Below, one piece after another: positions 1-64,000 of a DNA stretch of 64,000 nucleotides (its first letter is position 1; each line of letters opens with the position of its first letter). Origin of the DNA: Paraburkholderia agricolaris (GTDB lineage Bacteria > Pseudomonadota > Gammaproteobacteria > Burkholderiales > Burkholderiaceae); NCBI RefSeq assembly GCF_009455635.1, contig NZ_QPER01000002.1:124001-188000 (forward strand), read 5' to 3'. A program made the position numbers and the translations under genes. Under the pieces are notes generated by a model. That model was not told the DNA's origin and ran no database searches. It saw only the letters and a list, made by a program, of their open reading frames with translations.

Positions 1-1
1 G

Positions 2-544
2 GTCGCCGCGCAAAAACCGGCTTCGCGCCTGCTTGTCCCGTCCGAGGCGGTGATCGCGACCGGCAAGCGCACGGTCGTCATTGTCAGAAACGCGGACGGG
101 CGTTTGCAGCCGGTGAGTGTCACGGTCGGCAAAGATGTCGGCGAACAGACCGAAGTGTTGAGCGGTCTGACCGACGGCGATCGGGTCGTAGCATCCGGCC
201 AGTTTCTGATTGATTCGGAAGCCAGCCTGAAATCGGTTCTTCCCCGTCTGGAGGGGAGCACAAACGCGGACCCGGTTGCGCCCGCGTCAGGCCCCGCCAC
301 GACCGATGCATCCCCAACCTATGAGACCACCGGCAGGGTCGAAAAGGTGACAGCCGACGACATCACGTTCTCTCATCAGCCGGTCCCTGCTTTGGGCTGG
401 GGCAAGATGACAATGGCATTCGGCAAACCATCGCCGACGGCCTTCCCGGACGCAAAGCCCGGTGAGATGGTGCACTTCGCGTTCCGGCAGACGGACAGCG
501 GCTACCAGCTGACGACGGTCGAACCGGTAGGAGGCGCCAAATGA
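2..544 (+). CDS. cusB: CusB-like RND efflux adaptor, C-terminal part (partial)
   Basis: This is the 3' end of a periplasmic membrane-fusion protein of a Cu/Ag tripartite efflux pump. The frame is open from base 2, so the 5' part lies outside the window. The first residues ([13 protein letters not shown], then TGKRTVVIV) are the conserved end of the CusB beta-barrel/membrane-proximal region. About residues 95-180 of the visible part form an additional CusF-like metal-binding domain (a [12 protein letters not shown] strand with Met residues). The stop overlaps the cusA start as ATGA, so the two are translationally coupled. The family is secure; the metal (Cu/Ag rather than Zn/Co) is inferred from CusA and CusF next door. 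Confidence 0.88.
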
Positions 545-3500
545 TCGCGCGTGTGATCAGGTGGTCTATCCACAACCGTTTTCTGGTGCTGCTGGCCACT
601 GTGCTCGTGACAGTGTGGGGCATCTACTCGCTGACCCAAACGCCGCTCGATGCGCTGCCCGACCTGTCCGACACGCAGGTCATTATCAAGGCCTCGTACC
701 CGGGCAAAGCACCACAGGTCGTCGAGGACCAGGTGACGTATCCGCTCACCACCACACTGCTGGGCGTGCCGGGCGCGAAAACCATTCGCGCGTATTCGTC
801 ATTCGGCGATGCGTTCGTCTATGTCCTGTTCGACGACAAAACCGACCAGTATTGGGCGCGTTCGCGCGTACTCGAATATCTGAACCAGGTGCAAAGCAGG
901 CTGCCACCAGGCGCGACGGTTTCGCTCGGCCCCGATGCAACCGGCGTCGGCTGGGTCTACGAATACGCACTCGTTGACCGGAGCGGACAGCACGACCTGG
1001 GACAGCTTCGCGCGCTCAACGACTGGTTCCTGAAGTTCGAACTGAAGTCCGTGGCCGATGTATCCGAGGTCGCGAGTATTGGCGGCATGGTGCGCCAATA
1101 TCAGGTTGTGCTCGATCCGGACAAGCTGCGCGCGTATGGCATCACGCAGGCGATGGTGGCCGATGCATTAGGCAAGGCGAATCAGGAGTCGGGCGGGTCT
1201 GTTGTCGAGATGGCCGAGTCCGAATACATGGTGCGTTCGTCCGGCTATCTGCACACGCTTGACGACTTCCGTCATGTCGTCCTGCGTACGGACGAAGCGG
1301 GCACACCCGTCCTGCTAGGCGATGTCGCGCGTATTCAGATCGGACCCGAGATGCGCCGCGGCATCGCGGAGTTGAATGGCGAGGGCGAAGTCGCGGGCGG
1401 TGTGATCGTGATGCGCTCCGGCAAGAACGCGCTGACGACGATCGAAGCGGTGAAGGCGAAGCTCGCCGAACTGAAGCGCTCGCTGCCCGCTGGCGTCGAA
1501 ATCGTCACGACGTACGACCGCTCGCAACTGATCGAACGCGCGGTGGACAACCTGAAAGACAAGCTCGTCGAGGAATTCATTATCGTCGGGCTTGTGTGCG
1601 CGGCCTTTCTATTTCATCTGCGCAGCGCGTTCGTCGCCATCCTGTCGCTGCCATTGGGCGTGCTCGCCGCGTTCATCGTGATGCGCTATCAGGGCGTGAA
1701 CGCGAATCTCATGTCGCTCGGCGGCATTGCAATTGCCATTGGCGCGATGATCGATGCGGCCATCGTGATGATCGAGAACGCGCACAAACATCTCGAAGCG
1801 TTCGAGCACGCGCATCCCGGCAGGACGATGACGTCCGCTGAACGTTGGGAGCTCATTGCCACATCGGCCGCCGAGGTCGGGCCCGCGCTGTTCTTCTCCC
1901 TGCTCGTCATCACGCTGTCGTTTATCCCGGTGTTCTCGCTCGAAGGCCAGGAGGGCAAGCTGTTTTCTCCGCTGGCCTTCACCAAGACCTACACGATCGC
2001 CGCGGCGGCGGGGTTGTCGGTGACCCTGGTGCCGGTGTTGATGGGGTTGCTGATCCGCGGCCGTATTCCGCACGAGAGCGCGAACCCTATCAATCGCGTG
2101 CTGATCCGGTTGTACCGGCCGTTGCTGGAGGCGACGTTGCGTCGCCCGTGGTTCGCGATCGGTCTGGCGGTGGTTGCGCTCGCCGCGTCCGTGATTCCAC
2201 TGTCGCAACTCGGCGGCGAATTCATGCCGCCGCTCGACGAAGGCGATCTGCTGTATATGCCGACGGCGCTGCCTGGCATCTCGGCGGAGAAGGCGAGTGA
2301 GCTGCTGCAGCAGACCGACCGGCTCATCAAGACTGTCCCGGAAGTGCAGACCGTGTTCGGCAAGTCCGGCCGCGCCGACACGGCAACCGACCCCGCGCCG
2401 CTCGAGATGTTCGAGACCACGATCCAGTTCAAGCCGCGCAAAGAATGGCGGCCCGGCATGACGCCGGAGAAGCTGGTCGACGAACTGGATCGTACCGTCA
2501 AAGTACCGGGGCTCTCGAACGTGTGGGTTCCACCGATTCGCAATCGCTTGGACATGCTGTCGACGGGTATCAAGACGCCGGTCGGCGTCAAGATTTCGGG
2601 TCCCGACCTTGGGCAAATCGACAAGCTTGCCGCGCAGGTCGAAGCGGCGGTCAAGACCGTGCCCGGTGTGACGTCGGCGCTGGCTGAACGGTTGAACGGC
2701 GGCAGATATATCGACGTCGATATCGACCGGCTGGCGGCGGCGCGTTACGGCCTGGCTGTTGCCGACATTCAGTCGATCGTGTCCACGGCGGTCGGCGGCG
2801 AAAACGTCGGCGAGGTCATTGCCGGGCGGGAGCGTTTTCCGATCAACATCCGCTATCCGCGCGAGGTCCGCGATTCACTCGAGAAGCTGCGTGAGTTGCC
2901 CGTCGTGACGGAGCGTGGCGCGCAAATCCGGTTGTCTGACGTGGCGCACATCACGATTGCCGATGGGCCGCCGATGATCCGCAGCGAGAACGCCCGGCTT
3001 GCTGGTTACGTGTATGTCGATATCCGCGACACGGACCTGCATTCGGCGGTGCAGGCCATGCAGCGCGCGGTCGCTGAGAAGGTGACGCTTCCCGCGGGGT
3101 ACTCGATTGCATGGTCCGGCCAGTTCGAATATCTGGAGCGCGCGGCGGCGAAGTTGCGCACGGTGATCCCGGTGACGCTGGTGGTCATTTTTGTGCTGCT
3201 CTTTCTGACGTTCAACTCCGTTGCCGACGCGCTGCTGCTGATGTCGACGGTGCCGTTCGCGCTGGTCGGCGGCTTCTGGTTCATCTGGATGCTGGGCCAT
3301 GCCGTGTCGGTCGCGACCGCTGTCGGATTCATCGCGCTCGCGGGTGTGGCTGCGGAGTTCGGTGTCGTGATGCTGCTTTACCTGAAGGGCGCATTGAATC
3401 GGCGACTCGACGCAGGCGAGCCGCTGACCGAAGCGTTGCTTCTCGACGCGATCCGCGAGGGGGCGGTGCAGCGTGTGCGTCCCAAGGCGATGACGGTCGC

Positions 3501-3744
3501 CGTTGTGCTTGCGGGTCTCGTCCCCATCATGGTCGGACGTGGTGCCGGCTCGGAGGTCATGCAGCGCATCGCTGCACCGATGGTCGGCGGGATGATCACG
3601 GCCCCCCTTCTTTCGATGCTGGTTATTCCCGCAGCGTGGTTTCTGCTGCAACGCCGCCGCGCGAAGCGTCTGCCCGACGCGCGGCTTCCTCACGCAGTAC
3701 CTTCCGGCACAACCGTGCCATCTACTCAGACTGGAGAAATTTGA
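541..3744 (+). CDS. cusA: CusA-type heavy-metal RND efflux permease
   Basis: Inner-membrane proton-driven RND pump of 1067 residues, the usual size for the HME subfamily. The TM4 region contains the [16 protein letters not shown] motif with proton-relay Asp/Glu typical of the monovalent-cation (Cu+/Ag+) branch. The three methionines that line the E. coli CusA metal path are recognisable in [13 protein letters not shown] and LDMLSTG contexts, and they argue for Cu/Ag over Zn/Co/Cd. It starts by ATGA overlap with the adaptor gene and ends by TGATG overlap with the CusF-like gene, so all three are one operon. An outer-membrane CusC partner would be upstream, outside the window. Confidence 0.95.
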
Positions 3745-4103
3745 TGAAGAAATTGATCGTTGCGTTTGCGGCGCTTGCTAGTGTTGGCGCGCTTGCTGCG
3801 TCACCTGCATTTGCGGGTGACGATATGGCGGGCATGAACATGTCGACGAAACCGGCGGCTTCCGTGGAGTCGCCTAACGCGGCGTTGACCGACGCGGAGG
3901 TGAGGAGGATCGACCCGGCCTCCGGAATGGTCACGCTGAAACACGGTGCGCTGCGCAACGTGGGGATGCCGGCCATGACCATGGCCTTCAAGGCGAAGGA
4001 TGCCTCGATGATCAAACAGATTCACGAAGGCGACAAGGTCAAGGTCCGCATTGAGGACGTCGACGGCACGCTGACTATCGTGAAACTGGAAAAAGCGTCG
4101 TGA
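3744..4103 (+). CDS. cusF: CusF-like periplasmic copper-binding protein
   Basis: A 119-residue protein with a Sec signal peptide ([24 protein letters not shown], probable cleavage before GDD at about residue 25). After a Met-rich linker (MAGMNM) it has an OB-fold CusF domain containing GMPAMTMAFK, which carries the Met ligands of CusF. It would pass Cu+/Ag+ to the CusAB pump. The ATG overlaps the cusA stop (TGATG). A longer in-frame extension into cusA exists but would destroy the signal peptide, so the ATG at 3744 is preferred. Confidence 0.93.
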   Translation: MKKLIVAFAALASVGALAASPAFAGDDMAGMNMSTKPAASVESPNAALTDAEVRRIDPASGMVTLKHGALRNVGMPAMTMAFKAKDASMIKQIHEGDKVKVRIEDVDGTLTIVKLEKAS

Positions 4104-4115
4104 TGGGTTGTTGAT

Positions 4116-4154
4116 GCGGACTCGCGGGCCTGTTGTTTGAGCCTGCGAGTCTGC
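4116..4154. terminator. Hairpin between convergent cusF and phoU
   Basis: Arms 4116-4129 and 4141-4154 pair over 14 positions (12 Watson-Crick plus two G-U) around an 11-nt loop. The hairpin lies between two convergent genes. No clear U-tract is present, so it may act bidirectionally or with Rho. Confidence 0.5.
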
Positions 4155-4160
4155 ACGTTG

Positions 4161-4859
4161 CTAGCAACGCGCAATCAACTCTCGTGGCGCGTGCCGGACG
4201 TCGGTGCCTTTAACAATGTAGACGACCAGTTCCGCAATGTTGGTGGCGTGGTCGCCGATACGCTCGATGGCCTTCGCGATAGACAGATAGTCGAACCCTG
4301 TCGCGATGGTCCGGGGATCTTGCGTCATGGACGTGATGAGGCTGCGCATGAACGCCACGAACTCGTTATCGATGGCTTCGTCGTCCTTGACGATCTGTGC
4401 GGCAGCAACGGTATCCATTCGCGCGAAAGCATCCAGCGCGTGACGAAGAATATCCACGGCCAGTTTGCCGGCGGCTTTGATCTCGGAGATGTTGACGGCC
4501 TGCGGCGTGGACGAACCCATCGCAATGCGACGGGTTCGCTTCGCAATCTTCCGTGCCTCGTCGCCCGCGCGTTCGAGGTTGGTGATGCACTTGGAGGCGG
4601 CCATCAGCAGTCGCAGGTCGCGAGCGGTGGGCTGCCGGCGGACGATGATGTTGCTGACTTCTTCGTCGATTTCTATTTCCATCGCGTTGAGCCGGTGCTC
4701 GCCCTGAAGGACCTGCTCAACAAGTCTCAGATCGAACGTGTTCAACGTCTCGATTGCGCATGCAATCTGCGCCTCCACCAAGCCGCCCATTTCGAGCAAT
4801 CGGGTCAAAAGCAGATCGAGGTCGAAGTCAAATCTGCTGGAAAGATGCTTATCCGACAT
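4161..4859 (-). CDS. phoU: Phosphate-specific transport regulator PhoU
   Basis: A 232-residue all-helical protein with two PhoU repeats, the normal length. It starts MSDKHLSSRFD and carries the metal-binding ERAGDEARKIAKR helix in the first half and its counterpart ERIGDHATNIAE in the second. PhoU couples the Pst transporter to PhoR/PhoB signalling and limits phosphate uptake. The pst and phoBR genes it usually follows are not beside it here. The ATG at 4859 was chosen because homology begins there and AAGGAG-like bases precede it; the upstream open frame is not protein-like. The adjacent CHAD gene on the same strand also fits phosphate/polyphosphate physiology. Confidence 0.95.
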   Translation of the reverse strand: MSDKHLSSRFDFDLDLLLTRLLEMGGLVEAQIACAIETLNTFDLRLVEQVLQGEHRLNAMEIEIDEEVSNIIVRRQPTARDLRLLMAASKCITNLERAGDEARKIAKRTRRIAMGSSTPQAVNISEIKAAGKLAVDILRHALDAFARMDTVAAAQIVKDDEAIDNEFVAFMRSLITSMTQDPRTIATGFDYLSIAKAIERIGDHATNIAELVVYIVKGTDVRHAPRELIARC

Positions 4860-4924
4860 CTGCGCTCCTTGGACAAACTTGCCTGCGACTCGATGAGCGG
4901 CGGTGCATGTCCCGATCAGTAAAG

Positions 4925-4954
4925 GATATAAACAGTATATACAGTTTATGACAA
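4925..4954 (-). promoter_or_regulatory. Candidate phoU promoter with embedded near-palindrome
   Basis: On the minus strand TTGTCA (4949-4954) is followed after 18 bases by TATATC (4925-4930), a plausible sigma-70 pair about 65-100 bases before phoU. The AT-rich spacer holds an 18-bp near-perfect palindrome at 4930-4947 (AAACTGTAT/ATACTGTTT, one mismatched pair). It resembles both a Pho-box half-repeat (CTGTATA) and a LexA-type element, but it fits neither consensus spacing. Confidence 0.4.
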
Positions 4955-5222
4955 TTTCAGGAATAGTTTGACGCGGCCGCCTTGTTGCAGTGGCTTCGGC
5001 AGACAGGCCGCTGCCGTCGTTCACGACGCGGGATAAAGTTATCCCCAGATTTTGTTCGCAAGGCTGTGGACAACCCACGGGCAAGCGTCGCAAGCTGATG
5101 AAATGACTGGATTTTTACGGGGCGCGCCGAGTGCGTGCATTGGACGGATGGCCACAGCGGCCATCAGATTGCTTCACGATACCGAGCAGCCCGCGGGTTG
5201 GGGCCAAGCGGCGGTTGAATGG

Positions 5223-6140
5223 CTACCACGCCTTGCGCAATGCCTCGTGCGCGTGGTGCATATGATGCTTCTTCTGCTCTTGCAGGTATGCAACGGCCTC
5301 TTTGAGCACCTTCGCCTCACCGAGCTGGAACGCATACTCGCGCAGCAAGGTTTCGCTCGTGACAAGGTCGTTGAGCTTCCCGAGCTCGTCCTGCACCGCC
5401 GTCAACCGGTCAATCGCGGCCTGATGACTGCCATCGAGCGCCGGCAAAAAGAACTCCAGCAGATATCGCAACTTCTTCCCTGCTATGCGGACTTCATGCA
5501 GCGCCACGTACCCTGAATGTTTATCCGATGCCGCCTGCCTCACGCGCTTCCTCAAAGCCTTCTCGGCGGATGCCACGCGGCCCTCGGCAAATGAGGCAAG
5601 CGTGGGACAGGTGGATCGCGAATCCAGTTGCTGTCGCGCGCCTGTCAATGCGTGCCGGAGTATCCGCTCGACATCGGCATTGCCGATGGTTCTTCGACTG
5701 AACGACAAAGCGTCGGCGCGATGCTCGTCCACAGACGCGAGAAGTGCAGAGAATGTGCGCTGCGCCGACCGGTCAGCCGCAAGCAGGTCGCGCAAAATAT
5801 CCCAGTCGCGAGTTTTGCCTGCTGCGTTGGCGAGAGACTTGAATTCCTCACGCTGCAGCGCCGAGTCTTTCTTGTCGAGCAAGGGTTCGTAGGCCCACCA
5901 GAGCGAACGCAAACGGCGCAGCGCGACGCGCAGCTTGTGCAGTACTTCGGGGTCCGCTTTCAAATGCAATGCGTGGGCACGCTGAGTGGCATCGGCGGAG
6001 ATTGACGTTGCCAGACATACAAATCCGTCTGCCGCCGACATGGACCGGGTTATCGAATCCGGCCGCCCGCTGTCGTCGCTGGTGGCCGACGCGGACGCTC
6101 CTGCTCCCGGGCTTGCGGGTACGAAAATCTGGGCGTTCAT
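5223..6140 (-). CDS. CHAD domain protein
   Basis: A 305-residue protein with a CHAD (conserved histidine alpha-helical) domain from about residue 30 to the end. It shows the basic motif HKLRVALRRLRSLWWAY and the second-half EVRIAGKKLRYLLEFF typical of this fold. CHAD domains bind inorganic polyphosphate and often sit beside phosphate genes, which agrees with phoU just downstream on the same strand (364 bases apart). The start is uncertain: ATG at 6140 (with GAGGA upstream) is used, and a GTG at 6161 would add seven residues. It lacks the CYTH catalytic domain sometimes fused to CHAD, so it is probably a binding/targeting protein and not an enzyme. Confidence 0.85.
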   Translation of the reverse strand: MNAQIFVPASPGAGASASATSDDSGRPDSITRSMSAADGFVCLATSISADATQRAHALHLKADPEVLHKLRVALRRLRSLWWAYEPLLDKKDSALQREEFKSLANAAGKTRDWDILRDLLAADRSAQRTFSALLASVDEHRADALSFSRRTIGNADVERILRHALTGARQQLDSRSTCPTLASFAEGRVASAEKALRKRVRQAASDKHSGYVALHEVRIAGKKLRYLLEFFLPALDGSHQAAIDRLTAVQDELGKLNDLVTSETLLREYAFQLGEAKVLKEAVAYLQEQKKHHMHHAHEALRKAW

Positions 6141-6399
6141 TTCCGGGACGTCCTCGAGCACGGCAGGATGAGCAGGGCAGCAAGTGACGGATATAAGCGG
6201 CGAATGACTGTTCGCCGGGGAATTCGCAACGCGCCGTGATTGCGAAAGCTATCGGCCACTCATTGAGATCGTACAACGGCGAATTCCCGAACGCCAACGC
6301 GCATTCCCGGCCGTACCTGGATGGCCCCGGAAAATCCGTCATGCCTGTCAGTGCTCAACGACGATGCGCGACAACAGTGGACACTACGCCCGAAAAAAC

Positions 6400-6415
6400 C
6401 TGTATATTTATACAG
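6400..6415 (+). promoter_or_regulatory. LexA (SOS) box
   Basis: CTGTATATTTATACAG matches the CTGT-N8-ACAG LexA operator exactly, with the AT-rich centre typical of strong sites. It lies 56 bases upstream of the first gene of a three-gene operon of unknown proteins. The position fits an operator overlapping a promoter. Confidence 0.75.
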
Positions 6416-6470
6416 TATTCAGGGCGCAATTTCACAACCACGAACTGACACTTTTAATTGGAGGCTGGCC

Positions 6471-6785
6471 ATGGATGCACGCGTTCGCAGGCCGGGTCAT
6501 CCAATGCCTGAGATGGCAGCCTTTATGGCCAAGCTGCGCTCTGCTTTCGGAGACGAGACGGTTGACGAGGCAGTCAGACGAGGTAAAGCTGGCGAGCCAA
6601 CCTTCTATGCCTGCGAGAATGGCAACTCGGTTGGCACAGCAAGTTCCGCGACCGGCAGCGTCTGGCTTGTCGACTCCACGATCCGGAACAGGCAATATTG
6701 CGCCGGGTGCGATGGTGGCTGCGTCGGGCAGGATGTTGGTTGCAAGGAGTGGCTGCAACGGAAAGCAGCCAAGGAGAACTCGTGA
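6471..6785 (+). CDS. Small unknown protein, predicted SOS-regulated
   Basis: A 104-residue soluble protein I cannot assign to a family. The N-terminal half is basic and helical (MDARVRRPGHPMPEMAAFMAKLRSAFG). The C-terminal region has a cluster of cysteines (YCAGCDGGCVGQDVGC) that could bind a metal. A good ribosome site (TTGGAGG) precedes the ATG at 6471; a longer frame upstream lacks one and would cross the LexA box. It is the first gene of an operon and its stop overlaps the GTG of the next gene. No DNA-repair domain was recognised, so any SOS role is inferred only from the operator. Confidence 0.6.
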   Translation: MDARVRRPGHPMPEMAAFMAKLRSAFGDETVDEAVRRGKAGEPTFYACENGNSVGTASSATGSVWLVDSTIRNRQYCAGCDGGCVGQDVGCKEWLQRKAAKENS

Positions 6786-7132
6786 AAAGAATTGGATTGG
6801 CCGTATTGATGGCGACGCTCACGCCGGCCGTGTACGCGGCTGGCGGCTATACCGAGGTTTGGAACCCACCCGAGGCGCGGGCGAGCGCATCGCGCAGAGC
6901 CGGTGCCGCGCACAAGCTCGCAGTTCGTCCGCACGTCGCTCCTCGTGCGGTGAACGTTCAGGCGCGACGCGCCCCGGCGCCGGCACCGAAACTGGTCGCA
7001 AAGCAAAGCACGATACAAAAGAGCCCGCCGGCAAGCGAGCCGGACATGTCTGGAATTCCCCGCCAGATCACGCCTGAGGGAAACGTGCTTCGGGTTGATT
7101 CCCGTGGCATGTCGGCTGAGGTCATGCGTTGA
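6782..7132 (+). CDS. Unknown exported protein
   Basis: A 116-residue protein with a GTG start overlapping the previous stop (GTGA) and AAGGAG five bases upstream. The first 20 residues (VKRIGLAVLMATLTPAVYAAG) form a Sec signal peptide with an AYA/A-type cleavage site. The mature part is Ala/Pro/Arg-rich and low in complexity up to about residue 85, then ends in a more ordered SGIPRQITPEGNVLRVD segment. No family recognised. It is translationally coupled on both sides, so the three small genes are one unit. Confidence 0.6.
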   Translation: MKRIGLAVLMATLTPAVYAAGGYTEVWNPPEARASASRRAGAAHKLAVRPHVAPRAVNVQARRAPAPAPKLVAKQSTIQKSPPASEPDMSGIPRQITPEGNVLRVDSRGMSAEVMR

Positions 7133-7350
7133 TGGAATCGGAGATCTACAACGGCTATAGCGTGTGGGGGCACGCGATCCTGCAACAGGAAGACATTCTC
7201 CAGCCGGAACGCTACGCGGCCAGCGGGACGATTACGGTAGGCGGGAAGCTGATTGAAGCGTCGGGAATCCTCGGCTATTTCGATACCGGGGAAGAAGCGC
7301 AACTTGCCGGGCGGGATTGGGCACGCGCCTGGGTCGACGCGCACGGTTGA
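7132..7350 (+). CDS. Small unknown protein
   Basis: A 72-residue acidic protein starting at an ATG that overlaps the upstream stop (TGATG). The composition is normal for a folded soluble domain (MESEIYNGYSVWGHAILQQE, later GRDWARAWVDAHG). Similar small proteins occur in Burkholderia genomes as far as I recall, but I cannot name a function. It is the last gene of the LexA-box operon; 199 bases of featureless sequence follow before the kinase. Confidence 0.55.
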   Translation: MESEIYNGYSVWGHAILQQEDILQPERYAASGTITVGGKLIEASGILGYFDTGEEAQLAGRDWARAWVDAHG

Positions 7351-7549
7351 TAGCCGCCCCCTTCTAACCGGGGTCGCCTTTGCCGGTAAGCAAGCGGGTA
7401 CGAACCCTCGTTGACTTTGTGCCGCCCCTCCCGTAGTGTGAAATTCGCCGCTGTGAAGAGCATCGCTCCTGCGCCCGCCGGTCGAGCTGGCAGCATCCCG
7501 GCATTCTGACCTTCGAACTTTCTCTACTTCGTCAATCGCTCTGTCAGCC

Positions 7550-9262
7550 ATGGAAAGCAATCGCGCGCCCAGTCAAACGGATGAGCTCGCCCGCAGGCCT
7601 GCTCGCGCCGCAGATTACGCGGCCGAGAACCGGGCGCTGGTGGCACTCGCCCGTGTTCAGGCCGGCCCGCGTTCCGAGTTCCTTCAGGCTATCGCGGATA
7701 CGGCTCTGTCCCTTTGTCATGCTGATAGCGCGGGTATTAGTCTGGTCGAAGGACCTGACGACAATCGGGTCTTTCGCTGGTTCGCGGTTGCCGGACTTTG
7801 CGCCGGCCTGCGCGGCAAAACCACCACATGGAATGAGTGTCCGTGCGGCGTCACATTGGAGTCAGGCGCCCCGCAACTTTTCATCAATCCGCAAGCCCGG
7901 TTTCCTTGTCTTCAGTTTCCCGGCGTGGAGGTGCCTGAAGGCATTGTCGTTCCGATTCCGGCGGATAACGGAGCGCTGGGCGCCATCTGGGTCATGTCGC
8001 ATGCGCAAGATTGCAGATTCGACCTCGAAGACGTCCGGCTGCTGTCCAATCTCGCCGTTTTCGCGGGTTCTGGCCTGACGATTGTCAACGCGCGCGACAG
8101 CGGCGAAGAGAGTGACCGACGGCACAACGAGTTCATCGCGATGCTCAGTCACGAATTGCGCAATCCAATGACGCCGATCGATGGCGCCATCAGTGCGGCA
8201 AAACGGCTTTGCGTCGAAGACGAACGAGCCGTGGAAATGTTGACGGTCGCGCAACGCCAGATGAGGCATCTGCGCACGCTGGTCGATGACCTGCTCGACG
8301 CCGCCCGGCTGAAGCACGGTAAGCTCGCGATCAAGCACAGTGACACTTCGCTCAGCGAGATTGTGTTTGATGCCGTGACAGCCATCAGGCACCACGTCTT
8401 GTCCCGCAGGCACACGCTCAGGATCACCGGGCTGGACGAGCCCGTCTACGTGCGCGCCGACCATGTCCGCTTGAGCCAGGTGCTGGGCAACCTCCTGTCG
8501 AACGCGGCGAAATATACGCCTGTCGGAGGGACTATCGAGCTTAACGTGCGCGTCGAGGCAAACAATTCGAGCGACCAGTCAGACGGGCTGCTTGTCATTG
8601 ACGTCGCAGACAACGGCATGGGAATTGATAGCGCGATTCAGCCGTATGTCTTCGACCTGTTCGCCCAGTCCGCCCGCGGTCGAGCACGCTCCGAAGGAGG
8701 GTTGGGGATAGGGCTCGCGGTAGCGAAGCGGATGGTCGAGTTGCATCAAGGAACCATCTCGCTCAGGAGCGAAGGTTCAGGCAAAGGCACGGTTGTGACG
8801 CTCCGTTTGCCGATACTCCAGAAAGCAATGGATACCGCGGACATCGCAGCCCGCAAGATACCCAGCGTGACGCCCGAGCCGGCGCGTCTGTTGCTGGTTG
8901 ACGACAATCAGGATGCGCTTCGGGCGCTGAGCATCCTGCTCGAACTCGAGGGGCACGAGGTAACGACGTCGGACAATGGGCGTGATGCGATACGGCTGAT
9001 GTCTGAAAAGCACCCCGAGGTGGCCATCGTCGACGTAGGGATGCCGGAAATGGACGGCTTCGAGGTGGCGCGAACGGTGCGCCTTAATCACCGACTCGAC
9101 GACATGGTGCTCGTTGCGCTCACGGGCTATGCGTCTGAATCCGACAAGTCGAGAGCGCTGGCGGCCGGCTTCGATTTCCATCTGACCAAGCCGCTTTCGC
9201 TCGATAAGCTGCAATACATCCTGGCAAATCGTGCCGACGGCACGCTGCGAGGTATTGTCTAA
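7550..9262 (+). CDS. Hybrid sensor histidine kinase/response regulator
   Basis: A 570-residue cytoplasmic phosphorelay protein. The N-terminal part (about 25-185) is a GAF-like sensor. The HisKA domain has MLSHELRNPM with the phosphoacceptor His201. The HATPase domain has its N-box NLLSNAAKYT near residue 315 and G-boxes DNGMGID and GGLGIGLAV. A C-terminal receiver (about 443-560) carries the acidic pair VDDN and the phosphorylatable Asp495 in VDVGMPEMDG. No transmembrane segment is visible, so the stimulus is probably intracellular. No partner regulator with an output domain lies beside it. The ATG at 7550 gives the full sensor domain. Confidence 0.9.
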   Translation: MESNRAPSQTDELARRPARAADYAAENRALVALARVQAGPRSEFLQAIADTALSLCHADSAGISLVEGPDDNRVFRWFAVAGLCAGLRGKTTTWNECPCGVTLESGAPQLFINPQARFPCLQFPGVEVPEGIVVPIPADNGALGAIWVMSHAQDCRFDLEDVRLLSNLAVFAGSGLTIVNARDSGEESDRRHNEFIAMLSHELRNPMTPIDGAISAAKRLCVEDERAVEMLTVAQRQMRHLRTLVDDLLDAARLKHGKLAIKHSDTSLSEIVFDAVTAIRHHVLSRRHTLRITGLDEPVYVRADHVRLSQVLGNLLSNAAKYTPVGGTIELNVRVEANNSSDQSDGLLVIDVADNGMGIDSAIQPYVFDLFAQSARGRARSEGGLGIGLAVAKRMVELHQGTISLRSEGSGKGTVVTLRLPILQKAMDTADIAARKIPSVTPEPARLLLVDDNQDALRALSILLELEGHEVTTSDNGRDAIRLMSEKHPEVAIVDVGMPEMDGFEVARTVRLNHRLDDMVLVALTGYASESDKSRALAAGFDFHLTKPLSLDKLQYILANRADGTLRGIV

Positions 9263-9321
9263 GTTCGTTGGAAGTTGAACCCTTGGACCGGAGCGCGTCC
9301 TGCGCCCCGGCGGCCGATTCT

Positions 9322-10740
9322 TCAAGCAGTGGGCGCGGCTTTTCTCGGCTGGGTCAGCATGGCGGGTTGCAATATCTCGTCGAGCTGGGATTGACTCAGT
9401 AGCCCTTTGCTAATCACGATCTCCGCGACGCTTCGACCGGATGCAAGGGCTTCCTGTGCAACCTCCGTCGCATGCGTATACCCAATGTAGGGGTTCAGCG
9501 CGGTCACGATACCGATCGAATTTTCTACGATTGAGCGCAACCGGTCCCGATTGGCAGTGATTCCGTCGACACACCGGGACGCCAGCGTCAAACATCCAGC
9601 CCGCAGATGCGCCACGCTCTTGAAGATGCTGTGCGCGATGATGGGCTCGAACGCGTTGAGTTGAAGCTGCCCGGCCTCGGCGGCAAAACTGACGGTCACG
9701 TCATTACCAATGACCTCAAACGCGATCTGATTGACTACTTCAGGTATCACCGGGTTGACCTTGCCCGGCATGATGCTGGAGCCGGCCTGCACCGGCGGCA
9801 GGTTGATTTCCCCAAGACCTGCGCGGGGGCCGCTTGAAAGGAGCCGGAGGTCATTGCACGTCTTCGACAGTTTCACTGCGACGCGCTTCAACACGCCGGA
9901 CAGTTGTACAAATGACCCGACATCCTGCGTCGCTTCGACCAGGTTGGGCGAGGTCGTTAATGGAATGCCCGTTACGTCGCTGAGGTGACGGCATGCGAGT
10001 TGTGCGTACTCGGGATGCGTGTTGATGCCCGTTCCAATGGCTGTTGCGCCCAGGTTGATCTCGCAAATCAGCCTTGACGCTTCCCTGAGGCGCTCTTCGT
10101 CTTCGCCGAGCATGACGGCGAACGTGCTGAACTCCTGTCCCAACGTCATGGGCACGGCATCCTGCAGTTGCGTGCGCCCCATCTTCAGGTCGTCCTTGAA
10201 TTCTTCCGCCTTGCGTTCGAACGATGCCCGGAGCACGGCCATGGCATCGACCAGTTGCATGATTCCCGCGTACGTTGCGATTTTCAACGCGGTCGGATAG
10301 ACGTCGTTGGTGCTTTGCCCGAGATTGACGTCCTCATTGGGATGAAGGATGTGGTACTCGCCACGTTCGTGACCGAGGTGCTCGAGCGCAAGATTGGCAA
10401 TGACCTCATTGGCGTTCATGTTGGTTGAGGTGCCGGCGCCGCCCTGAATCACGTCGACGACAAAGTGGTCATGTGCGACACCGGAGCGAACCTGCTTGCA
10501 GGCTTGCACGATAGCCGACATCTTGAGCTCGCTGAGAAGCCCCAGGTCGTAATTTGCCAGCGCCGCCGCTTCTTTAACGCTCGCAAGCGCGTTGATGAGA
10601 TTCGGATAAACCGAGATCGGGATGCCCGTGATGGGAAAGTTCTCGAGTGCGCGCAGCGTGTGGACGCCATAGTAGGCTGCCGCCGGTACGGCGAGGTCGC
10701 CGAGAAGGTCGTGTTCGATGCGTTCGATGGCCGTGAGCAT
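9322..10740 (-). CDS. aspA: Aspartate ammonia-lyase
   Basis: A 472-residue member of the fumarase/aspartase superfamily that deaminates L-aspartate to fumarate and ammonia. The flexible-loop signature GSSIMPGKVNP with the catalytic Ser is at residues 320-330. Earlier conserved blocks GGAGTSTNMNANE (about 100-112) and LGQSTNDVYPT (about 140-150) are intact, and the aspartase-type beginning (LLGDLAVPAAAYYGVHT) separates it from class II fumarase. It is the last gene of a symporter-racemase-aspartase run and supplies the catabolic step. Confidence 0.93.
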   Translation of the reverse strand: MLTAIERIEHDLLGDLAVPAAAYYGVHTLRALENFPITGIPISVYPNLINALASVKEAAALANYDLGLLSELKMSAIVQACKQVRSGVAHDHFVVDVIQGGAGTSTNMNANEVIANLALEHLGHERGEYHILHPNEDVNLGQSTNDVYPTALKIATYAGIMQLVDAMAVLRASFERKAEEFKDDLKMGRTQLQDAVPMTLGQEFSTFAVMLGEDEERLREASRLICEINLGATAIGTGINTHPEYAQLACRHLSDVTGIPLTTSPNLVEATQDVGSFVQLSGVLKRVAVKLSKTCNDLRLLSSGPRAGLGEINLPPVQAGSSIMPGKVNPVIPEVVNQIAFEVIGNDVTVSFAAEAGQLQLNAFEPIIAHSIFKSVAHLRAGCLTLASRCVDGITANRDRLRSIVENSIGIVTALNPYIGYTHATEVAQEALASGRSVAEIVISKGLLSQSQLDEILQPAMLTQPRKAAPTA

Positions 10741-10833
10741 AGCGATCCTTGGTAGGAAAAAACCTGGACGAAGTGCGAGGCCCGGGATCCGTGCACAGCC
10801 CGGATCGGGGGGCAGAATGATTCGACCGGCTGC

Positions 10834-12279
10834 CTATGGGTGGTGCGATTCCGTTGCCGCGGTTGCATAGGCGACGCACTGCCGGGCAAGTACGTCTGTA
10901 GGGTCCACCAGGCGGACCGATTTGCCATTCGAGCCGACGAAATCCGTTTGCGGAAGCAGGAGCGGCAACTCGGTGCAGCCAAGGATGACGACTTCCACGC
11001 CTTGGGCAATGAGTCCGTCGATCGCCGCGGCGATATCGGTCTGACACTCGCCGGTCGTGAATCCGGCTTTCACCCCTGCGTTGCCATAAATCGCTTCCAT
11101 CACGCGCGCCTGCAAAGCCGGTCCTGGAACGACCTGCAGCAATCCTTGTGAGGTTAGCGCTTTTTCATAGACACCGCTTTCGACGGTACCCGAGGTCGCC
11201 AGCACCCCCACTGAACGCAGCGAGGGAAAGGTCTCGCGAAGGTAGCGGACAGTCACCGTCAACATGTTCACGATCGGTATGCTTAGATAGGGCTGGATAC
11301 GTTCAACGAATGCGTGAGCGGTGTTACATGGGATCGCAATGATGTCCGCGTCACCGGCTTCGAGCTTCTTGCAGGTCGCGTAAAGGGAGATGGTCGGGTC
11401 GGGTCCGTCGCCAATCAGGCTTTCCGTGCGGTCTGGAATCTGCGGGTTCTGTTCGACCAGCAACTTGATGTGGTCCTGGTCGCGTATAGCCGGCGTGTTC
11501 CTGACGATCTTGTGGATGAAATCCACGGTTGCCGCGGGTCCAACCCCGCCGACCACGCCAACCTTGAACAGCGTTTCGGGCGAAGAATACTGACCCGATA
11601 CGACGTATTGCGCGTACGCCAGGTTTGAATCGATGAGCGGCACTTGCAGTGGGCCAATCTCTTCGGCTACCAGGGCGATTTCGGTCAGCCCCGGCACGAT
11701 GAGGTTGACACCCTGCGCGATAAGGTCCTCACACGCCTCGCGCAAAAGCTCCACCGGCCGGCCGTTCAGATTTCCGCTCTTGACGCCCTCAGGTCCGTAG
11801 ATGGCCTCCGTAACGAGGTCGAGATTGTCTCGCACGCTGGGGTAAACAACCTCAAACTCAGGCGCTGAAAAATACTTCTCGAACAAGCCCTTCCGGCGCG
11901 TGTAGTCGGACGCAAGGACGCCGATTCGACGCACGGAAGGAAACTTCCGCCGGACATGGCTGCGCACGGCCTCGACCATGTCGACAATCTGAAGCGGCGA
12001 GTTCGCCTTCAACTCATCGATAAACGTGTGGCTGAGGAAGCAAGGCAGCACAACCGTCGTGACCCCCTGCTTTTCGAAGCGGCTGATCAGGTCGAAAATA
12101 TAGAGCTTTCGTTGTGTCGTAGCCGCGGTCCCGGCGCTCGAGCTGCCGAACGGATGCTGCTCGAACACCATGTCGAAGTGTTCCGCGTCGCTGGCAGCAG
12201 GCGTCGATTTGACGAGCTTGAAGAATACGTCCGCGCTGGCCAACGGCCCCAGACCGCCCACGATTCCAAACTTGTGCAT
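10834..12279 (-). CDS. Tandem-domain aspartate/glutamate racemase
   Basis: A 481-residue protein made of two consecutive Asp/Glu racemase domains (about 1-228 and 238-475), twice the normal length of about 230-250. Each begins with the family opening (FGIVGGLGPLAS; VGVVGGVGPAAT). The second domain has both catalytic cysteines, Cys318 in IPCNTAH and Cys435 in LGCTELP. The first keeps Cys80 (LPCFLSH) but has Gly197 (VPGLTEI) where the second Cys should be, so it cannot run the normal two-base mechanism. Between symporter and aspartase it probably converts D- to L-aspartate. ATG at 12279 has AAAGGA; an upstream ATG at 12303 overlaps the symporter stop. Confidence 0.88.
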   Translation of the reverse strand: MHKFGIVGGLGPLASADVFFKLVKSTPAASDAEHFDMVFEQHPFGSSSAGTAATTQRKLYIFDLISRFEKQGVTTVVLPCFLSHTFIDELKANSPLQIVDMVEAVRSHVRRKFPSVRRIGVLASDYTRRKGLFEKYFSAPEFEVVYPSVRDNLDLVTEAIYGPEGVKSGNLNGRPVELLREACEDLIAQGVNLIVPGLTEIALVAEEIGPLQVPLIDSNLAYAQYVVSGQYSSPETLFKVGVVGGVGPAATVDFIHKIVRNTPAIRDQDHIKLLVEQNPQIPDRTESLIGDGPDPTISLYATCKKLEAGDADIIAIPCNTAHAFVERIQPYLSIPIVNMLTVTVRYLRETFPSLRSVGVLATSGTVESGVYEKALTSQGLLQVVPGPALQARVMEAIYGNAGVKAGFTTGECQTDIAAAIDGLIAQGVEVVILGCTELPLLLPQTDFVGSNGKSVRLVDPTDVLARQCVAYATAATESHHP

Positions 12280-12299
12280 GTTCCTTTCCCGCACGTCCT

Positions 12300-13589
12300 T
12301 CATTCCGTCTCACCCGGCAGTTGAGCGAAAACCGCATCGCTGGCGCGCGTCGCCTGCGTGACCGAACGCTTGGCTTCCCACTTCGCGATGACGGCCGTCG
12401 CGATGCTGTTGCCAATCACGTTGGTGGCGGTTCGCCCCATATCGAGCACCTGGTCGATGGCGAGAATGAGCACCACGCCGGACGGCGGCAGATGGAACAT
12501 CGGTGCGACAGCCGCAACCACGACCACCGAGCCTCGGGCGACACCTGCCATCCCTTTGCTGCTCAGCATGAGTACCAGCAGCATCATGATCTGGCTACCC
12601 AGTGGCATATCGATACCGAAAGCCTGCGCGATGAAAATCGCGGCGAATGCCTGGTACATCATCGAGCCGTCCAGATTGAACGCGTATCCGAGCGGCAAGG
12701 TGAAGCCGACCACCTTTTTGTCGACCCCGAACTCTTCGAGCTTTTCGGTCAGGCGAGGGTAAGCCGCCTCGCTGCTCGCGGTAGAAAACGCCAGCATTGC
12801 CGGCTCGCGAATCGCCTTCAACAGTGCCCAGATCTGTTTGCCCAGAAAGCAATAACCCACGGCGATGAGCAGCGCCCAAAGAAGCACCAGACCGACATAG
12901 AAGCTGCCGATGAGCTTGCCGTACGTGGTCAATACATCCAGCCCGTGGACCGTGATGGCCGCTGCGAGTGCGCCAAAGACACCCACGGGCGCGAGGCGCA
13001 TCACGTAATCGGTCAGCTTCAGCATGGCGGGTACGAGGGCGTCTACGCAGGCAATCAACGGCGTCACGCGCGGGTCGGTCTTGATGACGCTCAGCACCAC
13101 GCCAAACAGGACCGAGAAGACAAGAATCTGAAGGATGTCATTGCGGGCCATTGCATCGATGATGCTGGCCGGAAACGCATGCGTCACGAAGTCTTTGAAG
13201 TTCAGACCGGCCGTATTCAGGCCTGTCGTCACATCGGCACTGGTCTGCACCATATGAAGCCCCGCGCCGGGTTGAAACAGATTCGCGAGCACCAGACCCA
13301 GGGCGAGGGACAGCAACGACGCGCTGAGGAACCAGCCCACCGACCTGAATCCGATTCGACGCACGTCGCTCGTCCCGGTCATGCCCGCAAGGCCGGAAAC
13401 CAGCGTTGCGAAGACCAGCGGCGCGATAATCATCTTCACGAGACGAAGAAAAATATCCGTGATGATTGAAAAGTATCCGGCGATGGTTTTCGCTTCAGCG
13501 GCATCCGCGACCGACCGGTGGCAGACGTAGCCGACAATAACGCCGAGCACCATGCCGATAAAAATATAGAGTGTGAGGCGATTCTTCAT
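12300..13589 (-). CDS. Dicarboxylate/amino-acid:cation symporter (DAACS family)
   Basis: A 429-residue inner-membrane symporter of the GltP/DctA family. Recognisable features are the N-terminal helices (LTLYIFIGMVLGVIVGY), the IIAPLVFATLVSG segment, the serine-containing tip AFSTASSEAAYP, and the last conserved helix with DMGRTATNVIGNSIAT that holds the substrate carboxylate. The DMGRT version is closer to glutamate/aspartate carriers than to C4-dicarboxylate DctA. It is the first gene of the aspartate operon; its stop overlaps an upstream candidate start of the racemase. Substrate is inferred from the downstream genes. Confidence 0.9.
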   Translation of the reverse strand: MKNRLTLYIFIGMVLGVIVGYVCHRSVADAAEAKTIAGYFSIITDIFLRLVKMIIAPLVFATLVSGLAGMTGTSDVRRIGFRSVGWFLSASLLSLALGLVLANLFQPGAGLHMVQTSADVTTGLNTAGLNFKDFVTHAFPASIIDAMARNDILQILVFSVLFGVVLSVIKTDPRVTPLIACVDALVPAMLKLTDYVMRLAPVGVFGALAAAITVHGLDVLTTYGKLIGSFYVGLVLLWALLIAVGYCFLGKQIWALLKAIREPAMLAFSTASSEAAYPRLTEKLEEFGVDKKVVGFTLPLGYAFNLDGSMMYQAFAAIFIAQAFGIDMPLGSQIMMLLVLMLSSKGMAGVARGSVVVVAAVAPMFHLPPSGVVLILAIDQVLDMGRTATNVIGNSIATAVIAKWEAKRSVTQATRASDAVFAQLPGETE

Positions 13590-13731
13590 TTGAACCCGTC
13601 CTGGGAAGGCGTATGGCGGTCGACTGCACCGCTGTGCGCATGCGTGGCAAAAACTCGCTGGGTCAGCAGGTTTTTGTGTACGGACGGATGTTAAGGAACC
13701 ACAAAAAGATATCGATGCTAGTACTGCATGT

Positions 13732-13754
13732 GGTTATGCGAGTTTCGCATAACC
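13732..13754. promoter_or_regulatory. Perfect 10-bp inverted repeat, candidate LysR operator
   Basis: Arms GGTTATGCGA and TCGCATAACC are separated by GTT. The core TGCGAGTTTCGCA fits the T-N11-A LysR box. It lies between the end of the LysR gene and the symporter gene, about 145-165 bases before the symporter ATG, the usual place for an activator recognition site. No U-tract follows, so a terminator role is less likely. Confidence 0.6.
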
Positions 13755-13767
13755 CGTGAAAACCCTA

Positions 13768-14679
13768 TCAGGAAGGCTGCGAGGCGGCGCGAATATGTCC
13801 CCAGAGGTTCTCCAGAAACTCACTGCGGTTTGACGCATCGCGGTACACGCGCAACTCGACCTCGAGTTGCCATTCGGAGCGCCCGGCTGGCACCAGTTCG
13901 CCCGATTCGAGTTCGGTATTGATGGAGCTCCTGGGCAGCCATGCGACGCCTTCGCCTTCCATCACGAGTTTCTTCAGTACTTCCGCCATGTCCGACTCGT
14001 AATGAAGTTGCAGCGCCGGAGCAGCCGTTGCCTGTTCAAGAAGTAGTGCGAGGCAGCGGCCGAAATAGCTGGTTTCCGTATAGGAGATGAACGGTAGCGG
14101 ACGGTTTGCCGTGCCCGGCAACCGGAACGCGGGTGCCGAGCGTTCGTTGGGTCGGCAGACCGGCATGAACGTGTCGACGCCCACGGTCAGATGCTGGTAT
14201 CGCGCGGGGTCCAGATGCAGCGGCAACTCCGGATGGTGATACGCAAACATCAGTTCGCAGTTGCCGTTGACGAGCATCAGAATCGAATCGTGCACGTTGG
14301 TCGGAATGACCCGCGCGCGCACCTCGCCAAAGTGGGCGGTGAGCGTCTTCAACCATGCGGGCAGAAAACTCAGCGCGATGGTGTGGCCGGCTGCAATCTG
14401 CAGGCCTTTGCCGGCCATCCGTTGCTCGGTGCGAATGATGGCGCGCGTATCGAAGAGCTTCTCGAGAATGTCTTCCGCTGCTTCCTGGAAGAGTCGCCCG
14501 GCGGGCGTCAGCGTCGGAGGAAAACTGCTGCGGTCGATGAGATCGGCGCCCACCCATTGCTCAAGCGACTGGATTCGCCGGCTAAAGCCGGATTGCGTCA
14601 CGTTCCGGAATTCCGCTGCCCGTGAAAAGCTTTGATAGCGGGCAAGTGCGATGAAGTCTTCAATCCACTTGATTTCCAT
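13768..14679 (-). CDS. LysR family regulator, probably of the aspartate operon
   Basis: A 303-residue LysR protein. The N-terminal winged helix (MEIKWIEDFIALARYQSFSRAAEFRNVTQSGFSRRIQSLE) is standard, followed by a PBP2-type co-inducer domain from about residue 90. It is encoded on the same strand just upstream of the symporter-racemase-aspA genes, unlike the more common divergent layout. A perfect palindrome with a LysR-box core lies in the 178-base gap between them. Regulation of that operon in response to aspartate or a related dicarboxylate is an inference from position. Confidence 0.88.
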   Translation of the reverse strand: MEIKWIEDFIALARYQSFSRAAEFRNVTQSGFSRRIQSLEQWVGADLIDRSSFPPTLTPAGRLFQEAAEDILEKLFDTRAIIRTEQRMAGKGLQIAAGHTIALSFLPAWLKTLTAHFGEVRARVIPTNVHDSILMLVNGNCELMFAYHHPELPLHLDPARYQHLTVGVDTFMPVCRPNERSAPAFRLPGTANRPLPFISYTETSYFGRCLALLLEQATAAPALQLHYESDMAEVLKKLVMEGEGVAWLPRSSINTELESGELVPAGRSEWQLEVELRVYRDASNRSEFLENLWGHIRAASQPS

Positions 14680-14876
14680 ATCGGATCCTGTGACATGCCG
14701 TAGCGCCTGCGAGACCGGGAGATTCTACGCCGGGGCGCTGCCCCGGCCATCCATCGGTGCACCGGGACCGATGTACGCCCATCATGGGCGTGACAGACTT
14801 TCTGCATGCTGCCCGGTGCGCATAGTGTCATGCCGAATCAGCAAATGCACGGATTGGCTCGACGCAATGGCGCACA

Positions 14877-14901
14877 TAAAAAACGCCCCTGGCGGGGCGT
14901 T
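14877..14901 (-). terminator. Rho-independent terminator of the large lipoprotein gene
   Basis: Arms AACGCCCC (14882-14889) and GGGGCGTT (14894-14901) enclose a 4-nt loop. Read on the minus strand the stem is followed by a T-run (the complement of AAAAAA at 14878-14883). It lies 40 bases after the stop of the gene at 14941-16899. Confidence 0.85.
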
Positions 14902-14940
14902 GTGCAATCCGGGAATCTTGCGTTTTCAGCTTGTCCAGTT

Positions 14941-16899
14941 CTAGTTGTTGTACTGCGTCGTATCGTAGTACGTGGTTCCATTCTGCCCGCCACCCAACTG
15001 CACGAGCCGCGAACCACCGGACGTTAACGCCGGGAACGGGCAGTTCGTGCAGGTCTGCCCGCCGGTGGAATTGATCCCCGCGTATGCGGTGTTTTGATAC
15101 TGACCGGCCGTCGTGTTGTTCGGTGCGCCGATCGAGAAGCCGTAGATTGACGTTGTCGAGCCAGAGGCTGTTCCAGGGCTGGCCTGGACCTGCACGGACG
15201 TCACCGGATAGGTGGGATTCGGTCCAGTCACGACGCTCGACCACGTGAAGCTCATCGCGTACTGCACGCCGGCCAGCGCCCCGCTTGGCGTGAGGAACGG
15301 AATCGCGTCCGGCGACAGCGTCGGCCATGCGACCGTGCTGCCCGCCGTAGCGTTTAACGGACTGCCCGGATTGATGATCGACGACTGGCCGAGCTGCGCG
15401 CCGCGCTGGTCGTAGAAGGTGACGGTGTAGGTCGCATAGAGCGGCACGGCGCTCGCGTCGATCGATTGCGTCGCGTAGTAGCCGCTCGAAGCCGGCGTGA
15501 AGTTCGCGGTCGATGAAAGCGATTGCCATGACCAGCGATAAAGCTCTGTATTGCTGTTAGTCATTGCAGGGGCAACCGGTGCTGCGTTCAACGGCAGATC
15601 CGACAGACCCAGCGAGTTGCTGCCGAGCGCGTTGCGCTGCGTTAGCCAGACCGGCGCAGCGAGGCCAGGTCCCGTGACGGAAGCTGAATACACCGCCGGA
15701 TTCGAGGCGGTTGGAATCGCAATCTTGAGACCCGACTCGTAACGGTTCACGTCCGCCAGCTTCGAATCGAGGAAGGTACGGCGCTGGATTTGCGACATGA
15801 TCGACACGGCAAATTGTGACTGATTGCCGATCAGATCCCAGCCGAGCTGCACGCCGCTCGGGAGCGTGATGGGCGTGGCGAGCTGTTGTGCGATGGTGTA
15901 GAGCACGCCGCCTGACGTACCGTTCGCCAGCGTGACCGGCAACTGCACAAGCGCCTGCTGCTTGCCGTTGCGCGTGAAGAAAGCGAGCGTCTTCGGCGAA
16001 CCGAACACCGCGCCGCTGAAGGTCGCATCGGCCTGGTTGTGGCCTACGGCCAGATCGGTCGAGCCGTTTTCGAGGAAGGTGGCGTCGATGGCCGGCGAGC
16101 ATGACGTGTTGAGCGTGCCATTCGCCGCGCAGGCGGTCAGCAGGGACGCAAGCGGCTCCAGATAGTTAGCCGCCGCGGCCGGCGCTGCCAGCGTGACCGA
16201 CTGGGTGGTCTGGTTGTTGAGCGCGACAGTCGTGCCCGGCGCCGCATTCGACACCAGCAACAAGCCGCCGTTGGCCGCCGACACCAGCGAGATCGTGTCG
16301 ATCACCGCATCGGCGCCGGTGTGATTCGGCGTAAAGGCCGTACCGACCGGATCGAAGCCCGCCGCCTGAATACCGTTCTGCGTGAGAATTTTCGCCAGTA
16401 TCGCGTCGAGCGTGATGGTGGCGACCTGCACGGACGGCAGCGTCACCTTGGCCAGCGCCGTGGTTGATGCGAGGTCGGCCGGATTACCCGAGGCCGTCAG
16501 CATGGCGGCAATCGCGGTGGTCAGCGTGGTGACGTTCGCGATAGCCGGCGCCGTGCCGCCCGGCAGCTTGGCGAGTACGGAGACGAGCGGGGCGGAGATG
16601 CCCGTGGGGTCGGTGACGACGATCAGAAACGGCGCGCTCATGCCCTTCACCGAGATCGTGTACGCGCCTTGGGCGTTGGTGCTTGTGCTGGCCTGCGCAC
16701 CGGTCGCATCGGTTAGCGTGACGGTCGCGCTCGCCACGGCGGTGCCTCGCGCAACTGTGCCGCTTACCGTGGTGGCCGTGACCGTCGGCGTGCTCGATGA
16801 TGACGCTGAACTGGAACCGCCGCCGCCGCAACCGCCCAGTTGGAACATGGCAAGGGCCACGGCGGCCGCTACGCCGCTGCGCACTAACGATCGATGCAT
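14941..16899 (-). CDS. Large surface/periplasmic lipoprotein of unknown function
   Basis: A 652-residue exported lipoprotein. The signal peptide ends in the lipobox LGGC (Cys24), followed by a Gly/Ser linker (GGGGSSSASSSS). Residues about 40-110 look like a carboxypeptidase-regulatory-like beta-sandwich (SGTVARGTAVASATVTLTD). The rest is Ala/Ser/Thr-rich beta-type sequence with a C-terminal TCTNCPFPAL motif, the only other Cys pair apart from one near 255-270. No catalytic motif was seen. The 2-kb monocistronic gene has its own terminator. Adhesion or carbohydrate binding would be guesses. Confidence 0.75.
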   Translation of the reverse strand: MHRSLVRSGVAAAVALAMFQLGGCGGGGSSSASSSSTPTVTATTVSGTVARGTAVASATVTLTDATGAQASTSTNAQGAYTISVKGMSAPFLIVVTDPTGISAPLVSVLAKLPGGTAPAIANVTTLTTAIAAMLTASGNPADLASTTALAKVTLPSVQVATITLDAILAKILTQNGIQAAGFDPVGTAFTPNHTGADAVIDTISLVSAANGGLLLVSNAAPGTTVALNNQTTQSVTLAAPAAAANYLEPLASLLTACAANGTLNTSCSPAIDATFLENGSTDLAVGHNQADATFSGAVFGSPKTLAFFTRNGKQQALVQLPVTLANGTSGGVLYTIAQQLATPITLPSGVQLGWDLIGNQSQFAVSIMSQIQRRTFLDSKLADVNRYESGLKIAIPTASNPAVYSASVTGPGLAAPVWLTQRNALGSNSLGLSDLPLNAAPVAPAMTNSNTELYRWSWQSLSSTANFTPASSGYYATQSIDASAVPLYATYTVTFYDQRGAQLGQSSIINPGSPLNATAGSTVAWPTLSPDAIPFLTPSGALAGVQYAMSFTWSSVVTGPNPTYPVTSVQVQASPGTASGSTTSIYGFSIGAPNNTTAGQYQNTAYAGINSTGGQTCTNCPFPALTSGGSRLVQLGGGQNGTTYYDTTQYNN

Positions 16900-17143
16900 G
16901 AAATTCCCCGATGCTTCGTTTATATGATTCGCTTGCTACCCCGGCAGGCCAGACATGCCGGTGAACTTGACGGTGTTCCAGGTTTGCTGCGCAATGCCGC
17001 TGGATTGAATGCCGATAATCGCCTGCGATTAATCGATAAACGGCACATTCCTGACGGGCTTTAGCGCGTTCGGAGAATACTGCAAAGCGGCGCTCTTGTG
17101 TCGTGCGCCGGGGAAGCCCTCATTCAGGTTCAGCGTTTCTTTC

Positions 17144-17332
17144 TTACTTGCCCAACTCGTGGCCGATAATCCCGCCGGCTACCGCGCCGCCGACCGTGCC
17201 GACTGCGCTGTGATCGGTCGCCTCGTTACCGATGACCCCACCCGCCGCCGCGCCTCCAAGGGTGCAGCCGGTCGTTGCTGTCAACAGCGCCAATACCATT
17301 GCAAGCGTGCTCAGGCCAGATAGATTCCGCAT
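17144..17332 (-). CDS. Small glycine-zipper lipoprotein
   Basis: A 62-residue protein with a short signal peptide ending TATTGC, a lipobox-like cleavage site, followed by a glycine-zipper helix pair (LGGAAAGGVIGNEATDHSAVGTVGGAVAGGIIGHELGK). This resembles OsmB/SlyB-type outer-membrane stress lipoproteins. GAGGTGAC just before the ATG at 17332 sets the start; the longer open frame has no such site. It stands alone, divergent from the ECF42 cluster. Confidence 0.8.
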   Translation of the reverse strand: MRNLSGLSTLAMVLALLTATTGCTLGGAAAGGVIGNEATDHSAVGTVGGAVAGGIIGHELGK

Positions 17333-17562
17333 GATGTCACCTCGGATGTGTGTCGATGCAAAAGGGACAGCAATTGCCATGCCGCGTCCGTATTACGAGT
17401 GTCCGTAGAGTTCGCGATGTACTGGCGTACGGTCGGTCAAACGGGTTTGCTGGAGTGTTCCGCGCTTGCTAGACTGCCCTTCGCCACCCAACTGCAAGCG
17501 CGTTTTTGCCGTCGTGCGCCTGCCTGGCGTTCACGTCCGCGACGCAATCAATCGGAGACGCC

Positions 17563-17910
17563 ATGTCCTACCTGCTGCTTATTGTCGAACCCCCGGATCA
17601 ACGTGTCGAACGCGGCGAGCAGGCGGGGCGCGAGGTCTATGACCAGATGGTGCGTTTTGCCGCCGACCTCAAAGAGCGCGGCAAGCTGCTCGCAGTCGAA
17701 TCGCTGGCCTCCGAGTCCGTGCGCGTGCAGATGCGCGACGGTCAGCCCAAACTGCTCGACGGCCCGTTCGCCGAAGCCAAGGAAATGATCGGCGGCTTCT
17801 TCCTGCTCGATTGTGAAACCCGTGAAGAAGCGGTGGCGATCGCGCAAGCCTGTCCGGCCGCGTCGTGGTGCAGCGTTGAAGTCCGCAAAACCGGACCCTG
17901 TTTCCTGTAA
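17563..17910 (+). CDS. DGPF (YciI family) protein 1
   Basis: A 115-residue YCII-related protein with the dimeric ferredoxin-like fold and the diagnostic LLDGPFAEAKEMIGGFF motif at about residues 63-79. GGAGACGCC precedes the ATG at 17563. DGPF proteins are the conserved genomic partners of ECF42 sigma factors, and one is encoded 1.7 kb downstream on the same strand. Their biochemical role is not settled; they are often regarded as small enzymes or ligand-binding proteins. Confidence 0.9.
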   Translation: MSYLLLIVEPPDQRVERGEQAGREVYDQMVRFAADLKERGKLLAVESLASESVRVQMRDGQPKLLDGPFAEAKEMIGGFFLLDCETREEAVAIAQACPAASWCSVEVRKTGPCFL

Positions 17911-17969
17911 GCCGGCTCGCCCGTTCGCGATTATTTTCTTGGGGTTTTCCCCTGGGTCGACGACAAATA

Positions 17970-17996
17970 TGTCGATCCGCTCGCGCATCGCTCGTC
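17970..17996 (+). promoter_or_regulatory. Candidate ECF42-type promoter
   Basis: TGTCGA (17970-17975) followed after 17 bases by CGTC (17993-17996). This agrees with the bipartite TGTCGA / CG(A/T)C element I recall as the predicted ECF42 target promoter. It stands 70 bases before the second DGPF gene, so the cluster may be autoregulated. The consensus is from memory. Confidence 0.4.
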
Positions 17997-18066
17997 GTGC
18001 AAGTAAGGAGCCAGCCAACAGGTAAGGGCTCGCCATCTACTACACGCCACCCAAGGAGCGATTGCG

Positions 18067-18483
18067 ATGCGATTCATGATCATAGTGAAGGCCACTGCCC
18101 TGAGCGAAGCCGGCGGGCCGCCGGACGAAGCCCTGATGGCGGCGATGGGCGCGTACCACGAAGAACTGGTCAAGGCCGGCGTGCTGCTCGATGCAACCGG
18201 TCTGCAGCCGAGTTCGAAAGGCTGGCGCATCCGCTACAGCGCGGGCAAACGTACGGTGATCGACGGTCCGTTCGCGGAAACCAAGGAGCTGATTGCCGGC
18301 TATACGCTGATTCAGGTTCGCTCCCGCGAAGAAGCCATGGAGTGGGCGCGGCGGTTTCCGGCGCCGTTCGGCGAGCAGGCCGACGGCGAAATCGAAGTTC
18401 GGCAACTGTATGAACTCGAGGACTTCGAGCCGAGCCCGGAACTGGAGCGCTTCAAAGAACTGGACGCGGCTAAACGCGGTTAA
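18067..18483 (+). CDS. DGPF (YciI family) protein 2
   Basis: A 138-residue YCII-related protein with the motif VIDGPFAETKELIAGYTLI at about residues 64-82. It is a paralogue of the preceding gene but has a different C-terminal extension (EIEVRQLYELEDFEPSPELERFKELD). AAGGAG lies 9 bases before the ATG. It belongs to the ECF42-linked gene set (two DGPF proteins, SRPBCC, VOC, sigma factor), all on the plus strand with short gaps. Confidence 0.92.
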   Translation: MRFMIIVKATALSEAGGPPDEALMAAMGAYHEELVKAGVLLDATGLQPSSKGWRIRYSAGKRTVIDGPFAETKELIAGYTLIQVRSREEAMEWARRFPAPFGEQADGEIEVRQLYELEDFEPSPELERFKELDAAKRG

Positions 18484-18569
18484 ACACTAACCGCGCCATA
18501 CAAGTGATCGCCATGCCAATCCGCGCGCCCCATGAGGCGCCGATCCGGCCACATCGAAAGGGATTCATC

Positions 18570-19097
18570 ATGCTCAAAACCATTCTGATCGCCATCGTTG
18601 CAGTGGTGGGTCTTGTGCTCATCTACGCGGCAACGCGGCCCGATACCTTTCGCATCGAGCGTAGCGTGCGCATCAAGGCGTCACCCGAGCGGGTCTATGG
18701 ATTGATCGACGACCTGCATCAATTCAATCGCTGGAATCCGTTCCTGCGCAAAGATCCCGCGACGCAAGGCACCTACAGCGGCACGCCGGACGGCAAGGGG
18801 GCGCGCTATGCGTGGCAAAGCGAGAAGATCGGCGTGGGGCAGATGGAGATCGTCGATACGGCGGAGGCGTCGAGCGTGACGATGAAGCTCGATTTTCTGA
18901 AGCCGTTCGAAGCGCACAACATCGCCGAATTCGAGTTGAAGCCGGAGGCGGGAGAAACCCAGGTCACATGGGCGATGCACGGACCCGCGCCGTTTCTGTC
19001 GAAGCTGATGCAGGTGTTCTTCAGCATGGACCGAATGGTCGGCAAGGATTTCGAAGACGGCCTGAGCAATCTGAAAACGCTTGCCGAGGCGAACTGA
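18570..19097 (+). CDS. Membrane-anchored SRPBCC (polyketide-cyclase-like) protein
   Basis: A 175-residue protein with one N-terminal transmembrane anchor (LKTILIAIVAVVGLVLIYAA) and a START/SRPBCC ligand-binding domain from about residue 32 (RIERSVRIKASPERVYGLIDDLHQFNRWNPF). AAAGGG precedes the ATG at 18570; a longer frame from 18504 lacks homology. SRPBCC proteins bind hydrophobic ligands and often accompany ECF42-linked clusters. No catalytic residues can be assigned. Confidence 0.85.
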   Translation: MLKTILIAIVAVVGLVLIYAATRPDTFRIERSVRIKASPERVYGLIDDLHQFNRWNPFLRKDPATQGTYSGTPDGKGARYAWQSEKIGVGQMEIVDTAEASSVTMKLDFLKPFEAHNIAEFELKPEAGETQVTWAMHGPAPFLSKLMQVFFSMDRMVGKDFEDGLSNLKTLAEAN

Positions 19098-19151
19098 ATA
19101 CGCGCGATGTGCTGCGCGAGCGGGCACATAGCAGAATCAATGGATTCCATC

Positions 19152-19559
19152 ATGCATAAGCAGATCTACGTCAATCTCGCTGTCGACGATCTCGAACGGT
19201 CGAAGGCATTTTTCAGCGCGCTCGGTTTTACCTTCGATCCGCAATTCACCAACGAGCAGGCTGCCTGTCTGGTCCTCGGCGAGAACCTCTACGCGATGCT
19301 GCTGGTCAAGGACCTGTTCAAGTCCTTCACACGCAAGTCGCTTTGCAATCCGAAGGAAAGTACCGAGGCGTTGTTAGGGCTCTCATGCGAGAGCCGGGGC
19401 GAAGTAGATGCGCTGGTCGCCAAGGCGCTTGCCGCCGGCGGCATGGTGCCGCGCGCGCCGCAGGACTACGGCTTCATGTACGGACATGGATTCGAAGATA
19501 TCGACGGCCATATCTGGGAGTTGATCTACATGGACCCGAACGCCAAGGCAGCGGGCTGA
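19152..19559 (+). CDS. VOC superfamily (glyoxalase-like) protein
   Basis: A 135-residue vicinal-oxygen-chelate fold protein (MHKQIYVNLAVDDLERSKAFFSALGF, ending FEDIDGHIWELIYMDPNA). The conserved C-terminal Glu in IWELIYMDP is a likely metal ligand. The start at 19152 matches the family beginning, although an ATG at 19140 would add four residues. The stop is four bases before the sigma-factor start, so the two are co-transcribed. Typical members are small dioxygenase-, lyase- or resistance-type proteins; the substrate is unknown. Confidence 0.87.
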   Translation: MHKQIYVNLAVDDLERSKAFFSALGFTFDPQFTNEQAACLVLGENLYAMLLVKDLFKSFTRKSLCNPKESTEALLGLSCESRGEVDALVAKALAAGGMVPRAPQDYGFMYGHGFEDIDGHIWELIYMDPNAKAAG

Positions 19560-19563
19560 TTCC

Positions 19564-20841
19564 GTGACAGCACAGGCCACCCATCGTGCCATCGAGGCAG
19601 TCTGGCGGATCGAATCCGCCAAGGTCATCGCCCATGTCGCACGGATCGTGCGCGACGTGGGACTCGCTGAAGAGCTGGCGCAGGACGCGCTGGTGGCGGC
19701 ACTCGAACATTGGCCGGCTGCGGGCGTGCCCGACAATCCGGGGGCGTGGCTGATGGCAACCGCGAAGAACCGTGCCCTCGACCGCTTGCGCCAGGAAGCA
19801 CTGCATGCCCGCAAGCGCGAAGAGTTGGGCCACGATCTCGACGCAAGGGAGGCGCACCTCGTGCCGGATTTCGTCGATAGCCTCGATGCCGCACGCGCCG
19901 ATGATATCGGCGACGACCTGCTGCGGCTGGTGTTCACCGCGTGCCACCCGGTGTTGTCCACCGACGCCCGCGTCGCGCTCACGCTGCGCCTGCTCGGCGG
20001 TCTCACCACCGACGAAATCGCGCGGGCATTCCTCGTGCCCGAGCCGACCGTCGCACAGCGCATCGTGCGGGCCAAGCGCACGCTGTCCGCGGCCAAGGTG
20101 CCGTTCGAAGTGCCGCAGGCGGATGCGCGTGCGCCGCGGCTCGCCTCGGTGCTGCAGGTGATCTATCTGATTTTCAACGAAGGCTATTCGGCCACTGCCG
20201 GCGACGACTGGATGCGACCGGCGTTGTGCGAGGAAGCGCTGCGACTGGGGCGCGTGCTGAGCGGACTCGTGCCGGACGAAGGCGAAGTGCACGGCCTCGT
20301 CGCGTTGATGGAAATCCAGGCATCCCGTACCCGTGCGCGTATCGATACCGAGGGTAAGCCGGTGCTGCTGCTCGATCAGGACCGCAGCCGCTGGGACCCG
20401 TTGCTGATCCGCCGCGGCCTGGCCGCGCTCGCCACCGCGCACGCGTTGGGCGGCGCGAGCGGACCGTATGCGTTGCAGGCCGCGTTAGCCGCGTGTCATG
20501 CGCGCGCACGTCGCGCCGACGAGACCGATTGGGCGCAGATCGTTGCGTTGTACGACGCGCTGGCGCAGGTGGCGCCTTCGCCGGTGGTCGAGTTGAACCG
20601 GGCGGTGGCAGTCGGCATGGCGTTCGGGCCGGCTGCCGGACTGGAAATCGTCGATGCGCTCGCAGCCGATGCGGCGCTTGCGAACTATCACTGGTTGCCG
20701 AGCGTGCGTGGCGATCTGCTGGAGAAACTCGGCCGCGTGGATGAGGCGCGCGCCGAATTCGAACGCGCTGCCGCCATGACGCGCAATGCGCGCGAGCGCG
20801 AACTGTTGCTCGAGCGTGCCGCGCGCGGCCGCACGCATTGA
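19564..20841 (+). CDS. ECF42-type RNA polymerase sigma factor
   Basis: A 425-residue sigma-70 family factor, more than double a normal ECF (about 190). Sigma-2 (about 10-80, with GLAEELAQDALVAALEHWP) and sigma-4 (about 115-175, LLGGLTTDEIARAFLVPEPTVAQRI) are followed by a long helical C-terminal extension (DUF6596, TPR-like) with the conserved YLIFNEGYSAT block. This architecture plus DGPF neighbours identifies the ECF42 group, which has no anti-sigma gene; the extension is thought to control activity. An ATG/GTG start near the VOC stop implies coupling. No anti-sigma factor is seen here. Confidence 0.92.
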   Translation: MTAQATHRAIEAVWRIESAKVIAHVARIVRDVGLAEELAQDALVAALEHWPAAGVPDNPGAWLMATAKNRALDRLRQEALHARKREELGHDLDAREAHLVPDFVDSLDAARADDIGDDLLRLVFTACHPVLSTDARVALTLRLLGGLTTDEIARAFLVPEPTVAQRIVRAKRTLSAAKVPFEVPQADARAPRLASVLQVIYLIFNEGYSATAGDDWMRPALCEEALRLGRVLSGLVPDEGEVHGLVALMEIQASRTRARIDTEGKPVLLLDQDRSRWDPLLIRRGLAALATAHALGGASGPYALQAALAACHARARRADETDWAQIVALYDALAQVAPSPVVELNRAVAVGMAFGPAAGLEIVDALAADAALANYHWLPSVRGDLLEKLGRVDEARAEFERAAAMTRNARERELLLERAARGRTH

Positions 20842-20898
20842 ACCCGAAGCGTACCCAGGCAACTTACCGGATCAACTGGCGCACACCCGGCGCGACGA

Positions 20899-21477
20899 TC
20901 AGGCCGAAAAGAACGCCACGGCGGCCGTAACCACGCCCGCTGCGGCAATGCCGAACGACAGATTGCGCAGCCATTTCTTGCGGGTCAGCAATGTGATCGC
21001 GCACAGGGCGATCGCTACCTGAATCAGGGTCGTGGCCTGGGCCCAGCGATGATGGCCGTGCAGCAGTGCTTCACTTTTCGCGTCGTTATCGACGACTTCC
21101 TTCTCGATCGCCTCAGCCTTCGCGCGGATCGGCTCCTTCTGCTGCTTGTACTTGTCGACGTCGGCGAGGAATTTGGCATGCGCGTCGGCATTGCCGGCCG
21201 ATAGCGCCGCGCCGAGTTCAGCGAGATTCTCTTTCTCGCCCTTGGCCTGGTAGTAGTTCCATTGATTCGACGCTTCGGTCTTTTTAATGGCGGCTTCGTT
21301 CTTGTAGTAGAGCGCCAGATTTTCGCTGTTGCCGCTCTGGTAGGCGCACAGCGCGCCGATCGTCGCGAGGATCGCCGTCATCACGGCCATGCGGCTCGCA
21401 AAGGGATCCTCGTCGTGGTGGCCGGCGTGTTCAACCGCATGGTCGTGCGGACCATGCACTTCATATTCTTCAGACAT
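20899..21477 (-). CDS. DUF4337 membrane protein
   Basis: A 192-residue protein with a His-rich acidic N-terminus (HGPHDHAVEHAGHHDEDPF). It has one transmembrane segment at about 28-46 and a charged helical/coiled-coil stretch in the middle. Two C-terminal transmembrane helices follow (TTLIQVAIALCAITLL and FGIAAAGVVTAAVAFF). The pattern matches DUF4337, function unknown. The start at MSEEYEV fits the family; upstream codons look non-coding. It converges with the sigma-factor gene with only 57 bases between. Confidence 0.85.
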   Translation of the reverse strand: MSEEYEVHGPHDHAVEHAGHHDEDPFASRMAVMTAILATIGALCAYQSGNSENLALYYKNEAAIKKTEASNQWNYYQAKGEKENLAELGAALSAGNADAHAKFLADVDKYKQQKEPIRAKAEAIEKEVVDNDAKSEALLHGHHRWAQATTLIQVAIALCAITLLTRKKWLRNLSFGIAAAGVVTAAVAFFSA

Positions 21478-21561
21478 CTGATTCTCCGAGCGAAGCTTTT
21501 CTTGTGATCTCCGGGCGGCGCGCATGGCGGTGGCCCATGCGCGGACGACGCTGCAAGTGCT

Positions 21562-21580
21562 GCCCGCCGGTCCGGCGGGC
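21562..21580. terminator. GC-rich hairpin downstream of the XapX gene
   Basis: Arms GCCCGCC (21562-21568) and GGCGGGC (21574-21580) enclose GGTCC. It lies between the XapX gene and DUF4337 on the minus strand. No strong T-run follows, so termination is plausible only. Confidence 0.35.
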
Positions 21581-21697
21581 TCAATCTTAGCGTGCGGCGC
21601 CCGGTGATGGAAAAGCTATCGGCGCGAAGATATGTCGATGAGGGACGTCGATGAGGAACGTCAACCGGCGGACGAAGAGGCGGCCGAAGGGCGAACG

Positions 21698-21874
21698 TCA
21701 GTGAATACCGGCCGCCAGCCACGTCCGCACGAGCGGGATCATATGTTCGCCGGCCAGCATGCCGAGCAGGCCGACGAGCGCGACCGTCGGCGGCGCGGGC
21801 GATTTCACCTGCATGATGCTGTAGAGCAAACCGACCACGACGCCGGCAATAAGCGAGATCAAATACGCTTTCAT
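21698..21874 (-). CDS. XapX domain membrane protein
   Basis: A 58-residue protein with two transmembrane helices (MKAYLISLIAGVVVGLLYSIM and PPTVALVGLLGMLAGEHMIPLV). It matches the XapX/DUF1427 family by length and the GxxVGxLY and PAPP motifs. The start is set by homology; the longer frame runs into the neighbouring oxidoreductase gene. Function unknown. It may be co-transcribed with the oxidoreductase 55 bases upstream. Confidence 0.87.
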   Translation of the reverse strand: MKAYLISLIAGVVVGLLYSIMQVKSPAPPTVALVGLLGMLAGEHMIPLVRTWLAAGIH

Positions 21875-21929
21875 GTTTGATAAACCCATCTGAAATGCGG
21901 GCCGCCACGCCCGCTGGTCGCTTCGGCAA

Positions 21930-22895
21930 TTACATCGTGATGACGATCCGGCCGCGCGCGCCGGCGGCCACTGCCTCATAGGCTTCGCGGGTCCGTTCAA
22001 GCGGGAATTCCTGCGCGATGGCCGGCCCTTGCAGCTTGCCGCTTTCGAAGCCTTCCACCAGCGCGGTCATCAGCGGTGCCGATTCGGCGACGCCCAGCTT
22101 GGCGCTGTCCACGCCGAGCAATTGCGTTTCGTTGTGGTAGAAGTCGATCAGATCGAATTCCACCCGACGTTGGCCCGTGGCGCTGATCTCCAGCACCCGG
22201 CCGCGGCGTTTGACGAGACTGAGTGCGGTCTGAAACGCGACACCGCCGACGGTGTCGTACACCACGTCCGCGCCGGCGCCGCCGGTTAGCGCCTTCAGGC
22301 GCGCCGTCACGTTTTCGTCGAACGGTACGTAGTCGTCGAGCAGCCGGGCCGCCGGGGTATCGGCGGACAGCGGATGACGATCGACCCCGATCACGCGGGC
22401 GCCCCGCGCTTTCGCGATTTGCACCACCGCGCCGCCGACAGCGCCGCCTGCCCCGATCACGGTAATCGTTTCGCCCGCCTGCAGATGGGCGTACTCGACC
22501 GTGCCGAGCCACGCGACCACGAAGCTCACGCCGATCGCGGATGCCTGCGCATGGCTGAGCGTAGCGGGCTTGCGCGACAAGGCGGTGAGCGGAATCTTGA
22601 TGAACTCGGCATGTGTGCCGTCGCGTGTGAAGCCGATATCGCCGCCCGTGCCCCAGACTTCCGCGCCGAGCCAGGCCTGCGGGCCATCCACCACGACGCC
22701 GCTGAAGTCGCGTCCGGGCGTGCGCGGCAGGACCGTGTGCTCGAAATGGCCAGACACGTTCTTGACGTCGCTCGGATTCACCGAAGCCGCCTTGATTTGC
22801 ACCACGGCACTATCCGCGTCGGCTTGCGGCGTCGGCAGATCGACGATTTCGAGAACGCCGGGTTCGCCAAAAGTCTTGAACTGAATCGCTTTCAT
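21930..22895 (-). CDS. NADP-dependent quinone-oxidoreductase-like MDR protein
   Basis: A 321-residue zinc-independent medium-chain reductase. It has the GroES-like N-terminal domain (MKAIQFKTFGEPGVLEIVDLP, PGRDFSGVVVDG) and a Rossmann nucleotide site VIGAGGAVGGAVVQIAKARGARVIG at about 145-170. The zinc-binding Cys/His pattern of alcohol dehydrogenases is absent, so it is likely an NADPH:quinone or enone reductase. An AraC gene follows upstream on the same strand, separated by 166 bases. Confidence 0.9.
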   Translation of the reverse strand: MKAIQFKTFGEPGVLEIVDLPTPQADADSAVVQIKAASVNPSDVKNVSGHFEHTVLPRTPGRDFSGVVVDGPQAWLGAEVWGTGGDIGFTRDGTHAEFIKIPLTALSRKPATLSHAQASAIGVSFVVAWLGTVEYAHLQAGETITVIGAGGAVGGAVVQIAKARGARVIGVDRHPLSADTPAARLLDDYVPFDENVTARLKALTGGAGADVVYDTVGGVAFQTALSLVKRRGRVLEISATGQRRVEFDLIDFYHNETQLLGVDSAKLGVAESAPLMTALVEGFESGKLQGPAIAQEFPLERTREAYEAVAAGARGRIVITM

Positions 22896-23061
22896 CGCTT
22901 GTCACTCCTGTCGGGTCTTGCGCTGCCTCGTGCAGCGGATGAGCGTAGTCTAGGTGGCCGGTACGGAGGCGTTGAGACAAAGACTTTCGAATTTCGGACA
23001 AAACATGGCGTGGGCCTGCCGACGGCCGTTGTTGGGCTGTGGAGCGGCCAGCACGCCGGGC

Positions 23062-23910
23062 TCACGCGTTCGTGGCGTTCGTGGACTGCCTGTCTTGCGC
23101 GGGCTCTGGCGCACTGGCCGTGTTCGCGTCGCTCAGCGTCGCGCGCGGATCGAAGCCGGTCGGCGGTGCGCCCAACTCACGCCGGAACATGTCGCTGAAG
23201 CTGCTCGGCTGGAAACCCAGCGAGCGGGCGATGCTGCTGACCGGGCGTCCCTCGGCGAGACCCGACACTGCCACTGCCAGTTGCACCTGGCGCCGCCATT
23301 CGGCAAAACCAACGCCCAACTCGCGGGTGAAGAGGCGCGCCAGCGTGCGCACGCTGGCGCCGACCGACGCCGCATGCTGTTCGAAGCTGATCGAGATCGA
23401 AGGGTTGTCGATTACCGCGCGGCACAAGGCGTCGAGCCGCCGGTCCGACGCATCGGGCAGTGCGATGCGCAGCGACGAGCGAGGCGCGTGTCCCAGCTCC
23501 AGCATCGCGAGACGATAGGCGGCGTCGAGATAGGTCTCGTCGCGAGCATAGGTGCGCTCGTGTTCCGCAATCGATGTGATGAGTTCACGCAACAGGCCGT
23601 TGATTTCGAACACGTCGCTGCGATGACTCAGGTGGCCGACGTTGCGCTCGTGGAAATAGATATTGCGCATCTCCACCTCGCTCATCATGTGGATGGAGTG
23701 AACGGTGCCGGCCGGCAGCCAGACCGCCCGCTGCGGCGGCACCACCAGCGCCTCGCGGCCGACTTCCACCCACATCACGCCCGATACCGCGTACAGCACC
23801 TGCGCCCACGTATGCGAATGCGGGTCGATGCGCAGCCCGCGCGGATAGTGCCGCGCGAGGGAGCGGGCGTCGGCGTCGTCGTGAAGTTCGGGTGGGCGGG
23901 CTTTGGGCAC
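23062..23910 (-). CDS. AraC family regulator with cupin sensor
   Basis: A 282-residue regulator. The N-terminal cupin barrel (HSHTWAQVLYAVSGVMWVEV, about 30-110) precedes the two helix-turn-helix motifs at about 160-255 (FEQHAASVGASVRTLARLFTREL and PVSSIARSLGFQPSSFSDMFRRELG). It resembles NimR/YpdC-type repressors that act on a neighbouring exporter; here the nearest candidates are the AEC transporter upstream and the oxidoreductase downstream. Target is inferred only. Confidence 0.88.
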   Translation of the reverse strand: MPKARPPELHDDADARSLARHYPRGLRIDPHSHTWAQVLYAVSGVMWVEVGREALVVPPQRAVWLPAGTVHSIHMMSEVEMRNIYFHERNVGHLSHRSDVFEINGLLRELITSIAEHERTYARDETYLDAAYRLAMLELGHAPRSSLRIALPDASDRRLDALCRAVIDNPSISISFEQHAASVGASVRTLARLFTRELGVGFAEWRRQVQLAVAVSGLAEGRPVSSIARSLGFQPSSFSDMFRRELGAPPTGFDPRATLSDANTASAPEPAQDRQSTNATNA

Positions 23911-24027
23911 GGCGGTTCGCTTCGCTGTTCACGGTCCGCTCTTCGCGCATGAAGAGCGTGGACCCGGATGGTCCGTGTGCGAAGCATAGCGCGAGGCGCG
24001 CAAGGATGGATATTCCGCGCGGTTCGC

Positions 24028-24975
24028 CTACGTGCGATGTCCCATCACCAGCAGCAACAACGACAAGGTCGCCACCGATCCCACCGTCGACAGCAAAATC
24101 GTGCGGGAGGTGATGTGCGCCTCGCGGCGGTAGAACTCGGCCAGCATGAATGGACCGGTGCCGGTGGGCAGCGCGGCCAGCACGACGGCCATCTCGACCA
24201 GCGCGGACGGGAGCCCGAACACGCGCGCCGCGAGCCACCAGGTCAGCGCCGGCTGTCCCAGCAGCTTGACGCCGCTCAGCAGCAGCGGGATACCGCTCGC
24301 GCCGGTCTCGGACGACGGACGTTTTTCCGCGAGGAACAAGCCAAGGCTGACCAGCGCGCACGGACTGGCGGCGCCGCTCAGCAGCTTCAGAAAGGTCTCC
24401 GCGCTTTGCGGCAATGCGACGTGAGTGCTCGCCAGCAGCACGCCTGCAATCGGCGACACGATCAACGGATTGCGCGCCAGCGAGCCCAGCACTTTCAGGC
24501 CCAGCTTGTGCGGCGTGCGTTCGGTCTGTAAGCCGACTTCGATCAGCACGATGGCAAGCGCAAACAGCACGCACGCGACGAGGATCGTGGCGATCGTGGT
24601 CGGCGTCAGGCTGCCCGGGCCGAACGCGATCATGCCGAGCGGAAAGCCGATGTAGCCGGTGTTCGGATACGACGCCGCAATGGCGTCGACGCTCGCGTCG
24701 GCCAGATGGCGGCCGCTGAACATACGGATGGCGAGAATCGGCAGAAACGCGCCGAGGCAACCGATCGAAAATGCCGCGACGAAGGCCGGTTGATAGAGCT
24801 GCTGCCACGTGGCATGCGCCATGGTGTCGAACAGCAGCGCCGGCAGTGCCAGCCAGACAACGAAGCGGTTCAGTTCGGACGCGCTGTTCGGTCCGAGCAC
24901 GCCGCGCCGGCGGCAGGCAAAGCCCGCGAAAATCAGGCCGAATACGGGAAGCAGAATCTCGAGAGTGGCTAACAT
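24028..24975 (-). CDS. AEC family transporter
   Basis: A 315-residue inner-membrane carrier of the auxin-efflux-carrier family with about ten hydrophobic segments, starting MLATLEILLPVFGLIFAGF and ending with IAxxPTGTGPFMLAEFY-type and TLSLLLLVMGHRT segments. Bacterial AEC proteins move malonate, malate or related carboxylates. ATG at 24975 was chosen because the extra upstream residues are not membrane-like. It is divergent from a LysR gene 124 bases away, which probably controls it. Confidence 0.88.
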   Translation of the reverse strand: MLATLEILLPVFGLIFAGFACRRRGVLGPNSASELNRFVVWLALPALLFDTMAHATWQQLYQPAFVAAFSIGCLGAFLPILAIRMFSGRHLADASVDAIAASYPNTGYIGFPLGMIAFGPGSLTPTTIATILVACVLFALAIVLIEVGLQTERTPHKLGLKVLGSLARNPLIVSPIAGVLLASTHVALPQSAETFLKLLSGAASPCALVSLGLFLAEKRPSSETGASGIPLLLSGVKLLGQPALTWWLAARVFGLPSALVEMAVVLAALPTGTGPFMLAEFYRREAHITSRTILLSTVGSVATLSLLLLVMGHRT

Positions 24976-25099
24976 CGGTGCAAAAGGTAGGGGCGCGGAG
25001 AACGATGCGCCAGCGTAGTGGCTTGCGTTGATACAATCCAATACTGTTTTTTGCTTCCAATAATACCTTTTCTGCATCGTCATTCAGCTTGAGGGCGTC

Positions 25100-25966
25100 G
25101 TGATCGATATCAAGCCGTTGCGCTACTTTGTGACACTCGCCGAGACACGCCATTTCGGCCGCGCGGCGGCGCGCCTGAATCTGTCGCAGCCGCCGTTGAG
25201 CCGGCAACTGGCGGCGCTGGAGGCGAGTCTCGGTGTGACGCTGCTCGAGCGCAGTCCGCGCAGTGTCACGCTAACCGCGGCGGGCGAGCGCTTTTACGCT
25301 GATGCGAAGGCGATCCTTGCGTCGGTGGAGCAGGCGGTCAGCAATGCCCATGCGGCGGCGCACGGCGACGCCGGCAAGCTGGCCATCGGCTTTACGATGT
25401 GTGCCGCGTACAACGTCGTGCCCGGCTATGCGCGCGCGTTCGGCGCGGCGTTTCCCGAGGTCGCATTGAATCTACGCGAAGTCGTGTCGAACGATCTGGC
25501 CGCGCAGGTGCTGTCCGGCCAGATCGACGCGGCGATCATGTTTCCTGGCGTGCCCGACAAGGGCATCGCGACACGGACGATTCTGCGCGAGCCCTTGTGC
25601 GTGGCGTTGTCGCGCAGCCATCCGCGAGCGCGCGCGCGGCGACTGACGATCGCGCAACTGGCGGGCGAGCCGTTCGTGCTGGCCTTGGCGGAAGTCGCGC
25701 CGAGCTTGCGCGCAACCATCCTCGAGCATTGCCGCTCGGGCGGCTTCGAACCGGATATCCGCTTTGAGGTGCAGTTGCAGCAGACCGTGCTCAGTCTCGT
25801 CGATGAAGGGGTGGGGGTGGCGCTCGTGCCGGCCTCGATGCGTAAGGCGCAACTCGCGGGCGTGGTGTTCCGGCCGCTGGTCGATGCGCCGCTGATCGAG
25901 CAGGTGCTGGCGTGGTCGCCGGCTAATCGCAATCCGTGTCTGGCGCGGTTTCTTGAGTTGGCGTGA
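25100..25966 (+). CDS. LysR family regulator
   Basis: A 288-residue LysR protein (MIDIKPLRYFVTLAETRHFGRAAARLNLSQPPLSRQLAALE), of the BenM/CatM-like branch that starts with an [LY]RYF motif. The co-inducer domain begins near residue 90. It is divergent from the AEC carrier gene across a 124-base AT-rich region, the standard layout for regulator and target. The inducer is unknown. Confidence 0.9.
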   Translation: MIDIKPLRYFVTLAETRHFGRAAARLNLSQPPLSRQLAALEASLGVTLLERSPRSVTLTAAGERFYADAKAILASVEQAVSNAHAAAHGDAGKLAIGFTMCAAYNVVPGYARAFGAAFPEVALNLREVVSNDLAAQVLSGQIDAAIMFPGVPDKGIATRTILREPLCVALSRSHPRARARRLTIAQLAGEPFVLALAEVAPSLRATILEHCRSGGFEPDIRFEVQLQQTVLSLVDEGVGVALVPASMRKAQLAGVVFRPLVDAPLIEQVLAWSPANRNPCLARFLELA

Positions 25967-26110
25967 GGGGGCAGGTTTTGATGGGACGGTGCGTGTGCCG
26001 CTTCGACGCCGCAGGGACTTTTGCAGCGACCCTGACGTGCAGGAAATCTGCGATCATCCTTGGCACCCTTTAACGCCTCTCAACCTCAAAGCGTTCAACC
26101 CCAGCCACCC

Positions 26111-26647
26111 ATGCCCACCCGCCCCACGCTCCTCACCACCGACCGTCTGATCATGCGTCCGCACACGCGCGACGATTTCCTCGAGAGCTATGCGATGTGG
26201 TCCGATCCTGAGGTGATCCGCTACATCGGCGGCAAGCCGTTCACACGCGAAGAGGTCTGGGCGCGCCTGCTGCGCTACGCCGGGCATTGGGCGATGCTGG
26301 GATACGGTTACTGGGTGGTGCGGGAAAAGGACAGCGGCCGGTTCCTGGGTGAAGTCGGCTTTGCCGACTACCATCGCGACATCGAACCTTCGTTGATGAA
26401 CACACCTGAGATCGGTTGGGCACTCGACCCCGCCGTCCACAATCGCGGCTACGCGACCGAAGCGGTGCGTGCAGCACTTGCGTGGGCCGACACGCAGTGG
26501 CCCGACGGCGAGACCGTCTGCATCATCGCGCCGGAAAACCAGCCCTCGTTGCGTGTCGCGCACAAGTGCGGTTATCGCGAGCAACATCACACGACGTATA
26601 AAGGCAAACCAACTATTGTGCTGCGGCGAGCGGCAGGCGTTGCCTGA
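26111..26647 (+). CDS. GNAT N-acetyltransferase (RimJ/RimL-like)
   Basis: A 178-residue acetyltransferase of the RimJ/L type (LLTTDRLIMRPHTRDDF, then EIGWALDPAVHNRGYATEAVRAALAWA, which holds the acetyl-CoA pyrophosphate loop R/Q-x-x-G-x-A). ATG at 26111 fits the family start; an extension to 26060 does not. It stands alone between a LysR gene and another GNAT gene. The substrate cannot be predicted. Confidence 0.88.
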   Translation: MPTRPTLLTTDRLIMRPHTRDDFLESYAMWSDPEVIRYIGGKPFTREEVWARLLRYAGHWAMLGYGYWVVREKDSGRFLGEVGFADYHRDIEPSLMNTPEIGWALDPAVHNRGYATEAVRAALAWADTQWPDGETVCIIAPENQPSLRVAHKCGYREQHHTTYKGKPTIVLRRAAGVA

Positions 26648-26711
26648 ATCGTCGCGCGGCGCATGCGCGGTTCGCGCGCCGACATGCAGCCGGCGCGCGA
26701 ACCGGCTGCCC

Positions 26712-26753
26712 TATTGACCACCTTACTGACCACCTTACTGACCGTCTTATTGA
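26712..26753. repeat. 12-bp tandem repeat over a stop codon
   Basis: About three and a half imperfect copies of a 12-bp unit (TTACTGACCACC on the plus strand) cover the end of the minus-strand GNAT gene. Read in that gene's frame, each copy contributes another stop: TAA, TAA, TAA, TAG at 12-base steps. Confidence 0.8.
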
Positions 26754-27487
26754 GCGCCTTCGCTGGCCGCCGCCCGTTGCCGCGCGATCAGATCCACTAG
26801 CCGTTCAACCTGTTTGCCCTGGGCGTCGAAGTTGCCGGCGTCGAGCCAGCGTACATAGTTCGGGCGCAGCGCGGGCCATTCACTGTCGATAATCGAAAAC
26901 CACGCGGTGTCGCGATTGCGTTCGTGATACACGATCGCCTGCCGGAAGATGCCTTCGAATGTAAAGCCATAGCGCAACGCCGCTGTGCGCGACGGCCCAT
27001 TGAGCGAATCGCACTTCCATTCGAAGCGGCGATAGCCGAGGTCGTCGAACACATGGCGCATGAGCAGGAACATCGCTTCCGTGGCAACGCGCGTGCGCTT
27101 CAGGCGCGGCGAAAAAGTGACGTGCCCGACTTCGATCACGCCGTTGGTGCGGTCGATACGCATCAGCGCGAGTGTGCCGACGGCCTTCCCGGACGCGAGA
27201 TCGATCACCGCGTAGTGCAGCGGATCCGGCGATGCAGCCATGCGCGTCAGATGCTCGCGATACGCGGCAAGGCTCTCAAACGGGCCGACCGCCAGATAGG
27301 TCCAGTCGCGGGCGTCGGCCGCCGAGCTATACGCCTCGTACAGGTCTGCCGCATGGCGCTCCACGTCCACCGGTTCGATCCGGCAGTATTGGCCCAGCAG
27401 CGGCTCACGGCCGGGTGCCTGAGCGCCTTTCCAGCCCGGCACGGGGGCGCCGATCGGCTGCTCGAAAGCGTTATGTCTGGGTTCCAT
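26747..27487 (-). CDS. GNAT family acetyltransferase
   Basis: A 246-residue GNAT of the RimJ/L type (LGQYCRIEPVDVERHAADLYEAY, later RVATEAMFLLMRHVFDDLGYRRFEWKC and NGPSRTAALRYGFTFEG). GGAGAACAC precedes the ATG at 27487. Its stop codon lies at the edge of a tandem repeat that supplies three further in-frame stops. It is divergent from a MocR-type regulator (107-base gap), which may regulate it. Such proteins often acetylate small amines or protein N-termini. Confidence 0.87.
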   Translation of the reverse strand: MEPRHNAFEQPIGAPVPGWKGAQAPGREPLLGQYCRIEPVDVERHAADLYEAYSSAADARDWTYLAVGPFESLAAYREHLTRMAASPDPLHYAVIDLASGKAVGTLALMRIDRTNGVIEVGHVTFSPRLKRTRVATEAMFLLMRHVFDDLGYRRFEWKCDSLNGPSRTAALRYGFTFEGIFRQAIVYHERNRDTAWFSIIDSEWPALRPNYVRWLDAGNFDAQGKQVERLVDLIARQRAAASEGAQ

Positions 27488-27594
27488 GTGTGTTCTCCTG
27501 TGGATAGGGATCATCGTTGCTTATGGAGAACGATACGGCAAACGTGGTATGTTAAAAAGATCCAACGGAACAGCATTTGATAGGTCCAGCCACG

Positions 27595-29142
27595 ATGATC
27601 GAGATCATTGGCCCGCTCGCCAATCCGGCCGCCGGCAGCGTCGAAAAGTCCGTGCCCCTGCAAAAACAACTGATTGAGCGTTTGCAGCAGGCCATCCTCG
27701 CCGGGCGCTTGCCGGCCGGGTCGCTGCTGCCGTCGTCGCGCCTGCTGGCCGCGGAGATGGGCGTGTCGCGCAATACCGTGGTGATCGCGTACGAGCATCT
27801 GGCCGCGGTTGGCTATGTGGTGGCCGACAAAAAGGGCACACGCGTGAGTCCGCTCTCCAGTCCGGCGGCACGCGGTGAACCGCAAACCCTGCCGGCCGCG
27901 CCGGACGTCGCCTACGCGGCACGCGTCGAGCAATTCACGGCGACGCGTACCCACGTCGACAACACTTTGCCGATGACCCCCGGCACCCCCGCGCTGGATC
28001 GCTTTCCAGTGGCCGCCTGGCGGCGCGCGCTGGAACGGTCGATGGAGCGTGCGCTGCCAGTTGCGCTCGGCTACGGCAACCCGGCCGGCGAACCGGTGCT
28101 GCGCGACGCGATCGCCGCGCATGTGCGGATGGCGCGCGGCGTGCGCTGCGAGGGCTCACAGGTGATCATCACCGAAGGCGCGCAGGAGGCGCTGAACCTG
28201 TGCGTGCGCCTGTTCACCAATCCGGGCGACATCGCGTGGGTGGAAGATCCGGGCTATCGCGGCGCCAAGGCAGCGTTCAACCTCGGCGATCTGACCATGG
28301 TGCCGATGCCGGTGGACCCGGAAGGCATCGCGGTGCCGCCCGACGCATGGCATACACATCCGCCCAGGCTGATCTACACCTCGCCCGCCCATCAGTATCC
28401 GACCGGTGCGGTGTTGTCGGTGGCGCGTCGGCTGGAGTTAATCGCCCAGACGCGCCGCTGCGGCGCCTGGCTGATCGAAGACGACTACGACGGCGAATTC
28501 CGCCATACCGGCGAGCCGATCGCCAGCATGCAGGGTTTGGTCGAGGACGCGCCGGTTCTGTACGTCGGGTCGTTCAGCAAAACCATGTTTCCGGCCTTGC
28601 GCATCGGCTTCGTGGTGCTGCCGCGCGCCATTGCCGCGCACACGGCCGTGGCGTTGCAGGAGACATTGCGTGGCGGGCATCGTCTGGAGCAACTGGCGCT
28701 GGCGCATTTCATCGACAGCGGCGAATTCGGGCGGCATCTGGGCCGCATGCGGCGTTTGTACCGGGAGCGCCAGCAGGCGCTGCGCGATGCGCTCGCCGAA
28801 CACTTCGCGCCGTCGCAGATTCTGGGCGGCAATTGCGGCATGCATCTGACGCTGCGCTTGCCGCCGTCTATTTCCGATCGGACCCTCGCCGCACGCGCGC
28901 TTGCCGAGCGTCTCAATCCGCGCGCGCTGTCGGGTTTTGCGTTGCAGCAGCGCGACGAGGCAAACGGACTTGTGATCGGCTATGGCAGCACGCCGGCCGG
29001 GCAACTGGCGCCCGCTGTACGGGTTCTGGCCGGGCTCGCGCGTGGGATGGCCGGCGAGTCGAGCGGCGCGTCGGCAAATAGGGCGGAAAGCGGATCGACA
29101 GGCGGGGCGACAAGCGGAACAGCACGCAGGCGCGCCGTGTAA
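27595..29142 (+). CDS. MocR/PdxR-type regulator (GntR-aminotransferase fusion)
   Basis: A 515-residue fusion. The GntR winged helix is at about 15-80 (VPLQKQLIERLQQAILAGRLPAGSLLPSSRLLAAEMGVSRNTVVIAYEHL). A fold-type I aminotransferase-like domain follows, with the PLP lysine in VGSFSKTMFPALRIG near residue 330 and the Asp of DDYDGEF. These regulators sense PLP or aminated effectors. The divergent GNAT gene is the most likely target. An in-frame TTG at 27577 is a weaker start. The C-terminus is a low-complexity Gly/Ser/Ala tail of about 30 residues. Confidence 0.92.
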   Translation: MIEIIGPLANPAAGSVEKSVPLQKQLIERLQQAILAGRLPAGSLLPSSRLLAAEMGVSRNTVVIAYEHLAAVGYVVADKKGTRVSPLSSPAARGEPQTLPAAPDVAYAARVEQFTATRTHVDNTLPMTPGTPALDRFPVAAWRRALERSMERALPVALGYGNPAGEPVLRDAIAAHVRMARGVRCEGSQVIITEGAQEALNLCVRLFTNPGDIAWVEDPGYRGAKAAFNLGDLTMVPMPVDPEGIAVPPDAWHTHPPRLIYTSPAHQYPTGAVLSVARRLELIAQTRRCGAWLIEDDYDGEFRHTGEPIASMQGLVEDAPVLYVGSFSKTMFPALRIGFVVLPRAIAAHTAVALQETLRGGHRLEQLALAHFIDSGEFGRHLGRMRRLYRERQQALRDALAEHFAPSQILGGNCGMHLTLRLPPSISDRTLAARALAERLNPRALSGFALQQRDEANGLVIGYGSTPAGQLAPAVRVLAGLARGMAGESSGASANRAESGSTGGATSGTARRRAV

Positions 29143-29367
29143 GTTTTTACGTTTGTCCGCGCGCCCCATGTCGCGCTATCGTGTCGTTTATGCGCGGCGA
29201 TTCGAAAGTGCGCGACGTCGACGAATTGCCCGCAGGTCATGCCCAGCGCACCGCCCTGCCATATCGCATGACACGCGGCGCCCGCCTGGCCGGGCCGCTG
29301 CCGGGTTCGGGCATGAAGCATGCCTTTGTTGTGCTTATCTATGACGATCTATCTGACTGGAGACAAC

Positions 29368-29697
29368 ATGAAGGAAATCGAACCGACCGCCTGGTTTGAG
29401 CTTGCTGCCCATGCACCTGTCCGCGAAGGCTGGTACGAGGTGCAGTTGACGAGCGGAGACACGGCATTTGCGAAATATGGCGACGGCGTGTGGACCGAAA
29501 AACCGTTGCTGGTGTTCACGCACTGGCGTGGCCTGTCCGCCGACCCGTCGAAAGCGGCCGACGGCGAGGCAGAATCGATCGGCGCCGAAGCCACCGCGGC
29601 CCAGGGCGTGCGCGCCGCATGGAACGCGTTTTTCCCGGGACTCGGCGAAGAACAGCACAAACCGTTGGACGCCATGCCTAACGGCAAAGCACATTGA
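29368..29697 (+). CDS. Small unknown protein
   Basis: A 109-residue soluble protein (MKEIEPTAWFELAAHAPVREGWYEVQLTSGDTAFAKYGDGVW). It resembles short DUF551-like modules in which a WYEV...F/YxDGxW pattern recurs, but I do not assign it. GGAGACAAC sits just before the ATG at 29368. The C-terminal third is Ala/Glu-rich. It stands alone and converges with the kinase gene. Confidence 0.6.
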   Translation: MKEIEPTAWFELAAHAPVREGWYEVQLTSGDTAFAKYGDGVWTEKPLLVFTHWRGLSADPSKAADGEAESIGAEATAAQGVRAAWNAFFPGLGEEQHKPLDAMPNGKAH

Positions 29698-29728
29698 TCA
29701 TTGCTTGACGGAATGCTTGGGCGGCGGT

Positions 29729-30538
29729 CTAGCGGCTGCCGCTCAACGCTTCGGCCGCCAATCTGCCGATCTCTATGTCGATGTCCGGCGTCTCGCCCGT
29801 TTCGAGAATCCACGCCGCGGACAACCCCGACCACGCGAGAATCCATTGCAGCAACCGGTGCCTGTCGAGCCCGGCGATATGCGCCACGCGCTCGACGCGA
29901 CGCTCAAACCGTCCCGGCACGAGCACCGATACCAGGTCCGGATTGCAGAAGATGTTCGCGTAGTCGAAACCGCGTTCACCGTACAGACCTTTCGGATCGA
30001 TCGCCAGCCAGCCGCGCGCGCCGAAATCGAGCACGTTGCCATGATGAATGTCGCCGTGCAGCACAACCGGATCTTGTGGCGCGGCGAGCAGGGCTTGCGC
30101 CGCGGCGGCACTCCCGGCTAGCCAGCCGTCGTGTTGTTCAGCGGCGGGCCAAAGACTCTGGAACCAGCGCGGCAAACCGATCAGTTCGGGCAGCGGCTTA
30201 TTTCGCGGTGCGTGAAGTCGTGCCGCGGCGGCGCAGAGGATTTCGATGGCGTGGTCGTCCGCTTCGCTGCCGCCGGCGCGCACCTGGTCCACTAACGAGT
30301 GATGGCTGTCGGCACGCTCCAGCAGCAAGGCGTCGGCATCATGCGCGAGCACCCGGGCCGCACCGTCGCCGTCCCACCACACCATCAATTGCGCGCCGAA
30401 TTTCTCTTCGGGTTCCTGTGCAACTTTCAGCATCGCGGCGACGCCATGCTGCCGCACCGGCAAGAGCTGGCTGCTATGCGTACGAATCGGCTCGCCGTCC
30501 GGCTGCAAATTCCATTTGACGATGTACTCGGCGAACAT
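29729..30538 (-). CDS. Aminoglycoside/hydroxyurea kinase-like protein (APH(6) family)
   Basis: A 269-residue small-molecule kinase of the streptomycin 6-kinase family. The phosphotransfer loop VVLHGDIHHGNVLDF and the Mg-binding LAIDPKGLYGERGFDYANI are intact. The N-terminal ATP-binding lobe is slightly short, since members are usually about 270-300 residues. Chromosomal copies of this family often have no demonstrated resistance role. Its stop and start flank a racemase-like gene 6 bases upstream on the same strand, so the two are co-transcribed. Confidence 0.85.
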   Translation of the reverse strand: MFAEYIVKWNLQPDGEPIRTHSSQLLPVRQHGVAAMLKVAQEPEEKFGAQLMVWWDGDGAARVLAHDADALLLERADSHHSLVDQVRAGGSEADDHAIEILCAAAARLHAPRNKPLPELIGLPRWFQSLWPAAEQHDGWLAGSAAAAQALLAAPQDPVVLHGDIHHGNVLDFGARGWLAIDPKGLYGERGFDYANIFCNPDLVSVLVPGRFERRVERVAHIAGLDRHRLLQWILAWSGLSAAWILETGETPDIDIEIGRLAAEALSGSR

Positions 30539-30544
30539 CGCGTT

Positions 30545-31201
30545 TCAGGCGGCTAGCGCGGCTGCGCGCACCGCGGCGGCGAGGGCAATCGCCGGCGTGG
30601 TCAGCGGTTTCGTCCCGTGCGTGACCAGCAAGGCTGCGCCCGCCATCGATGTTTGTGCGAACGCCACGACATCCGCGCCATTTTCGTAGGCGGCATCCGT
30701 AGCGGCGGCGATGGTGGACAGATAAGCCGCCGTGTCGCCTGCTCTAAAACGCTCCCACGCGCCGCCAATCAACTGAACCTCGACATTCGCGGCGGTACGT
30801 GTGGCGGATTGAGCGAACAAGTGGGTGGTTGGGTCGAGCGTGGTGGATACGGTGCACAGCACGATAACCTTGCCGCCGCCTTCCACCGCGCGTTGAGCCA
30901 ACGCGGCGTCGGCCCGCAAAATGGGCACCGGCGCAGCCTGCGCGGCGAGGGCTTCGTCCACTGACGGGCCGAGCGTCGAACAGTTGAGCAATACGGCGTC
31001 TGCGTTGTCCGTGAGCGTGAGGAGCACCTCGCGGGTTTGCGCCGCGATCTCGTCGGTCAATCCACCGGCGCGCTCAGCGGCCGCGAGCAAGTCCGCGCGG
31101 ACGACATGTACAAGCTCGAGCGACTCGTATCCGGCGGCGCGGGCGGCCGCATCGAATAGGGCGATATTGCTGTCGGCGGTATGCAAGCAGACGATACGCA
31201 C
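30545..31201 (-). CDS. Asp/Glu/hydantoin racemase superfamily protein lacking one catalytic Cys
   Basis: A 218-residue protein of the racemase superfamily (start RIVCLHTADSNIALFDAAA). The first site is present as Cys74 in LLNCSTLG. The second, where an LGCT-type motif is expected, reads FAQTSMAG (183-188) without Cys, so simple two-Cys racemisation is unlikely. GTG at 31201 has GGAG five bases upstream and matches the fold start; a longer ATG form from 31267 exists. It is co-transcribed with the kinase gene. Function not known. Confidence 0.75.
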   Translation of the reverse strand: MRIVCLHTADSNIALFDAAARAAGYESLELVHVVRADLLAAAERAGGLTDEIAAQTREVLLTLTDNADAVLLNCSTLGPSVDEALAAQAAPVPILRADAALAQRAVEGGGKVIVLCTVSTTLDPTTHLFAQSATRTAANVEVQLIGGAWERFRAGDTAAYLSTIAAATDAAYENGADVVAFAQTSMAGAALLVTHGTKPLTTPAIALAAAVRAAALAA

Positions 31202-31389
31202 GGTCTCTCCAATGATCTGTGGCAGGTTTGCATTCTCGCCTGGATCGGCGGGAAATGGCGCTCGCATGTGGAAACGACGCCGATCCGGCGGTACGGTGGT
31301 TCGCCCTCGTGCCGCTCATGATGCTGCGCCACTCGCTTTGCGCGTCCCCGCTACAATCTGCCTGATCCATTTGACGCGGAACAGCACGT

Positions 31390-31974
31390 ATGAAAATCAC
31401 CCGGGAACCCGTCGCCTTGTCGCGCGCCACGCAGTTGCTGAACCATGGCCCCGTCACGATCATTACCAGCGCGCACGGTGGCCGCTCGAATGTGATGGCG
31501 GCATCGTGGGCCATGCCGCTCGATTTCACGCCGCCGAAAGTCGTAGTAGTGGTGGACAGCCGCACGCTCACCCGGCAACTGATCGAAGCGAGCGGCGTGT
31601 TCGGACTGCAACTGCCGAGCCGTGGATTTGCGGCGCAGACGCTGGCGGTGGGCACGAACGCGGGCACCGAACTCGACAAGTTCTCGGCCTTCGACCTCGA
31701 GACCTTCCCGGCACAGGAAATCGACGTGCCGATGCTGGCCGGCTGCATCACGTGGATGGAATGCAAGGTGATCCCGGACGATAGCCAGCGGCACGATCTG
31801 ATTATCGGCGAAGTGGTCGCCGCCTACGCGGACAGCCGGGTCTATTCGAACAACCGCTGGCACTTCGGCGACGATCCCAATCTGCGCACATGCCATTACG
31901 TGGCCGGCGGCACATTCTTCGCGACGGGCGATGCATTTGAAGTCGAACCGGCGGCGAGCGGGTCGGGAGACTAA
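31390..31974 (+). CDS. Flavin reductase-like FMN-binding split-barrel protein
   Basis: A 194-residue protein of the flavoredoxin/flavin reductase family (HGPVTIITSAHGGRSNVMAASWAMPLDFTPPKVVVVVD), the FMN-binding split barrel. Such proteins supply reduced flavin or act as NADPH-FMN reductases. ATG at 31390 starts right before the conserved MKITREPVALSRAT. It is divergent from the racemase/kinase pair over 188 bases. The partner oxygenase, if any, is not next to it. Confidence 0.9.
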   Translation: MKITREPVALSRATQLLNHGPVTIITSAHGGRSNVMAASWAMPLDFTPPKVVVVVDSRTLTRQLIEASGVFGLQLPSRGFAAQTLAVGTNAGTELDKFSAFDLETFPAQEIDVPMLAGCITWMECKVIPDDSQRHDLIIGEVVAAYADSRVYSNNRWHFGDDPNLRTCHYVAGGTFFATGDAFEVEPAASGSGD

Positions 31975-32008
31975 CCGGTCCGTAGCAGCGCGGGCAAGGC
32001 TCAGCGCG

Positions 32009-32335
32009 CTATCTTTGCCGCAGAAATTTGCCCGCCTTTTGCTCCAGCAGCGCGACGAGCTCGGGCTGCATGAACGCATAATCGTCGGGGATATCGAGGC
32101 AAATCACTTTCTTGCCGTTCAGACACGCGCGGAACTTTGCCGACAGTCTTGCGCGATGCGCTTTCTCCATCACGAAGACAATGTCGGCCCAGCGCACCTG
32201 CTCGGGTGAGAGCGCTACGTCGGCATCCGCACTCAGACCGGCCGAATCGGTTTCGACATTTGGCCACGTGGCGAACACCTGCTCGGCCGTCGGGCTGCGC
32301 AGGCGGTTCTTGCTGCAGATAAACAAGGCGCGCAT
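32009..32335 (-). CDS. Low-molecular-weight protein-tyrosine-phosphatase-like protein
   Basis: A 108-residue protein, shorter than classical LMW-PTPs (about 150). It keeps the P-loop C-x5-R-S as Cys7-Ser14 (ICSKNRLRSPTAE). The usual C-terminal DP-loop DPY is replaced by DIPDDY near residue 80. This short branch is widespread and its substrate is not established. It is encoded 43 bases from a GNAT gene on the same strand. Confidence 0.82.
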   Translation of the reverse strand: MRALFICSKNRLRSPTAEQVFATWPNVETDSAGLSADADVALSPEQVRWADIVFVMEKAHRARLSAKFRACLNGKKVICLDIPDDYAFMQPELVALLEQKAGKFLRQR

Positions 32336-32378
32336 GACTCGCTACCTGGCGAGGTGTCTGTTCGCAGGCAAGCTTGCC

Positions 32379-32864
32379 TTACCTGTTGCCATCGGCAAAC
32401 GCCGTGAGCGCGTCGCCCGCCAGCCGGTAGCGGACCCATTCGCTTTGTGCGCTCGCACCGATCGACTCATAGAAGCCGATCGCCGGCTCGTTCCAGTCCA
32501 GCACGCTCCATTCGAAGCGGCCGCAGCCGCTCTCGCACGCAATCTGGGCGAGGTGGCGGAGCATCTGTTTGCCCGCGCCGCTGCCGCGCGCGGCCGGCGA
32601 TATGTACAGGTCTTCCAGATAAAGCCCCTGTTTGCCGAGCCACGTCGAATAAGAGAAGAAGTACACGCTAAAGCCGATCGGTTCGCCGTTCATTTCGCAG
32701 ATCAGCGCCTTCGCGGATGAGGTCGCTGAGAACAGGCTTGCTTCGATGTCTTTAACGGTCGCGACAACCTCGTGCTCCGCTTTTTCATACACCGCGAGTT
32801 CGGTGATAAAGCGAAGAATCAGCGCGGAGTCGGGCGCGTGGGCGGGGCGGATATGGATGGTCAA
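32379..32864 (-). CDS. GNAT acetyltransferase (diamine/thialysine acetyltransferase-like)
   Basis: A 161-residue GNAT with the SAT/SSAT2-like pattern (IHIRPAHAPDSALILRFITELAVYEKAEHEV, then YLEDLYISPAARGSGAGKQMLRHLAQIA, and WSVLDWNEPAIGFYESIGA). Substrates of this branch are polyamines or aminoethyl-cysteine. No ATG is available; the TTG at 32864 lies right at the family start, with a second TTG at 32924. The start is therefore uncertain. Confidence 0.82.
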   Translation of the reverse strand: MTIHIRPAHAPDSALILRFITELAVYEKAEHEVVATVKDIEASLFSATSSAKALICEMNGEPIGFSVYFFSYSTWLGKQGLYLEDLYISPAARGSGAGKQMLRHLAQIACESGCGRFEWSVLDWNEPAIGFYESIGASAQSEWVRYRLAGDALTAFADGNR

Positions 32865-32988
32865 GGTGAAGGGCTCGGTTGGTCTGAAGTGCGGAGTGCA
32901 GGGGCCGCCAGGCGCGGCGGCCAATCTTCTACTCGCTATAGTACGTGGGACTGAAAGTTCCGGGTAGTGACACGGGTTGCCGCGTCAC

Positions 32989-33906
32989 TCACGATATCCA
33001 TTCGCGATGGAGTTTCTCGCTGTCGCCGAGATAATCGAGCACCCATTCCAGCACCGGCGGCGTCTTGCCCCCATACCAGGCGACGCAACAGGGCGCGGGC
33101 GCTTTCGGATGCTCGACTGTTTTTTCCACCAGTGCGCCGGACTCGATATAGGGCCGCGCAAGATGTACCGGCATGTAGCCGATGCCCAGGCCCTCGGTGA
33201 AGCAATTGATCGCGCGCAGCCAGTCCGGCACCACGAGTCTGCGTTGATTCGGCAGCAGCCAGGTGGTGCGCTTTGGAATATCGCGTGACGTGTCTTCAAG
33301 ACAGATCGACGGAAACGCGGCCAGCACTTCATTACTCAAAGGCGTGGTGGCGGTGGCGAGCGGATGGTTCCGGCTTACCAGGAACGCCCATTCGATCGAC
33401 CCCATGTCCCTGAACTGAAAATCTCCACCAACTGGCACCGCCGTGGTCGCGCCAATCGCGATATCGCTGCGGCCGGTGACAAGCGCTTCCCATACGCCGT
33501 TGAATACCTCGATTCTCACGATGAGTTCTACATTGTCGAAGTGCCGGTAGAAGTCCGCCATTAACGCGCTGATCCGGTCGGCACACACGATGTTATCGAG
33601 CGCAATCGACAGGCTCGGCTGCCACCCGTTGGCCACCCGCAGCGTCTCGCGTTTGATTTCGTCCATCTTCTTGAGCATGCCGCGCGCTTCATCGACGAAA
33701 TGATGGCCGGCCTCAGTCAATACGACGGTTCGGTGCAGACGGCGAAACAGCTCGACGCCGAGTTCCTCTTCGATATTTCGGACCGCGTAGCTGACCGCCG
33801 ACGGCACCCGGTGTAATGCCTTCGCCGCAGCGGTGAAGCTGCCGGTTCTGGCAATCAGGTCGACCAGTTGCAGCGATTCTATCGACAGCACAAGCACGCT
33901 CCTCAC
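32989..33906 (-). CDS. PunR-like LysR regulator
   Basis: A 305-residue LysR protein whose helix-turn-helix (FTAAAKALHRVPSAVSYAVRNIEEELGVELF) is close to E. coli PunR, an activator of a purine transporter gene, and to related regulators. The start is unclear: three GTG codons (33906 and two downstream) precede the conserved LSIESLQLVDLIA. It is divergent from a run of transporter and nucleotide-type genes (phosphoribosyltransferase, GMP-synthase paralogue), and a purine or related base as its inducer would fit. The link to PunR is from remembered motif similarity. Confidence 0.85.
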   Translation of the reverse strand: MRSVLVLSIESLQLVDLIARTGSFTAAAKALHRVPSAVSYAVRNIEEELGVELFRRLHRTVVLTEAGHHFVDEARGMLKKMDEIKRETLRVANGWQPSLSIALDNIVCADRISALMADFYRHFDNVELIVRIEVFNGVWEALVTGRSDIAIGATTAVPVGGDFQFRDMGSIEWAFLVSRNHPLATATTPLSNEVLAAFPSICLEDTSRDIPKRTTWLLPNQRRLVVPDWLRAINCFTEGLGIGYMPVHLARPYIESGALVEKTVEHPKAPAPCCVAWYGGKTPPVLEWVLDYLGDSEKLHREWIS

Positions 33907-33908
33907 TG

Positions 33909-33960
33909 TGAAACGATTTAACGGCAGAAGTGAAAATATAGCGTTTCAGGTTTTAACGGG
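33909..33960. promoter_or_regulatory. Repeated elements in the LysR/transporter divergent region
   Basis: TGAAACG (33909-33915) and its inverse CGTTTCA (33942-33948) flank AT-rich DNA. ATTTAACGG (33916-33924) and TTTTAACGG (33951-33959) repeat in the same direction beside them. This is a plausible regulator site at the start of the 33-38 kb cluster. Confidence 0.35.
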
Positions 33961-34093
33961 ACAAGTAGATACTGTGCCGGGTTCGCTTATACGACAGGCA
34001 TACGGGCCTGGCAATCGATAAATCGCGCGTCATCTGCGGAAGAATAAAAATTCCGTCCTGTCAACTTATGCTGATGATTCGAGTGTGAATATT

Positions 34094-34534
34094 ATGTCCG
34101 GCAATGTAATTGGATTAACAGCGGTTGCTGTACTGGGCGGGTGCGCCGTGGCCCTACAGGGTCAGTTTATGGGCGTGATGGAGAAGAGCGTCGGCACCAC
34201 CGGCGGTATTTTCATCAATTACGTAAGCGGTGCTTTGCTGGCGATCGTGCTGCTTTTCACGCTTCGCGACGGGAGCACGAAAGCGTGGATGGCCGTGCCC
34301 TGGTACGCGTTGACCGCCGGTGCGCTCGGACTCGTGATTGCCGGATCAATCGGCTATACGGCTTCGCGGCTCGGCCTGACCACGGCATTCACGATCATTG
34401 TGGGCACGCAGTTCATTGTGTCGCTCATGCTCGACCAGTTTGGCTGGCTTGGCGCGACTGCGCGCCCGGCCGACTTTACGCGGTTGACTGGCGTGGGTGC
34501 GATTATTTTCGGCGTCTGGCTCACTTCAAAGTAG
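34094..34534 (+). CDS. YdcZ-type (DUF606) DMT-superfamily membrane protein
   Basis: A 146-residue protein with five hydrophobic segments (VIGLTAVAVLGGCAVALQGQ, INYVSGALLAIVLLFTL, TAGALGLVIAGSIGYTA and others). The half-size DMT architecture matches YdcZ/DUF606, members of which act as homo- or heterodimers. A GTG at 34085 would add three residues. It is the first gene facing the PunR-like regulator, and base use is more AT-rich here than in the flanks. The substrate is unknown; an exported or imported base or nucleoside is a guess from the cluster. Confidence 0.8.
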   Translation: MSGNVIGLTAVAVLGGCAVALQGQFMGVMEKSVGTTGGIFINYVSGALLAIVLLFTLRDGSTKAWMAVPWYALTAGALGLVIAGSIGYTASRLGLTTAFTIIVGTQFIVSLMLDQFGWLGATARPADFTRLTGVGAIIFGVWLTSK

Positions 34535-34730
34535 ATGCTCAGTAGATAACAAGCGCATCGCGCTCGCCGAAACCGCGTCTCGCAACGGGCGCGGAAGCCA
34601 ACCCGATCTTTCACGAACACCAGAACGTGCCGCGCGGCGCATTGCCGTGGCACGCGCGGCGTCGTGCCGGGCGCCGAAAAAGCACGACCGGTCACGACGA
34701 CTTCAACTCTAAAAGAAAGCAGGAGGCCAA

Positions 34731-35360
34731 ATGTCCCCTAGCGACGTGGCTATCGATCTGATCCTCAACACGGAAGATGTCATTGCGTATCGCGCCGAAC
34801 GTTATATCGAAGTAAAACCCGGCCGACGTTCACCCATTCACATTAACTTCAAAAATACGCTGCCACATAAGCCGGTCAGGGAAACGCTGGCTAATCTGTT
34901 ATCCGCGCAGATGGAGCAGGACGGCATTACTTACGTGTGTGGACTGGAAAGCGGCGGCAGTTATTTTGCGTCGCGTTGTTCGGACAATCTGGCCGCCCCG
35001 TTGTCGCTCTATCGGAAGGACGAAAAGCGGCATGCGGAAGGCGGCCGGTTGGTGGGCAGCGATCCTAAACACGGCAGCAAGATCGCGATCGTCGACGACA
35101 CGCTCGTGTCGGGGCGGACTGTCGAGCCGGTGGTCGACTATCTGCGGCAGTTTGCTGGCGAGATTCATTTGTACACGATTCTGAGTTACGGCCTCGACGC
35201 GCTTATCAAGCACCGTTTGAGGGTGACGAAAATCACATCGATTGCGCAGATTGGCTGCCTCGTGCGCGCCGCTGTTGAGAACGGCAAATTCGGCTTGCAG
35301 GATGCCGAAGAGATCGAACGGTTTATTGAAAAACAGGCAAAGGAAAGCGGAGTAAATTGA
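34731..35360 (+). CDS. Orotate-PRTase-like type I phosphoribosyltransferase
   Basis: A 209-residue type I PRTase. The PRPP-binding loop IAIVDDTLVSGRT is at about residues 117-129, with the two acidic residues of the family. The N-terminal half resembles OPRT (YIEVKPGRRSPIHINFKNTL, then ITYVCGLESGGSYFA). Such enzymes join a base to PRPP to give a nucleoside monophosphate. It is followed after one base by the GMP-synthase paralogue, so the two products are probably made together. This is unlikely to be the housekeeping pyrE because of the neighbours and the divergent N-terminus; its base is unknown. Confidence 0.85.
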   Translation: MSPSDVAIDLILNTEDVIAYRAERYIEVKPGRRSPIHINFKNTLPHKPVRETLANLLSAQMEQDGITYVCGLESGGSYFASRCSDNLAAPLSLYRKDEKRHAEGGRLVGSDPKHGSKIAIVDDTLVSGRTVEPVVDYLRQFAGEIHLYTILSYGLDALIKHRLRVTKITSIAQIGCLVRAAVENGKFGLQDAEEIERFIEKQAKESGVN

Positions 35361-35361
35361 T

Positions 35362-36906
35362 ATGAGCCAGGACATGATTGTTGTACTCGATTTCGGTAGC
35401 CAATACACGCACTTGATCAAGGTAGCGTTTGACTCGATCGGCGTTCCCACGGAAATCGTGCCTGCGGACCTGAAGTATCGCGACTACGTTCGCGACGGTG
35501 GGCGGCAGTTGAAGGGCGTGGTGTTCTCGGGCGGCGCGTCTTCGGTGAAGCTGAACGAGATTGCGTTCGACCGTGATTGGCTCGAAACCGGTTTGCCGGT
35601 GCTGGGGCTCTGTTATGGTCATCAGCTGCTTGCGAGTCTGTACGGCGGCAGCGTCGGCAAGGAGCAGTCGGAGTTCGGCGACACCAAAGTGGACGTGCTC
35701 GAAACCGGCGAATTGTTCGCGGGCGTGCAGCAACGCCAGATTACCGTGTGGATGAGCCACAACGATTCGGTGTTGTCCGTGCCCGACGCGTTCCGCGTGA
35801 TTGCGCGCAGCGCGAGCGGCGCGATTGCCGCGCTCGAAGATCCCAAACGGCGCTTGTACAGCTTGCAGTTCCACCCAGAGGTGTCGCACACCGAATCCGG
35901 CACGGCGATGCTCACTAACTTCGCATTTCGCATCTGTGGTGCGCAGCCCGCGCAAAAGTGGACACCGCAGGCGTTCGTCGAGCAGAAGATTCCCGAGATC
36001 AAAGCATTCGTCAAGGATCGCCGAATCATCGTGGGCTTATCGGGCGGCGTCGATTCTTATGTGATGACGAAGCTGATCCGGCGCAGCGTCGATAAAGATC
36101 AACTGATTGCGATTTACGTCGATAGCGGCTTGATGCCCACTCAGACTGAATTCGAAGTCGAGCGATTCTGCGCCGACAACGATATCCATCTGCAGGTCAT
36201 TCGCGAGGCCGATCGATTCTTCGGCGATCTGACGGGTGTAACCGAGTCGTTCCAGAAGTGCAGGGTGATCGGGAAGGCATTCATCGATGCATTTGAAGTG
36301 GTCGCGAAACAGCAGCGTGCCGAGGTGTTCGCGCAAGGCACGATCTGGTCGGACGTGGTGGAAAGCGGTGTCACGAAGTTCTCTTCGCAGATCAAACCGC
36401 ATCACAATGTCGGCGGACTGCCCGAACGGCTGAATTTCGACATGATGGAACCGCTTCGCTATCTGTTCAAGGATCAGGTGCGCAAGATCGGCGCGTACTT
36501 CGATTTGCCCGACTACGTCGTCCATAAGAAAGTATTCCCGGGTCCGGGCTTTGCAATTCGCGTGCAAGGTGAGGTGACACGTGAGCGGGTCGCGCTAGTT
36601 CGGCAATCCACTGAGATTGTCGAGGATGTGATCAACAACTCGCCCGTGTCGCGAGACGTGTGGATGGCGTTCAGTATTCTCGTCGATGTGCCGAGCCTCG
36701 GCGTGAAGGGCGACAAACACGTTAAGAACGAACAGGCTATCGTGATTCGTGCGGTGGAGTCGACCAACTCAATGACCGCGAATTTCTCGCGAAAGGTATT
36801 CCCCTACCTGGCCGAAATATCAAAGAAGATAACCGACCAGATGGAGATTGGCCGGGTCGTCTACGACATCACGGACAAACCGCCTGCAACGATCGAGTGG
36901 CAATAA
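35362..36906 (+). CDS. Glutamine-dependent GMP synthase paralogue
   Basis: A 514-residue GuaA-like enzyme with both halves intact. The class I amidotransferase has the triad Cys84 (LCYGHQ), His171 and Glu173 (FHPEVSH). The ATP-pyrophosphatase has SGGVDS at 227-232, and the dimerisation domain ends KPPATIEW. Compared with E. coli GuaA as I remember it, the nucleotide-binding C-terminal loop is changed (GDGRKYDW becomes GDKHVKNE; FPGPGLGVRV becomes FPGPGFAIRV). An altered nucleotide is therefore likely. GuaA-type chemistry adenylates an oxo group and replaces it with ammonia. No guaB is beside it, and it is one base after the PRTase gene. Confidence 0.88.
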   Translation: MSQDMIVVLDFGSQYTHLIKVAFDSIGVPTEIVPADLKYRDYVRDGGRQLKGVVFSGGASSVKLNEIAFDRDWLETGLPVLGLCYGHQLLASLYGGSVGKEQSEFGDTKVDVLETGELFAGVQQRQITVWMSHNDSVLSVPDAFRVIARSASGAIAALEDPKRRLYSLQFHPEVSHTESGTAMLTNFAFRICGAQPAQKWTPQAFVEQKIPEIKAFVKDRRIIVGLSGGVDSYVMTKLIRRSVDKDQLIAIYVDSGLMPTQTEFEVERFCADNDIHLQVIREADRFFGDLTGVTESFQKCRVIGKAFIDAFEVVAKQQRAEVFAQGTIWSDVVESGVTKFSSQIKPHHNVGGLPERLNFDMMEPLRYLFKDQVRKIGAYFDLPDYVVHKKVFPGPGFAIRVQGEVTRERVALVRQSTEIVEDVINNSPVSRDVWMAFSILVDVPSLGVKGDKHVKNEQAIVIRAVESTNSMTANFSRKVFPYLAEISKKITDQMEIGRVVYDITDKPPATIEWQ

Positions 36907-36941
36907 GAACGGCGCGCCGAACGGGCGCGCGATGGAGACCG

Positions 36942-36969
36942 GACGCTCCACTGGATTGGGTGGAGCGTC
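36942..36969 (+). other. Intercistronic hairpin after the GMP-synthase paralogue
   Basis: Perfect 10-bp arms GACGCTCCAC (36942-36951) and GTGGAGCGTC (36960-36969) around an 8-nt loop, 33 bases before the next gene's start. No T-run follows, so it is more likely an mRNA stability or processing structure than a terminator. Confidence 0.5.
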
Positions 36970-37002
36970 GTTAGAGAGCGTTGGAAAGAGAGGGGAGCAA
37001 TC

Positions 37003-37494
37003 ATGGTGAGCCTGTTGAAACGGATCGTTTCTGGCGGACAAACCGGCGTCGACCGTGGCGCACTGGACGCCGCACTGGATATGCAGTTTTCTTGCGGAGG
37101 GTGGTGCCCGGCGGGAAGGCTGGCAGAAGACGGATCGATACCGGACCGGTATCCATTGACCGAACTTCCGAACGCAGGCTATGAAGAGCGGACGCTACAG
37201 AATCTGCTCGATAGCGACGGTACTGTGGTGATTCACTTCGGCAGTTTGAGCGGCGGCACGCTAGAAACCTGCGAATGGTGTGTGGCGCGCGGCAAGCCGG
37301 TGAAGATCATCGACGCTGCCACAACGCTGCAGGCCGCGGCGGCTGAAGAGATCGGAAGGTTCGTCGAACGATATAACATCGAAACGCTGAACGTGGCGGG
37401 GCCGCGAGCCAGCAAGGCGTCGCAGGCACAGCAATACGCTCGTGAGGCTGTCACGCTAATGCTGGAGCGCTACGTCACGCCGTTTCTAAAGTGA
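37003..37494 (+). CDS. SLOG-superfamily putative molybdenum-carrier-like protein
   Basis: A 163-residue Rossmann-like protein beginning with the signature IVSGGQTGVDRGALDAAL, then GGWCPAGRLAEDGSIPDRYPL. This is the Moco-carrier (PF12694-type) branch of the SLOG/LOG superfamily, whose relatives bind nucleotides and, in LOG proteins, cut nucleoside monophosphates to free base plus ribose phosphate. The LOG catalytic PGGxGTxxE is not present as such, so hydrolase activity is only possible. No molybdenum genes are nearby. GGGGAG precedes the ATG, and the stop overlaps the next start (TGATG). Confidence 0.8.
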   Translation: MVSLLKRIVSGGQTGVDRGALDAALDMQFSCGGWCPAGRLAEDGSIPDRYPLTELPNAGYEERTLQNLLDSDGTVVIHFGSLSGGTLETCEWCVARGKPVKIIDAATTLQAAAAEEIGRFVERYNIETLNVAGPRASKASQAQQYAREAVTLMLERYVTPFLK

Positions 37495-38444
37495 TGCGCG
37501 TGGGCAATGACGGTAAGCGCAGTGTTTTATACGCATGCTCCGGTGTGCTGGTTCTGAGCGCGGACACCTTGCTCGTTCGTCTGGTTGGGCCCGTGGATCC
37601 GCTTCAGATTGCCTTCTGGCGCGGCGTGCTCATGTTCGCCGCCAGCGTGGCGGCATGTAGTTGTTTTGCTCGCGGCAAAACCCTGCTGGCGAACTCCATC
37701 AAGCAACGCCTGTTCTGGATGGCGTCGCTTTGCTATGGGACCGCTTCGCTATTCTTTGTGTACGCGCTGCGTCTTACCGACGCTGCAAGTGTGCTGTTCA
37801 TCATCTCCGCTGCGCCGTTGTTTGCGACGCTGCTTTCCCGTGTGGTGTTGAACGAACGGACGCCCGCGGCGACGTGGCTGGCGATGCTGGTCGCGCTCGG
37901 CGGCATCGGCCTGGTTCAGCATGGCAGCATCAATGCGGTGCAAACTTCGGGCAATGCGATGGCGCTGGCGAGCGCATTGGCGATGAGCGCCGCCTTTGTC
38001 GTATCCCGCAAGAGCGCGGCAAACATGGCGCTGGCGCCTGCCGCCGGCGGCCTGTTGAGCGCATGCGCGGTTTTACCGTTGCTCGATCGCGTGGGGTTTG
38101 TTGAAGCATCGCAATGGCACTACATGGGTATTGAAGCCGCTGTGGTGGTACCGATCGCGTTCGGTCTGATCGGATGGAGTACGCGCTTTCTGGCCGCGCC
38201 TCAGCTTAGCCTGATCCTGTTGCTCGAAACCGTGCTCGGTCCGGTATGGATCTGGCTGGTCCTGGGCGAACGTCCTTCGGCGTTCTGCCTGATCGGCGGC
38301 GCGGTTGTCCTGAGCGCACTGGCATTTAACATCTCAATGTTGGCCTCGCGCTCGAGCCTTGCGCCGCGGCGCCGTCGCGCCGGCGGAGATACATCGCATG
38401 GTGTAGCGATTCAGGCGGGTGGCGCCCGCCAGGATTGCGATTGA
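37494..38444 (+). CDS. EamA-type DMT transporter
   Basis: A 316-residue inner-membrane protein with ten predicted transmembrane segments in two EamA repeats (about 10-135 and 150-280). The internal VVLNERTPAATWLAMLVALGGI and VLGERPSAFCLIGGAVVLS motifs end each repeat. The C-terminal 35 residues are a basic cytoplasmic tail. It is coupled to the preceding gene by TGATG. EamA proteins usually export amino acids or small metabolites, which here may be the product of the PRTase/GuaA-like pathway. Confidence 0.87.
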   Translation: MRVGNDGKRSVLYACSGVLVLSADTLLVRLVGPVDPLQIAFWRGVLMFAASVAACSCFARGKTLLANSIKQRLFWMASLCYGTASLFFVYALRLTDAASVLFIISAAPLFATLLSRVVLNERTPAATWLAMLVALGGIGLVQHGSINAVQTSGNAMALASALAMSAAFVVSRKSAANMALAPAAGGLLSACAVLPLLDRVGFVEASQWHYMGIEAAVVVPIAFGLIGWSTRFLAAPQLSLILLLETVLGPVWIWLVLGERPSAFCLIGGAVVLSALAFNISMLASRSSLAPRRRRAGGDTSHGVAIQAGGARQDCD

Positions 38445-38476
38445 CGTCCCCCCACAAAATCGTTTACTGTCGATCC

Positions 38477-38563
38477 ATGGACTTCCACTCGATTCCCTTC
38501 GCTGCTGTCACCACCACGACGACCACCTTTACAGGCGGGTCGTCTGGAGGTTGCGCACGCTAG
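38477..38563 (+). CDS. Threonine-rich leader peptide
   Basis: A 28-codon frame starting ATG at 38477 and ending TAG at 38561-38563. It reads MDFHSIPFAAV, then six consecutive threonines (residues 12-17, codons ACC ACC ACG ACG ACC ACC), Phe, a seventh Thr (19), then GGSSGGCAR. The Thr run lies over one arm of a hairpin, and a strong terminator stem follows before the ThrRS-like gene. This is the layout of amino-acid-responsive attenuator leaders such as thrL and leuL. Too short for ordinary ORF calling. Confidence 0.8.
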   Translation: MDFHSIPFAAVTTTTTTFTGGSSGGCAR

Positions 38564-38629
38564 AAGCAGGAAGCTGTGGCAAACCACCAAAGGCCCCGCC
38601 GGAAACGGACGGGGCCTTTGGCGTTTCTT
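38514..38629 (+). promoter_or_regulatory. Threonine attenuator: 1:2, 2:3 and 3:4 pairings
   Basis: Region 1 (CCACGACGACC, 38514-38524) lies over the Thr codons and pairs with region 2 (GGTCGTCTGG, 38538-38547) with one bulged base. Region 2 (GGCGGG, 38534-38539) can instead pair with region 3 (CCCGCC, 38595-38600), blocking the terminator. The terminator 3:4 has 12-bp perfect arms CCAAAGGCCCCG (38587-38598) and CGGGGCCTTTGG (38610-38621), followed by CGTTTCTT. A ribosome stalled at Thr codons would free region 2 and allow readthrough; normal translation would terminate. Confidence 0.75.
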
Positions 38630-38690
38630 GACCTCCGTTTGCGGTACCGATCTGCAGTAACTGCAACATCAAACCCAATGGAGCGTCATC

Positions 38691-39896
38691 ATGAACGACA
38701 TCGACCATCGTGTGCTCGGCAACAAACTCGACCTCTTCCATCAGCAGGAAGAGGGCGCCGGCATGGTTTTCTGGCACCCGCGCGGCTGGGAGCTATACCG
38801 CGTGCTGGAAGACTACATTCGCGCCCGCATGCGGCGCGCGGGCTTTCGCGAGATCCGTACGCCGCAATTGCTGGCGCGCTCGTTGTGGGAAAAAAGCGGC
38901 CATTGGGAGAAGTTCGGCGCGGCGATGTATTCGCTCGCCGACGCGGAAGAAGGGCGCGCGCTGTGTCTGAAGCCGATGAGTTGTCCGTGTCACGTGCAGG
39001 TGTTCAATCAGCGCGTGCGCTCGTATCGCGAGTTGCCGGTTCGTTACAGCGAGTTCGGCGCGTGTCATCGTGACGAACCTTCGGGCTCGCTCGAAGGCCT
39101 CAAGCGTACGCGTGCATTCGTGCAGGACGACGCCCATGTGTTCTGCACGGAGGCGCATATCGAAGCCGAAGTCGGCCGCTTCTGTGCGCTTTTGCGTGCG
39201 GTTTATGCGGACCTTGGTTTCCCCGCCTTCAAAGTCGCGCTAGCCACGCGGCCCGCGATGCGGGCGGGCAACGATCAAACGTGGGATCGCGCGGAAGAGG
39301 CGCTCGCCAATGCGGCGCGTGCAGCGGGCCTCGAATTCGACGTGCTCGAAGGAGAGGGTGCATTTTACGGCCCGAAACTGGAGTTTCATCTGACGGACAG
39401 CCGTGAACGCAGCTGGCAATGCGGCACGATTCAGCTCGATTTCGTGCTGCCCGAACGACTCGACGCGGAGTTCGTCAATGAGCGCAACGAACGTGAGCGG
39501 CCGGTGATGATTCATCACGCGGTACTCGGCAGCATGGAGCGTTTTATCGCGATGCTGCTCGAACATCATGAAGGATGGCTGCCGGTATGGCTCGCGCCGG
39601 AACAGGTCGTGGTCGCGACGATCAGCGACGCGAATGCGGCCTACGCGCAAGAAGTGATGCAAGCGCTTGAAGACGCCGGCATCCGGGCGCTGCTCGATGG
39701 CCGGCCGGAGCGGCTCGAAAAGAAGATCGTCGACGCACGTGAAAAGCAGGTGCCGATTTTTGTCGCGGTCGGTTCGCGCGACGAGCGCGACCGGACGATC
39801 AGCATTCGCATGCGTGATGGGCAGCAGTCGACGCTTGCGCTCGCGGACGGTATCGAGCGTTTGCGGCTGGCTGCGCTGCCGCCCGCCACGCGCTGA
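38691..39896 (+). CDS. Short threonyl-tRNA-synthetase-like protein without editing domains
   Basis: A 401-residue class II synthetase-like protein, versus about 640 for ThrRS. It lacks the N-terminal TGS and editing (N2) domains and begins directly at the catalytic core (HHRVLGNKLDLF-like start). Zinc ligands Cys98 (KPMSCPCH), His149 (QDDAHVF) and His275 (PVMIHHAVLGS) are present, as are motif 2 (VRYSEFGACHRDEPSG, Arg118) and motif 3 (LGSMERFIAML). The C-terminal anticodon domain is retained but diverged (DGRPERLEKKI where E. coli has a DLRNEKIGFKI-type loop). It is preceded by a Thr attenuator. It may be a spare ThrRS, a resistance copy or a Thr-activating enzyme. Confidence 0.85.
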   Translation: MNDIDHRVLGNKLDLFHQQEEGAGMVFWHPRGWELYRVLEDYIRARMRRAGFREIRTPQLLARSLWEKSGHWEKFGAAMYSLADAEEGRALCLKPMSCPCHVQVFNQRVRSYRELPVRYSEFGACHRDEPSGSLEGLKRTRAFVQDDAHVFCTEAHIEAEVGRFCALLRAVYADLGFPAFKVALATRPAMRAGNDQTWDRAEEALANAARAAGLEFDVLEGEGAFYGPKLEFHLTDSRERSWQCGTIQLDFVLPERLDAEFVNERNERERPVMIHHAVLGSMERFIAMLLEHHEGWLPVWLAPEQVVVATISDANAAYAQEVMQALEDAGIRALLDGRPERLEKKIVDAREKQVPIFVAVGSRDERDRTISIRMRDGQQSTLALADGIERLRLAALPPATR

Positions 39897-39922
39897 TGTC
39901 TGCCACAAACGGCTTGAGCACC

Positions 39923-39961
39923 GGAGGCGGCGCCCGGCATAGCGCGCGGGCGCCGTCCTCC
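39923..39961. terminator. Convergent terminator hairpin
   Basis: Arms GGAGG+CGGCGCCCG (39923-39936) and CGGGCGCCG (39947-39955) + CCTCC (39957-39961) with one bulged T. The hairpin lies between the ThrRS-like gene and the SDR gene on the opposite strand. GC-rich, without a long T-run. Confidence 0.6.
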
Positions 39962-40761
39962 TAAATCTCCAGCACGCCTGCGGCCATGAAGCCGCCATCC
40001 ACTGGCACCGTCTGCCCGTTCACATACGACGCCTGTTCGGAACACAGGAACTGGACTACCGCGGCGATTTCCGCGGGGACGCCGTAGCGCTTCGCCGGCA
40101 CCGCGCGCGTGTAGTTGTCGCGCGCGACCTGCGAATGCAGATCGAGCGTCATTGGGGTGTCGATCGGCCCTGGCGCCACGCCGTTGGTCGTGATGCCGTA
40201 TTCGGCGAGCTCGATCGCCATCTGTCGCGTCAGTCCGACCACGGCGGCCTTCGACGTGCCGTAGGCGGTGCGGCCCGAACTCGCGCGGAGTCCGCTGACC
40301 GAGGCGATGTTCACGATCCGCCCCCAGCCGTTCTTGCGCATCAGCCGCGCAGCGTGCTGGCCGCACAGCATGGGTCCGGTGACGTTCACGTCGAAGACTT
40401 TGCGCCAGTGCTCGACCGGATAGTCGAGAAACGGAAATGTCTTGGCGATGCCGGCGTTGTTCACCAGGATGTCGCAGCGGCCGAACTGGTTCTCGATGGT
40501 GTTGAATGCGGCATCGATCGAAGCCGGCGCCGACACGTCGAGCTGCACGGCATACGCTTCGTGACCGGCTGCGCACAGCGAACCGGCAAGATCGTTCGCG
40601 GTATGTGCGTTGATGTCGCCGATGAAGACGATGTGCCCGGCTTCGGCAAGCTGCTGCGAGATAGCCGCGCCGATACCCGCACCACCGCCGGTGACGAGCG
40701 CGACGCGCGGATGAGTGAGGGAAGACGGGGTACGGCGGGAAGTTTCAGTATTCAGATTCAC
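39961..40761 (-). CDS. Short-chain dehydrogenase/reductase
   Basis: A 266-residue classical SDR. The cofactor site TGGGAGIGAAIS is near residues 25-36, NNAG is near 102-105, and the catalytic Ser-Tyr-Lys appears in ASVSGL...AYGTSKAAVVG. The C-terminal part (GVAPGPIDTPMT, VNGQTVPVDGG) is typical of FabG-like 3-hydroxyacyl or sugar-acid dehydrogenases. The start is a GTG at 40761. It is the last gene of a TRAP transporter operon under a candidate sigma-54 promoter, so it may oxidise the imported acid. Confidence 0.9.
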   Translation of the reverse strand: MNLNTETSRRTPSSLTHPRVALVTGGGAGIGAAISQQLAEAGHIVFIGDINAHTANDLAGSLCAAGHEAYAVQLDVSAPASIDAAFNTIENQFGRCDILVNNAGIAKTFPFLDYPVEHWRKVFDVNVTGPMLCGQHAARLMRKNGWGRIVNIASVSGLRASSGRTAYGTSKAAVVGLTRQMAIELAEYGITTNGVAPGPIDTPMTLDLHSQVARDNYTRAVPAKRYGVPAEIAAVVQFLCSEQASYVNGQTVPVDGGFMAAGVLEI

Positions 40762-40853
40762 AGCGAACTCTCGAATGATCGGAAACAGCGGAAAAAAAAT
40801 CGGCTTAAAAAGGGCTTGAAACTGGATGTCAAAGCACGAACATCAACGCGCAT

Positions 40854-42734
40854 TCACTTCAAGAAACCGATCGACAGCCACGGCACGAATGCGACCACCA
40901 GCAGCGCGATGAACAGCGCGCCGAGATAACCCCACACGCGGCTCACGACCCGGTCCGGCGACACCTTGCCGATTGCGCACGCGGCATAGAAACCCACGCC
41001 CATTGGCGGCGCGAACAGGCCGAGCCCCATCGACAGAATCACGACCATCGCGTAGTGAACGTCGTGAATCCCGAGCGCGCGAGCCACCGGAAACAGCAGC
41101 GGGCCAAACAGCACGATCGCGGGAATTCCTTCGAGCACGCTGCCGAGCACCACGAACAACACGATCGATACGCACAAAAACGCGCGCGGACCGCCCGGTA
41201 TCTGTTCCATCGCTGCCACCAGCGACGCGGAGAAGCCCGATTGCGTGAGCGCCCACGCCATCGCGGTGGCGAGACCGATGATCAGCAGAATTGCGCCGGA
41301 CAGACTGGCGGTATCGAGCAGCAGCGAGTAGAGGCGGCGCCATTCGATCCGCCGTCCGCACAGATGCAGCAGCACGCCCGCAATCAGCGTGTACGCGATA
41401 CCGATGGTCGACACTTCGGTGGCAGTGGCTGCGCCTTCGATGACCACCACGCGAATCAGCATCGGCAGCGCGAGTGCGGGCAGCGCGATCACAAAGGTCC
41501 GCAGAATCGTGCGCAAGGGGGCGCGCGTGCTGTTGCTCGCCGGCTCGTGCCGTGCGCGCCGCCAGCAGACGAAACCGATCGCGATTGTCGCAACCACCGC
41601 CGGCATGATTCCGCCGACGAACAGCGCGGTGATCGATACGCCGCACACCGCACCGATCGTGATCAGCACAAGGCTCGGTGGAATCGTTTCCGTCATCGCG
41701 CCGGTTGAGGACAACAACGCGACCAGCTCCTCGGGTTTCGCGCCGCGCCGCTGCATTTCGGGGAACAGCGCGGGTGCAATCGCTGCCATGTCGGCGGCCT
41801 TTGCGCCGGAGATGCCCGACACCAGAAACATCGCACCGAGCAGTACGTATTGCAGACCACCGCGCACGTGGCCAAGCAACGCGGCCATGAAGTCGATCAG
41901 GCAGCGCGCGAGCCCGCTCAACTCCAGCAATGCACCAAGCAACACGAACAACGGCACCGACAGCAGCACCAGATTCGCCATCCCCTCATCCATCCGGCTC
42001 ACGACAATGCCGAGCGGCGCATGTGTCATCAGCACCAGATAGGCGAGTGTTGCCGTGCCGAAGCTGAAGGCGATCGGCACGCCACCCGCCACGCACAAAC
42101 CCACCAGCACGACGAAGAACACGATCAGGTTCAGATTGCCGAGCGCGAGCAGATAGGGTTGCGCGATCCATAACGCGGCAGCGATCACGCCCGCGGTGAG
42201 CAACGCACCGGCGAACTGCCCCGGGCTCACTTCACGCGCGATGCGGGCAAGCGCCGCCATCAGCATCAACGCCGCGCCGACCGGCAACGCGGCGCAACGC
42301 CAGCCGTCCGGCAACTGCAACGCAGGCGTACTGACCGGCATCTGCAGGTTCATATGCTCGATGGCCGGCGTGATGATCAGCGCGACGAAGGTACAGACGG
42401 TGAGCGCGCTGACCGCTTCGAGCCAGCCGCGCCATTTCTCCGGCAAACGCGTGACGATCGCGGTGAGACGCATATGCGCGCCGCGATGCAAGGCGAGCAC
42501 CGCGCCGAGCATGGCCAGCCAGCTAAACAGGATCGACGCGAGTTCGTCGGACCAGATTAGCGGCTGGTCCAGCCCATAACGAAAGATCACGCCGCATAGC
42601 AAGATCACCGTCTCGGCGACCACCAGGAAGGCCGCCACTGCGCCTACGCCGTGCATCACCCAATCGACGGCCGTCGTCAGGCCGCGCGCGAGCCAGCCGT
42701 CGTTTTCCAGTTTCTTCGTCAAGGTCAGATGCAT
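40854..42734 (-). CDS. Fused TRAP transporter DctQM permease
   Basis: A 626-residue inner-membrane protein. It joins a small DctQ-type subunit (about 1-190, with VIFRYGLDQPLIWSDELASILFSWLAMLGAVLALHRGAH) to a DctM-type large subunit (about 200-626, ending VCPWLSIGFLK-like). Separate genes are more common; fusions are known in the family. DctM carries the sodium-coupled translocation path. The gene is seven bases downstream of the DctP gene, so both are co-translated. TRAP systems import organic acids, keto acids or sialic acids using a periplasmic binding protein. Confidence 0.92.
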   Translation of the reverse strand: MHLTLTKKLENDGWLARGLTTAVDWVMHGVGAVAAFLVVAETVILLCGVIFRYGLDQPLIWSDELASILFSWLAMLGAVLALHRGAHMRLTAIVTRLPEKWRGWLEAVSALTVCTFVALIITPAIEHMNLQMPVSTPALQLPDGWRCAALPVGAALMLMAALARIAREVSPGQFAGALLTAGVIAAALWIAQPYLLALGNLNLIVFFVVLVGLCVAGGVPIAFSFGTATLAYLVLMTHAPLGIVVSRMDEGMANLVLLSVPLFVLLGALLELSGLARCLIDFMAALLGHVRGGLQYVLLGAMFLVSGISGAKAADMAAIAPALFPEMQRRGAKPEELVALLSSTGAMTETIPPSLVLITIGAVCGVSITALFVGGIMPAVVATIAIGFVCWRRARHEPASNSTRAPLRTILRTFVIALPALALPMLIRVVVIEGAATATEVSTIGIAYTLIAGVLLHLCGRRIEWRRLYSLLLDTASLSGAILLIIGLATAMAWALTQSGFSASLVAAMEQIPGGPRAFLCVSIVLFVVLGSVLEGIPAIVLFGPLLFPVARALGIHDVHYAMVVILSMGLGLFAPPMGVGFYAACAIGKVSPDRVVSRVWGYLGALFIALLVVAFVPWLSIGFLK

Positions 42735-42740
42735 GGCGCG

Positions 42741-43760
42741 TCAGGCGAGTTTGCCGGTGTATTTTTCGAGGGCGGTCCACGCGTCGTCGCCGAACTTCTT
42801 GTGCCAGTCGGCGTAGAAACCCGTTGAGGTCAACTGGCTGCGGAACGCATTGATATCGACATCGTTGAACTGGAGGCCCTTTGCTTTCAGCTCCGGCATC
42901 AGCGACGCGTTCAATTTGGCGACGTCGGTGCGTTCCTGCATGGCCGCATCGTTGACGGCGTTCTGCACGATGGTTTGCAGATCCTTCGGCAGACGCGCGA
43001 ACGACTGTTTGTTCGCGAGGAACCAGAAGCCGTCCCACATGTGATTGGTCATCGAGCAATACTTCTGCACTTCGTAAAGCTTGGCCGCGGTGATGGTGGC
43101 GAGCGGATTCTCCTGACCTTCCACAACCCGCGTTTGCAGCGACGAATACACCTCGGAGAAATTGATGCTGGCCGGCGAGGCGCCGAGCGCCTGGAACATC
43201 GAGGTCCAGATCGGGCTCATCGGCACGCGCAGCTTGATGCCTTTCAGGTCGCCCGGCAGGTGGATCGGCTTGGTGCTGGTGGTGGTTTGGCGGTAGCCGT
43301 TGTCCCAGATCTTGTCGAACGCGAACACCGAGGTCTTCGCAATCTCCTGGCGCACGCGCGCACCGAGTGCGCCGTCGAGCGCGGCCCACACCTGGTCGTA
43401 GTCCTTGAACGCGAAACCGACGCCGGTGATCTGCGCGGCGGGCACGAGGGTGCCGAGAATCAGCGGCGAGAGCGTGAAGTAATCGATCGCACCGGAGCGG
43501 ACCTGCGACAGCATGTCGGTATCGCTGCCCAACTGGTTGTTCGAATACACCTGGAAGTCGACCCGCCCCTTACTCTCTGAAGCAATGCGCGCCGCGGCTT
43601 CCTTCGCGCGGATGTTCATCGGATGGGTGGCAGGCAGGTTGTTCGCGTACTTGAGGGTGAATTCGGCAGCGTGCGCGGAGCGGCCGTGCAGACCGGCGAA
43701 CGACGCCGCGGCGGCAAGAGAAGCGCATTTGAGAAAGTCGCGCCGGGTGGTAACGCTCAT
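42741..43760 (-). CDS. TRAP transporter periplasmic substrate-binding protein (DctP)
   Basis: A 339-residue binding protein. It has a twin-arginine-type leader (TTRRDFLKCASLAAAASFAG) and the DctP fold (LKYANNLPATHPMNIRAKEAAARIASESKGRVDFQVYSNNQLG, DMLSQVRSGAIDYFTLSP). The middle Arg in KGIKLRVPMSPIW corresponds to the ligand-carboxylate Arg of the family. It is the first gene of the operon. A strong sigma-54 promoter match precedes it by 55 bases, implying regulated expression. The substrate acid is not known. Confidence 0.92.
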   Translation of the reverse strand: MSVTTRRDFLKCASLAAAASFAGLHGRSAHAAEFTLKYANNLPATHPMNIRAKEAAARIASESKGRVDFQVYSNNQLGSDTDMLSQVRSGAIDYFTLSPLILGTLVPAAQITGVGFAFKDYDQVWAALDGALGARVRQEIAKTSVFAFDKIWDNGYRQTTTSTKPIHLPGDLKGIKLRVPMSPIWTSMFQALGASPASINFSEVYSSLQTRVVEGQENPLATITAAKLYEVQKYCSMTNHMWDGFWFLANKQSFARLPKDLQTIVQNAVNDAAMQERTDVAKLNASLMPELKAKGLQFNDVDINAFRSQLTSTGFYADWHKKFGDDAWTALEKYTGKLA

Positions 43761-43814
43761 CGTCTGTCTCCTGAGTTTTATGTTTGCCGCTTCGAAGGCC
43801 GGCGGCTAGCTAAA

Positions 43815-43831
43815 AGCAAATTGGATGCCAT
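43815..43831 (-). promoter_or_regulatory. Candidate sigma-54 promoter for the TRAP operon
   Basis: Minus strand ATGGCATCCAATTTGCT matches YTGGCAC-N5-TTGCW: GG and GC are separated by exactly 10 bases, with TGGCA and TTGCT present. It lies 55-71 bases upstream of the dctP-like gene. Confidence 0.7.
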
Positions 43832-43902
43832 TTGGCGGGAGCCGCGTGGCTATTGGCGTTAAGCCGGCAACCCCGGGTTATTGCCAGGGCGGGCACGCCG
43901 TG

Positions 43903-43928
43903 CAGGTGTCGAGCAAATGCGACACCTG
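43903..43928. promoter_or_regulatory. Candidate upstream activating sequence (palindrome)
   Basis: Perfect 9-bp arms CAGGTGTCG (43903-43911) and CGACACCTG (43920-43928) around an 8-base spacer, lying between two divergent sigma-54 promoter candidates, about 75 bases from one and 165 from the other. A further TGTCGCA...TGTCGCAC pair follows at 43928-43950. The layout suits an enhancer-binding activator. Confidence 0.6.
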
Positions 43929-44092
43929 TCGCATGCTTTGTGTCGCACGCGAGCCGGGGGGTGGACTGCGGATTCATGCGTGGCGCGAAAGCAGGATTGG
44001 AGGGTTTCGCGGCGCGCGGCCCGCATCGGCACGGCGCTCGCTTCATGCGCGCCGTGCCGGCCGGGGTCGCGATCATGAAACGATCGGCCTGG

Positions 44093-44109
44093 CTGGCCTG
44101 GCTTTTGCA
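44093..44109 (+). promoter_or_regulatory. Candidate sigma-54 promoter for the thiolase operon
   Basis: CTGGCCTGGCTTTTGCA keeps the GG/GC spacing of 10 bases with CTGGC and TTGCA boxes; two positions differ from the ideal -24 box. It precedes the thiolase ATG by 45 bases. Confidence 0.55.
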
Positions 44110-44153
44110 TGAAGAGCCGTCATTCCCATCCCCAAGCCAAGGAGTTATTCGCA

Positions 44154-45320
44154 ATGCAACCGACCATCATCGGATGGAGCCATATCCCGTTCGGCAAGCT
44201 CGACGCGTTGGACATCGAACGCATGATTGCCGACAGCGCACTCGGTGCGCTCGAGCATGCCGGCGTCGAAGCCGGTCAGATCGATTCGATTCACGTGGGC
44301 ACTTTTAACGGCGGGTTCGTCTATCAGGACTTTCCGTCGGCACTCGTCTTCAACGCGATTCCCGAAATGCGCTTCACCTCGACCGTGCGTTGTGAAAACG
44401 CGTGCTCGACCGGCTCGGCCGCGGTGTACTCCGCGCTCGATGCGGTGCGCTCGGGCCGCTCCGCGTGCGCGCTGGTGATCGGCTACGAGAAGATGACAAG
44501 CCTGCCGACCGCCGAAGTCGGCAAGGTGTTGCAGAAGTGCTCGTATGCGAGCGAAGAAGCGGACGTGCCGGGCGGATTCGCGGGCATTTTCGGCCAGCTT
44601 GCACAAACGTATTTCGATCGCTATGGCGACCAGTCGGATGCGCTGGCGGCGATTGCCGCGAAGAATCATCACAACGGCGTGTCGAACCCGTATGCGCATA
44701 TGCGGCGCGATTTCGGCTATGACTTTTGCCGCACGCCGTCGGAGAAAAACCCGTTCGTTGCCGGGCCGTTGAAGCGTACCGACTGCTCGATGATCTCCGA
44801 CGGCGCGGCCGCGCTGATCATCGCGTCACCGGACATCGCGCGGCGCGCGCGTCACGCGGTCGAGTTTCGCGCGACGGTGCAGGTGAGCGACTACCTGCCG
44901 CTGTCGCGGCGCGATCCGATCGCGTTCGAAGGCGCGCGGCTCGCGTGGAAACAAGGCCTGGCGCAAGCCGGCATGACACTCGACGATCTGTCGCTGGTCG
45001 AAACCCACGACTGCTTCACGATTGCCGAACTGATCGAATACGAGGCGATGGGTCTGGCCGAACCGGGACAGGGCGCCCGCGTGATTCTCGAAGGCGTGAC
45101 CACGAAAGAGGGGCGCCTGCCGGTCAATGCGTCGGGCGGATTGAAGGCGAAGGGGCATCCAGTCGGCGCGACGGGCGTGTCAATGCACGTGATGGCGGCG
45201 ATGCAGGTCAGCGGCCAGGCCGGCGCGATGCAGATTCCGAATGCACGCACGGCCGGGGTGTTCAACATGGGCGGCGCGGCCGTGACCAATTATCTGAGCA
45301 TTCTCGAAGCGCGCCGCTGA
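44154..45320 (+). CDS. Thiolase family acyltransferase
   Basis: A 388-residue thiolase-fold enzyme of the SCP-x/thiolase-like (acetyl-CoA acetyltransferase) group. The nucleophile Cys is in CENACSTGSAAV (about residue 84). A second conserved block, LPVNASGGLKAKGHPVGATGVSMH, holds the active His, although the usual final Cys-G motif of degradative thiolases is replaced by a FNMGGAA ending. It may condense or cleave a non-standard acyl-CoA. AAGGAG at 44138 supports the ATG at 44154. It is followed by a CoA ligase, consistent with activation then cleavage of an acid. Confidence 0.87.
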   Translation: MQPTIIGWSHIPFGKLDALDIERMIADSALGALEHAGVEAGQIDSIHVGTFNGGFVYQDFPSALVFNAIPEMRFTSTVRCENACSTGSAAVYSALDAVRSGRSACALVIGYEKMTSLPTAEVGKVLQKCSYASEEADVPGGFAGIFGQLAQTYFDRYGDQSDALAAIAAKNHHNGVSNPYAHMRRDFGYDFCRTPSEKNPFVAGPLKRTDCSMISDGAAALIIASPDIARRARHAVEFRATVQVSDYLPLSRRDPIAFEGARLAWKQGLAQAGMTLDDLSLVETHDCFTIAELIEYEAMGLAEPGQGARVILEGVTTKEGRLPVNASGGLKAKGHPVGATGVSMHVMAAMQVSGQAGAMQIPNARTAGVFNMGGAAVTNYLSILEARR

Positions 45321-45387
45321 AAGGCATTCGATCATCTGGACCAGGTATGCGCGCCTCTCAACCTCTCTTTCTTCAAAGCACTGGCTT

Positions 45388-46974
45388 ATGCTGACCACCG
45401 TCATGAACCTCGGGAATCTGCTGACCGACGCAGCCCGACGCCACGCCGATCAACCCGGCTTCATTCACGCCGAACGCAGCGTGAGCTGGCACGACATTAA
45501 CGCGCGCGTCGACGCGGTCGCGCACGGTTTGAGCCGGCTCGGCATCGGCAAGGGCGACAAGATTCTCGTGCATTCGCGCAACAACCTGGCGCTCTTCGAA
45601 AGCGCATGGGTCGCGTTCAAACTCGGTGCCGTGTGGGTGCCGACCAACTGCCGGATTACCGCAGCGGAAGCGGCGTATCTCGGCGAATCGAGCGGTGCGG
45701 TAGCGATGATCTACGAAGCCGGTTTCGACGCCCACGTTGACGCGGTGCGCGCGGCGTCGCCGGCCTTGCAGCATGTGATCGCAATCGGCACGCCGCGGGC
45801 GGGTGAACTCGCTTACGAGACACTCGCGCAGCAGATGGACGCACCGCCGTTCGCCGCGGTGGATGTGGACCGTGACGATCCGCTGTGGTTTTTCTATACG
45901 TCCGGCACGACAGGGCGCCCGAAAGCGGGCGTGCTTACGCACGGACAGATGGCTTTTGTGCTGACCAATCACATTGCCGATCTGATGCCCGGTTTGACGC
46001 ACGAGTCGCGCTCGCTCGTGGTGGCGCCGCTCTCGCACGGCGCGGGCATTCATGCAATGGTCAACGTTGCGCGCGCGGCGGCCAGCATTCTGCCGGCGTC
46101 GGAGAAACTCGATGCCGAAGAGGCTTGGGCGCTGGTAGAAAAACACCGCGTGGACAATATGTTCACCGTGCCCACCATCGTCAAGATGCTGACCGAGCAT
46201 GAATCGGTGGACCGTTACGATCACAGTTCGCTGAAGTATGTGATCTATGCCGGGGCGCCGATGTATCGCGAGGATCAGAAGCATGCGCTGCGCAAGCTGG
46301 GCAAGGTGCTGGTGCAGTATTACGGCCTCGGCGAAGTGACCGGCAATATCACGGTGCTGCCGCCTTCGTTGCACACCGCCGACGACCATGCCGCGGGCAG
46401 CCGTGTCGGCACCTGTGGCTATGCCCGCACCGGCATTGAAATCGGCATTCTCGATGATGAAGGCCATCGCCTCGCAGCAGGCGCGAGCGGCGAAATTTGC
46501 GTGCGCGGGCCGGCGGTGTTCATCGGTTATTACAACAATGCGGACGCGAACGAGAAGGCCTTCCGTCATGGCTGGTTTCATACCGGAGACCTGGGCCACC
46601 TCGATGAACAGGGCTTCCTGTACATCACCGGACGTTCATCGGACATGTACATCTCCGGTGGCTCGAACGTTTATCCGCGCGAAGTCGAAGAAGCGATTCT
46701 TACGCATAAGGCCGTGCAGGAGGTCGCGGTAGTCGGCATGCCCGATCCCAAGTGGGGGGAAGTCGGCGTCGCGGTGGTGGTGCGGCGCGAAGGCTGGGCA
46801 CTCGAGGAGGAAGCCTTGCTGGCGCATCTCGAACCACATCTCGCACGCTACAAATGGCCGAAGCGCTGCGTGTTCTGGGACGCGTTGCCCAAATCCGCCT
46901 ACGGCAAGATCGTCAAGAAAGATATCAAGGCGTTGCTCGCCACGCCTCTGGAAGCCGCGACGGCGGAGCGCTAG
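45388..46974 (+). CDS. AMP-forming acyl-CoA synthetase
   Basis: A 528-residue member of the ANL superfamily (fatty/aryl-acid CoA ligase type). Motif A8 is YTSGTTGRPKAGVLTH at about 172-187, the acyl pocket motif is YYGLGEVTG near 314, and the hinge region GRSSDMYISGGSNVYPREVE leads to the catalytic Lys in PKSAYGKIVKKD. It activates a carboxylic acid with ATP and CoA. Read together with the thiolase gene 68 bases upstream and the TRAP importer, it suggests uptake and degradation of a specific organic acid under sigma-54 control. A second ATG at 45403 is possible. Confidence 0.92.
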   Translation: MLTTVMNLGNLLTDAARRHADQPGFIHAERSVSWHDINARVDAVAHGLSRLGIGKGDKILVHSRNNLALFESAWVAFKLGAVWVPTNCRITAAEAAYLGESSGAVAMIYEAGFDAHVDAVRAASPALQHVIAIGTPRAGELAYETLAQQMDAPPFAAVDVDRDDPLWFFYTSGTTGRPKAGVLTHGQMAFVLTNHIADLMPGLTHESRSLVVAPLSHGAGIHAMVNVARAAASILPASEKLDAEEAWALVEKHRVDNMFTVPTIVKMLTEHESVDRYDHSSLKYVIYAGAPMYREDQKHALRKLGKVLVQYYGLGEVTGNITVLPPSLHTADDHAAGSRVGTCGYARTGIEIGILDDEGHRLAAGASGEICVRGPAVFIGYYNNADANEKAFRHGWFHTGDLGHLDEQGFLYITGRSSDMYISGGSNVYPREVEEAILTHKAVQEVAVVGMPDPKWGEVGVAVVVRREGWALEEEALLAHLEPHLARYKWPKRCVFWDALPKSAYGKIVKKDIKALLATPLEAATAER

Positions 46975-46984
46975 CGCTTCAGCT

Positions 46985-47026
46985 TGCCCGGCGCAGCCGC
47001 GTGCTGGATTAGCCGCGCGCCGGGCA
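46985..47026. terminator. Convergent hairpin between CoA ligase and AraC genes
   Basis: Arms TGCCCGGCGC (46985-46994) and GCGCCGGGCA (47017-47026) pair perfectly over 10 bp, separated by 22 bases that themselves hold a short GCCGCG/CCGCGC pair. Located between two converging genes. Confidence 0.55.
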
Positions 47027-47049
47027 GGGAAGTTGAACCGCTCGAGCCG

Positions 47050-47862
47050 CTACGCGTAAAACGCCGACGGCACCACGCCGAAATGCCGCTTGAACATGGC
47101 CGCGAAAGCGCTTTGGCTGGTGTAACCATGATCCAGCGCGACCGCGATGATCTTCTCGCCGTGCGCGAGCCGTTTGAGCGCGAGCAGCAAGCGCGCCTGC
47201 TGGCGCCAGCGGCCGAACGTCAAACCGGTTTCGCGCTGAAACCAGCGGTGGAATGTCTTTTCGGATACATCGAGCGTGCTGGCCCATGCGCCGATGGTGC
47301 GGTTGTCGTCGGGGGCGGCGAACAGGCTATTGCATACCTCGCGTAGACGCTGATCGGTCGGCCACGGCAGATAAAGCGGCAGCGACGGCACCGCATTCAA
47401 TTCCGCCAGCAGCAAGCGCATCAGATGATCGTGGCGCGAGCCGTCGGTGTAATCCGGCGGCACGTCGATCGCCGCGAGGATCAACTCGCGCAACAGTGGA
47501 TGGACCTCGACCACGCAACTGCGGGTGGGCAAATGCGCGGCCGCGCCGGGTTCGACAAACACCGTGCGCATCTTCACGTCGCCGCTCATCTGCACCGAAT
47601 GATCGACCTCGGGTTCGAGCCACACGCCCCGCGTGGGCGGCACGACCCACGAGCCGGTTGCCGATTCGATCAACATCACGCCTTCGATCGCATAGAGCAA
47701 TTGCGCGCGCCGATGGCGGTGCGGCGCAATCACGGTGCCGTGCGGATACCACGCGGCCATCGCCGAGACCGGCATGGGCGTGCTCTCGAACGGCACGTGC
47801 GCGCCCGGCGCGGTGGGCGTTTCGGTGTGGCGTGCCGCGGGCATTGGAGTTCGCGCGTTCAT
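47050..47862 (-). CDS. AraC family regulator
   Basis: A 270-residue regulator with a cupin sensor (APHRHRRAQLLYAIEGVMLIES, about 45-100) and an AraC DNA-binding domain (IGAWASTLDVSEKTFHRWFQRETG, then IIAVALDHGYTSQSAFAAMFKRHFG) at about 170-265. It belongs to the same branch as the AraC protein at 23 kb, whose typical target is a divergent exporter. An EamA transporter gene lies 144 bases away on the opposite strand and is the likely target. Confidence 0.9.
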   Translation of the reverse strand: MNARTPMPAARHTETPTAPGAHVPFESTPMPVSAMAAWYPHGTVIAPHRHRRAQLLYAIEGVMLIESATGSWVVPPTRGVWLEPEVDHSVQMSGDVKMRTVFVEPGAAAHLPTRSCVVEVHPLLRELILAAIDVPPDYTDGSRHDHLMRLLLAELNAVPSLPLYLPWPTDQRLREVCNSLFAAPDDNRTIGAWASTLDVSEKTFHRWFQRETGLTFGRWRQQARLLLALKRLAHGEKIIAVALDHGYTSQSAFAAMFKRHFGVVPSAFYA

Positions 47863-48006
47863 TCGTGGTGTTGCCCTTCATCGGATGGTTGACCGTTTCA
47901 CGACAGATAAAGACCTTTTGGCGTGAGACGGACCTTGCATGCGAGCGCAAGAATTCATGTCACTTCGGAGCCCCCGATTCCTATCGACAATCAGTTAGAG
48001 CGTGAC

Positions 48007-48912
48007 ATGAAGAAATCCTATTTCCTGTTTCCCTTTGTGGCAATCCTGTTGTGGGCCGGCAATGTCATCGTGTCGAAGCTGTCCGCCCGCACCATCGACC
48101 CTTCGGCCATCACGTTCTACCGCCTGTTACTGGCGGTCGCGCTGATGAGCCTGTTCACGCTGAAGCCGGCCTGGCGCAATCGCGCGGCGATCGTGCCGCA
48201 ACTCCCGAAGCTCGCCGTGCTCGGCTTTCTGGCAATGGCATTGTTCCAGAGCCTCTCGTATGAAGCGGCCAGGACCACCACGGCGACCAATATGTCGATC
48301 ATCACCGCGCTCGTACCGCTGATGACGATGGTGGCCAGCACGCTGCTGCTCGGCGAAGCGCCGACCACGGGAATGGTGGGTGGCGGGGTCCTGTCGCTGG
48401 CCGGCGTGGTTTATCTGATCACGCAAGGCAAGCCGGCGATGCTGCTCGCCAACGGCGCGCATCTTGGCGATCTGCTGATGATTTTCGCGGCGCTCGCGTA
48501 TGCGCTGTACGGCGTGTTGCTCAAACGCTGGCACGTGGGGCTGCCGTCGTGGCAATCCACCTACCTGCAGGCGCTTTTCGCGCTGGTGTTCATGCTGCCG
48601 ATGCTGCTGCGTCTGCCGGCAGCCGAAGCCATGCCGACGCGCGCGAGCGTGCCGCTGATCCTGTATGCCGGTGTGCTGGCCTCGGTGGTGCTGCCGTTTC
48701 TCTGGATGCAGGGGGTCAAGCATCTCGGTCCGAATCGTTGCGCGCTCTTCATGAACGTGTTGCCGATTGCGACTGCGCTCATCGCCATCACCATGCTCGG
48801 CGAAACCTTGCACATGTATCACGTGCTCGGCGGCGGTACGGCGCTGGTCGGCGTGATTGTTGCGCAAATGTTCAAACGGCCCGCGGCGCAAGCGGCCACG
48901 GCGCGAGACTAA
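48007..48912 (+). CDS. EamA-type DMT transporter
   Basis: A 301-residue inner-membrane protein with ten transmembrane segments (MKKSYFLFPFVAILLWAGNVIVSKLSA, two EamA repeats, with GEAPTTGMVGGGVLSLAGVVYL and GETLHMYHVLGGGTALVGVIV at the repeat ends). The start at 48007 follows a weak GTGAC site; upstream codons are not membrane-like. Divergent from the AraC gene, a typical regulator/exporter pair. The substrate is probably an amino acid or drug-like compound. Confidence 0.9.
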   Translation: MKKSYFLFPFVAILLWAGNVIVSKLSARTIDPSAITFYRLLLAVALMSLFTLKPAWRNRAAIVPQLPKLAVLGFLAMALFQSLSYEAARTTTATNMSIITALVPLMTMVASTLLLGEAPTTGMVGGGVLSLAGVVYLITQGKPAMLLANGAHLGDLLMIFAALAYALYGVLLKRWHVGLPSWQSTYLQALFALVFMLPMLLRLPAAEAMPTRASVPLILYAGVLASVVLPFLWMQGVKHLGPNRCALFMNVLPIATALIAITMLGETLHMYHVLGGGTALVGVIVAQMFKRPAAQAATARD

Positions 48913-48932
48913 GCCACAACGAGGGACATCTG

Positions 48933-48968
48933 ACGGGGCCGCGTGTTTCGGCAAACACGTCGCCCCGT
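48933..48968. terminator. Two-segment terminator hairpin
   Basis: ACGGGGC/GCCCCGT (48933-48939, 48962-48968) and CGTGTTT/AAACACG (48942-48948, 48953-48959) form a stem with a 2-base internal mismatch and CGGC loop, followed by TGTTG. Between the EamA gene and the converging activator gene. Confidence 0.65.
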
Positions 48969-48984
48969 TGTTGCATGCACGCGT

Positions 48985-50127
48985 TCAGCCGTGATCCGCC
49001 ATTAGCATATCGCTGCCAAGGTCACGCACGTGCGGAATGCGAAACTGCCTGAGCTTGCGATAGAGCGACGCGCGGCAAATACCGAGTTCGCGGGACGCGG
49101 CCGAGATATTCCAGCGACTCGCGGACAGCGCACGCAGAATGTTGTCGCGTTCGCTCGGCGGCGCGACCGGCAAACGGGCCGCGTCTGCGAAACGCGCGGC
49201 ATGCGATGCGGCGTGGCCGCCGCTGTCACGTGACGCGGCGTACGGCTGCGGCGCTGCCTGAAACGCGGGGTGATAGGTCGGGTGTAGACCGATTCGCCCG
49301 ACCATGCCTTTACCGGGCTGAACATTGGCTGGCAGGTCACCCGCGCGAATCATGTCGCCGTTCTTCACCGCGCATGCGTACTGAAGTGCCGCACGCATCT
49401 GCCGCAGATTGCCCGGCCATTTGCAGTGCAGCAGAATCTCGCGCGCCTCGCTATCGACGTTGGCCTCGAGCGTCATACCCGGTGCTTCGCGTTCGAGGAT
49501 CGATTGCAGCAGCCATGCGCGGTCGTGCCGCTCGCGTACCGGCGGCAAATGCACGATGCCCACGGCGATCCGGTAATAGAGATCTTCACGGAACGTTCCC
49601 GCTTCGACGTGCGATTCGATGTTCTGATGCGTCGCACAGATCAGTTGGAGATCGACCGCGATAGGTTCGGCCGAACCTATCGGCGTCACCTCGCGCTCGG
49701 ACAGTGCGCGCAGCAAGCGGGTTTGTTGCGCTGCGGGCATATCGCCGATCTCATCGAGGAATAGCGTGCCGCGATGCGCGAGCACGACCTTGCCTTTCAT
49801 GCCGGTGGAGAGCGCGCCGGAGAATGCGCCGCGCGTATAGCCGAACAGTTCGCTTTCGATAAGGTTCTCAGGAATCGAGCCGCAATTCACCGACACCATC
49901 GCCGCGTGCCGGCGGTTGCTGTAGTCGTGCAGCGCACGCGCGAGATATTCCTTGCCGGTACCGGTCTCGCCGAGAATCAGAATGGGAAGCTGCCGGTCGA
50001 TGAGCAGGCGGGCACGCGATAGCGTGGCCAGCATCGTAGGATCGTCGCCACATAGTCGGCTAATAGGTAGCCCCGATGAGCGAGATGAGTCTGCACGGGC
50101 GCGGTCCAGCGGGTCGTGGGCGGTCAT
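48985..50127 (-). CDS. Sensorless sigma-54 enhancer-binding protein (Fis-type)
   Basis: A 380-residue bacterial enhancer-binding protein. The AAA+ domain starts after only about 30 residues, so no N-terminal sensor (GAF, PAS or receiver) is present. Walker A is at 53-59 (GETGTGK) and Walker B TLFLDE at 121-126. The sigma-54 contact loop reads GAFSGA (100-105) instead of GAFTGA. The C-terminal Fis helix-turn-helix is NISAASRELGICRASLYRKLR. It may be controlled by expression or a partner. AGAGAG precedes ATG 50127. Three sigma-54 promoter candidates within 7 kb are possible targets. Confidence 0.92.
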   Translation of the reverse strand: MTAHDPLDRARADSSRSSGLPISRLCGDDPTMLATLSRARLLIDRQLPILILGETGTGKEYLARALHDYSNRRHAAMVSVNCGSIPENLIESELFGYTRGAFSGALSTGMKGKVVLAHRGTLFLDEIGDMPAAQQTRLLRALSEREVTPIGSAEPIAVDLQLICATHQNIESHVEAGTFREDLYYRIAVGIVHLPPVRERHDRAWLLQSILEREAPGMTLEANVDSEAREILLHCKWPGNLRQMRAALQYACAVKNGDMIRAGDLPANVQPGKGMVGRIGLHPTYHPAFQAAPQPYAASRDSGGHAASHAARFADAARLPVAPPSERDNILRALSASRWNISAASRELGICRASLYRKLRQFRIPHVRDLGSDMLMADHG

Positions 50128-50319
50128 GGCATCTCTCTTTATGTATCTGATTGGCAGGATCGGCCCGGCTTGTGGCCCGGCGGATCGAAAAAGCTGCCAG
50201 CGGTTTGTCTCCGAAACCAAGCATAGTGCGATTCATTAATAGTCTCCAATACATTATGATGCGACGACTGATACCGATTAGGTATAAGTCGGATTCCTAT
50301 TTGCGGACTTGGGGCGGGC

Positions 50320-51219
50320 ATGGAGCTGAGGCAATTACGCTACTTCGTCGTACTTGCGGAGACCCTGCACTTTGGGCGGGCGGCGGCGCTGCTCAATATC
50401 TCCCAGCCACCGCTGTCGCGGCAGATCGCATTGCTCGAAGCGGAACTAGGCGTCGTGCTGCTGGATCGCACACGCCGCAGCGTGCGGCTCTCGGCAGCCG
50501 GCCATCGCTTCTATCGCGATGCCAAGACGGTGATGGCCACCGTCGACCAGGCGCGCGGTCATGCACGTGCCGCCGACCTTGGCGAGGAGGGCACGCTGAT
50601 GGCGGGCTTCATGTTCGCCGCCGCGTACAGCATCGTGCCGGTGCTGACGCGTGAGTACGCATCGGCCTTTCCGCGGGTCGAACTGAAGCTCAGCGAAAGC
50701 ATTCCCACCTTGCTCGTGGCCGACATTCGCGCCGGCAAGGCCGATGTCGGCATCATGTATCCGTCGGATTCGGCGGTCGAACTGGAGACCCGCACGATCT
50801 TCAGCGAGCAGTTGGTAGCCGTGCTCCCCGAAGGGCACCGGCTGGCGACAAGGGCGGCAATTTCCATTGCCGAGTTGCGCGACGAGTGGTTCATCATTTC
50901 CCCACATGCGGCCTCGCCGTTCATCTACAACACGATCGTCGAGCATTGCCGGCGCTCGGGGTTTACGCCACGTATCCGCCTCGAAACCAATTTTCAGCAG
51001 ACCATCGTGAACCTCGTCGCGCAGCAACTCGGTGTTGCGCTCGTGCATAGTTCGATGCGCAGTACCCACGCGGATAACGTCAGGTTCGTGCCCTTGCAGC
51101 ACGCGCCTTACGTCGACGTCGCGCTGGTGTGGAGCCCCGATACGTTGAATCCCTGCGTGGCACGGTTCGTCGACATTGCCGCGCAACTGGGCCTGGTTGG
51201 TACTCGCTCGGGCAGCTAG
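50320..51219 (+). CDS. LysR family regulator
   Basis: A 299-residue LysR protein (MELRQLRYFVVLAETLHFGRAAALLNISQPPLSRQIALLE) of the CatM/BenM-like branch, similar in style to the one at 25.1 kb. The co-inducer domain runs from about 92 to 290. It is divergent from the sigma-54 activator (192-base gap) and could control its expression. The pair of PCC-domain genes lies downstream but carries its own promoter candidate. Confidence 0.9.
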   Translation: MELRQLRYFVVLAETLHFGRAAALLNISQPPLSRQIALLEAELGVVLLDRTRRSVRLSAAGHRFYRDAKTVMATVDQARGHARAADLGEEGTLMAGFMFAAAYSIVPVLTREYASAFPRVELKLSESIPTLLVADIRAGKADVGIMYPSDSAVELETRTIFSEQLVAVLPEGHRLATRAAISIAELRDEWFIISPHAASPFIYNTIVEHCRRSGFTPRIRLETNFQQTIVNLVAQQLGVALVHSSMRSTHADNVRFVPLQHAPYVDVALVWSPDTLNPCVARFVDIAAQLGLVGTRSGS

Positions 51220-51353
51220 CGAGTCGCCTCGCTTCACCATATGACACGCACACGACACCTGTAGCACGGCGCGCGACAGATGTTGCTGCGCAGGCGGCGC
51301 TGTTCATGCGGGCTGAGGCCTGCCGCACCGCGTGCCTCGCGCCTCGCGTTCAA

Positions 51354-51370
51354 ATGGCATTGAAGTTGCT
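51354..51370 (+). promoter_or_regulatory. Candidate sigma-54 promoter for the PCC gene pair
   Basis: ATGGCATTGAAGTTGCT has TGGCA and TTGCT boxes with GG and GC 10 bases apart. Transcription would start near 51381, leaving a short leader of about 23 bases before the ATG at 51404. About 100 bases upstream CGACACCTGT (51253-51262) repeats the arm of the palindrome near 43.9 kb. Confidence 0.7.
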
Positions 51371-51403
51371 ATTAAGGGGTGTCGCAATCTACCTGACCCT
51401 CCC

Positions 51404-51937
51404 ATGACGTTAAAGACAGAAGCTTTCCGCCATCCTGGCGCAGCCGCTCACCCGCGGGTGCTGGCCACGGTAGTGCGGGAGCCGCGCGAACTGCGCGTTG
51501 AAATACCCAGCGGATGCAACGCCGGCACGGTGCTGCGCGACCTGATGATGCACCACGGCTTTTGCGGCGCAACCGGCCGGATCTGCAGCGGTTCGGCGCG
51601 CGCGTTGCAATACCACGTCGTCATCAAGGCGGCGCAAGGCGAGCGGCCTTACATCTACGGCACCCCTAACATGGAGAATGACGAAGTCGCGTTGCTGCAC
51701 GGCGCGGTAACGATCGGTAAGGACCGTGCGGGCAGCGTCGCGCTGCATTGTCACGGTGCGTTCGTCGGCGGCGATGGCCGGCTGCACGGTGGCCACGTGA
51801 TCCTCGATCGCCTCGAGGTGGGCCGCGAACCGCTGGTGTTGCGGCTCTGCGCGTTCGCGCACGGCGGCTTCACGCAATATGTCGACGAGGAAACTCGCTA
51901 TACGTTGTTTGGACCGACGGTGGAGGATGCCGCATGA
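51404..51937 (+). CDS. PCC/DUF296 domain protein 1
   Basis: A 177-residue protein with a PCC (plant/prokaryote-conserved, DUF296) fold (VLRDLMMHHGFCGATGRICSGSARALQYHVVIKAAQ, later VALHCHGAFVGGDGRLHGGHVILDRLEVG). The His residues in the LHCHGAF/HGGH region are the metal-binding set seen in prokaryotic PCC structures. The start at MTLKTEAF lacks a strong ribosome site, but homology and the promoter position support it. Its stop overlaps the start of a second PCC gene, which suggests a heteromeric complex. The biochemical role is not established. Confidence 0.78.
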   Translation: MTLKTEAFRHPGAAAHPRVLATVVREPRELRVEIPSGCNAGTVLRDLMMHHGFCGATGRICSGSARALQYHVVIKAAQGERPYIYGTPNMENDEVALLHGAVTIGKDRAGSVALHCHGAFVGGDGRLHGGHVILDRLEVGREPLVLRLCAFAHGGFTQYVDEETRYTLFGPTVEDAA

Positions 51938-52380
51938 GTGCGCAATCCAACTCGTCCGAGGTCAAACTCGAAGCCGGCTGCTACGGGCGCACCCTGATTG
52001 CACGCCTGAAGCCGAATGAGGACATCGTCGAATCGCTTGAGCGCCTGTGTGCGCAATACGGCATCGACCGCGCGGTGGTGCGCAGCGCGGTCGGCAGTCT
52101 GATCGACGGACATCTGACAAGCGGCGCGGGCGCCGTGCAGGCCACGCAGATTGTCAAAGGGCCGGGCGTCGAGATCGTGGGACTGTTCGGTGAGCTCGCG
52201 TGTGCCGTGCCGGGTCGTGACGAGACAGGCACGACGGAGCTCACCGCGATTCTGTCCGGCACGGACAGTCAGGTGTTTGCCGGCCGCGTGGTGCGCGGGA
52301 TGAATCTGTCGTTCATCACGGTGGAGGTGACGTTGCAGGAGTGGCTCGCGGATGCGGAGGAACTGGCGAAACATGCTTGA
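51934..52380 (+). CDS. PCC/DUF296 domain protein 2
   Basis: A 148-residue PCC-domain protein (YGRTLIARLKPNEDIVESLERLCAQYGIDRAVVRSAVGSLIDGHL, GVEIVGLFGELACAVPG). It resembles the DNA-binding-type single-domain DUF296 proteins but lacks the HxxH-like His cluster, reading ELACAV where its partner has ALHCHG. GGAGGATG precedes the ATG at 51934, overlapping the first gene by 4 bases, so the two are coupled. A complex of one metal-binding and one non-binding subunit is plausible. Confidence 0.8.
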   Translation: MSAQSNSSEVKLEAGCYGRTLIARLKPNEDIVESLERLCAQYGIDRAVVRSAVGSLIDGHLTSGAGAVQATQIVKGPGVEIVGLFGELACAVPGRDETGTTELTAILSGTDSQVFAGRVVRGMNLSFITVEVTLQEWLADAEELAKHA

Positions 52381-52484
52381 CGAATAATCAAAAGTAAAAA
52401 AATTCGTATGGCGAAACAACGCCCGTTTTCTTCTGTGATCTGACAGAAATTTCCGATTCAGATACGTCGAGATTGAACCTGGCG

Positions 52485-52515
52485 ACACCCCATAGAAAGC
52501 CGCCTTTTGGGGTGT
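52485..52515 (+). terminator. Hairpin after the PCC gene pair
   Basis: Arms ACACCCCA (52485-52492) and TGGGGTGT (52508-52515) enclose 15 bases. It lies 105 bases after the PCC2 stop and just before a TTGACA hexamer (52514-52519), so it could be a weak terminator or an operator ahead of cyoA. Confidence 0.35.
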
Positions 52516-52686
52516 TGACAATTCTTTGCCGAAAACTACGACTTCTGTGCGGTTCTCTTACCTAGGATCAACTTTCGCATCCTCGGTCTTTCGTAGAATC
52601 CTGCGGCATGCGCATTCTGAGTGCGTGTCCCATGTTGCTATGGGCGCAGCGAATTTAGGCGAAAGTTCTATGAGAAGCCGGGAAAT

Positions 52687-53580
52687 ATGAAAACAAAGGG
52701 AGCCCATAGCCGGGCGTCGATACCTATCGCGGCAGCGCTAACTACGTGTCTTTCCGGGTGTGGAAATCTCGATGTGCTCGACCCGAAGGGCAGCATCGGT
52801 CTCGCCGAAAAGTCGCTGATAGGCACGGCAACATTCACGATGTTGATTGTGGTGGTGCCGGTTATTCTGATGACGCTGTGGTTTGCATGGCGTTATCGCG
52901 CAAGCAACCGCCACGCGAAGTACGCACCGAAATGGGCGCACTCAACGGCGATCGAAGTCGTCATCTGGACCGTGCCGTCCATCATCATTCTGTGCCTTGG
53001 AATTCTGACGTGGAAGACCACGCACGAACTCGACCCCTACAAGCCCATTGAGTCGGCTGTGAAACCGATCAATGTCGAAGTAGTGGCGCTCGACTGGAAA
53101 TGGCTCTTCATTTATCCGGATCTCGGCATTGCATCGGTTAATCAATTGGCTTTTCCGGTGGGCACGCCGGTTAATTTCATGATCACGTCCGACTCGGTCA
53201 TGAACTCGTTCTTCATTCCGCAACTGGGCAGCCAGATCTACGCGATGGCCGGCATGCAAACGCAGCTACACCTCATCGCGGACGAAGCCGGCGACTTCGC
53301 GGGTGTGTCGGCCAATTACAGCGGCAGGGGCTTTTCCGACATGAAGTTCCGTGCGCTCGCCACCAACCCGGAGCAGTTCAACGCGTGGGTGGAAAAGGTC
53401 AAGGCGTCGTCAGACCGGCTCGACATGAACGAATACAGCACGGTGTCGCAGCCGAGCGAGAAGGCGCCGGTGCGCTACTTCTCATCGGTCGATCCGAAGC
53501 TGTTCTACAACATCATTGCGAAGTACAACAACGGCCACGTTCTCGATCTGCGGAACAGCAATTGCAGTACGAAGGGGTAA
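52687..53580 (+). CDS. cyoA: Cytochrome bo3 ubiquinol oxidase subunit II
   Basis: A 297-residue lipoprotein subunit with a signal peptide ending LSGC (Cys at about residue 23). Two transmembrane helices follow ([39 protein letters not shown]) and then the periplasmic cupredoxin domain ([19 protein letters not shown]). The CuA ligands of cytochrome c oxidases are absent, as expected for a quinol oxidase. The start is set by the lipoprotein signal. It is the first gene of a contiguous cyoABCD operon. Confidence 0.95.
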
Positions 53581-53583
53581 CAC

Positions 53584-55593
53584 ATGTTCGGAAAACTGAC
53601 ACTTTCGGCGATTCCGTTCGATCAGCCTATCATCATGGGCGCAGGCGTCCTGATGGCGATCATCGTCCTGGCCACGTTCGGTGCGTTGACGTGGTTCGGC
53701 AAGTGGAAATGGCTTTGGAGCGAATGGCTTACCAGCGTCGATCATAAGAAGATCGGCGTGATGTATATCGTGGTCGCGGTCCTGATGCTGCTGCGCGGCT
53801 TTGCCGACGCGGTCATGATGCGCCTGCAACTGGCACTCGCCTTCGACTCGCCGGGCTATCTACCGCCGCATCACTACGACCAGATCTTTACCGCGCACGG
53901 CGTCATCATGATCTTCTTCATGGCGATGGCGTTGATGGTGGGGCTCTTCAACCTGATCGTACCGTTGCAGATCGGTGCGCGCGACGTAGCGTTCCCGTTC
54001 CTGAACTCCCTCAGCTTCTGGATGACCGCGATTAGCGCCATTCTGATGAATCTGTCGCTCGTGATCGGCGAGTTCGCGCAAGTCGGCTGGCTTGCGTATC
54101 CGCCGCTCTCGGAATTGCAGTTCAGTCCGGGTGTCGGGGTGGACTATTACATCTGGAGCCTGCAGTTATCAGGCGTGGGTACGCTGATTACCGCGATCAA
54201 CTTCTTCGTCACCATTGTCCGGATGCGCGCACCCGGCATGTCGCTGATGAAGATGCCGGTGTTCACGTGGACCGCGCTGTGCTCGAACGTGCTGATCATG
54301 GCGACGTTCCCGATCCTGACCATTGCGCTCGCGCTGCTTGGTCTGGACCGTTACCTGGGCATGCACTTCTTCACGAACGACGGTGGCGGCAACGCCATGA
54401 TGTATCTGAACCTGATCTGGGCGTGGGGCCACCCCGAGGTCTACATTCTGATTCTACCGGCGTTCGGCATCTACTCCGAAGTGATCGCGACCTTCGCGAA
54501 GAAACCGCTGTTCGGCTACAAGACCATGGTCTACGCCACCTGCGTGATTACGGTGCTGGCGTTCCTCGTCTGGCTGCATCACTTCTTCACGATGGGGTCC
54601 GGCGCGGACGTCAATGCGTTCTTCGGCATTATGACCATGGTCATTGCCATTCCAACCGGTGTGAAGATATTCAACTGGCTATTCACGATTTATCGTGGCC
54701 GGCTCGAATTCACCACCCCGGTGCTGTGGACGATCGGTTTCATGATTACCTTCACGATCGGCGGCATGACCGGTGTGATGATGGCGATTCCCGGCGCCGA
54801 TTTTGTCCTGCACAACAGCCTGTTTCTGATTGCCCATTTCCATAACGCCATTATCGGCGGGGTGGTGTTCGGCTATCTGGCTGGCGTGCACTACTGGTTC
54901 CCGAAGGTGTTCGGCATCAAGTTGAACGAGAAGCTCGGCAAGGCCGCATTCTGGCTCTGGTTCGTCGGCTTCTATGTGTCGTTCATGCCGCTCTATGTGC
55001 TGGGCTTCATGGGCATGACGCGGCGCCTGAATCACTATGACAACCCGGCGTGGCACCCATTGCTGATTGTTGCGGCGTGCGGTGTGGTGTTCATCGCGCT
55101 CGGCGTGGTTTGTCAGGTTCTGCAGGTGGTTGTCAGCGTGCGTAACCGCAAGCTGCCGGCGTACCGCGACGTCACGGGCGATCCATGGGACGGCCGCACG
55201 CTCGAATGGGCCACATCGTCGCCGCCGCCGGTTTACAACTTTGCCACTATCCCGGTGGTGCATGAACTCGACGCGTTCACCCACATGAAGGAAACGGGGC
55301 AGGGCCTCGGTAAAGAGGTGGCGTACCGCGAGATTCATATGCCGTCGAATACCAGCGCGGGGTTCTTTATCGGCATCTTTAGCCTGCTGCTGGGCTTCGC
55401 CGGGGTCTGGCACATCACGTGGCTCGCGGTGGCAGCGCTGGTTGCCATCATGGCGACGGTGATCGGACGCAGCTTCGGCGATAACGACGGCTATTACATT
55501 TCGGCTGAGACGGTCCGGAAGACCGAAGAGAAGGGCGGCAAGGCAGGCGAAACGAAGCGTCACGAGCGGCTTGCTGCTGCGGAGGTCAACTGA
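53584..55593 (+). CDS. cyoB: Cytochrome bo3 ubiquinol oxidase subunit I
   Basis: A 669-residue multi-pass haem-copper oxidase subunit (E. coli 663). It includes the [16 protein letters not shown] region with the quinone-site Arg and Asp of CyoB, the [19 protein letters not shown] haem-ligand block, [17 protein letters not shown] with the CuB histidine, and the HH pair in [10 protein letters not shown]. It reduces O2 to water with ubiquinol electrons and pumps protons. It starts three bases after cyoA and its stop overlaps cyoC (TGATG). Confidence 0.97.
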
Positions 55594-56201
55594 TGTTGCA
55601 GAAAACCAATTTTGCCGCGCTGGGCGAGCTGGAAAGCGAGCACGCGCCGTCCCATTCGGTATTCGGATTCTGGCTCTATCTGATGACCGACTGCGTGCTG
55701 TTCGCGTCGTTATTCGCGGTGTTTGCCGTGATGTCGCACCAGTTTGCAGGCGGCCCGACCGGTAAGGATCTGTTCGATATTCCGGGCGTCGCGCTGGAAA
55801 CCGCGCTGTTGCTGCTGAGCAGTATCACCTACGGTTTCGCGATGCTCGGTGCGCACAAGCGCAAGTCAGGTGTCGTGCTCGGGTGGCTGGCGATCACGTT
55901 TGTGCTGGGCCTCGCGTTTCTCTGGTTCGAGGTGCAGGAGTTTTCGCACCTGATCGCCGAAGGTGCGGGTCCTGGCCGCAGCGCGTTCTTTTCATCGTTC
56001 TTTACCCTCGTCGGCACGCACGGCTTGCACGTAACCGTGGGGCTCATCTGGATGGTCGTGCTCGCCGTGCAGATCGTGCTCAAGCCGGAAATGTCCGAGC
56101 GCGAGATTACGCGCCTGACTTGTCTGAGTCTCTTCTGGCACTTTCTAGACATCGTGTGGATCTGCGTGTTTTCGTTTGTCTATCTTGGGAGCGTGCTTTA
56201 A
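55593..56201 (+). CDS. cyoC: Cytochrome bo3 ubiquinol oxidase subunit III
   Basis: A 202-residue subunit III with five hydrophobic helices (FGFWLYLMTDCVLFASLFAVFAVM, ALETALLLLSSITYGFAMLGAH, ALFLWFEVQEF, FFTLVGTHGLHVTVGLIWMVVLAVQIV, CLSLFWHFLDIVWICVFSFVYL). The THGLHVTVG and HFLDIVW motifs are conserved. Overlaps cyoB and ends next to cyoD with no gap, as in enteric operons. Confidence 0.95.
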   Translation: MLQKTNFAALGELESEHAPSHSVFGFWLYLMTDCVLFASLFAVFAVMSHQFAGGPTGKDLFDIPGVALETALLLLSSITYGFAMLGAHKRKSGVVLGWLAITFVLGLAFLWFEVQEFSHLIAEGAGPGRSAFFSSFFTLVGTHGLHVTVGLIWMVVLAVQIVLKPEMSEREITRLTCLSLFWHFLDIVWICVFSFVYLGSVL

Positions 56202-56534
56202 ATGGCTCATACGCGATCACTTCATGAGGAAGAGGGGCACGGGAGTCTCTCGGGCTATATCGTCGGATTCGTACTGGCTGTGGTACTAACTGCGGCGTCG
56301 TTCGGGCTGGTGATGAACGGCATGCTCGAAGCACGCTCCGCCATGGTTGTGCTGGCCGTGCTTGCGCTTGTGCAGATTGTTGTTCACCTAGTGTTCTTCC
56401 TGCATCTGAACACGTCTTCCGGCCAACGGTGGAATGTGATGGCGCTGTGCTATACCGCGGTCGCTGCGATCATTCTGATCGGCGGCACGGTGTGGGTGAT
56501 GCACAACGTGAGTATGAATATGATGTCGCGGTAA
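56202..56534 (+). CDS. cyoD: Cytochrome bo3 ubiquinol oxidase subunit IV
   Basis: A 110-residue subunit IV with three transmembrane helices (YIVGFVLAVVLTAASFGLV, AMVVLAVLALVQIVVHLVFFLHL, AAIILIGGTVWVMHN), the usual size and the LVFFLHLNTSS motif. It starts directly after the cyoC stop. No cyoE (haem O synthase) gene follows; it is probably elsewhere. Confidence 0.95.
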   Translation: MAHTRSLHEEEGHGSLSGYIVGFVLAVVLTAASFGLVMNGMLEARSAMVVLAVLALVQIVVHLVFFLHLNTSSGQRWNVMALCYTAVAAIILIGGTVWVMHNVSMNMMSR

Positions 56535-56549
56535 TTCACACGCGGGAGA

Positions 56550-56599
56550 GGTGGCCGGTGCGCGCGGAAACCGATAGGCCGCCGCGCGCACCGGCCACC
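56550..56599. terminator. Very long hairpin after cyoD
   Basis: Perfect 18-bp arms at 56550-56567 and 56582-56599 (starting GGTGGCCGGTG and ending CACCGGCCACC) with a 14-base loop, 15 bases after the cyoD stop and upstream of the stop of the opposing gene. It is most likely a shared bidirectional terminator despite the missing T-run. Confidence 0.7.
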
Positions 56600-56642
56600 G
56601 CGCGCTGTGCCACGGCGAGACGTGCCGCGTGATACCGCAGTG

Positions 56643-57374
56643 CTACACCACGTCGGTAAACAGCTTGCCCCAACTTGCGAGTGGCGTCGTATCTACCCCC
56701 AGCATTCTCAAAGCCTTCCAAACCACAGTGGCTACCGTGTCGTAAGCGGGAATATCGGTAGCCATCTCAAACGCCCGCACCAGATGCGCGGCGTGCAGAT
56801 TCGTGCAGAATGTCGTCACCGCATCGGGTCTTGCAAATGCGGCTTCACGCATCATGATCGCCAACTGCGTATCCGGCACTTCGGCAAAGCTGAAGTTGTC
56901 CTGCAAGCCAAGGTGCCGTTCCGAAACACATTCGATCCCCAGCTTCTCGTAGTTGCGCACGATCCGCTGCTGAACGTCGTCGAGGTACGGCGATACCAGA
57001 CCCAGGCGCCGCACACCGGTTTTGACGAGAATTTCGTTGAGCGCCAGCACCGAGGTTGTCGCGGGGATACCGGTCGCTTCGGTGATATGGCGGCACAACG
57101 CCTGATCGCGCTCAAAGCCCAGCCATCCGGCCGATGTGCCGCTCCAGCCGATCACGTCCACACGCGCATCGGCCAGATGACGTGCGGCCGCCAGAATCCG
57201 GCTCGCGTCGAACTGACCGAGCGCCTGCTCCGATAACGCGATCTCGGTGACCGTGAAGCGCGCAAAATGCGCGCTGACGTGCGGCAGCTCGCTTAGTATC
57301 GCCGCGGTCATGGGCTCTAACGCCGTGTTTGACGAAGGCGTGAGAATGCCGAGCCGGATTCTTCTATGCTGCAT
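56643..57374 (-). CDS. Arylmalonate-decarboxylase/maleate-isomerase-like protein
   Basis: A 243-residue member of the Asp/Glu/hydantoin racemase superfamily in its maleate cis-trans isomerase/AMDase branch (RRIRLGILTPSSNTALEPMTAAIL). The second-site Cys190 is present (TTFCTNLHA). The first site reads GWSGTSAGW (76-84) without Cys. Maleate isomerases use two cysteines, while arylmalonate decarboxylase has one at about residue 188, so a decarboxylase or single-base isomerase is likelier. It is the last gene of the catabolic operon. Confidence 0.8.
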   Translation of the reverse strand: MQHRRIRLGILTPSSNTALEPMTAAILSELPHVSAHFARFTVTEIALSEQALGQFDASRILAAARHLADARVDVIGWSGTSAGWLGFERDQALCRHITEATGIPATTSVLALNEILVKTGVRRLGLVSPYLDDVQQRIVRNYEKLGIECVSERHLGLQDNFSFAEVPDTQLAIMMREAAFARPDAVTTFCTNLHAAHLVRAFEMATDIPAYDTVATVVWKALRMLGVDTTPLASWGKLFTDVV

Positions 57375-57416
57375 CGCGACGTACCCCTTTGGTGCTTGCT
57401 TGTATGCGTAAGCGGT

Positions 57417-58802
57417 CTAGTCGGCGAGCAGTTGCTTCACGCCCTCGGCCGCTTCATGGCGAAGCTGCTCGAGATCGAGGCCCGGAATCACGCCGTTATC
57501 CACCACGACGCGGCCGTTCACCACGTTGTAGCGAACCCGGGCAGGTTCACCCGCCGTTACCGGCGCCACCGCCACGTCATGGAAGCCGTTGAAGCGCAGA
57601 TCACTGACGTCGTAAAGCACGAAATCCGCGGCCTTGCCGACCTCAAGCGTGCCGACCGCATCCAGGCCGAGTACGCCTGCGCCACCCGCGCTGCCCCAGC
57701 GAATGACTTCTTCGACGGTGGTCGCCGACGCCCCTTGCGCCGCGCGATGCACCAGCCACGCGAAGTGCGCTTCATTGGTCATGCTGCCGGATTCGTTTGA
57801 GGCGACGCCGTCCACGGCCAGCGACATCGGCACACCCGCTGCCGCCATTTGCGGGGCCGGCGCAATTCCGCTGCCGAGGCGCGCATTGCTCACCGGACAA
57901 TGCGAGCAGCCGCTGCCGGTTTCCGCCAGCATCGCGATCTCGCTCGGCTGCAGATGTACGAGGTGAGCAAACCACACGTCCGGCCCGAGCCATTCGTGAT
58001 CGGCGACGAATTCCACCGGCAGTTTGTTGAAGCGCTCTTTGCAGAAGTCGACGTAGCGAGTCGTTTCGGAAAGGTGTGTGTGTAACCTCAAGCCCATCCG
58101 ACGCGCCGCGCGTGCGACTTCAGGTAGCAACTCCGGTGGCAGTGAAAACGTCGGGGTAGTCGGCGCGACCACAACGCGACGCATCGAAGCGTCGCCCGCA
58201 TCGTGATAGCGCGATTTCAGGCGTTCGATATCCGCGAGCATCTGATCAAGCGTTTCCGGCTTGAGCGCGACTTTGGAAAAGCCCGGATGATCGCCCGCCG
58301 CCTGCAATGCGCCGCCACGGCACAGGACGAAGCGCATGCCGAACGCGGCGGCTTCGTCGAAGAGCAGATCGCCTGTTTCGGTGTTGCCGTCGGCGTGATA
58401 CAGGTAGTGATGATCGGCGCAGGTCGTCACGCCGGACAGCAATAGCTCGGCCATACCCAGTCGCGCGGCGACCCGCGCCAGCTCCGGCGTAAAGCGCGCG
58501 AGCCGAGGATACGGCACGGCGGCCAGCCATTCCTGCAAGTCGGCGTTAATGCCGGACGGCACCGCCTTCAGCAGGTTCTGGAACAGGTGGTGATGGGTGT
58601 TCACCCAGCCCGGATAAACAACGCATGAACGCGCATCGATTACGCGCTCATCCGCGCGTGGTTCCAGGTTCGGCGCAATGGCCTCGATACGGCCGTTGCG
58701 AATCCGCAAATCGACTTTGCCTAGCCGCGCCGCGTCGCCGCTCAGGCCACTCATGACCGCAACAGGGTTCTTGATCAGCAACGCTTCAGTTTGCATGCTC
58801 AC
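57417..58802 (-). CDS. Amidohydrolase, 8-oxoguanine-deaminase-like
   Basis: A 461-residue metal-dependent deaminase of the TrzA/AtzA-like amidohydrolases. It starts with the metal motif VNTHHHLFQNLLKAVPSGIN (HxH at about 72-74). Later come LHTHLSET (His), FAHLVHL, and the SLAVDGVASNES loop with the catalytic Asp. The NLLKAVPSG-NADLQEWL block resembles 8-oxoguanine deaminase, which makes urate from 8-oxoguanine. It lies 84 bases after an NCS2 nucleobase permease gene, which fits a purine or related N-heterocycle substrate. Confidence 0.85.
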   Translation of the reverse strand: MSMQTEALLIKNPVAVMSGLSGDAARLGKVDLRIRNGRIEAIAPNLEPRADERVIDARSCVVYPGWVNTHHHLFQNLLKAVPSGINADLQEWLAAVPYPRLARFTPELARVAARLGMAELLLSGVTTCADHHYLYHADGNTETGDLLFDEAAAFGMRFVLCRGGALQAAGDHPGFSKVALKPETLDQMLADIERLKSRYHDAGDASMRRVVVAPTTPTFSLPPELLPEVARAARRMGLRLHTHLSETTRYVDFCKERFNKLPVEFVADHEWLGPDVWFAHLVHLQPSEIAMLAETGSGCSHCPVSNARLGSGIAPAPQMAAAGVPMSLAVDGVASNESGSMTNEAHFAWLVHRAAQGASATTVEEVIRWGSAGGAGVLGLDAVGTLEVGKAADFVLYDVSDLRFNGFHDVAVAPVTAGEPARVRYNVVNGRVVVDNGVIPGLDLEQLRHEAAEGVKQLLAD

Positions 58803-58886
58803 GATTCAATGTCCTCTCAGATCCTTCGAAGCGGCCGCCGGTCCCAGGAAGCGCGACGGCCGCGCTCGTCTTATTGCCTCGGCCGC

Positions 58887-60233
58887 TTATTCACGCACCA
58901 GGTTGTTGTGGGTCTCGACGATCTTTTCGTCTTCGGGCGCGCCGTTCAGCACCGCGTTCAGTACGACCGACACCAAACACGCCAGCACCACGCCGCTATG
59001 CAGGAACGGCTGTGTCCAGTCGGGCATGTGTTTGAAGACTTGCGGCGCCATCACCGGAATCAGCGCGATGGCGATCGTGAAGCCGACAATCAGCACGTTG
59101 TAGCGATTGCGTTCGAAGTCCACCTTCGCCAGCGTTTGCACGCCTGCTGCCACCACCACGCCGAACATCGCGATACCGGCGCCGCCCAGTGCCGCCGCGG
59201 GCGTTGCGGCGACCACCGCGCCGATCTTCGGCACCAGTGCTACCGCGCACATCAGCAGGCCGCTGATCGCCACAACCCAGCGACTGCGCACACCGGTCAG
59301 GATCACAAGGCCGACGTTTTCCATGAAGGCGATAAAGGGGAACGCCGCGAACATGCCCGCAATTGCGCTCGCCAGACCATTCGCACGCATGCCGCGCACC
59401 ACGTCTTCCTCGCTCACGTTCTTGTCGACGATGTCACCGATGGCGACGAACAGCCCCATCGATTCGACCATCTGCACCACCATCACGACGATCATCGTCA
59501 ACACGGGCACCACCGAAAACACCGGTGTGCCGAAGTGGAACGGCATCGGCAGCGTGAACCACGGCGCGGCGCCCACGCTCGAGAAGTTGCCCATGCCGAG
59601 CACGCACGCCAGGATGGCGCCCGCGACCAAGCCGATCAGTACGGCCAGGTTGCGCAGGAACGGACCGGCAAAGCGGTTGATCCCAAGAATCACGATCGCG
59701 ACGAAGAATGTGACGCCCAGGAACGGCAACGCACCGAACTGCTGCTGCGCCGCCTCGCCACCGCCGACCCATTGATACGCAACGGGGAACAGTTGCAAGC
59801 CAATCACGGTCACGATGCAGCCGGTCACCACCGGTGGAAAGAATCTTCGCAAGCGTCCAACCAGGGGTGCTGCGAACATCGTGAAGAGACCCGCGCCAAT
59901 TACCGCGCCACACACGCCGGCGAAGCCGACACCCGGGCTCAGGCCGATCGCGATGACCGGTCCGACGCTGCTGAACGCGACGCCTTGCAGAATCGGCAGA
60001 CGCACACCAAACTTCCAGACGCCGACGGTTTGCAAGATCGTCGAGATACCCGAGCAAAACAGCGCAGTGCTGATGAGCACGGTGGTGTCGGCCGGGGACA
60101 TCTTCAGCGCCGACGCGACGATCAGCGGAACGGCAATTGCGCCGATGTAAGCCACTAGCATGTGCTGCAAACCGAGCGTGATCATCTGGCGCTTCGGCAG
60201 AATCCGATCGACGGGATGTATGGCGGTGTTCAT
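58887..60233 (-). CDS. NCS2 nucleobase:cation symporter (urate/xanthine type)
   Basis: A 448-residue membrane carrier of the NCS2 family. It shows the LGLQHMLVAYIGAIAVPLIVA beginning, the ILQGVAFSSVGPVIAIG substrate motif (TM3), and the conserved TM8 segment near MVQMVESMGLFVAIGD with its essential Glu. Then ENVGLVILTGVRSRWV corresponds to the NXXXTG motif region. CAGGAGAC precedes the ATG at 60233; a longer frame extends into the CobW gene. It probably imports a xanthine- or urate-like base for the amidohydrolase. Confidence 0.92.
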   Translation of the reverse strand: MNTAIHPVDRILPKRQMITLGLQHMLVAYIGAIAVPLIVASALKMSPADTTVLISTALFCSGISTILQTVGVWKFGVRLPILQGVAFSSVGPVIAIGLSPGVGFAGVCGAVIGAGLFTMFAAPLVGRLRRFFPPVVTGCIVTVIGLQLFPVAYQWVGGGEAAQQQFGALPFLGVTFFVAIVILGINRFAGPFLRNLAVLIGLVAGAILACVLGMGNFSSVGAAPWFTLPMPFHFGTPVFSVVPVLTMIVVMVVQMVESMGLFVAIGDIVDKNVSEEDVVRGMRANGLASAIAGMFAAFPFIAFMENVGLVILTGVRSRWVVAISGLLMCAVALVPKIGAVVAATPAAALGGAGIAMFGVVVAAGVQTLAKVDFERNRYNVLIVGFTIAIALIPVMAPQVFKHMPDWTQPFLHSGVVLACLVSVVLNAVLNGAPEDEKIVETHNNLVRE

Positions 60234-60322
60234 GACGTGTCTCCTGAATATCGTTTTCTGGCCGGAGCTCGCCGCACGGTTTCGCCGTGCAGCATCACTT
60301 CGCGCGCCGGCCGGATCTCCCG

Positions 60323-61432
60323 TCAGGCCGCAACCGGCACGGCAAGACAGGCATGGAAGCGGTCGGTCAGCGCGGCGCGATCGAGATCGCGTCCGATGAA
60401 TACAATGCGGCATGAGCGTGGTTCTGTGCCCCACACTTGTGCCGCGCGAAGCTCGATGACGTTGTGCACGCCTTGCAGCACGTAGCGGTGCGACTGGCCT
60501 TGCACAGCGAGAATGCCTTTCATACGGAACAGATTGGCGGCGTCGGACTCGCGCAGTTCGGTGAGCCAGGCTTGCAGCGCGTTGAGATCGATGTCCGCGT
60601 CGACTTCGATGCCGACCGAGGAGACGCTTTCGTCGTGCTGATGGTCGGTGTGGTCGTCGTCGAGGTGGGCCTGATCGTGATGCGCTTCGTGTTCGTCATG
60701 CTCGTCGTGGTGATGCGCGTGATCGTGGCTGTGTTCTTCTTCATGCAGCCCGTCTGCCTCCACGAGAATCTGTGAGAACTCATTCGCGCCGATGCCGAGA
60801 ATCTTGTCGAGGTCGATCCGGGCGTAGCTCGATTCGACGATCTCCGCCGTGGCGTTCAAGCCGCGAATGCGCTGCGTCAGCGAAGCGATATCGTCCACCG
60901 TCACCAGATCGACTTTGTTGATCACGATACGGTCCGCGCAAACAATCTGATCGACCGCCTGGTTGTCGCTGCCGTCGAGCACCAGATCGTCCAGATGCGC
61001 GGCGATGTGTTTGGCATCCACCATCGTGACGACCGCATCCAGCGTCACCTGCTTCGCGATGGGATCGTCGAGGAAGAAAGTCTGTGCGACCGGATACGGA
61101 TCGGCCAGACCACTTGTTTCAACGATGATGTGATCGAGCCGGTCCGGCCTTTCCACCAGCATACGCACGATCCGAACCAGGTCCTCGCGCACTGCACCGA
61201 CGCAGCACACGCAGCCGTTGGTCATCTCATAGATCTCTTCGGTCGATTCGAGTACGAGACCACCGTCGATACCGATTTCGCCGAACTCGTTTTCGATCAC
61301 CGCGATCTTGCGGCCATGCTTCTCACGAAGAATGTAGTTGAGCAGCGTCGTTTTGCCGGCGCCGAGAAAGCCGGTCAGCACCGTGACGGGGATTTTCTCG
61401 ATTTCGTTGTGGGTGGTGTGAATGTGATTCAT
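60323..61432 (-). CDS. CobW/COG0523-family GTPase metallochaperone
   Basis: A 369-residue G3E GTPase. Walker [10 protein letters not shown] at 21-29, the diagnostic CxCC at 74-77 (NGCVCCVG), the NKVD nucleotide motif near 172 and a very His/Asp-rich metal-binding stretch at about 232-270 are visible, followed by the CobW C-terminal domain. It is thought to deliver a metal (zinc or other) to client enzymes, and the two amidohydrolases of this operon are natural clients. No Zur box was sought, since the gene is internal to the operon. Confidence 0.9.
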
Positions 61433-61482
61433 GACTCGTCTCCATTTCTTCGGTCGTACTGCGGTTCGTGCTGTTCAACTGG

Positions 61483-62097
61483 TCAGGCGATATGCGGTGC
61501 GTGTGTTTGCGTTTCTACTTCGGTTGTTATGTCCTGCTCCCGCCAGCGTTTGACGGTGCCCGCTTCGAGACCGAACAGATCGAGTACGCGGCCCAGCGTG
61601 TGGTCGATCATCTGGTCGAGCGAAACAGGGCGCGCGTAAAACGCCGGCACAGGCGGCGCGACGATCGCGCCCATTTCAGTAACGGCGATCATGTTGCGCA
61701 GATGCGCCAAGGTGTAAGGCGTTTCGCGTGCCAGCAGCACCAAAGGGCGGCGCTCTTTCAATGTGACGTCGGCGGCGCGCGAGATCAGGCTCGACGACAT
61801 GCCGTTGGCAATTTCGGCCAGCGTCTTCATCGAACAAGGCGCGACGATCATGCCCAGCGAGCGGAACGAACCGCTGGAAATCGCCGCGGCCATGTCGTCG
61901 CAGCGGTAGGTGAAGCTGGCGAGGGCGCTGACTTCGGCGAACTTGTAGTCGGTTTCATGCGTCATCGTTAGCAGCGCGCTGCGCGAGACGGTCAGATGCG
62001 TTTCGATGCCGAGTTCACGCAGCAGTTGCAGCAGGCGCACGCCGTATGTGAAACCGGACGCGCCGCTGATGCCGACTACGAGTCGCCGCGGGGTCAT
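61483..62097 (-). CDS. ubiX: Flavin prenyltransferase UbiX/Pad1 family
   Basis: A 204-residue enzyme that attaches a dimethylallyl group to FMN to make the prenyl-FMN cofactor for UbiD decarboxylases. The family features are the opening VVGISGASGFTYGVRLLQLL, the SGSF segment with the FMN-site Ser, and LLARETPYTLAHLRNM plus the IVAPPVPAFYARP block. Its ATG overlaps the UbiD stop (ATGA), so the cofactor enzyme is made with its client. This points to a dedicated copy, not the ubiquinone-pathway one. Confidence 0.93.
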   Translation of the reverse strand: MTPRRLVVGISGASGFTYGVRLLQLLRELGIETHLTVSRSALLTMTHETDYKFAEVSALASFTYRCDDMAAAISSGSFRSLGMIVAPCSMKTLAEIANGMSSSLISRAADVTLKERRPLVLLARETPYTLAHLRNMIAVTEMGAIVAPPVPAFYARPVSLDQMIDHTLGRVLDLFGLEAGTVKRWREQDITTEVETQTHAPHIA

Positions 62098-63491
62098 TTT
62101 TGGGCTCCGGCGGTGGCATGGGCCAGAATCTCAACCGCGTGTTGCGCGGCGCGCTCGCTGATCTTCGCGCGAATGCCGTCGAAATGAGAGCCGCGTGTCG
62201 CGTCGATACCCATGCGCGACGTGGTGCCCGCCGCGGACGATGACGGATCGAGCGGACTGCCCGGCAGACCGTCGACGATAAACACGTCCTGATGCGGCTG
62301 GAAATGTGTGGCAATGGCCCACAGCACTTGAGAATCGTTGGTGATGTCGATATCGCTATCCACCGCCACTACATTCTTCAGATACGGGTCCCAGCCGAGC
62401 AACGCGAGCATGATCTGGCGTGCTTCGCCATCGCGCGTCTGATTCAGCGCGACATAGCAGTGAAAATGCGTGCCCGAGTTTGGATAATGCAGCGCAGTGA
62501 CCGAAGGAAAGCGCGCCTTCAGTTTCTCGCTCATTTCCGCTTCGCGCGGCAAACGGGCCAGCGTCAGATGCTCGGCGTACGGGCCGCCTACGACATCGAC
62601 GAGCCATGCATCGTTGCGCCGCATCATCGTGTCGACGCGCAGCACATTGTTGGTCGAGCGGTCTGATGAATAGCCGGTGAATTCGCCGAACGGACCTTCT
62701 TCCGCATGAGCGTCGGGATCGATCGTGCCTTCCAGAACAAATTCGGCTGAAGCGGGAACGCCGATTCCATAGCGTGGCGTGCGGACCAGTTCCAGCGGCG
62801 CACCGAACAATCCCCCTGCAATCGTGCGTTCATCCGTGCCGAAAGGCACGCGCGCCGCGGCGGCCAGCATGAACAACGGATGGGCGCCGATCACCATCGC
62901 AACTTTCAATGTGTCGCCGCGCGCTTTGGCGGTTTGCAGCATGCGCCAGAGGTGGCCGCGCGAATGCAGGCTTGTTGCCAGCGCATTGCGGGCATGGCGC
63001 ATCGAACGGTGATAGCTCAGGTTCGCGACGCCCGTTACCGGATCTTCGGCGATGATCACCGCGTTGGTGATATATGGGCCACGATCGGTATCGAAGTGGC
63101 GGATCATCGGCAGTTGCGCGAGATCGACGGCATCGCCTTCGATAACCTGATCGAGAATGGGACCGGTCGGAACATAAACCGGTGCGATAGGAGCGTTCGC
63201 ACGCTGCTGGTACGCGTCGAATAAGCCCGACGCATCGACGTCGAACAAACGGCCAATGCGTGTGCGTGAAGCGAAGAAGTTGGTGACCAGCGGCGTCGCG
63301 ATACCGTCGACTTTCTCACAGATCAACATGTCGTGCCGCCCGCGCGCGGCCAATTCAGCGACGATAGCGGTGACGTCCTGATCCGCCGCCAATGGTTGCT
63401 TGATAGTCAGTACGTCGTCGGGAAACTGCTCGCGATACGCTTGTGCGAAGCGATGAAAATCCTGCGTGGCGCGGAAGAGGTTATCCGCCAT
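62094..63491 (-). CDS. UbiD family prenyl-FMN decarboxylase
   Basis: A 465-residue UbiD-type (de)carboxylase. Recognisable are the middle region with NLSYHRSMRHARNALATSLH, the VAMVIGAHPLFMLAAAARVPFGTDE strand, and EEGPFGEFTGYSS, which holds the catalytic Glu residues of the family. It would remove (or add) a carboxylate on an aromatic or heteroaromatic ring. In the operon it lies just downstream of the amidohydrolase at the right edge, before UbiX. Substrate unknown. Confidence 0.92.
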   Translation of the reverse strand: MADNLFRATQDFHRFAQAYREQFPDDVLTIKQPLAADQDVTAIVAELAARGRHDMLICEKVDGIATPLVTNFFASRTRIGRLFDVDASGLFDAYQQRANAPIAPVYVPTGPILDQVIEGDAVDLAQLPMIRHFDTDRGPYITNAVIIAEDPVTGVANLSYHRSMRHARNALATSLHSRGHLWRMLQTAKARGDTLKVAMVIGAHPLFMLAAAARVPFGTDERTIAGGLFGAPLELVRTPRYGIGVPASAEFVLEGTIDPDAHAEEGPFGEFTGYSSDRSTNNVLRVDTMMRRNDAWLVDVVGGPYAEHLTLARLPREAEMSEKLKARFPSVTALHYPNSGTHFHCYVALNQTRDGEARQIMLALLGWDPYLKNVVAVDSDIDITNDSQVLWAIATHFQPHQDVFIVDGLPGSPLDPSSSAAGTTSRMGIDATRGSHFDGIRAKISERAAQHAVEILAHATAGAQK

Positions 63492-63582
63492 AGTGAACTC
63501 CGTCGAAAGCGGAATGTTTGGAGTGGCAGGCGCGGGGTGAACCGCGCCTGCCGTGCAGCAAGCGCTAAACGTATTGAGCGCG

Positions 63583-64000
63583 TTAAGCAGGCTGCGTTAC
63601 GTCATTCACGTAGGTCGCTTTCAAACGCTTCTCTGCTTCAGCCAGATCCTTCGGCGGCTTGGTCGGCTCGATACCGACCAGACGGGCGATGTTGTTGCCC
63701 ATATAGTCTTCGAGACCGTCCTCATCCAGATCCATGCCTTGCGGCGCAGGCCCGCACAACATTTCGAGTTCGCGCAGCCACATACCCGGCTCGTTCGGCG
63801 GTGAATCGGTGCCGAACACGATCTTGTTGCGCGGCAGTTCACGAGCGAATTCGACGATGCGCGACTGATAGCACCAACCCGATTCGCAGTACACGTTCGG
63901 CGTATCCATCGCCATCCAGAAGGCTTCGAACGAGTAATTGCCACCCGTTTGAATCCCGAAGTGACCGATGATGAAGTTCACCATCGGGAATTCGCGGATG
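63583..64000 (-). CDS. Amidohydrolase (TIM-barrel, PF04909-type), C-terminal part (partial)
   Basis: The 3' part of a metal-dependent hydrolase/decarboxylase of the amidohydrolase-2 family. It reads from the window edge through IREFPMVNFIIGHFG, with the His of strand 5, to KIVFGTDSPPNEPG, whose Asp is the conserved beta-8 metal/catalytic residue. Family members include ACMS decarboxylase and gamma-resorcylate decarboxylase as well as hydrolases. The frame remains open to base 64000, so the N-terminus and the operon start are outside. Confidence 0.85.
   Translation of the reverse strand, partial: IREFPMVNFIIGHFGIQTGGNYSFEAFWMAMDTPNVYCESGWCYQSRIVEFARELPRNKIVFGTDSPPNEPGMWLRELEMLCGPAPQGMDLDEDGLEDYMGNNIARLVGIEPTKPPKDLAEAEKRLKATYVNDVTQPA

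Follow-up and report, generated by a model that had tools for sequence, protein, structure and literature searches.

Expression of threonyl-tRNA synthetase (ThrRS) is controlled in Escherichia coli by translational autoregulation through an operator and in Firmicutes by a T-box. Bacillus subtilis, whose second ThrRS gene was reportedly the subject of a 1992 paper by Putzer, has in thrZ a spare ThrRS under T-box control that is switched on when tRNA-Thr is uncharged. An auxiliary, antibiotic-resistant TrpRS is said to be under ribosome-mediated attenuation, going by the title of a 2010 paper of Vecchione and Sello. Classical attenuators are reported before Streptomyces trpS2 and leuS and before gammaproteobacterial pheST (PMC1262725), and a His leader peptide is predicted before the hisS and hisZ paralogues of bacilli (PMC2965389). 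An earlier reading of the DNA studied here, made from its letters (the sequence-only reading), had taken a ribosome-mediated Thr attenuator on a synthetase-like gene in a betaproteobacterium to be undescribed as far as known; the first of these sources shows that synthetase genes as such can have attenuators. Two further systems bear on the present one. Transcription of Sinorhizobium meliloti rnTrpL begins at the AUG of trpL (PMC7298713), and Anabaena ThrRS T2 is an inducible second ThrRS with weak proofreading and a degenerate editing domain that is induced by low zinc (PMC4787780, PMC9437257).

We analyzed a stretch of Paraburkholderia agricolaris DNA of 64,000 nucleotides, the whole of which is called the window, in which a threonine-rich leader open reading frame (ORF) precedes a ThrRS gene (Table 1). 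Very likely, the arrangement is a transcription attenuator of the ribosome-mediated, leaderless type, through which the level of charged tRNA-Thr governs an auxiliary ThrRS.

Table 1. Features of the leader region and the ThrRS2 gene, in positions of the window
Feature	Position	Strand	Description and basis
Probable sigma-70 promoter	38441..38470	+	-35 TTGACG 38441-38446; sequence reading
-10 candidate TTTACT	38463-38468	+	ends 8 nt before leader ATG; best-scoring
-10 candidate TACTGT	38465-38470	+	ends 6 nt before leader ATG
Leader ORF	38477..38563	+	28 codons, probably leaderless; ATG 38477-38479, stop TAG 38561-38563; Thr codons 38510-38527 and 38531-38533 = strand 1; direct reading
1:2 hairpin (ends approximate)	38510..38548	+	Thr codons pair with GGGTCGTCTGG; fold and covariation
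2:3 antiterminator	38534..38600	+	GGCGGG 38534-38539 with CCCGCC 38595-38600
3:4 terminator hairpin	38587..38621	+	12-bp stem plus CCG/CGG, one bulged A; fold
SD-hiding hairpin	38630..38687	+	CTCC 38633-38636 with GGAG 38680-38683 and flanks; fold
ThrRS2, auxiliary threonyl-tRNA synthetase	38691..39896	+	401 aa; catalytic core and anticodon-binding domain only

The auxiliary ThrRS gene and its leader

The product of the gene downstream of the leader matched NCBIfam TIGR00418 at 461.5 bits (cut-off, 383.65). Its Pfam domains are tRNA-synt_2b and HGTP_anticodon, with neither TGS nor tRNA_SAD (editing). Residues 5-391 can be superimposed in an alignment on residues 2-387 of 1evk, the 401-residue E. 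coli core, and the zinc and catalytic residues are presumably kept. Since the same genome also has a full-length ThrRS, which is 52% identical to the short protein over the core, the latter (ThrRS2) is an auxiliary copy. The ThrRS-like gene of the sequence-only reading is a ThrRS by TIGR00418 but not the housekeeping enzyme; identity as housekeeping thrS was ruled out by the separate full-length gene and by the missing TGS and editing domains.

ThrRS2 is patchily distributed, being found in 29 of 87 genomes of the same genus, a count that includes the P. agricolaris genome itself and one 5′-incomplete copy. Two copies in same-genus genomes looked broken (L026, with its 5′ part missing, and L191, which ends early) and were left unmended. 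A wider contig scan, from which the best 80 loci of at least 578 relatives were kept, placed the short form among the kept loci in Paraburkholderia, Burkholderia, Acidocella, Inquilinus, Bradyrhizobium, Azospirillaceae, and one unplaced alphaproteobacterium; the remainder of these 80 were mostly full-length ThrRS. In a tree, the 53 short cores included grouped in a single clade (SH-aLRT, 100), separate from the 26 other cores. Acidocella was nested in the betaproteobacterial part of the short clade, with supports of 91 to 97, which suggests that ThrRS2 has been transferred horizontally.

Direct reading confirmed the 28-codon leader that had been proposed, with its run of six Thr codons and a seventh just beyond; the predicted peptide is MDFHSIPFAAVTTTTTTFTGGSSGGCAR. 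Among 559 ORFs of 15 to 45 codons in the 64-kb window, the leader is one of 3 with at least five Thr in some 8 codons. Conservation of the run in relatives, set as a test by the sequence-only reading, was borne out. All 56 ThrRS2 leaders compared, whose translation is predicted, contain at least three Thr codons. In 39 of them, at least six fall within 8 codons, while 15 have at most four in any 8 codons, most Bradyrhizobium leaders being among these. Thr makes up 22.8% of the residues over the 56 leaders, none of which has three or more Lys and 41 of which have no Lys at all. The Thr blocks differ synonymously (ACC/ACG/ACA/ACT), and a single codon string for the block is common to 23 of the 56. 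One locus that carries the element (L007) was omitted from the 56 because its open frame is long. In another, also outside the 56 (L204), a one-base difference shifts the frame of the Thr leader, and the ORF continues beyond the usual stop.

The sequence-only reading had further set a usable ribosome site before the leader as a test. No such site was found before the P. agricolaris leader or in most relatives: an anti-Shine-Dalgarno match of -4 kcal/mol or better precedes 53 of the 56 ThrRS2 starts but just 5 of the 56 leaders. What was found instead is a -35 element at a near-fixed distance. The motif TTGAC lies 35 to 39 nt upstream of the leader ATG in 54 of 56 loci and within 60 nt upstream of the ThrRS2 start in 1 of 56. 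This spacing leaves room for a -10 element ending a few nucleotides before the ATG. It would place the transcription start at or near the ATG, and a leaderless start is likely for that reason. The -10 element is weak in P. agricolaris, where a generic consensus scan of the region for promoters and terminators made no call, and the search for -10 elements was confined to gaps of 2 to 9 nt, so that the spread of gaps is not itself evidence. Judged from the usual lack of a ribosome site and from the promoter spacing, the leader ORF is probably translated from a leaderless transcript.

Alternative pairings and their conservation

The fold check that had been called for favored the proposed structure. 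Positions 38470 to 38640 folded at -75.7 kcal/mol, compared with a shuffle mean of -55 (z, -5.10; 0 of 200 shuffles as good), and both the 1:2 and the 3:4 hairpins were seen. Direct reading also found the 2:3 strands and the terminator stem where they had been claimed. In the fold and in the alignment, the sensor Thr codons are located in strand 1 of the 1:2 hairpin. Strand 3 is common to the 2:3 and 3:4 pairings, so these are mutually exclusive.

Covariation was assessed in 78 element hits (76 distinct), 70 before ThrRS2 genes and 8 before other genes, which were fitted to a covariance model, so that the alignment leans towards the modeled structure. For 1:2 and 3:4 together, 92.1% were paired versus 86.2% in shuffles (0 of 500 as high), and 9 of 20 pairs showed changes on both sides versus 6.5 in shuffles (6 of 500 as high). 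Further pair types were not above chance (21 versus 21.5; 378 of 500 as high). The 1:2 core helix was 86.6% paired in the 76 distinct sequences, with 4 of 6 pairs changed on both sides. For the 3:4 helix, the values were 94.5% and 5 of 14, which makes the terminator stem the most strongly conserved portion of the element. In the 2:3 pairing, 97.4% of cells were paired versus 97.1% in shuffles, which come out almost as paired because the strands hardly vary. A single compensatory change was seen (L060, GGTGGG/CCCACC instead of GGCGGG/CCCGCC), and shifting the pairing by 1 to 3 columns dropped it to 32 to 64%. The expectation that the alternative pairings covary was thus upheld for 1:2 and 3:4, while 2:3 proved near-invariant, with compensation in one sequence.

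To follow the element across genomes, a covariance model (R1) was built from 28 sequences. R1 matched 48 of 50 short-ThrRS loci, with a lowest score of 73.7 bits; the 28 sequences are among these 48, and four of the 48 are repeat fetches of DNA already counted. The two misses were L026, the copy without its 5′ part, and L097, at a contig edge. None of 61 other, mostly full-length ThrRS loci had the element (best score, 16.5 bits). The layout is kept well beyond P. agricolaris and is not confined to Burkholderiales, being present also in Alphaproteobacteria (Bradyrhizobium, Inquilinus, Acidocella, and others). An EamA gene ends at 38444, just upstream of the leader, and the structure could in principle be that gene's ordinary terminator beside a random Thr-rich ORF. 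Presence of the element in 48 of 50 ThrRS2 loci, together with the covarying pairs, refutes this explanation, to which we give practically no credence.

Membership in a known RNA family was also rejected. An Rfam search of the 64-kb window gave no family at gathering, T-box included, nor was any found at gathering in 17 related loci. The best of six subthreshold matches in the window was Thr_leader (RF00506), which scored 20 bits (cut-off, 55; E, 0.16), hardly more than the 19.7 bits of the next.

In the favored attenuator reading, RNA polymerase would start at or near the leader AUG, and a ribosome would load directly and follow it. With ample Thr-tRNA, the ribosome would clear the Thr codons; either the 1:2 pairing or the ribosome would then occupy strand 2, and the 3:4 terminator would form and end transcription. 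With scarce Thr-tRNA, the ribosome would stall on the Thr codons and cover strand 1; GGCGGG would then pair with CCCGCC, 3:4 would be blocked, and ThrRS2 would be transcribed. In this scheme, we infer that the ribosome stalls, that polymerase reads through, where exactly transcription starts, and that ThrRS2 is induced. Folding energy in the window was -81.1 kcal/mol unforced and -66.2 kcal/mol with 2:3 forced; because the unforced fold is the lower in energy, the switch must be kinetic. Also weighing against the attenuator reading are the weak -10 element and the poor T tract in P. agricolaris, the 43 of 78 element hits whose T runs do not exceed 3, the leaders with at most four Thr in any 8 codons, the codon string common to 23 leaders, the near-invariance of the 2:3 strands, the unremarkable number of pair types, and the shifted frame in L204.

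The leader might also work through its products, the short terminated transcript or the peptide acting in trans and the attenuator being secondary, as for Sinorhizobium peTrpL/rnTrpL. The probable leaderless layout resembles that of rnTrpL (PMC7298713), and the peptide tail is conserved, with GG in 54 of 56 ThrRS2 leaders and a final Arg in 49. The GGSSGG codons of this tail, however, are strand 2 of the RNA, and its conservation is therefore explicable by RNA pairing. We consider action in trans quite improbable.

A further hairpin is predicted to hide the Shine-Dalgarno (SD) sequence of ThrRS2. It was surveyed in 78 loci, comprising 56 ThrRS2 loci and 22 others; the latter are the used part of 24 non-ThrRS2 loci hand-picked from hits with a readable leader and gene, a set in which no gene could be located for L129, nor a terminator end for L162 and L177. 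A GGAG SD was present in 60 of the 78 (18 were without it), and these contained exactly one CTCC in 47 cases, several in 3, and none in 10. The CTCC/GGAG flanks paired at 3.5 of 6 positions with their own partner versus 2.92 when permuted (0 of 5,000 as high; 47 loci scored, 40 distinct, with kinship retained). When each locus was shuffled separately, the hairpin was weakly supported in many loci but unsupported in most ThrRS2 loci of Bradyrhizobium, a group in which most such loci lack the GGAG/CTCC pair. The support for the hairpin comes from the CTCC count and the flank permutation. By folding, the SD is fully paired in the P. agricolaris window.

These findings bear on whether the leader acts mainly on translation, with the position of the ribosome opening the SD hairpin and 3:4 serving as a minor terminator or a pause. 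Besides the covarying SD flanks, this explanation has on its side a mean SD pairing of 0.87 in 44 loci and a poor T tract: that after the P. agricolaris terminator stem is CGTTTCTTG, and the T runs in the 3′ part of the hit reach only 3 in 43 of 78 element hits. Yet runs of at least 5 occur in 24 of the 78, no part of the element is better conserved than the terminator stem, and the 2:3 pairing hardly frees the SD. When 2:3 was forced in 44 of 57 given loci (those with all needed motifs), mean SD pairing went from 0.87 to 0.83, falling by more than 0.1 in 9 of the 44 and rising in 2. Since the SD stays paired in most loci with 2:3 forced, release of the SD by strand 4 pairing with the anti-SD strand was likewise not supported. 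A mainly translational mode is in our judgment unlikely; under transcription attenuation, the SD hairpin may be a second, translational brake on ThrRS2. What the computation shows is that the ORF with its run of Thr codons, all three pairings, and the SD hairpin are conserved and that they are linked to ThrRS2.

Related leaders before other genes

R1 matches of about 37 to 68 bits were obtained in Alphaproteobacteria, where the same layout with other codons precedes asd, DapA-like, and DUF1127 genes. Hits with an E value of 0.001 or better occurred in 121 of 299 genomes of the P. agricolaris family, in 60 of 248 of the family of genome G149, and in 44 of 337 of the class of genome G147; the weakest of them are likely chance. 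Family membership was checked for a single asd gene (L156), a single DapA-like gene (L145, which fell just short of the cut-off for dapA), and a pair of DUF1127 genes (L128 and L162), and the rest were assigned by sight. Thr-, Lys-, and Met-rich leaders stand before asd-like genes at L156, L159, L163, L165, L166, L176, and L178, all in Alphaproteobacteria. In these seven leaders, Thr accounts for 25%, Lys for 10.6%, and Met for 8.9%, and Lys stands beside Thr in 7 of 7. Such codons are in line with a gene common to Lys, Thr, and Met synthesis. The sensor codons thus follow the downstream gene (Lys and Thr for asd versus Thr for ThrRS2), which counts in favor of the attenuator reading. The four dapA-like leaders have some Lys and no clear run.

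DUF1127-like small genes (L128, L130, L132 to L135, L137 to L140, L142, and L143, in the family of G149, and L162 and L173) are preceded by the same terminator and by leaders of which MIKCSRKLNRNHMTRFGWAVGGVVR is an example; the codons of these leaders reveal no obvious sensed signal. In the P. agricolaris genome itself, the layout recurs before a redoxin-family gene (L182; C2:2021598-2021736, minus strand), which by sight sits after a cysS-looking gene and whose leader, MRNFTSTAITIHRHAQAHSAWSSGACTR, is without a codon run. It recurs as well before a DUF2917 gene (L181; C2:1206295-1206421, minus strand), with the leader MLTHTSIPVAIKNRTMHAIIGRHLGARAR.

In the P. agricolaris family, the Thr leader also precedes genes other than ThrRS2, namely, an MFS gene (L121, L206, and L207), an isochorismatase-family hydrolase gene (L210 to L213), and, in genome G750, a second full-length ThrRS gene, whose product groups with full-length enzymes and not with ThrRS2. 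Families were tested for two MFS genes, one hydrolase gene, and the G750 ThrRS, and L196 (contig edge, out of register) was unused. The best named relatives of the MFS protein are efflux pumps, far below cut-off. Its first codons resemble the first 20 of ThrRS2, as if the gene had replaced ThrRS2 in place. The Thr leader before the G750 gene is an association separate from that with ThrRS2 and also counts for the attenuator.

These layouts raise the possibility of one leaderless scaffold used as a modular cassette across Alpha- and Betaproteobacteria. It would consist of a near-fixed promoter-AUG distance, a GG-rich tail serving as strand 2, a terminator of the form GGCCCCGCCGG..CGGACGGGGCC that hardly varies, and an SD hairpin, and only the sensor codons would be swapped per gene: ThrRS2 would have Thr codons, asd would have Thr, Lys, and Met codons, and dapA-like genes would have some Lys codons. 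The Thr version would sound an alarm when ThrRS fails and switch on one of several exchangeable rescue genes, coding for a spare ThrRS that does not edit, a resistant ThrRS like ObaO, a transporter, or a hydrolase. We advance this proposal tentatively and would sooner doubt than assert it, if only by a little.

The same switch could also have as its natural signal not Thr hunger but a housekeeping ThrRS poisoned by a natural product (e.g., obafluorin or borrelidin), which would make it an inducible defense. According to PMC11252418, the change G463S makes E. coli ThrRS obafluorin resistant and lowers its inhibition by borrelidin, L489M alone gives no obafluorin resistance, and ObaO is marked by Ser at Gly463 and Met at Leu489. 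The second ThrRS of G750 has both ObaO changes, Ser at the Gly463 position and Met at Leu489, the latter judged by its place in the motif. Both this gene and the company of the MFS and hydrolase genes under the Thr leader favor a defense, as does the patchiness of ThrRS2 within the genus. However, Gly463 is kept in 52 of 53 ThrRS2 proteins (one was unmatched by the pattern), so these are not of the ObaO type and lack the known resistance change; at the same residue, 26 other ThrRS cores have 25 Gly and one Ala. An exact-motif search of 398 genomes, which motif variants would escape, found one further Ser463 ThrRS (G808), which is without the element, so that the attenuator stands at one of two such genes. 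Nor did an ORF listing of the 16 kb around the G750 gene contain a very long NRPS-like ORF. Defense as the natural role is possible, with the balance clearly on the side of doubt.

Comparison with known systems

If the attenuator reading is true, it adds a further mode of ThrRS control beside the E. coli operator and the Firmicute T-box, and it explains how a spare synthetase without proofreading can stay unexpressed as long as it is not required. A modular scaffold would make many unannotated leader ORFs of Alpha- and Betaproteobacteria readable, their codons naming the amino acid and suggesting what the downstream gene does. Should ThrRS inhibitors prove to be what the Thr version responds to, it could point the way to resistance genes and the compounds driving them.

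The enteric thr operon attenuator (RF00506, thrL) likewise has Thr codons in a short leader, alternative hairpins, and an intrinsic terminator. The present element differs from it in preceding a synthetase paralogue rather than thrABC, in its probable leaderless start, and in its additional SD hairpin, and it scores far below the RF00506 cut-off. The T-box of B. subtilis thrZ reads tRNA directly and has no leader ORF, whereas a leader ORF is present here. The pheST attenuator serves a housekeeping enzyme and has Phe codons; it resembles the present case as a classical attenuator on a proteobacterial synthetase gene (PMC1262725).

Streptomyces trpRS1/trpS2, going by the title of Vecchione and Sello, is also a ribosome-mediated attenuator of an auxiliary, antibiotic-resistant synthetase, with Trp codons in Actinobacteria there and Thr codons in Proteobacteria here. 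The predicted leader of bacilli hisS/hisZ likewise has a codon run on a duplicated synthetase-type gene, with His codons and in Firmicutes. In S. meliloti trpL (PMC7298713), the transcript begins at the leader AUG and the gene is one of Trp biosynthesis. Anabaena T2 keeps a degenerate editing domain and is induced by low zinc, whereas ThrRS2 has no editing domain. The literature searched, with most subscription journals beyond the search, showed no Thr attenuator of a ThrRS gene. Attenuators of synthetase genes are already known as a kind, and the Thr/ThrRS case is a variant of these; within the literature searched, the combination of a probably leaderless Thr attenuator bearing an SD hairpin, a spare ThrRS without an editing domain, and a wider scaffold family appears to be new.
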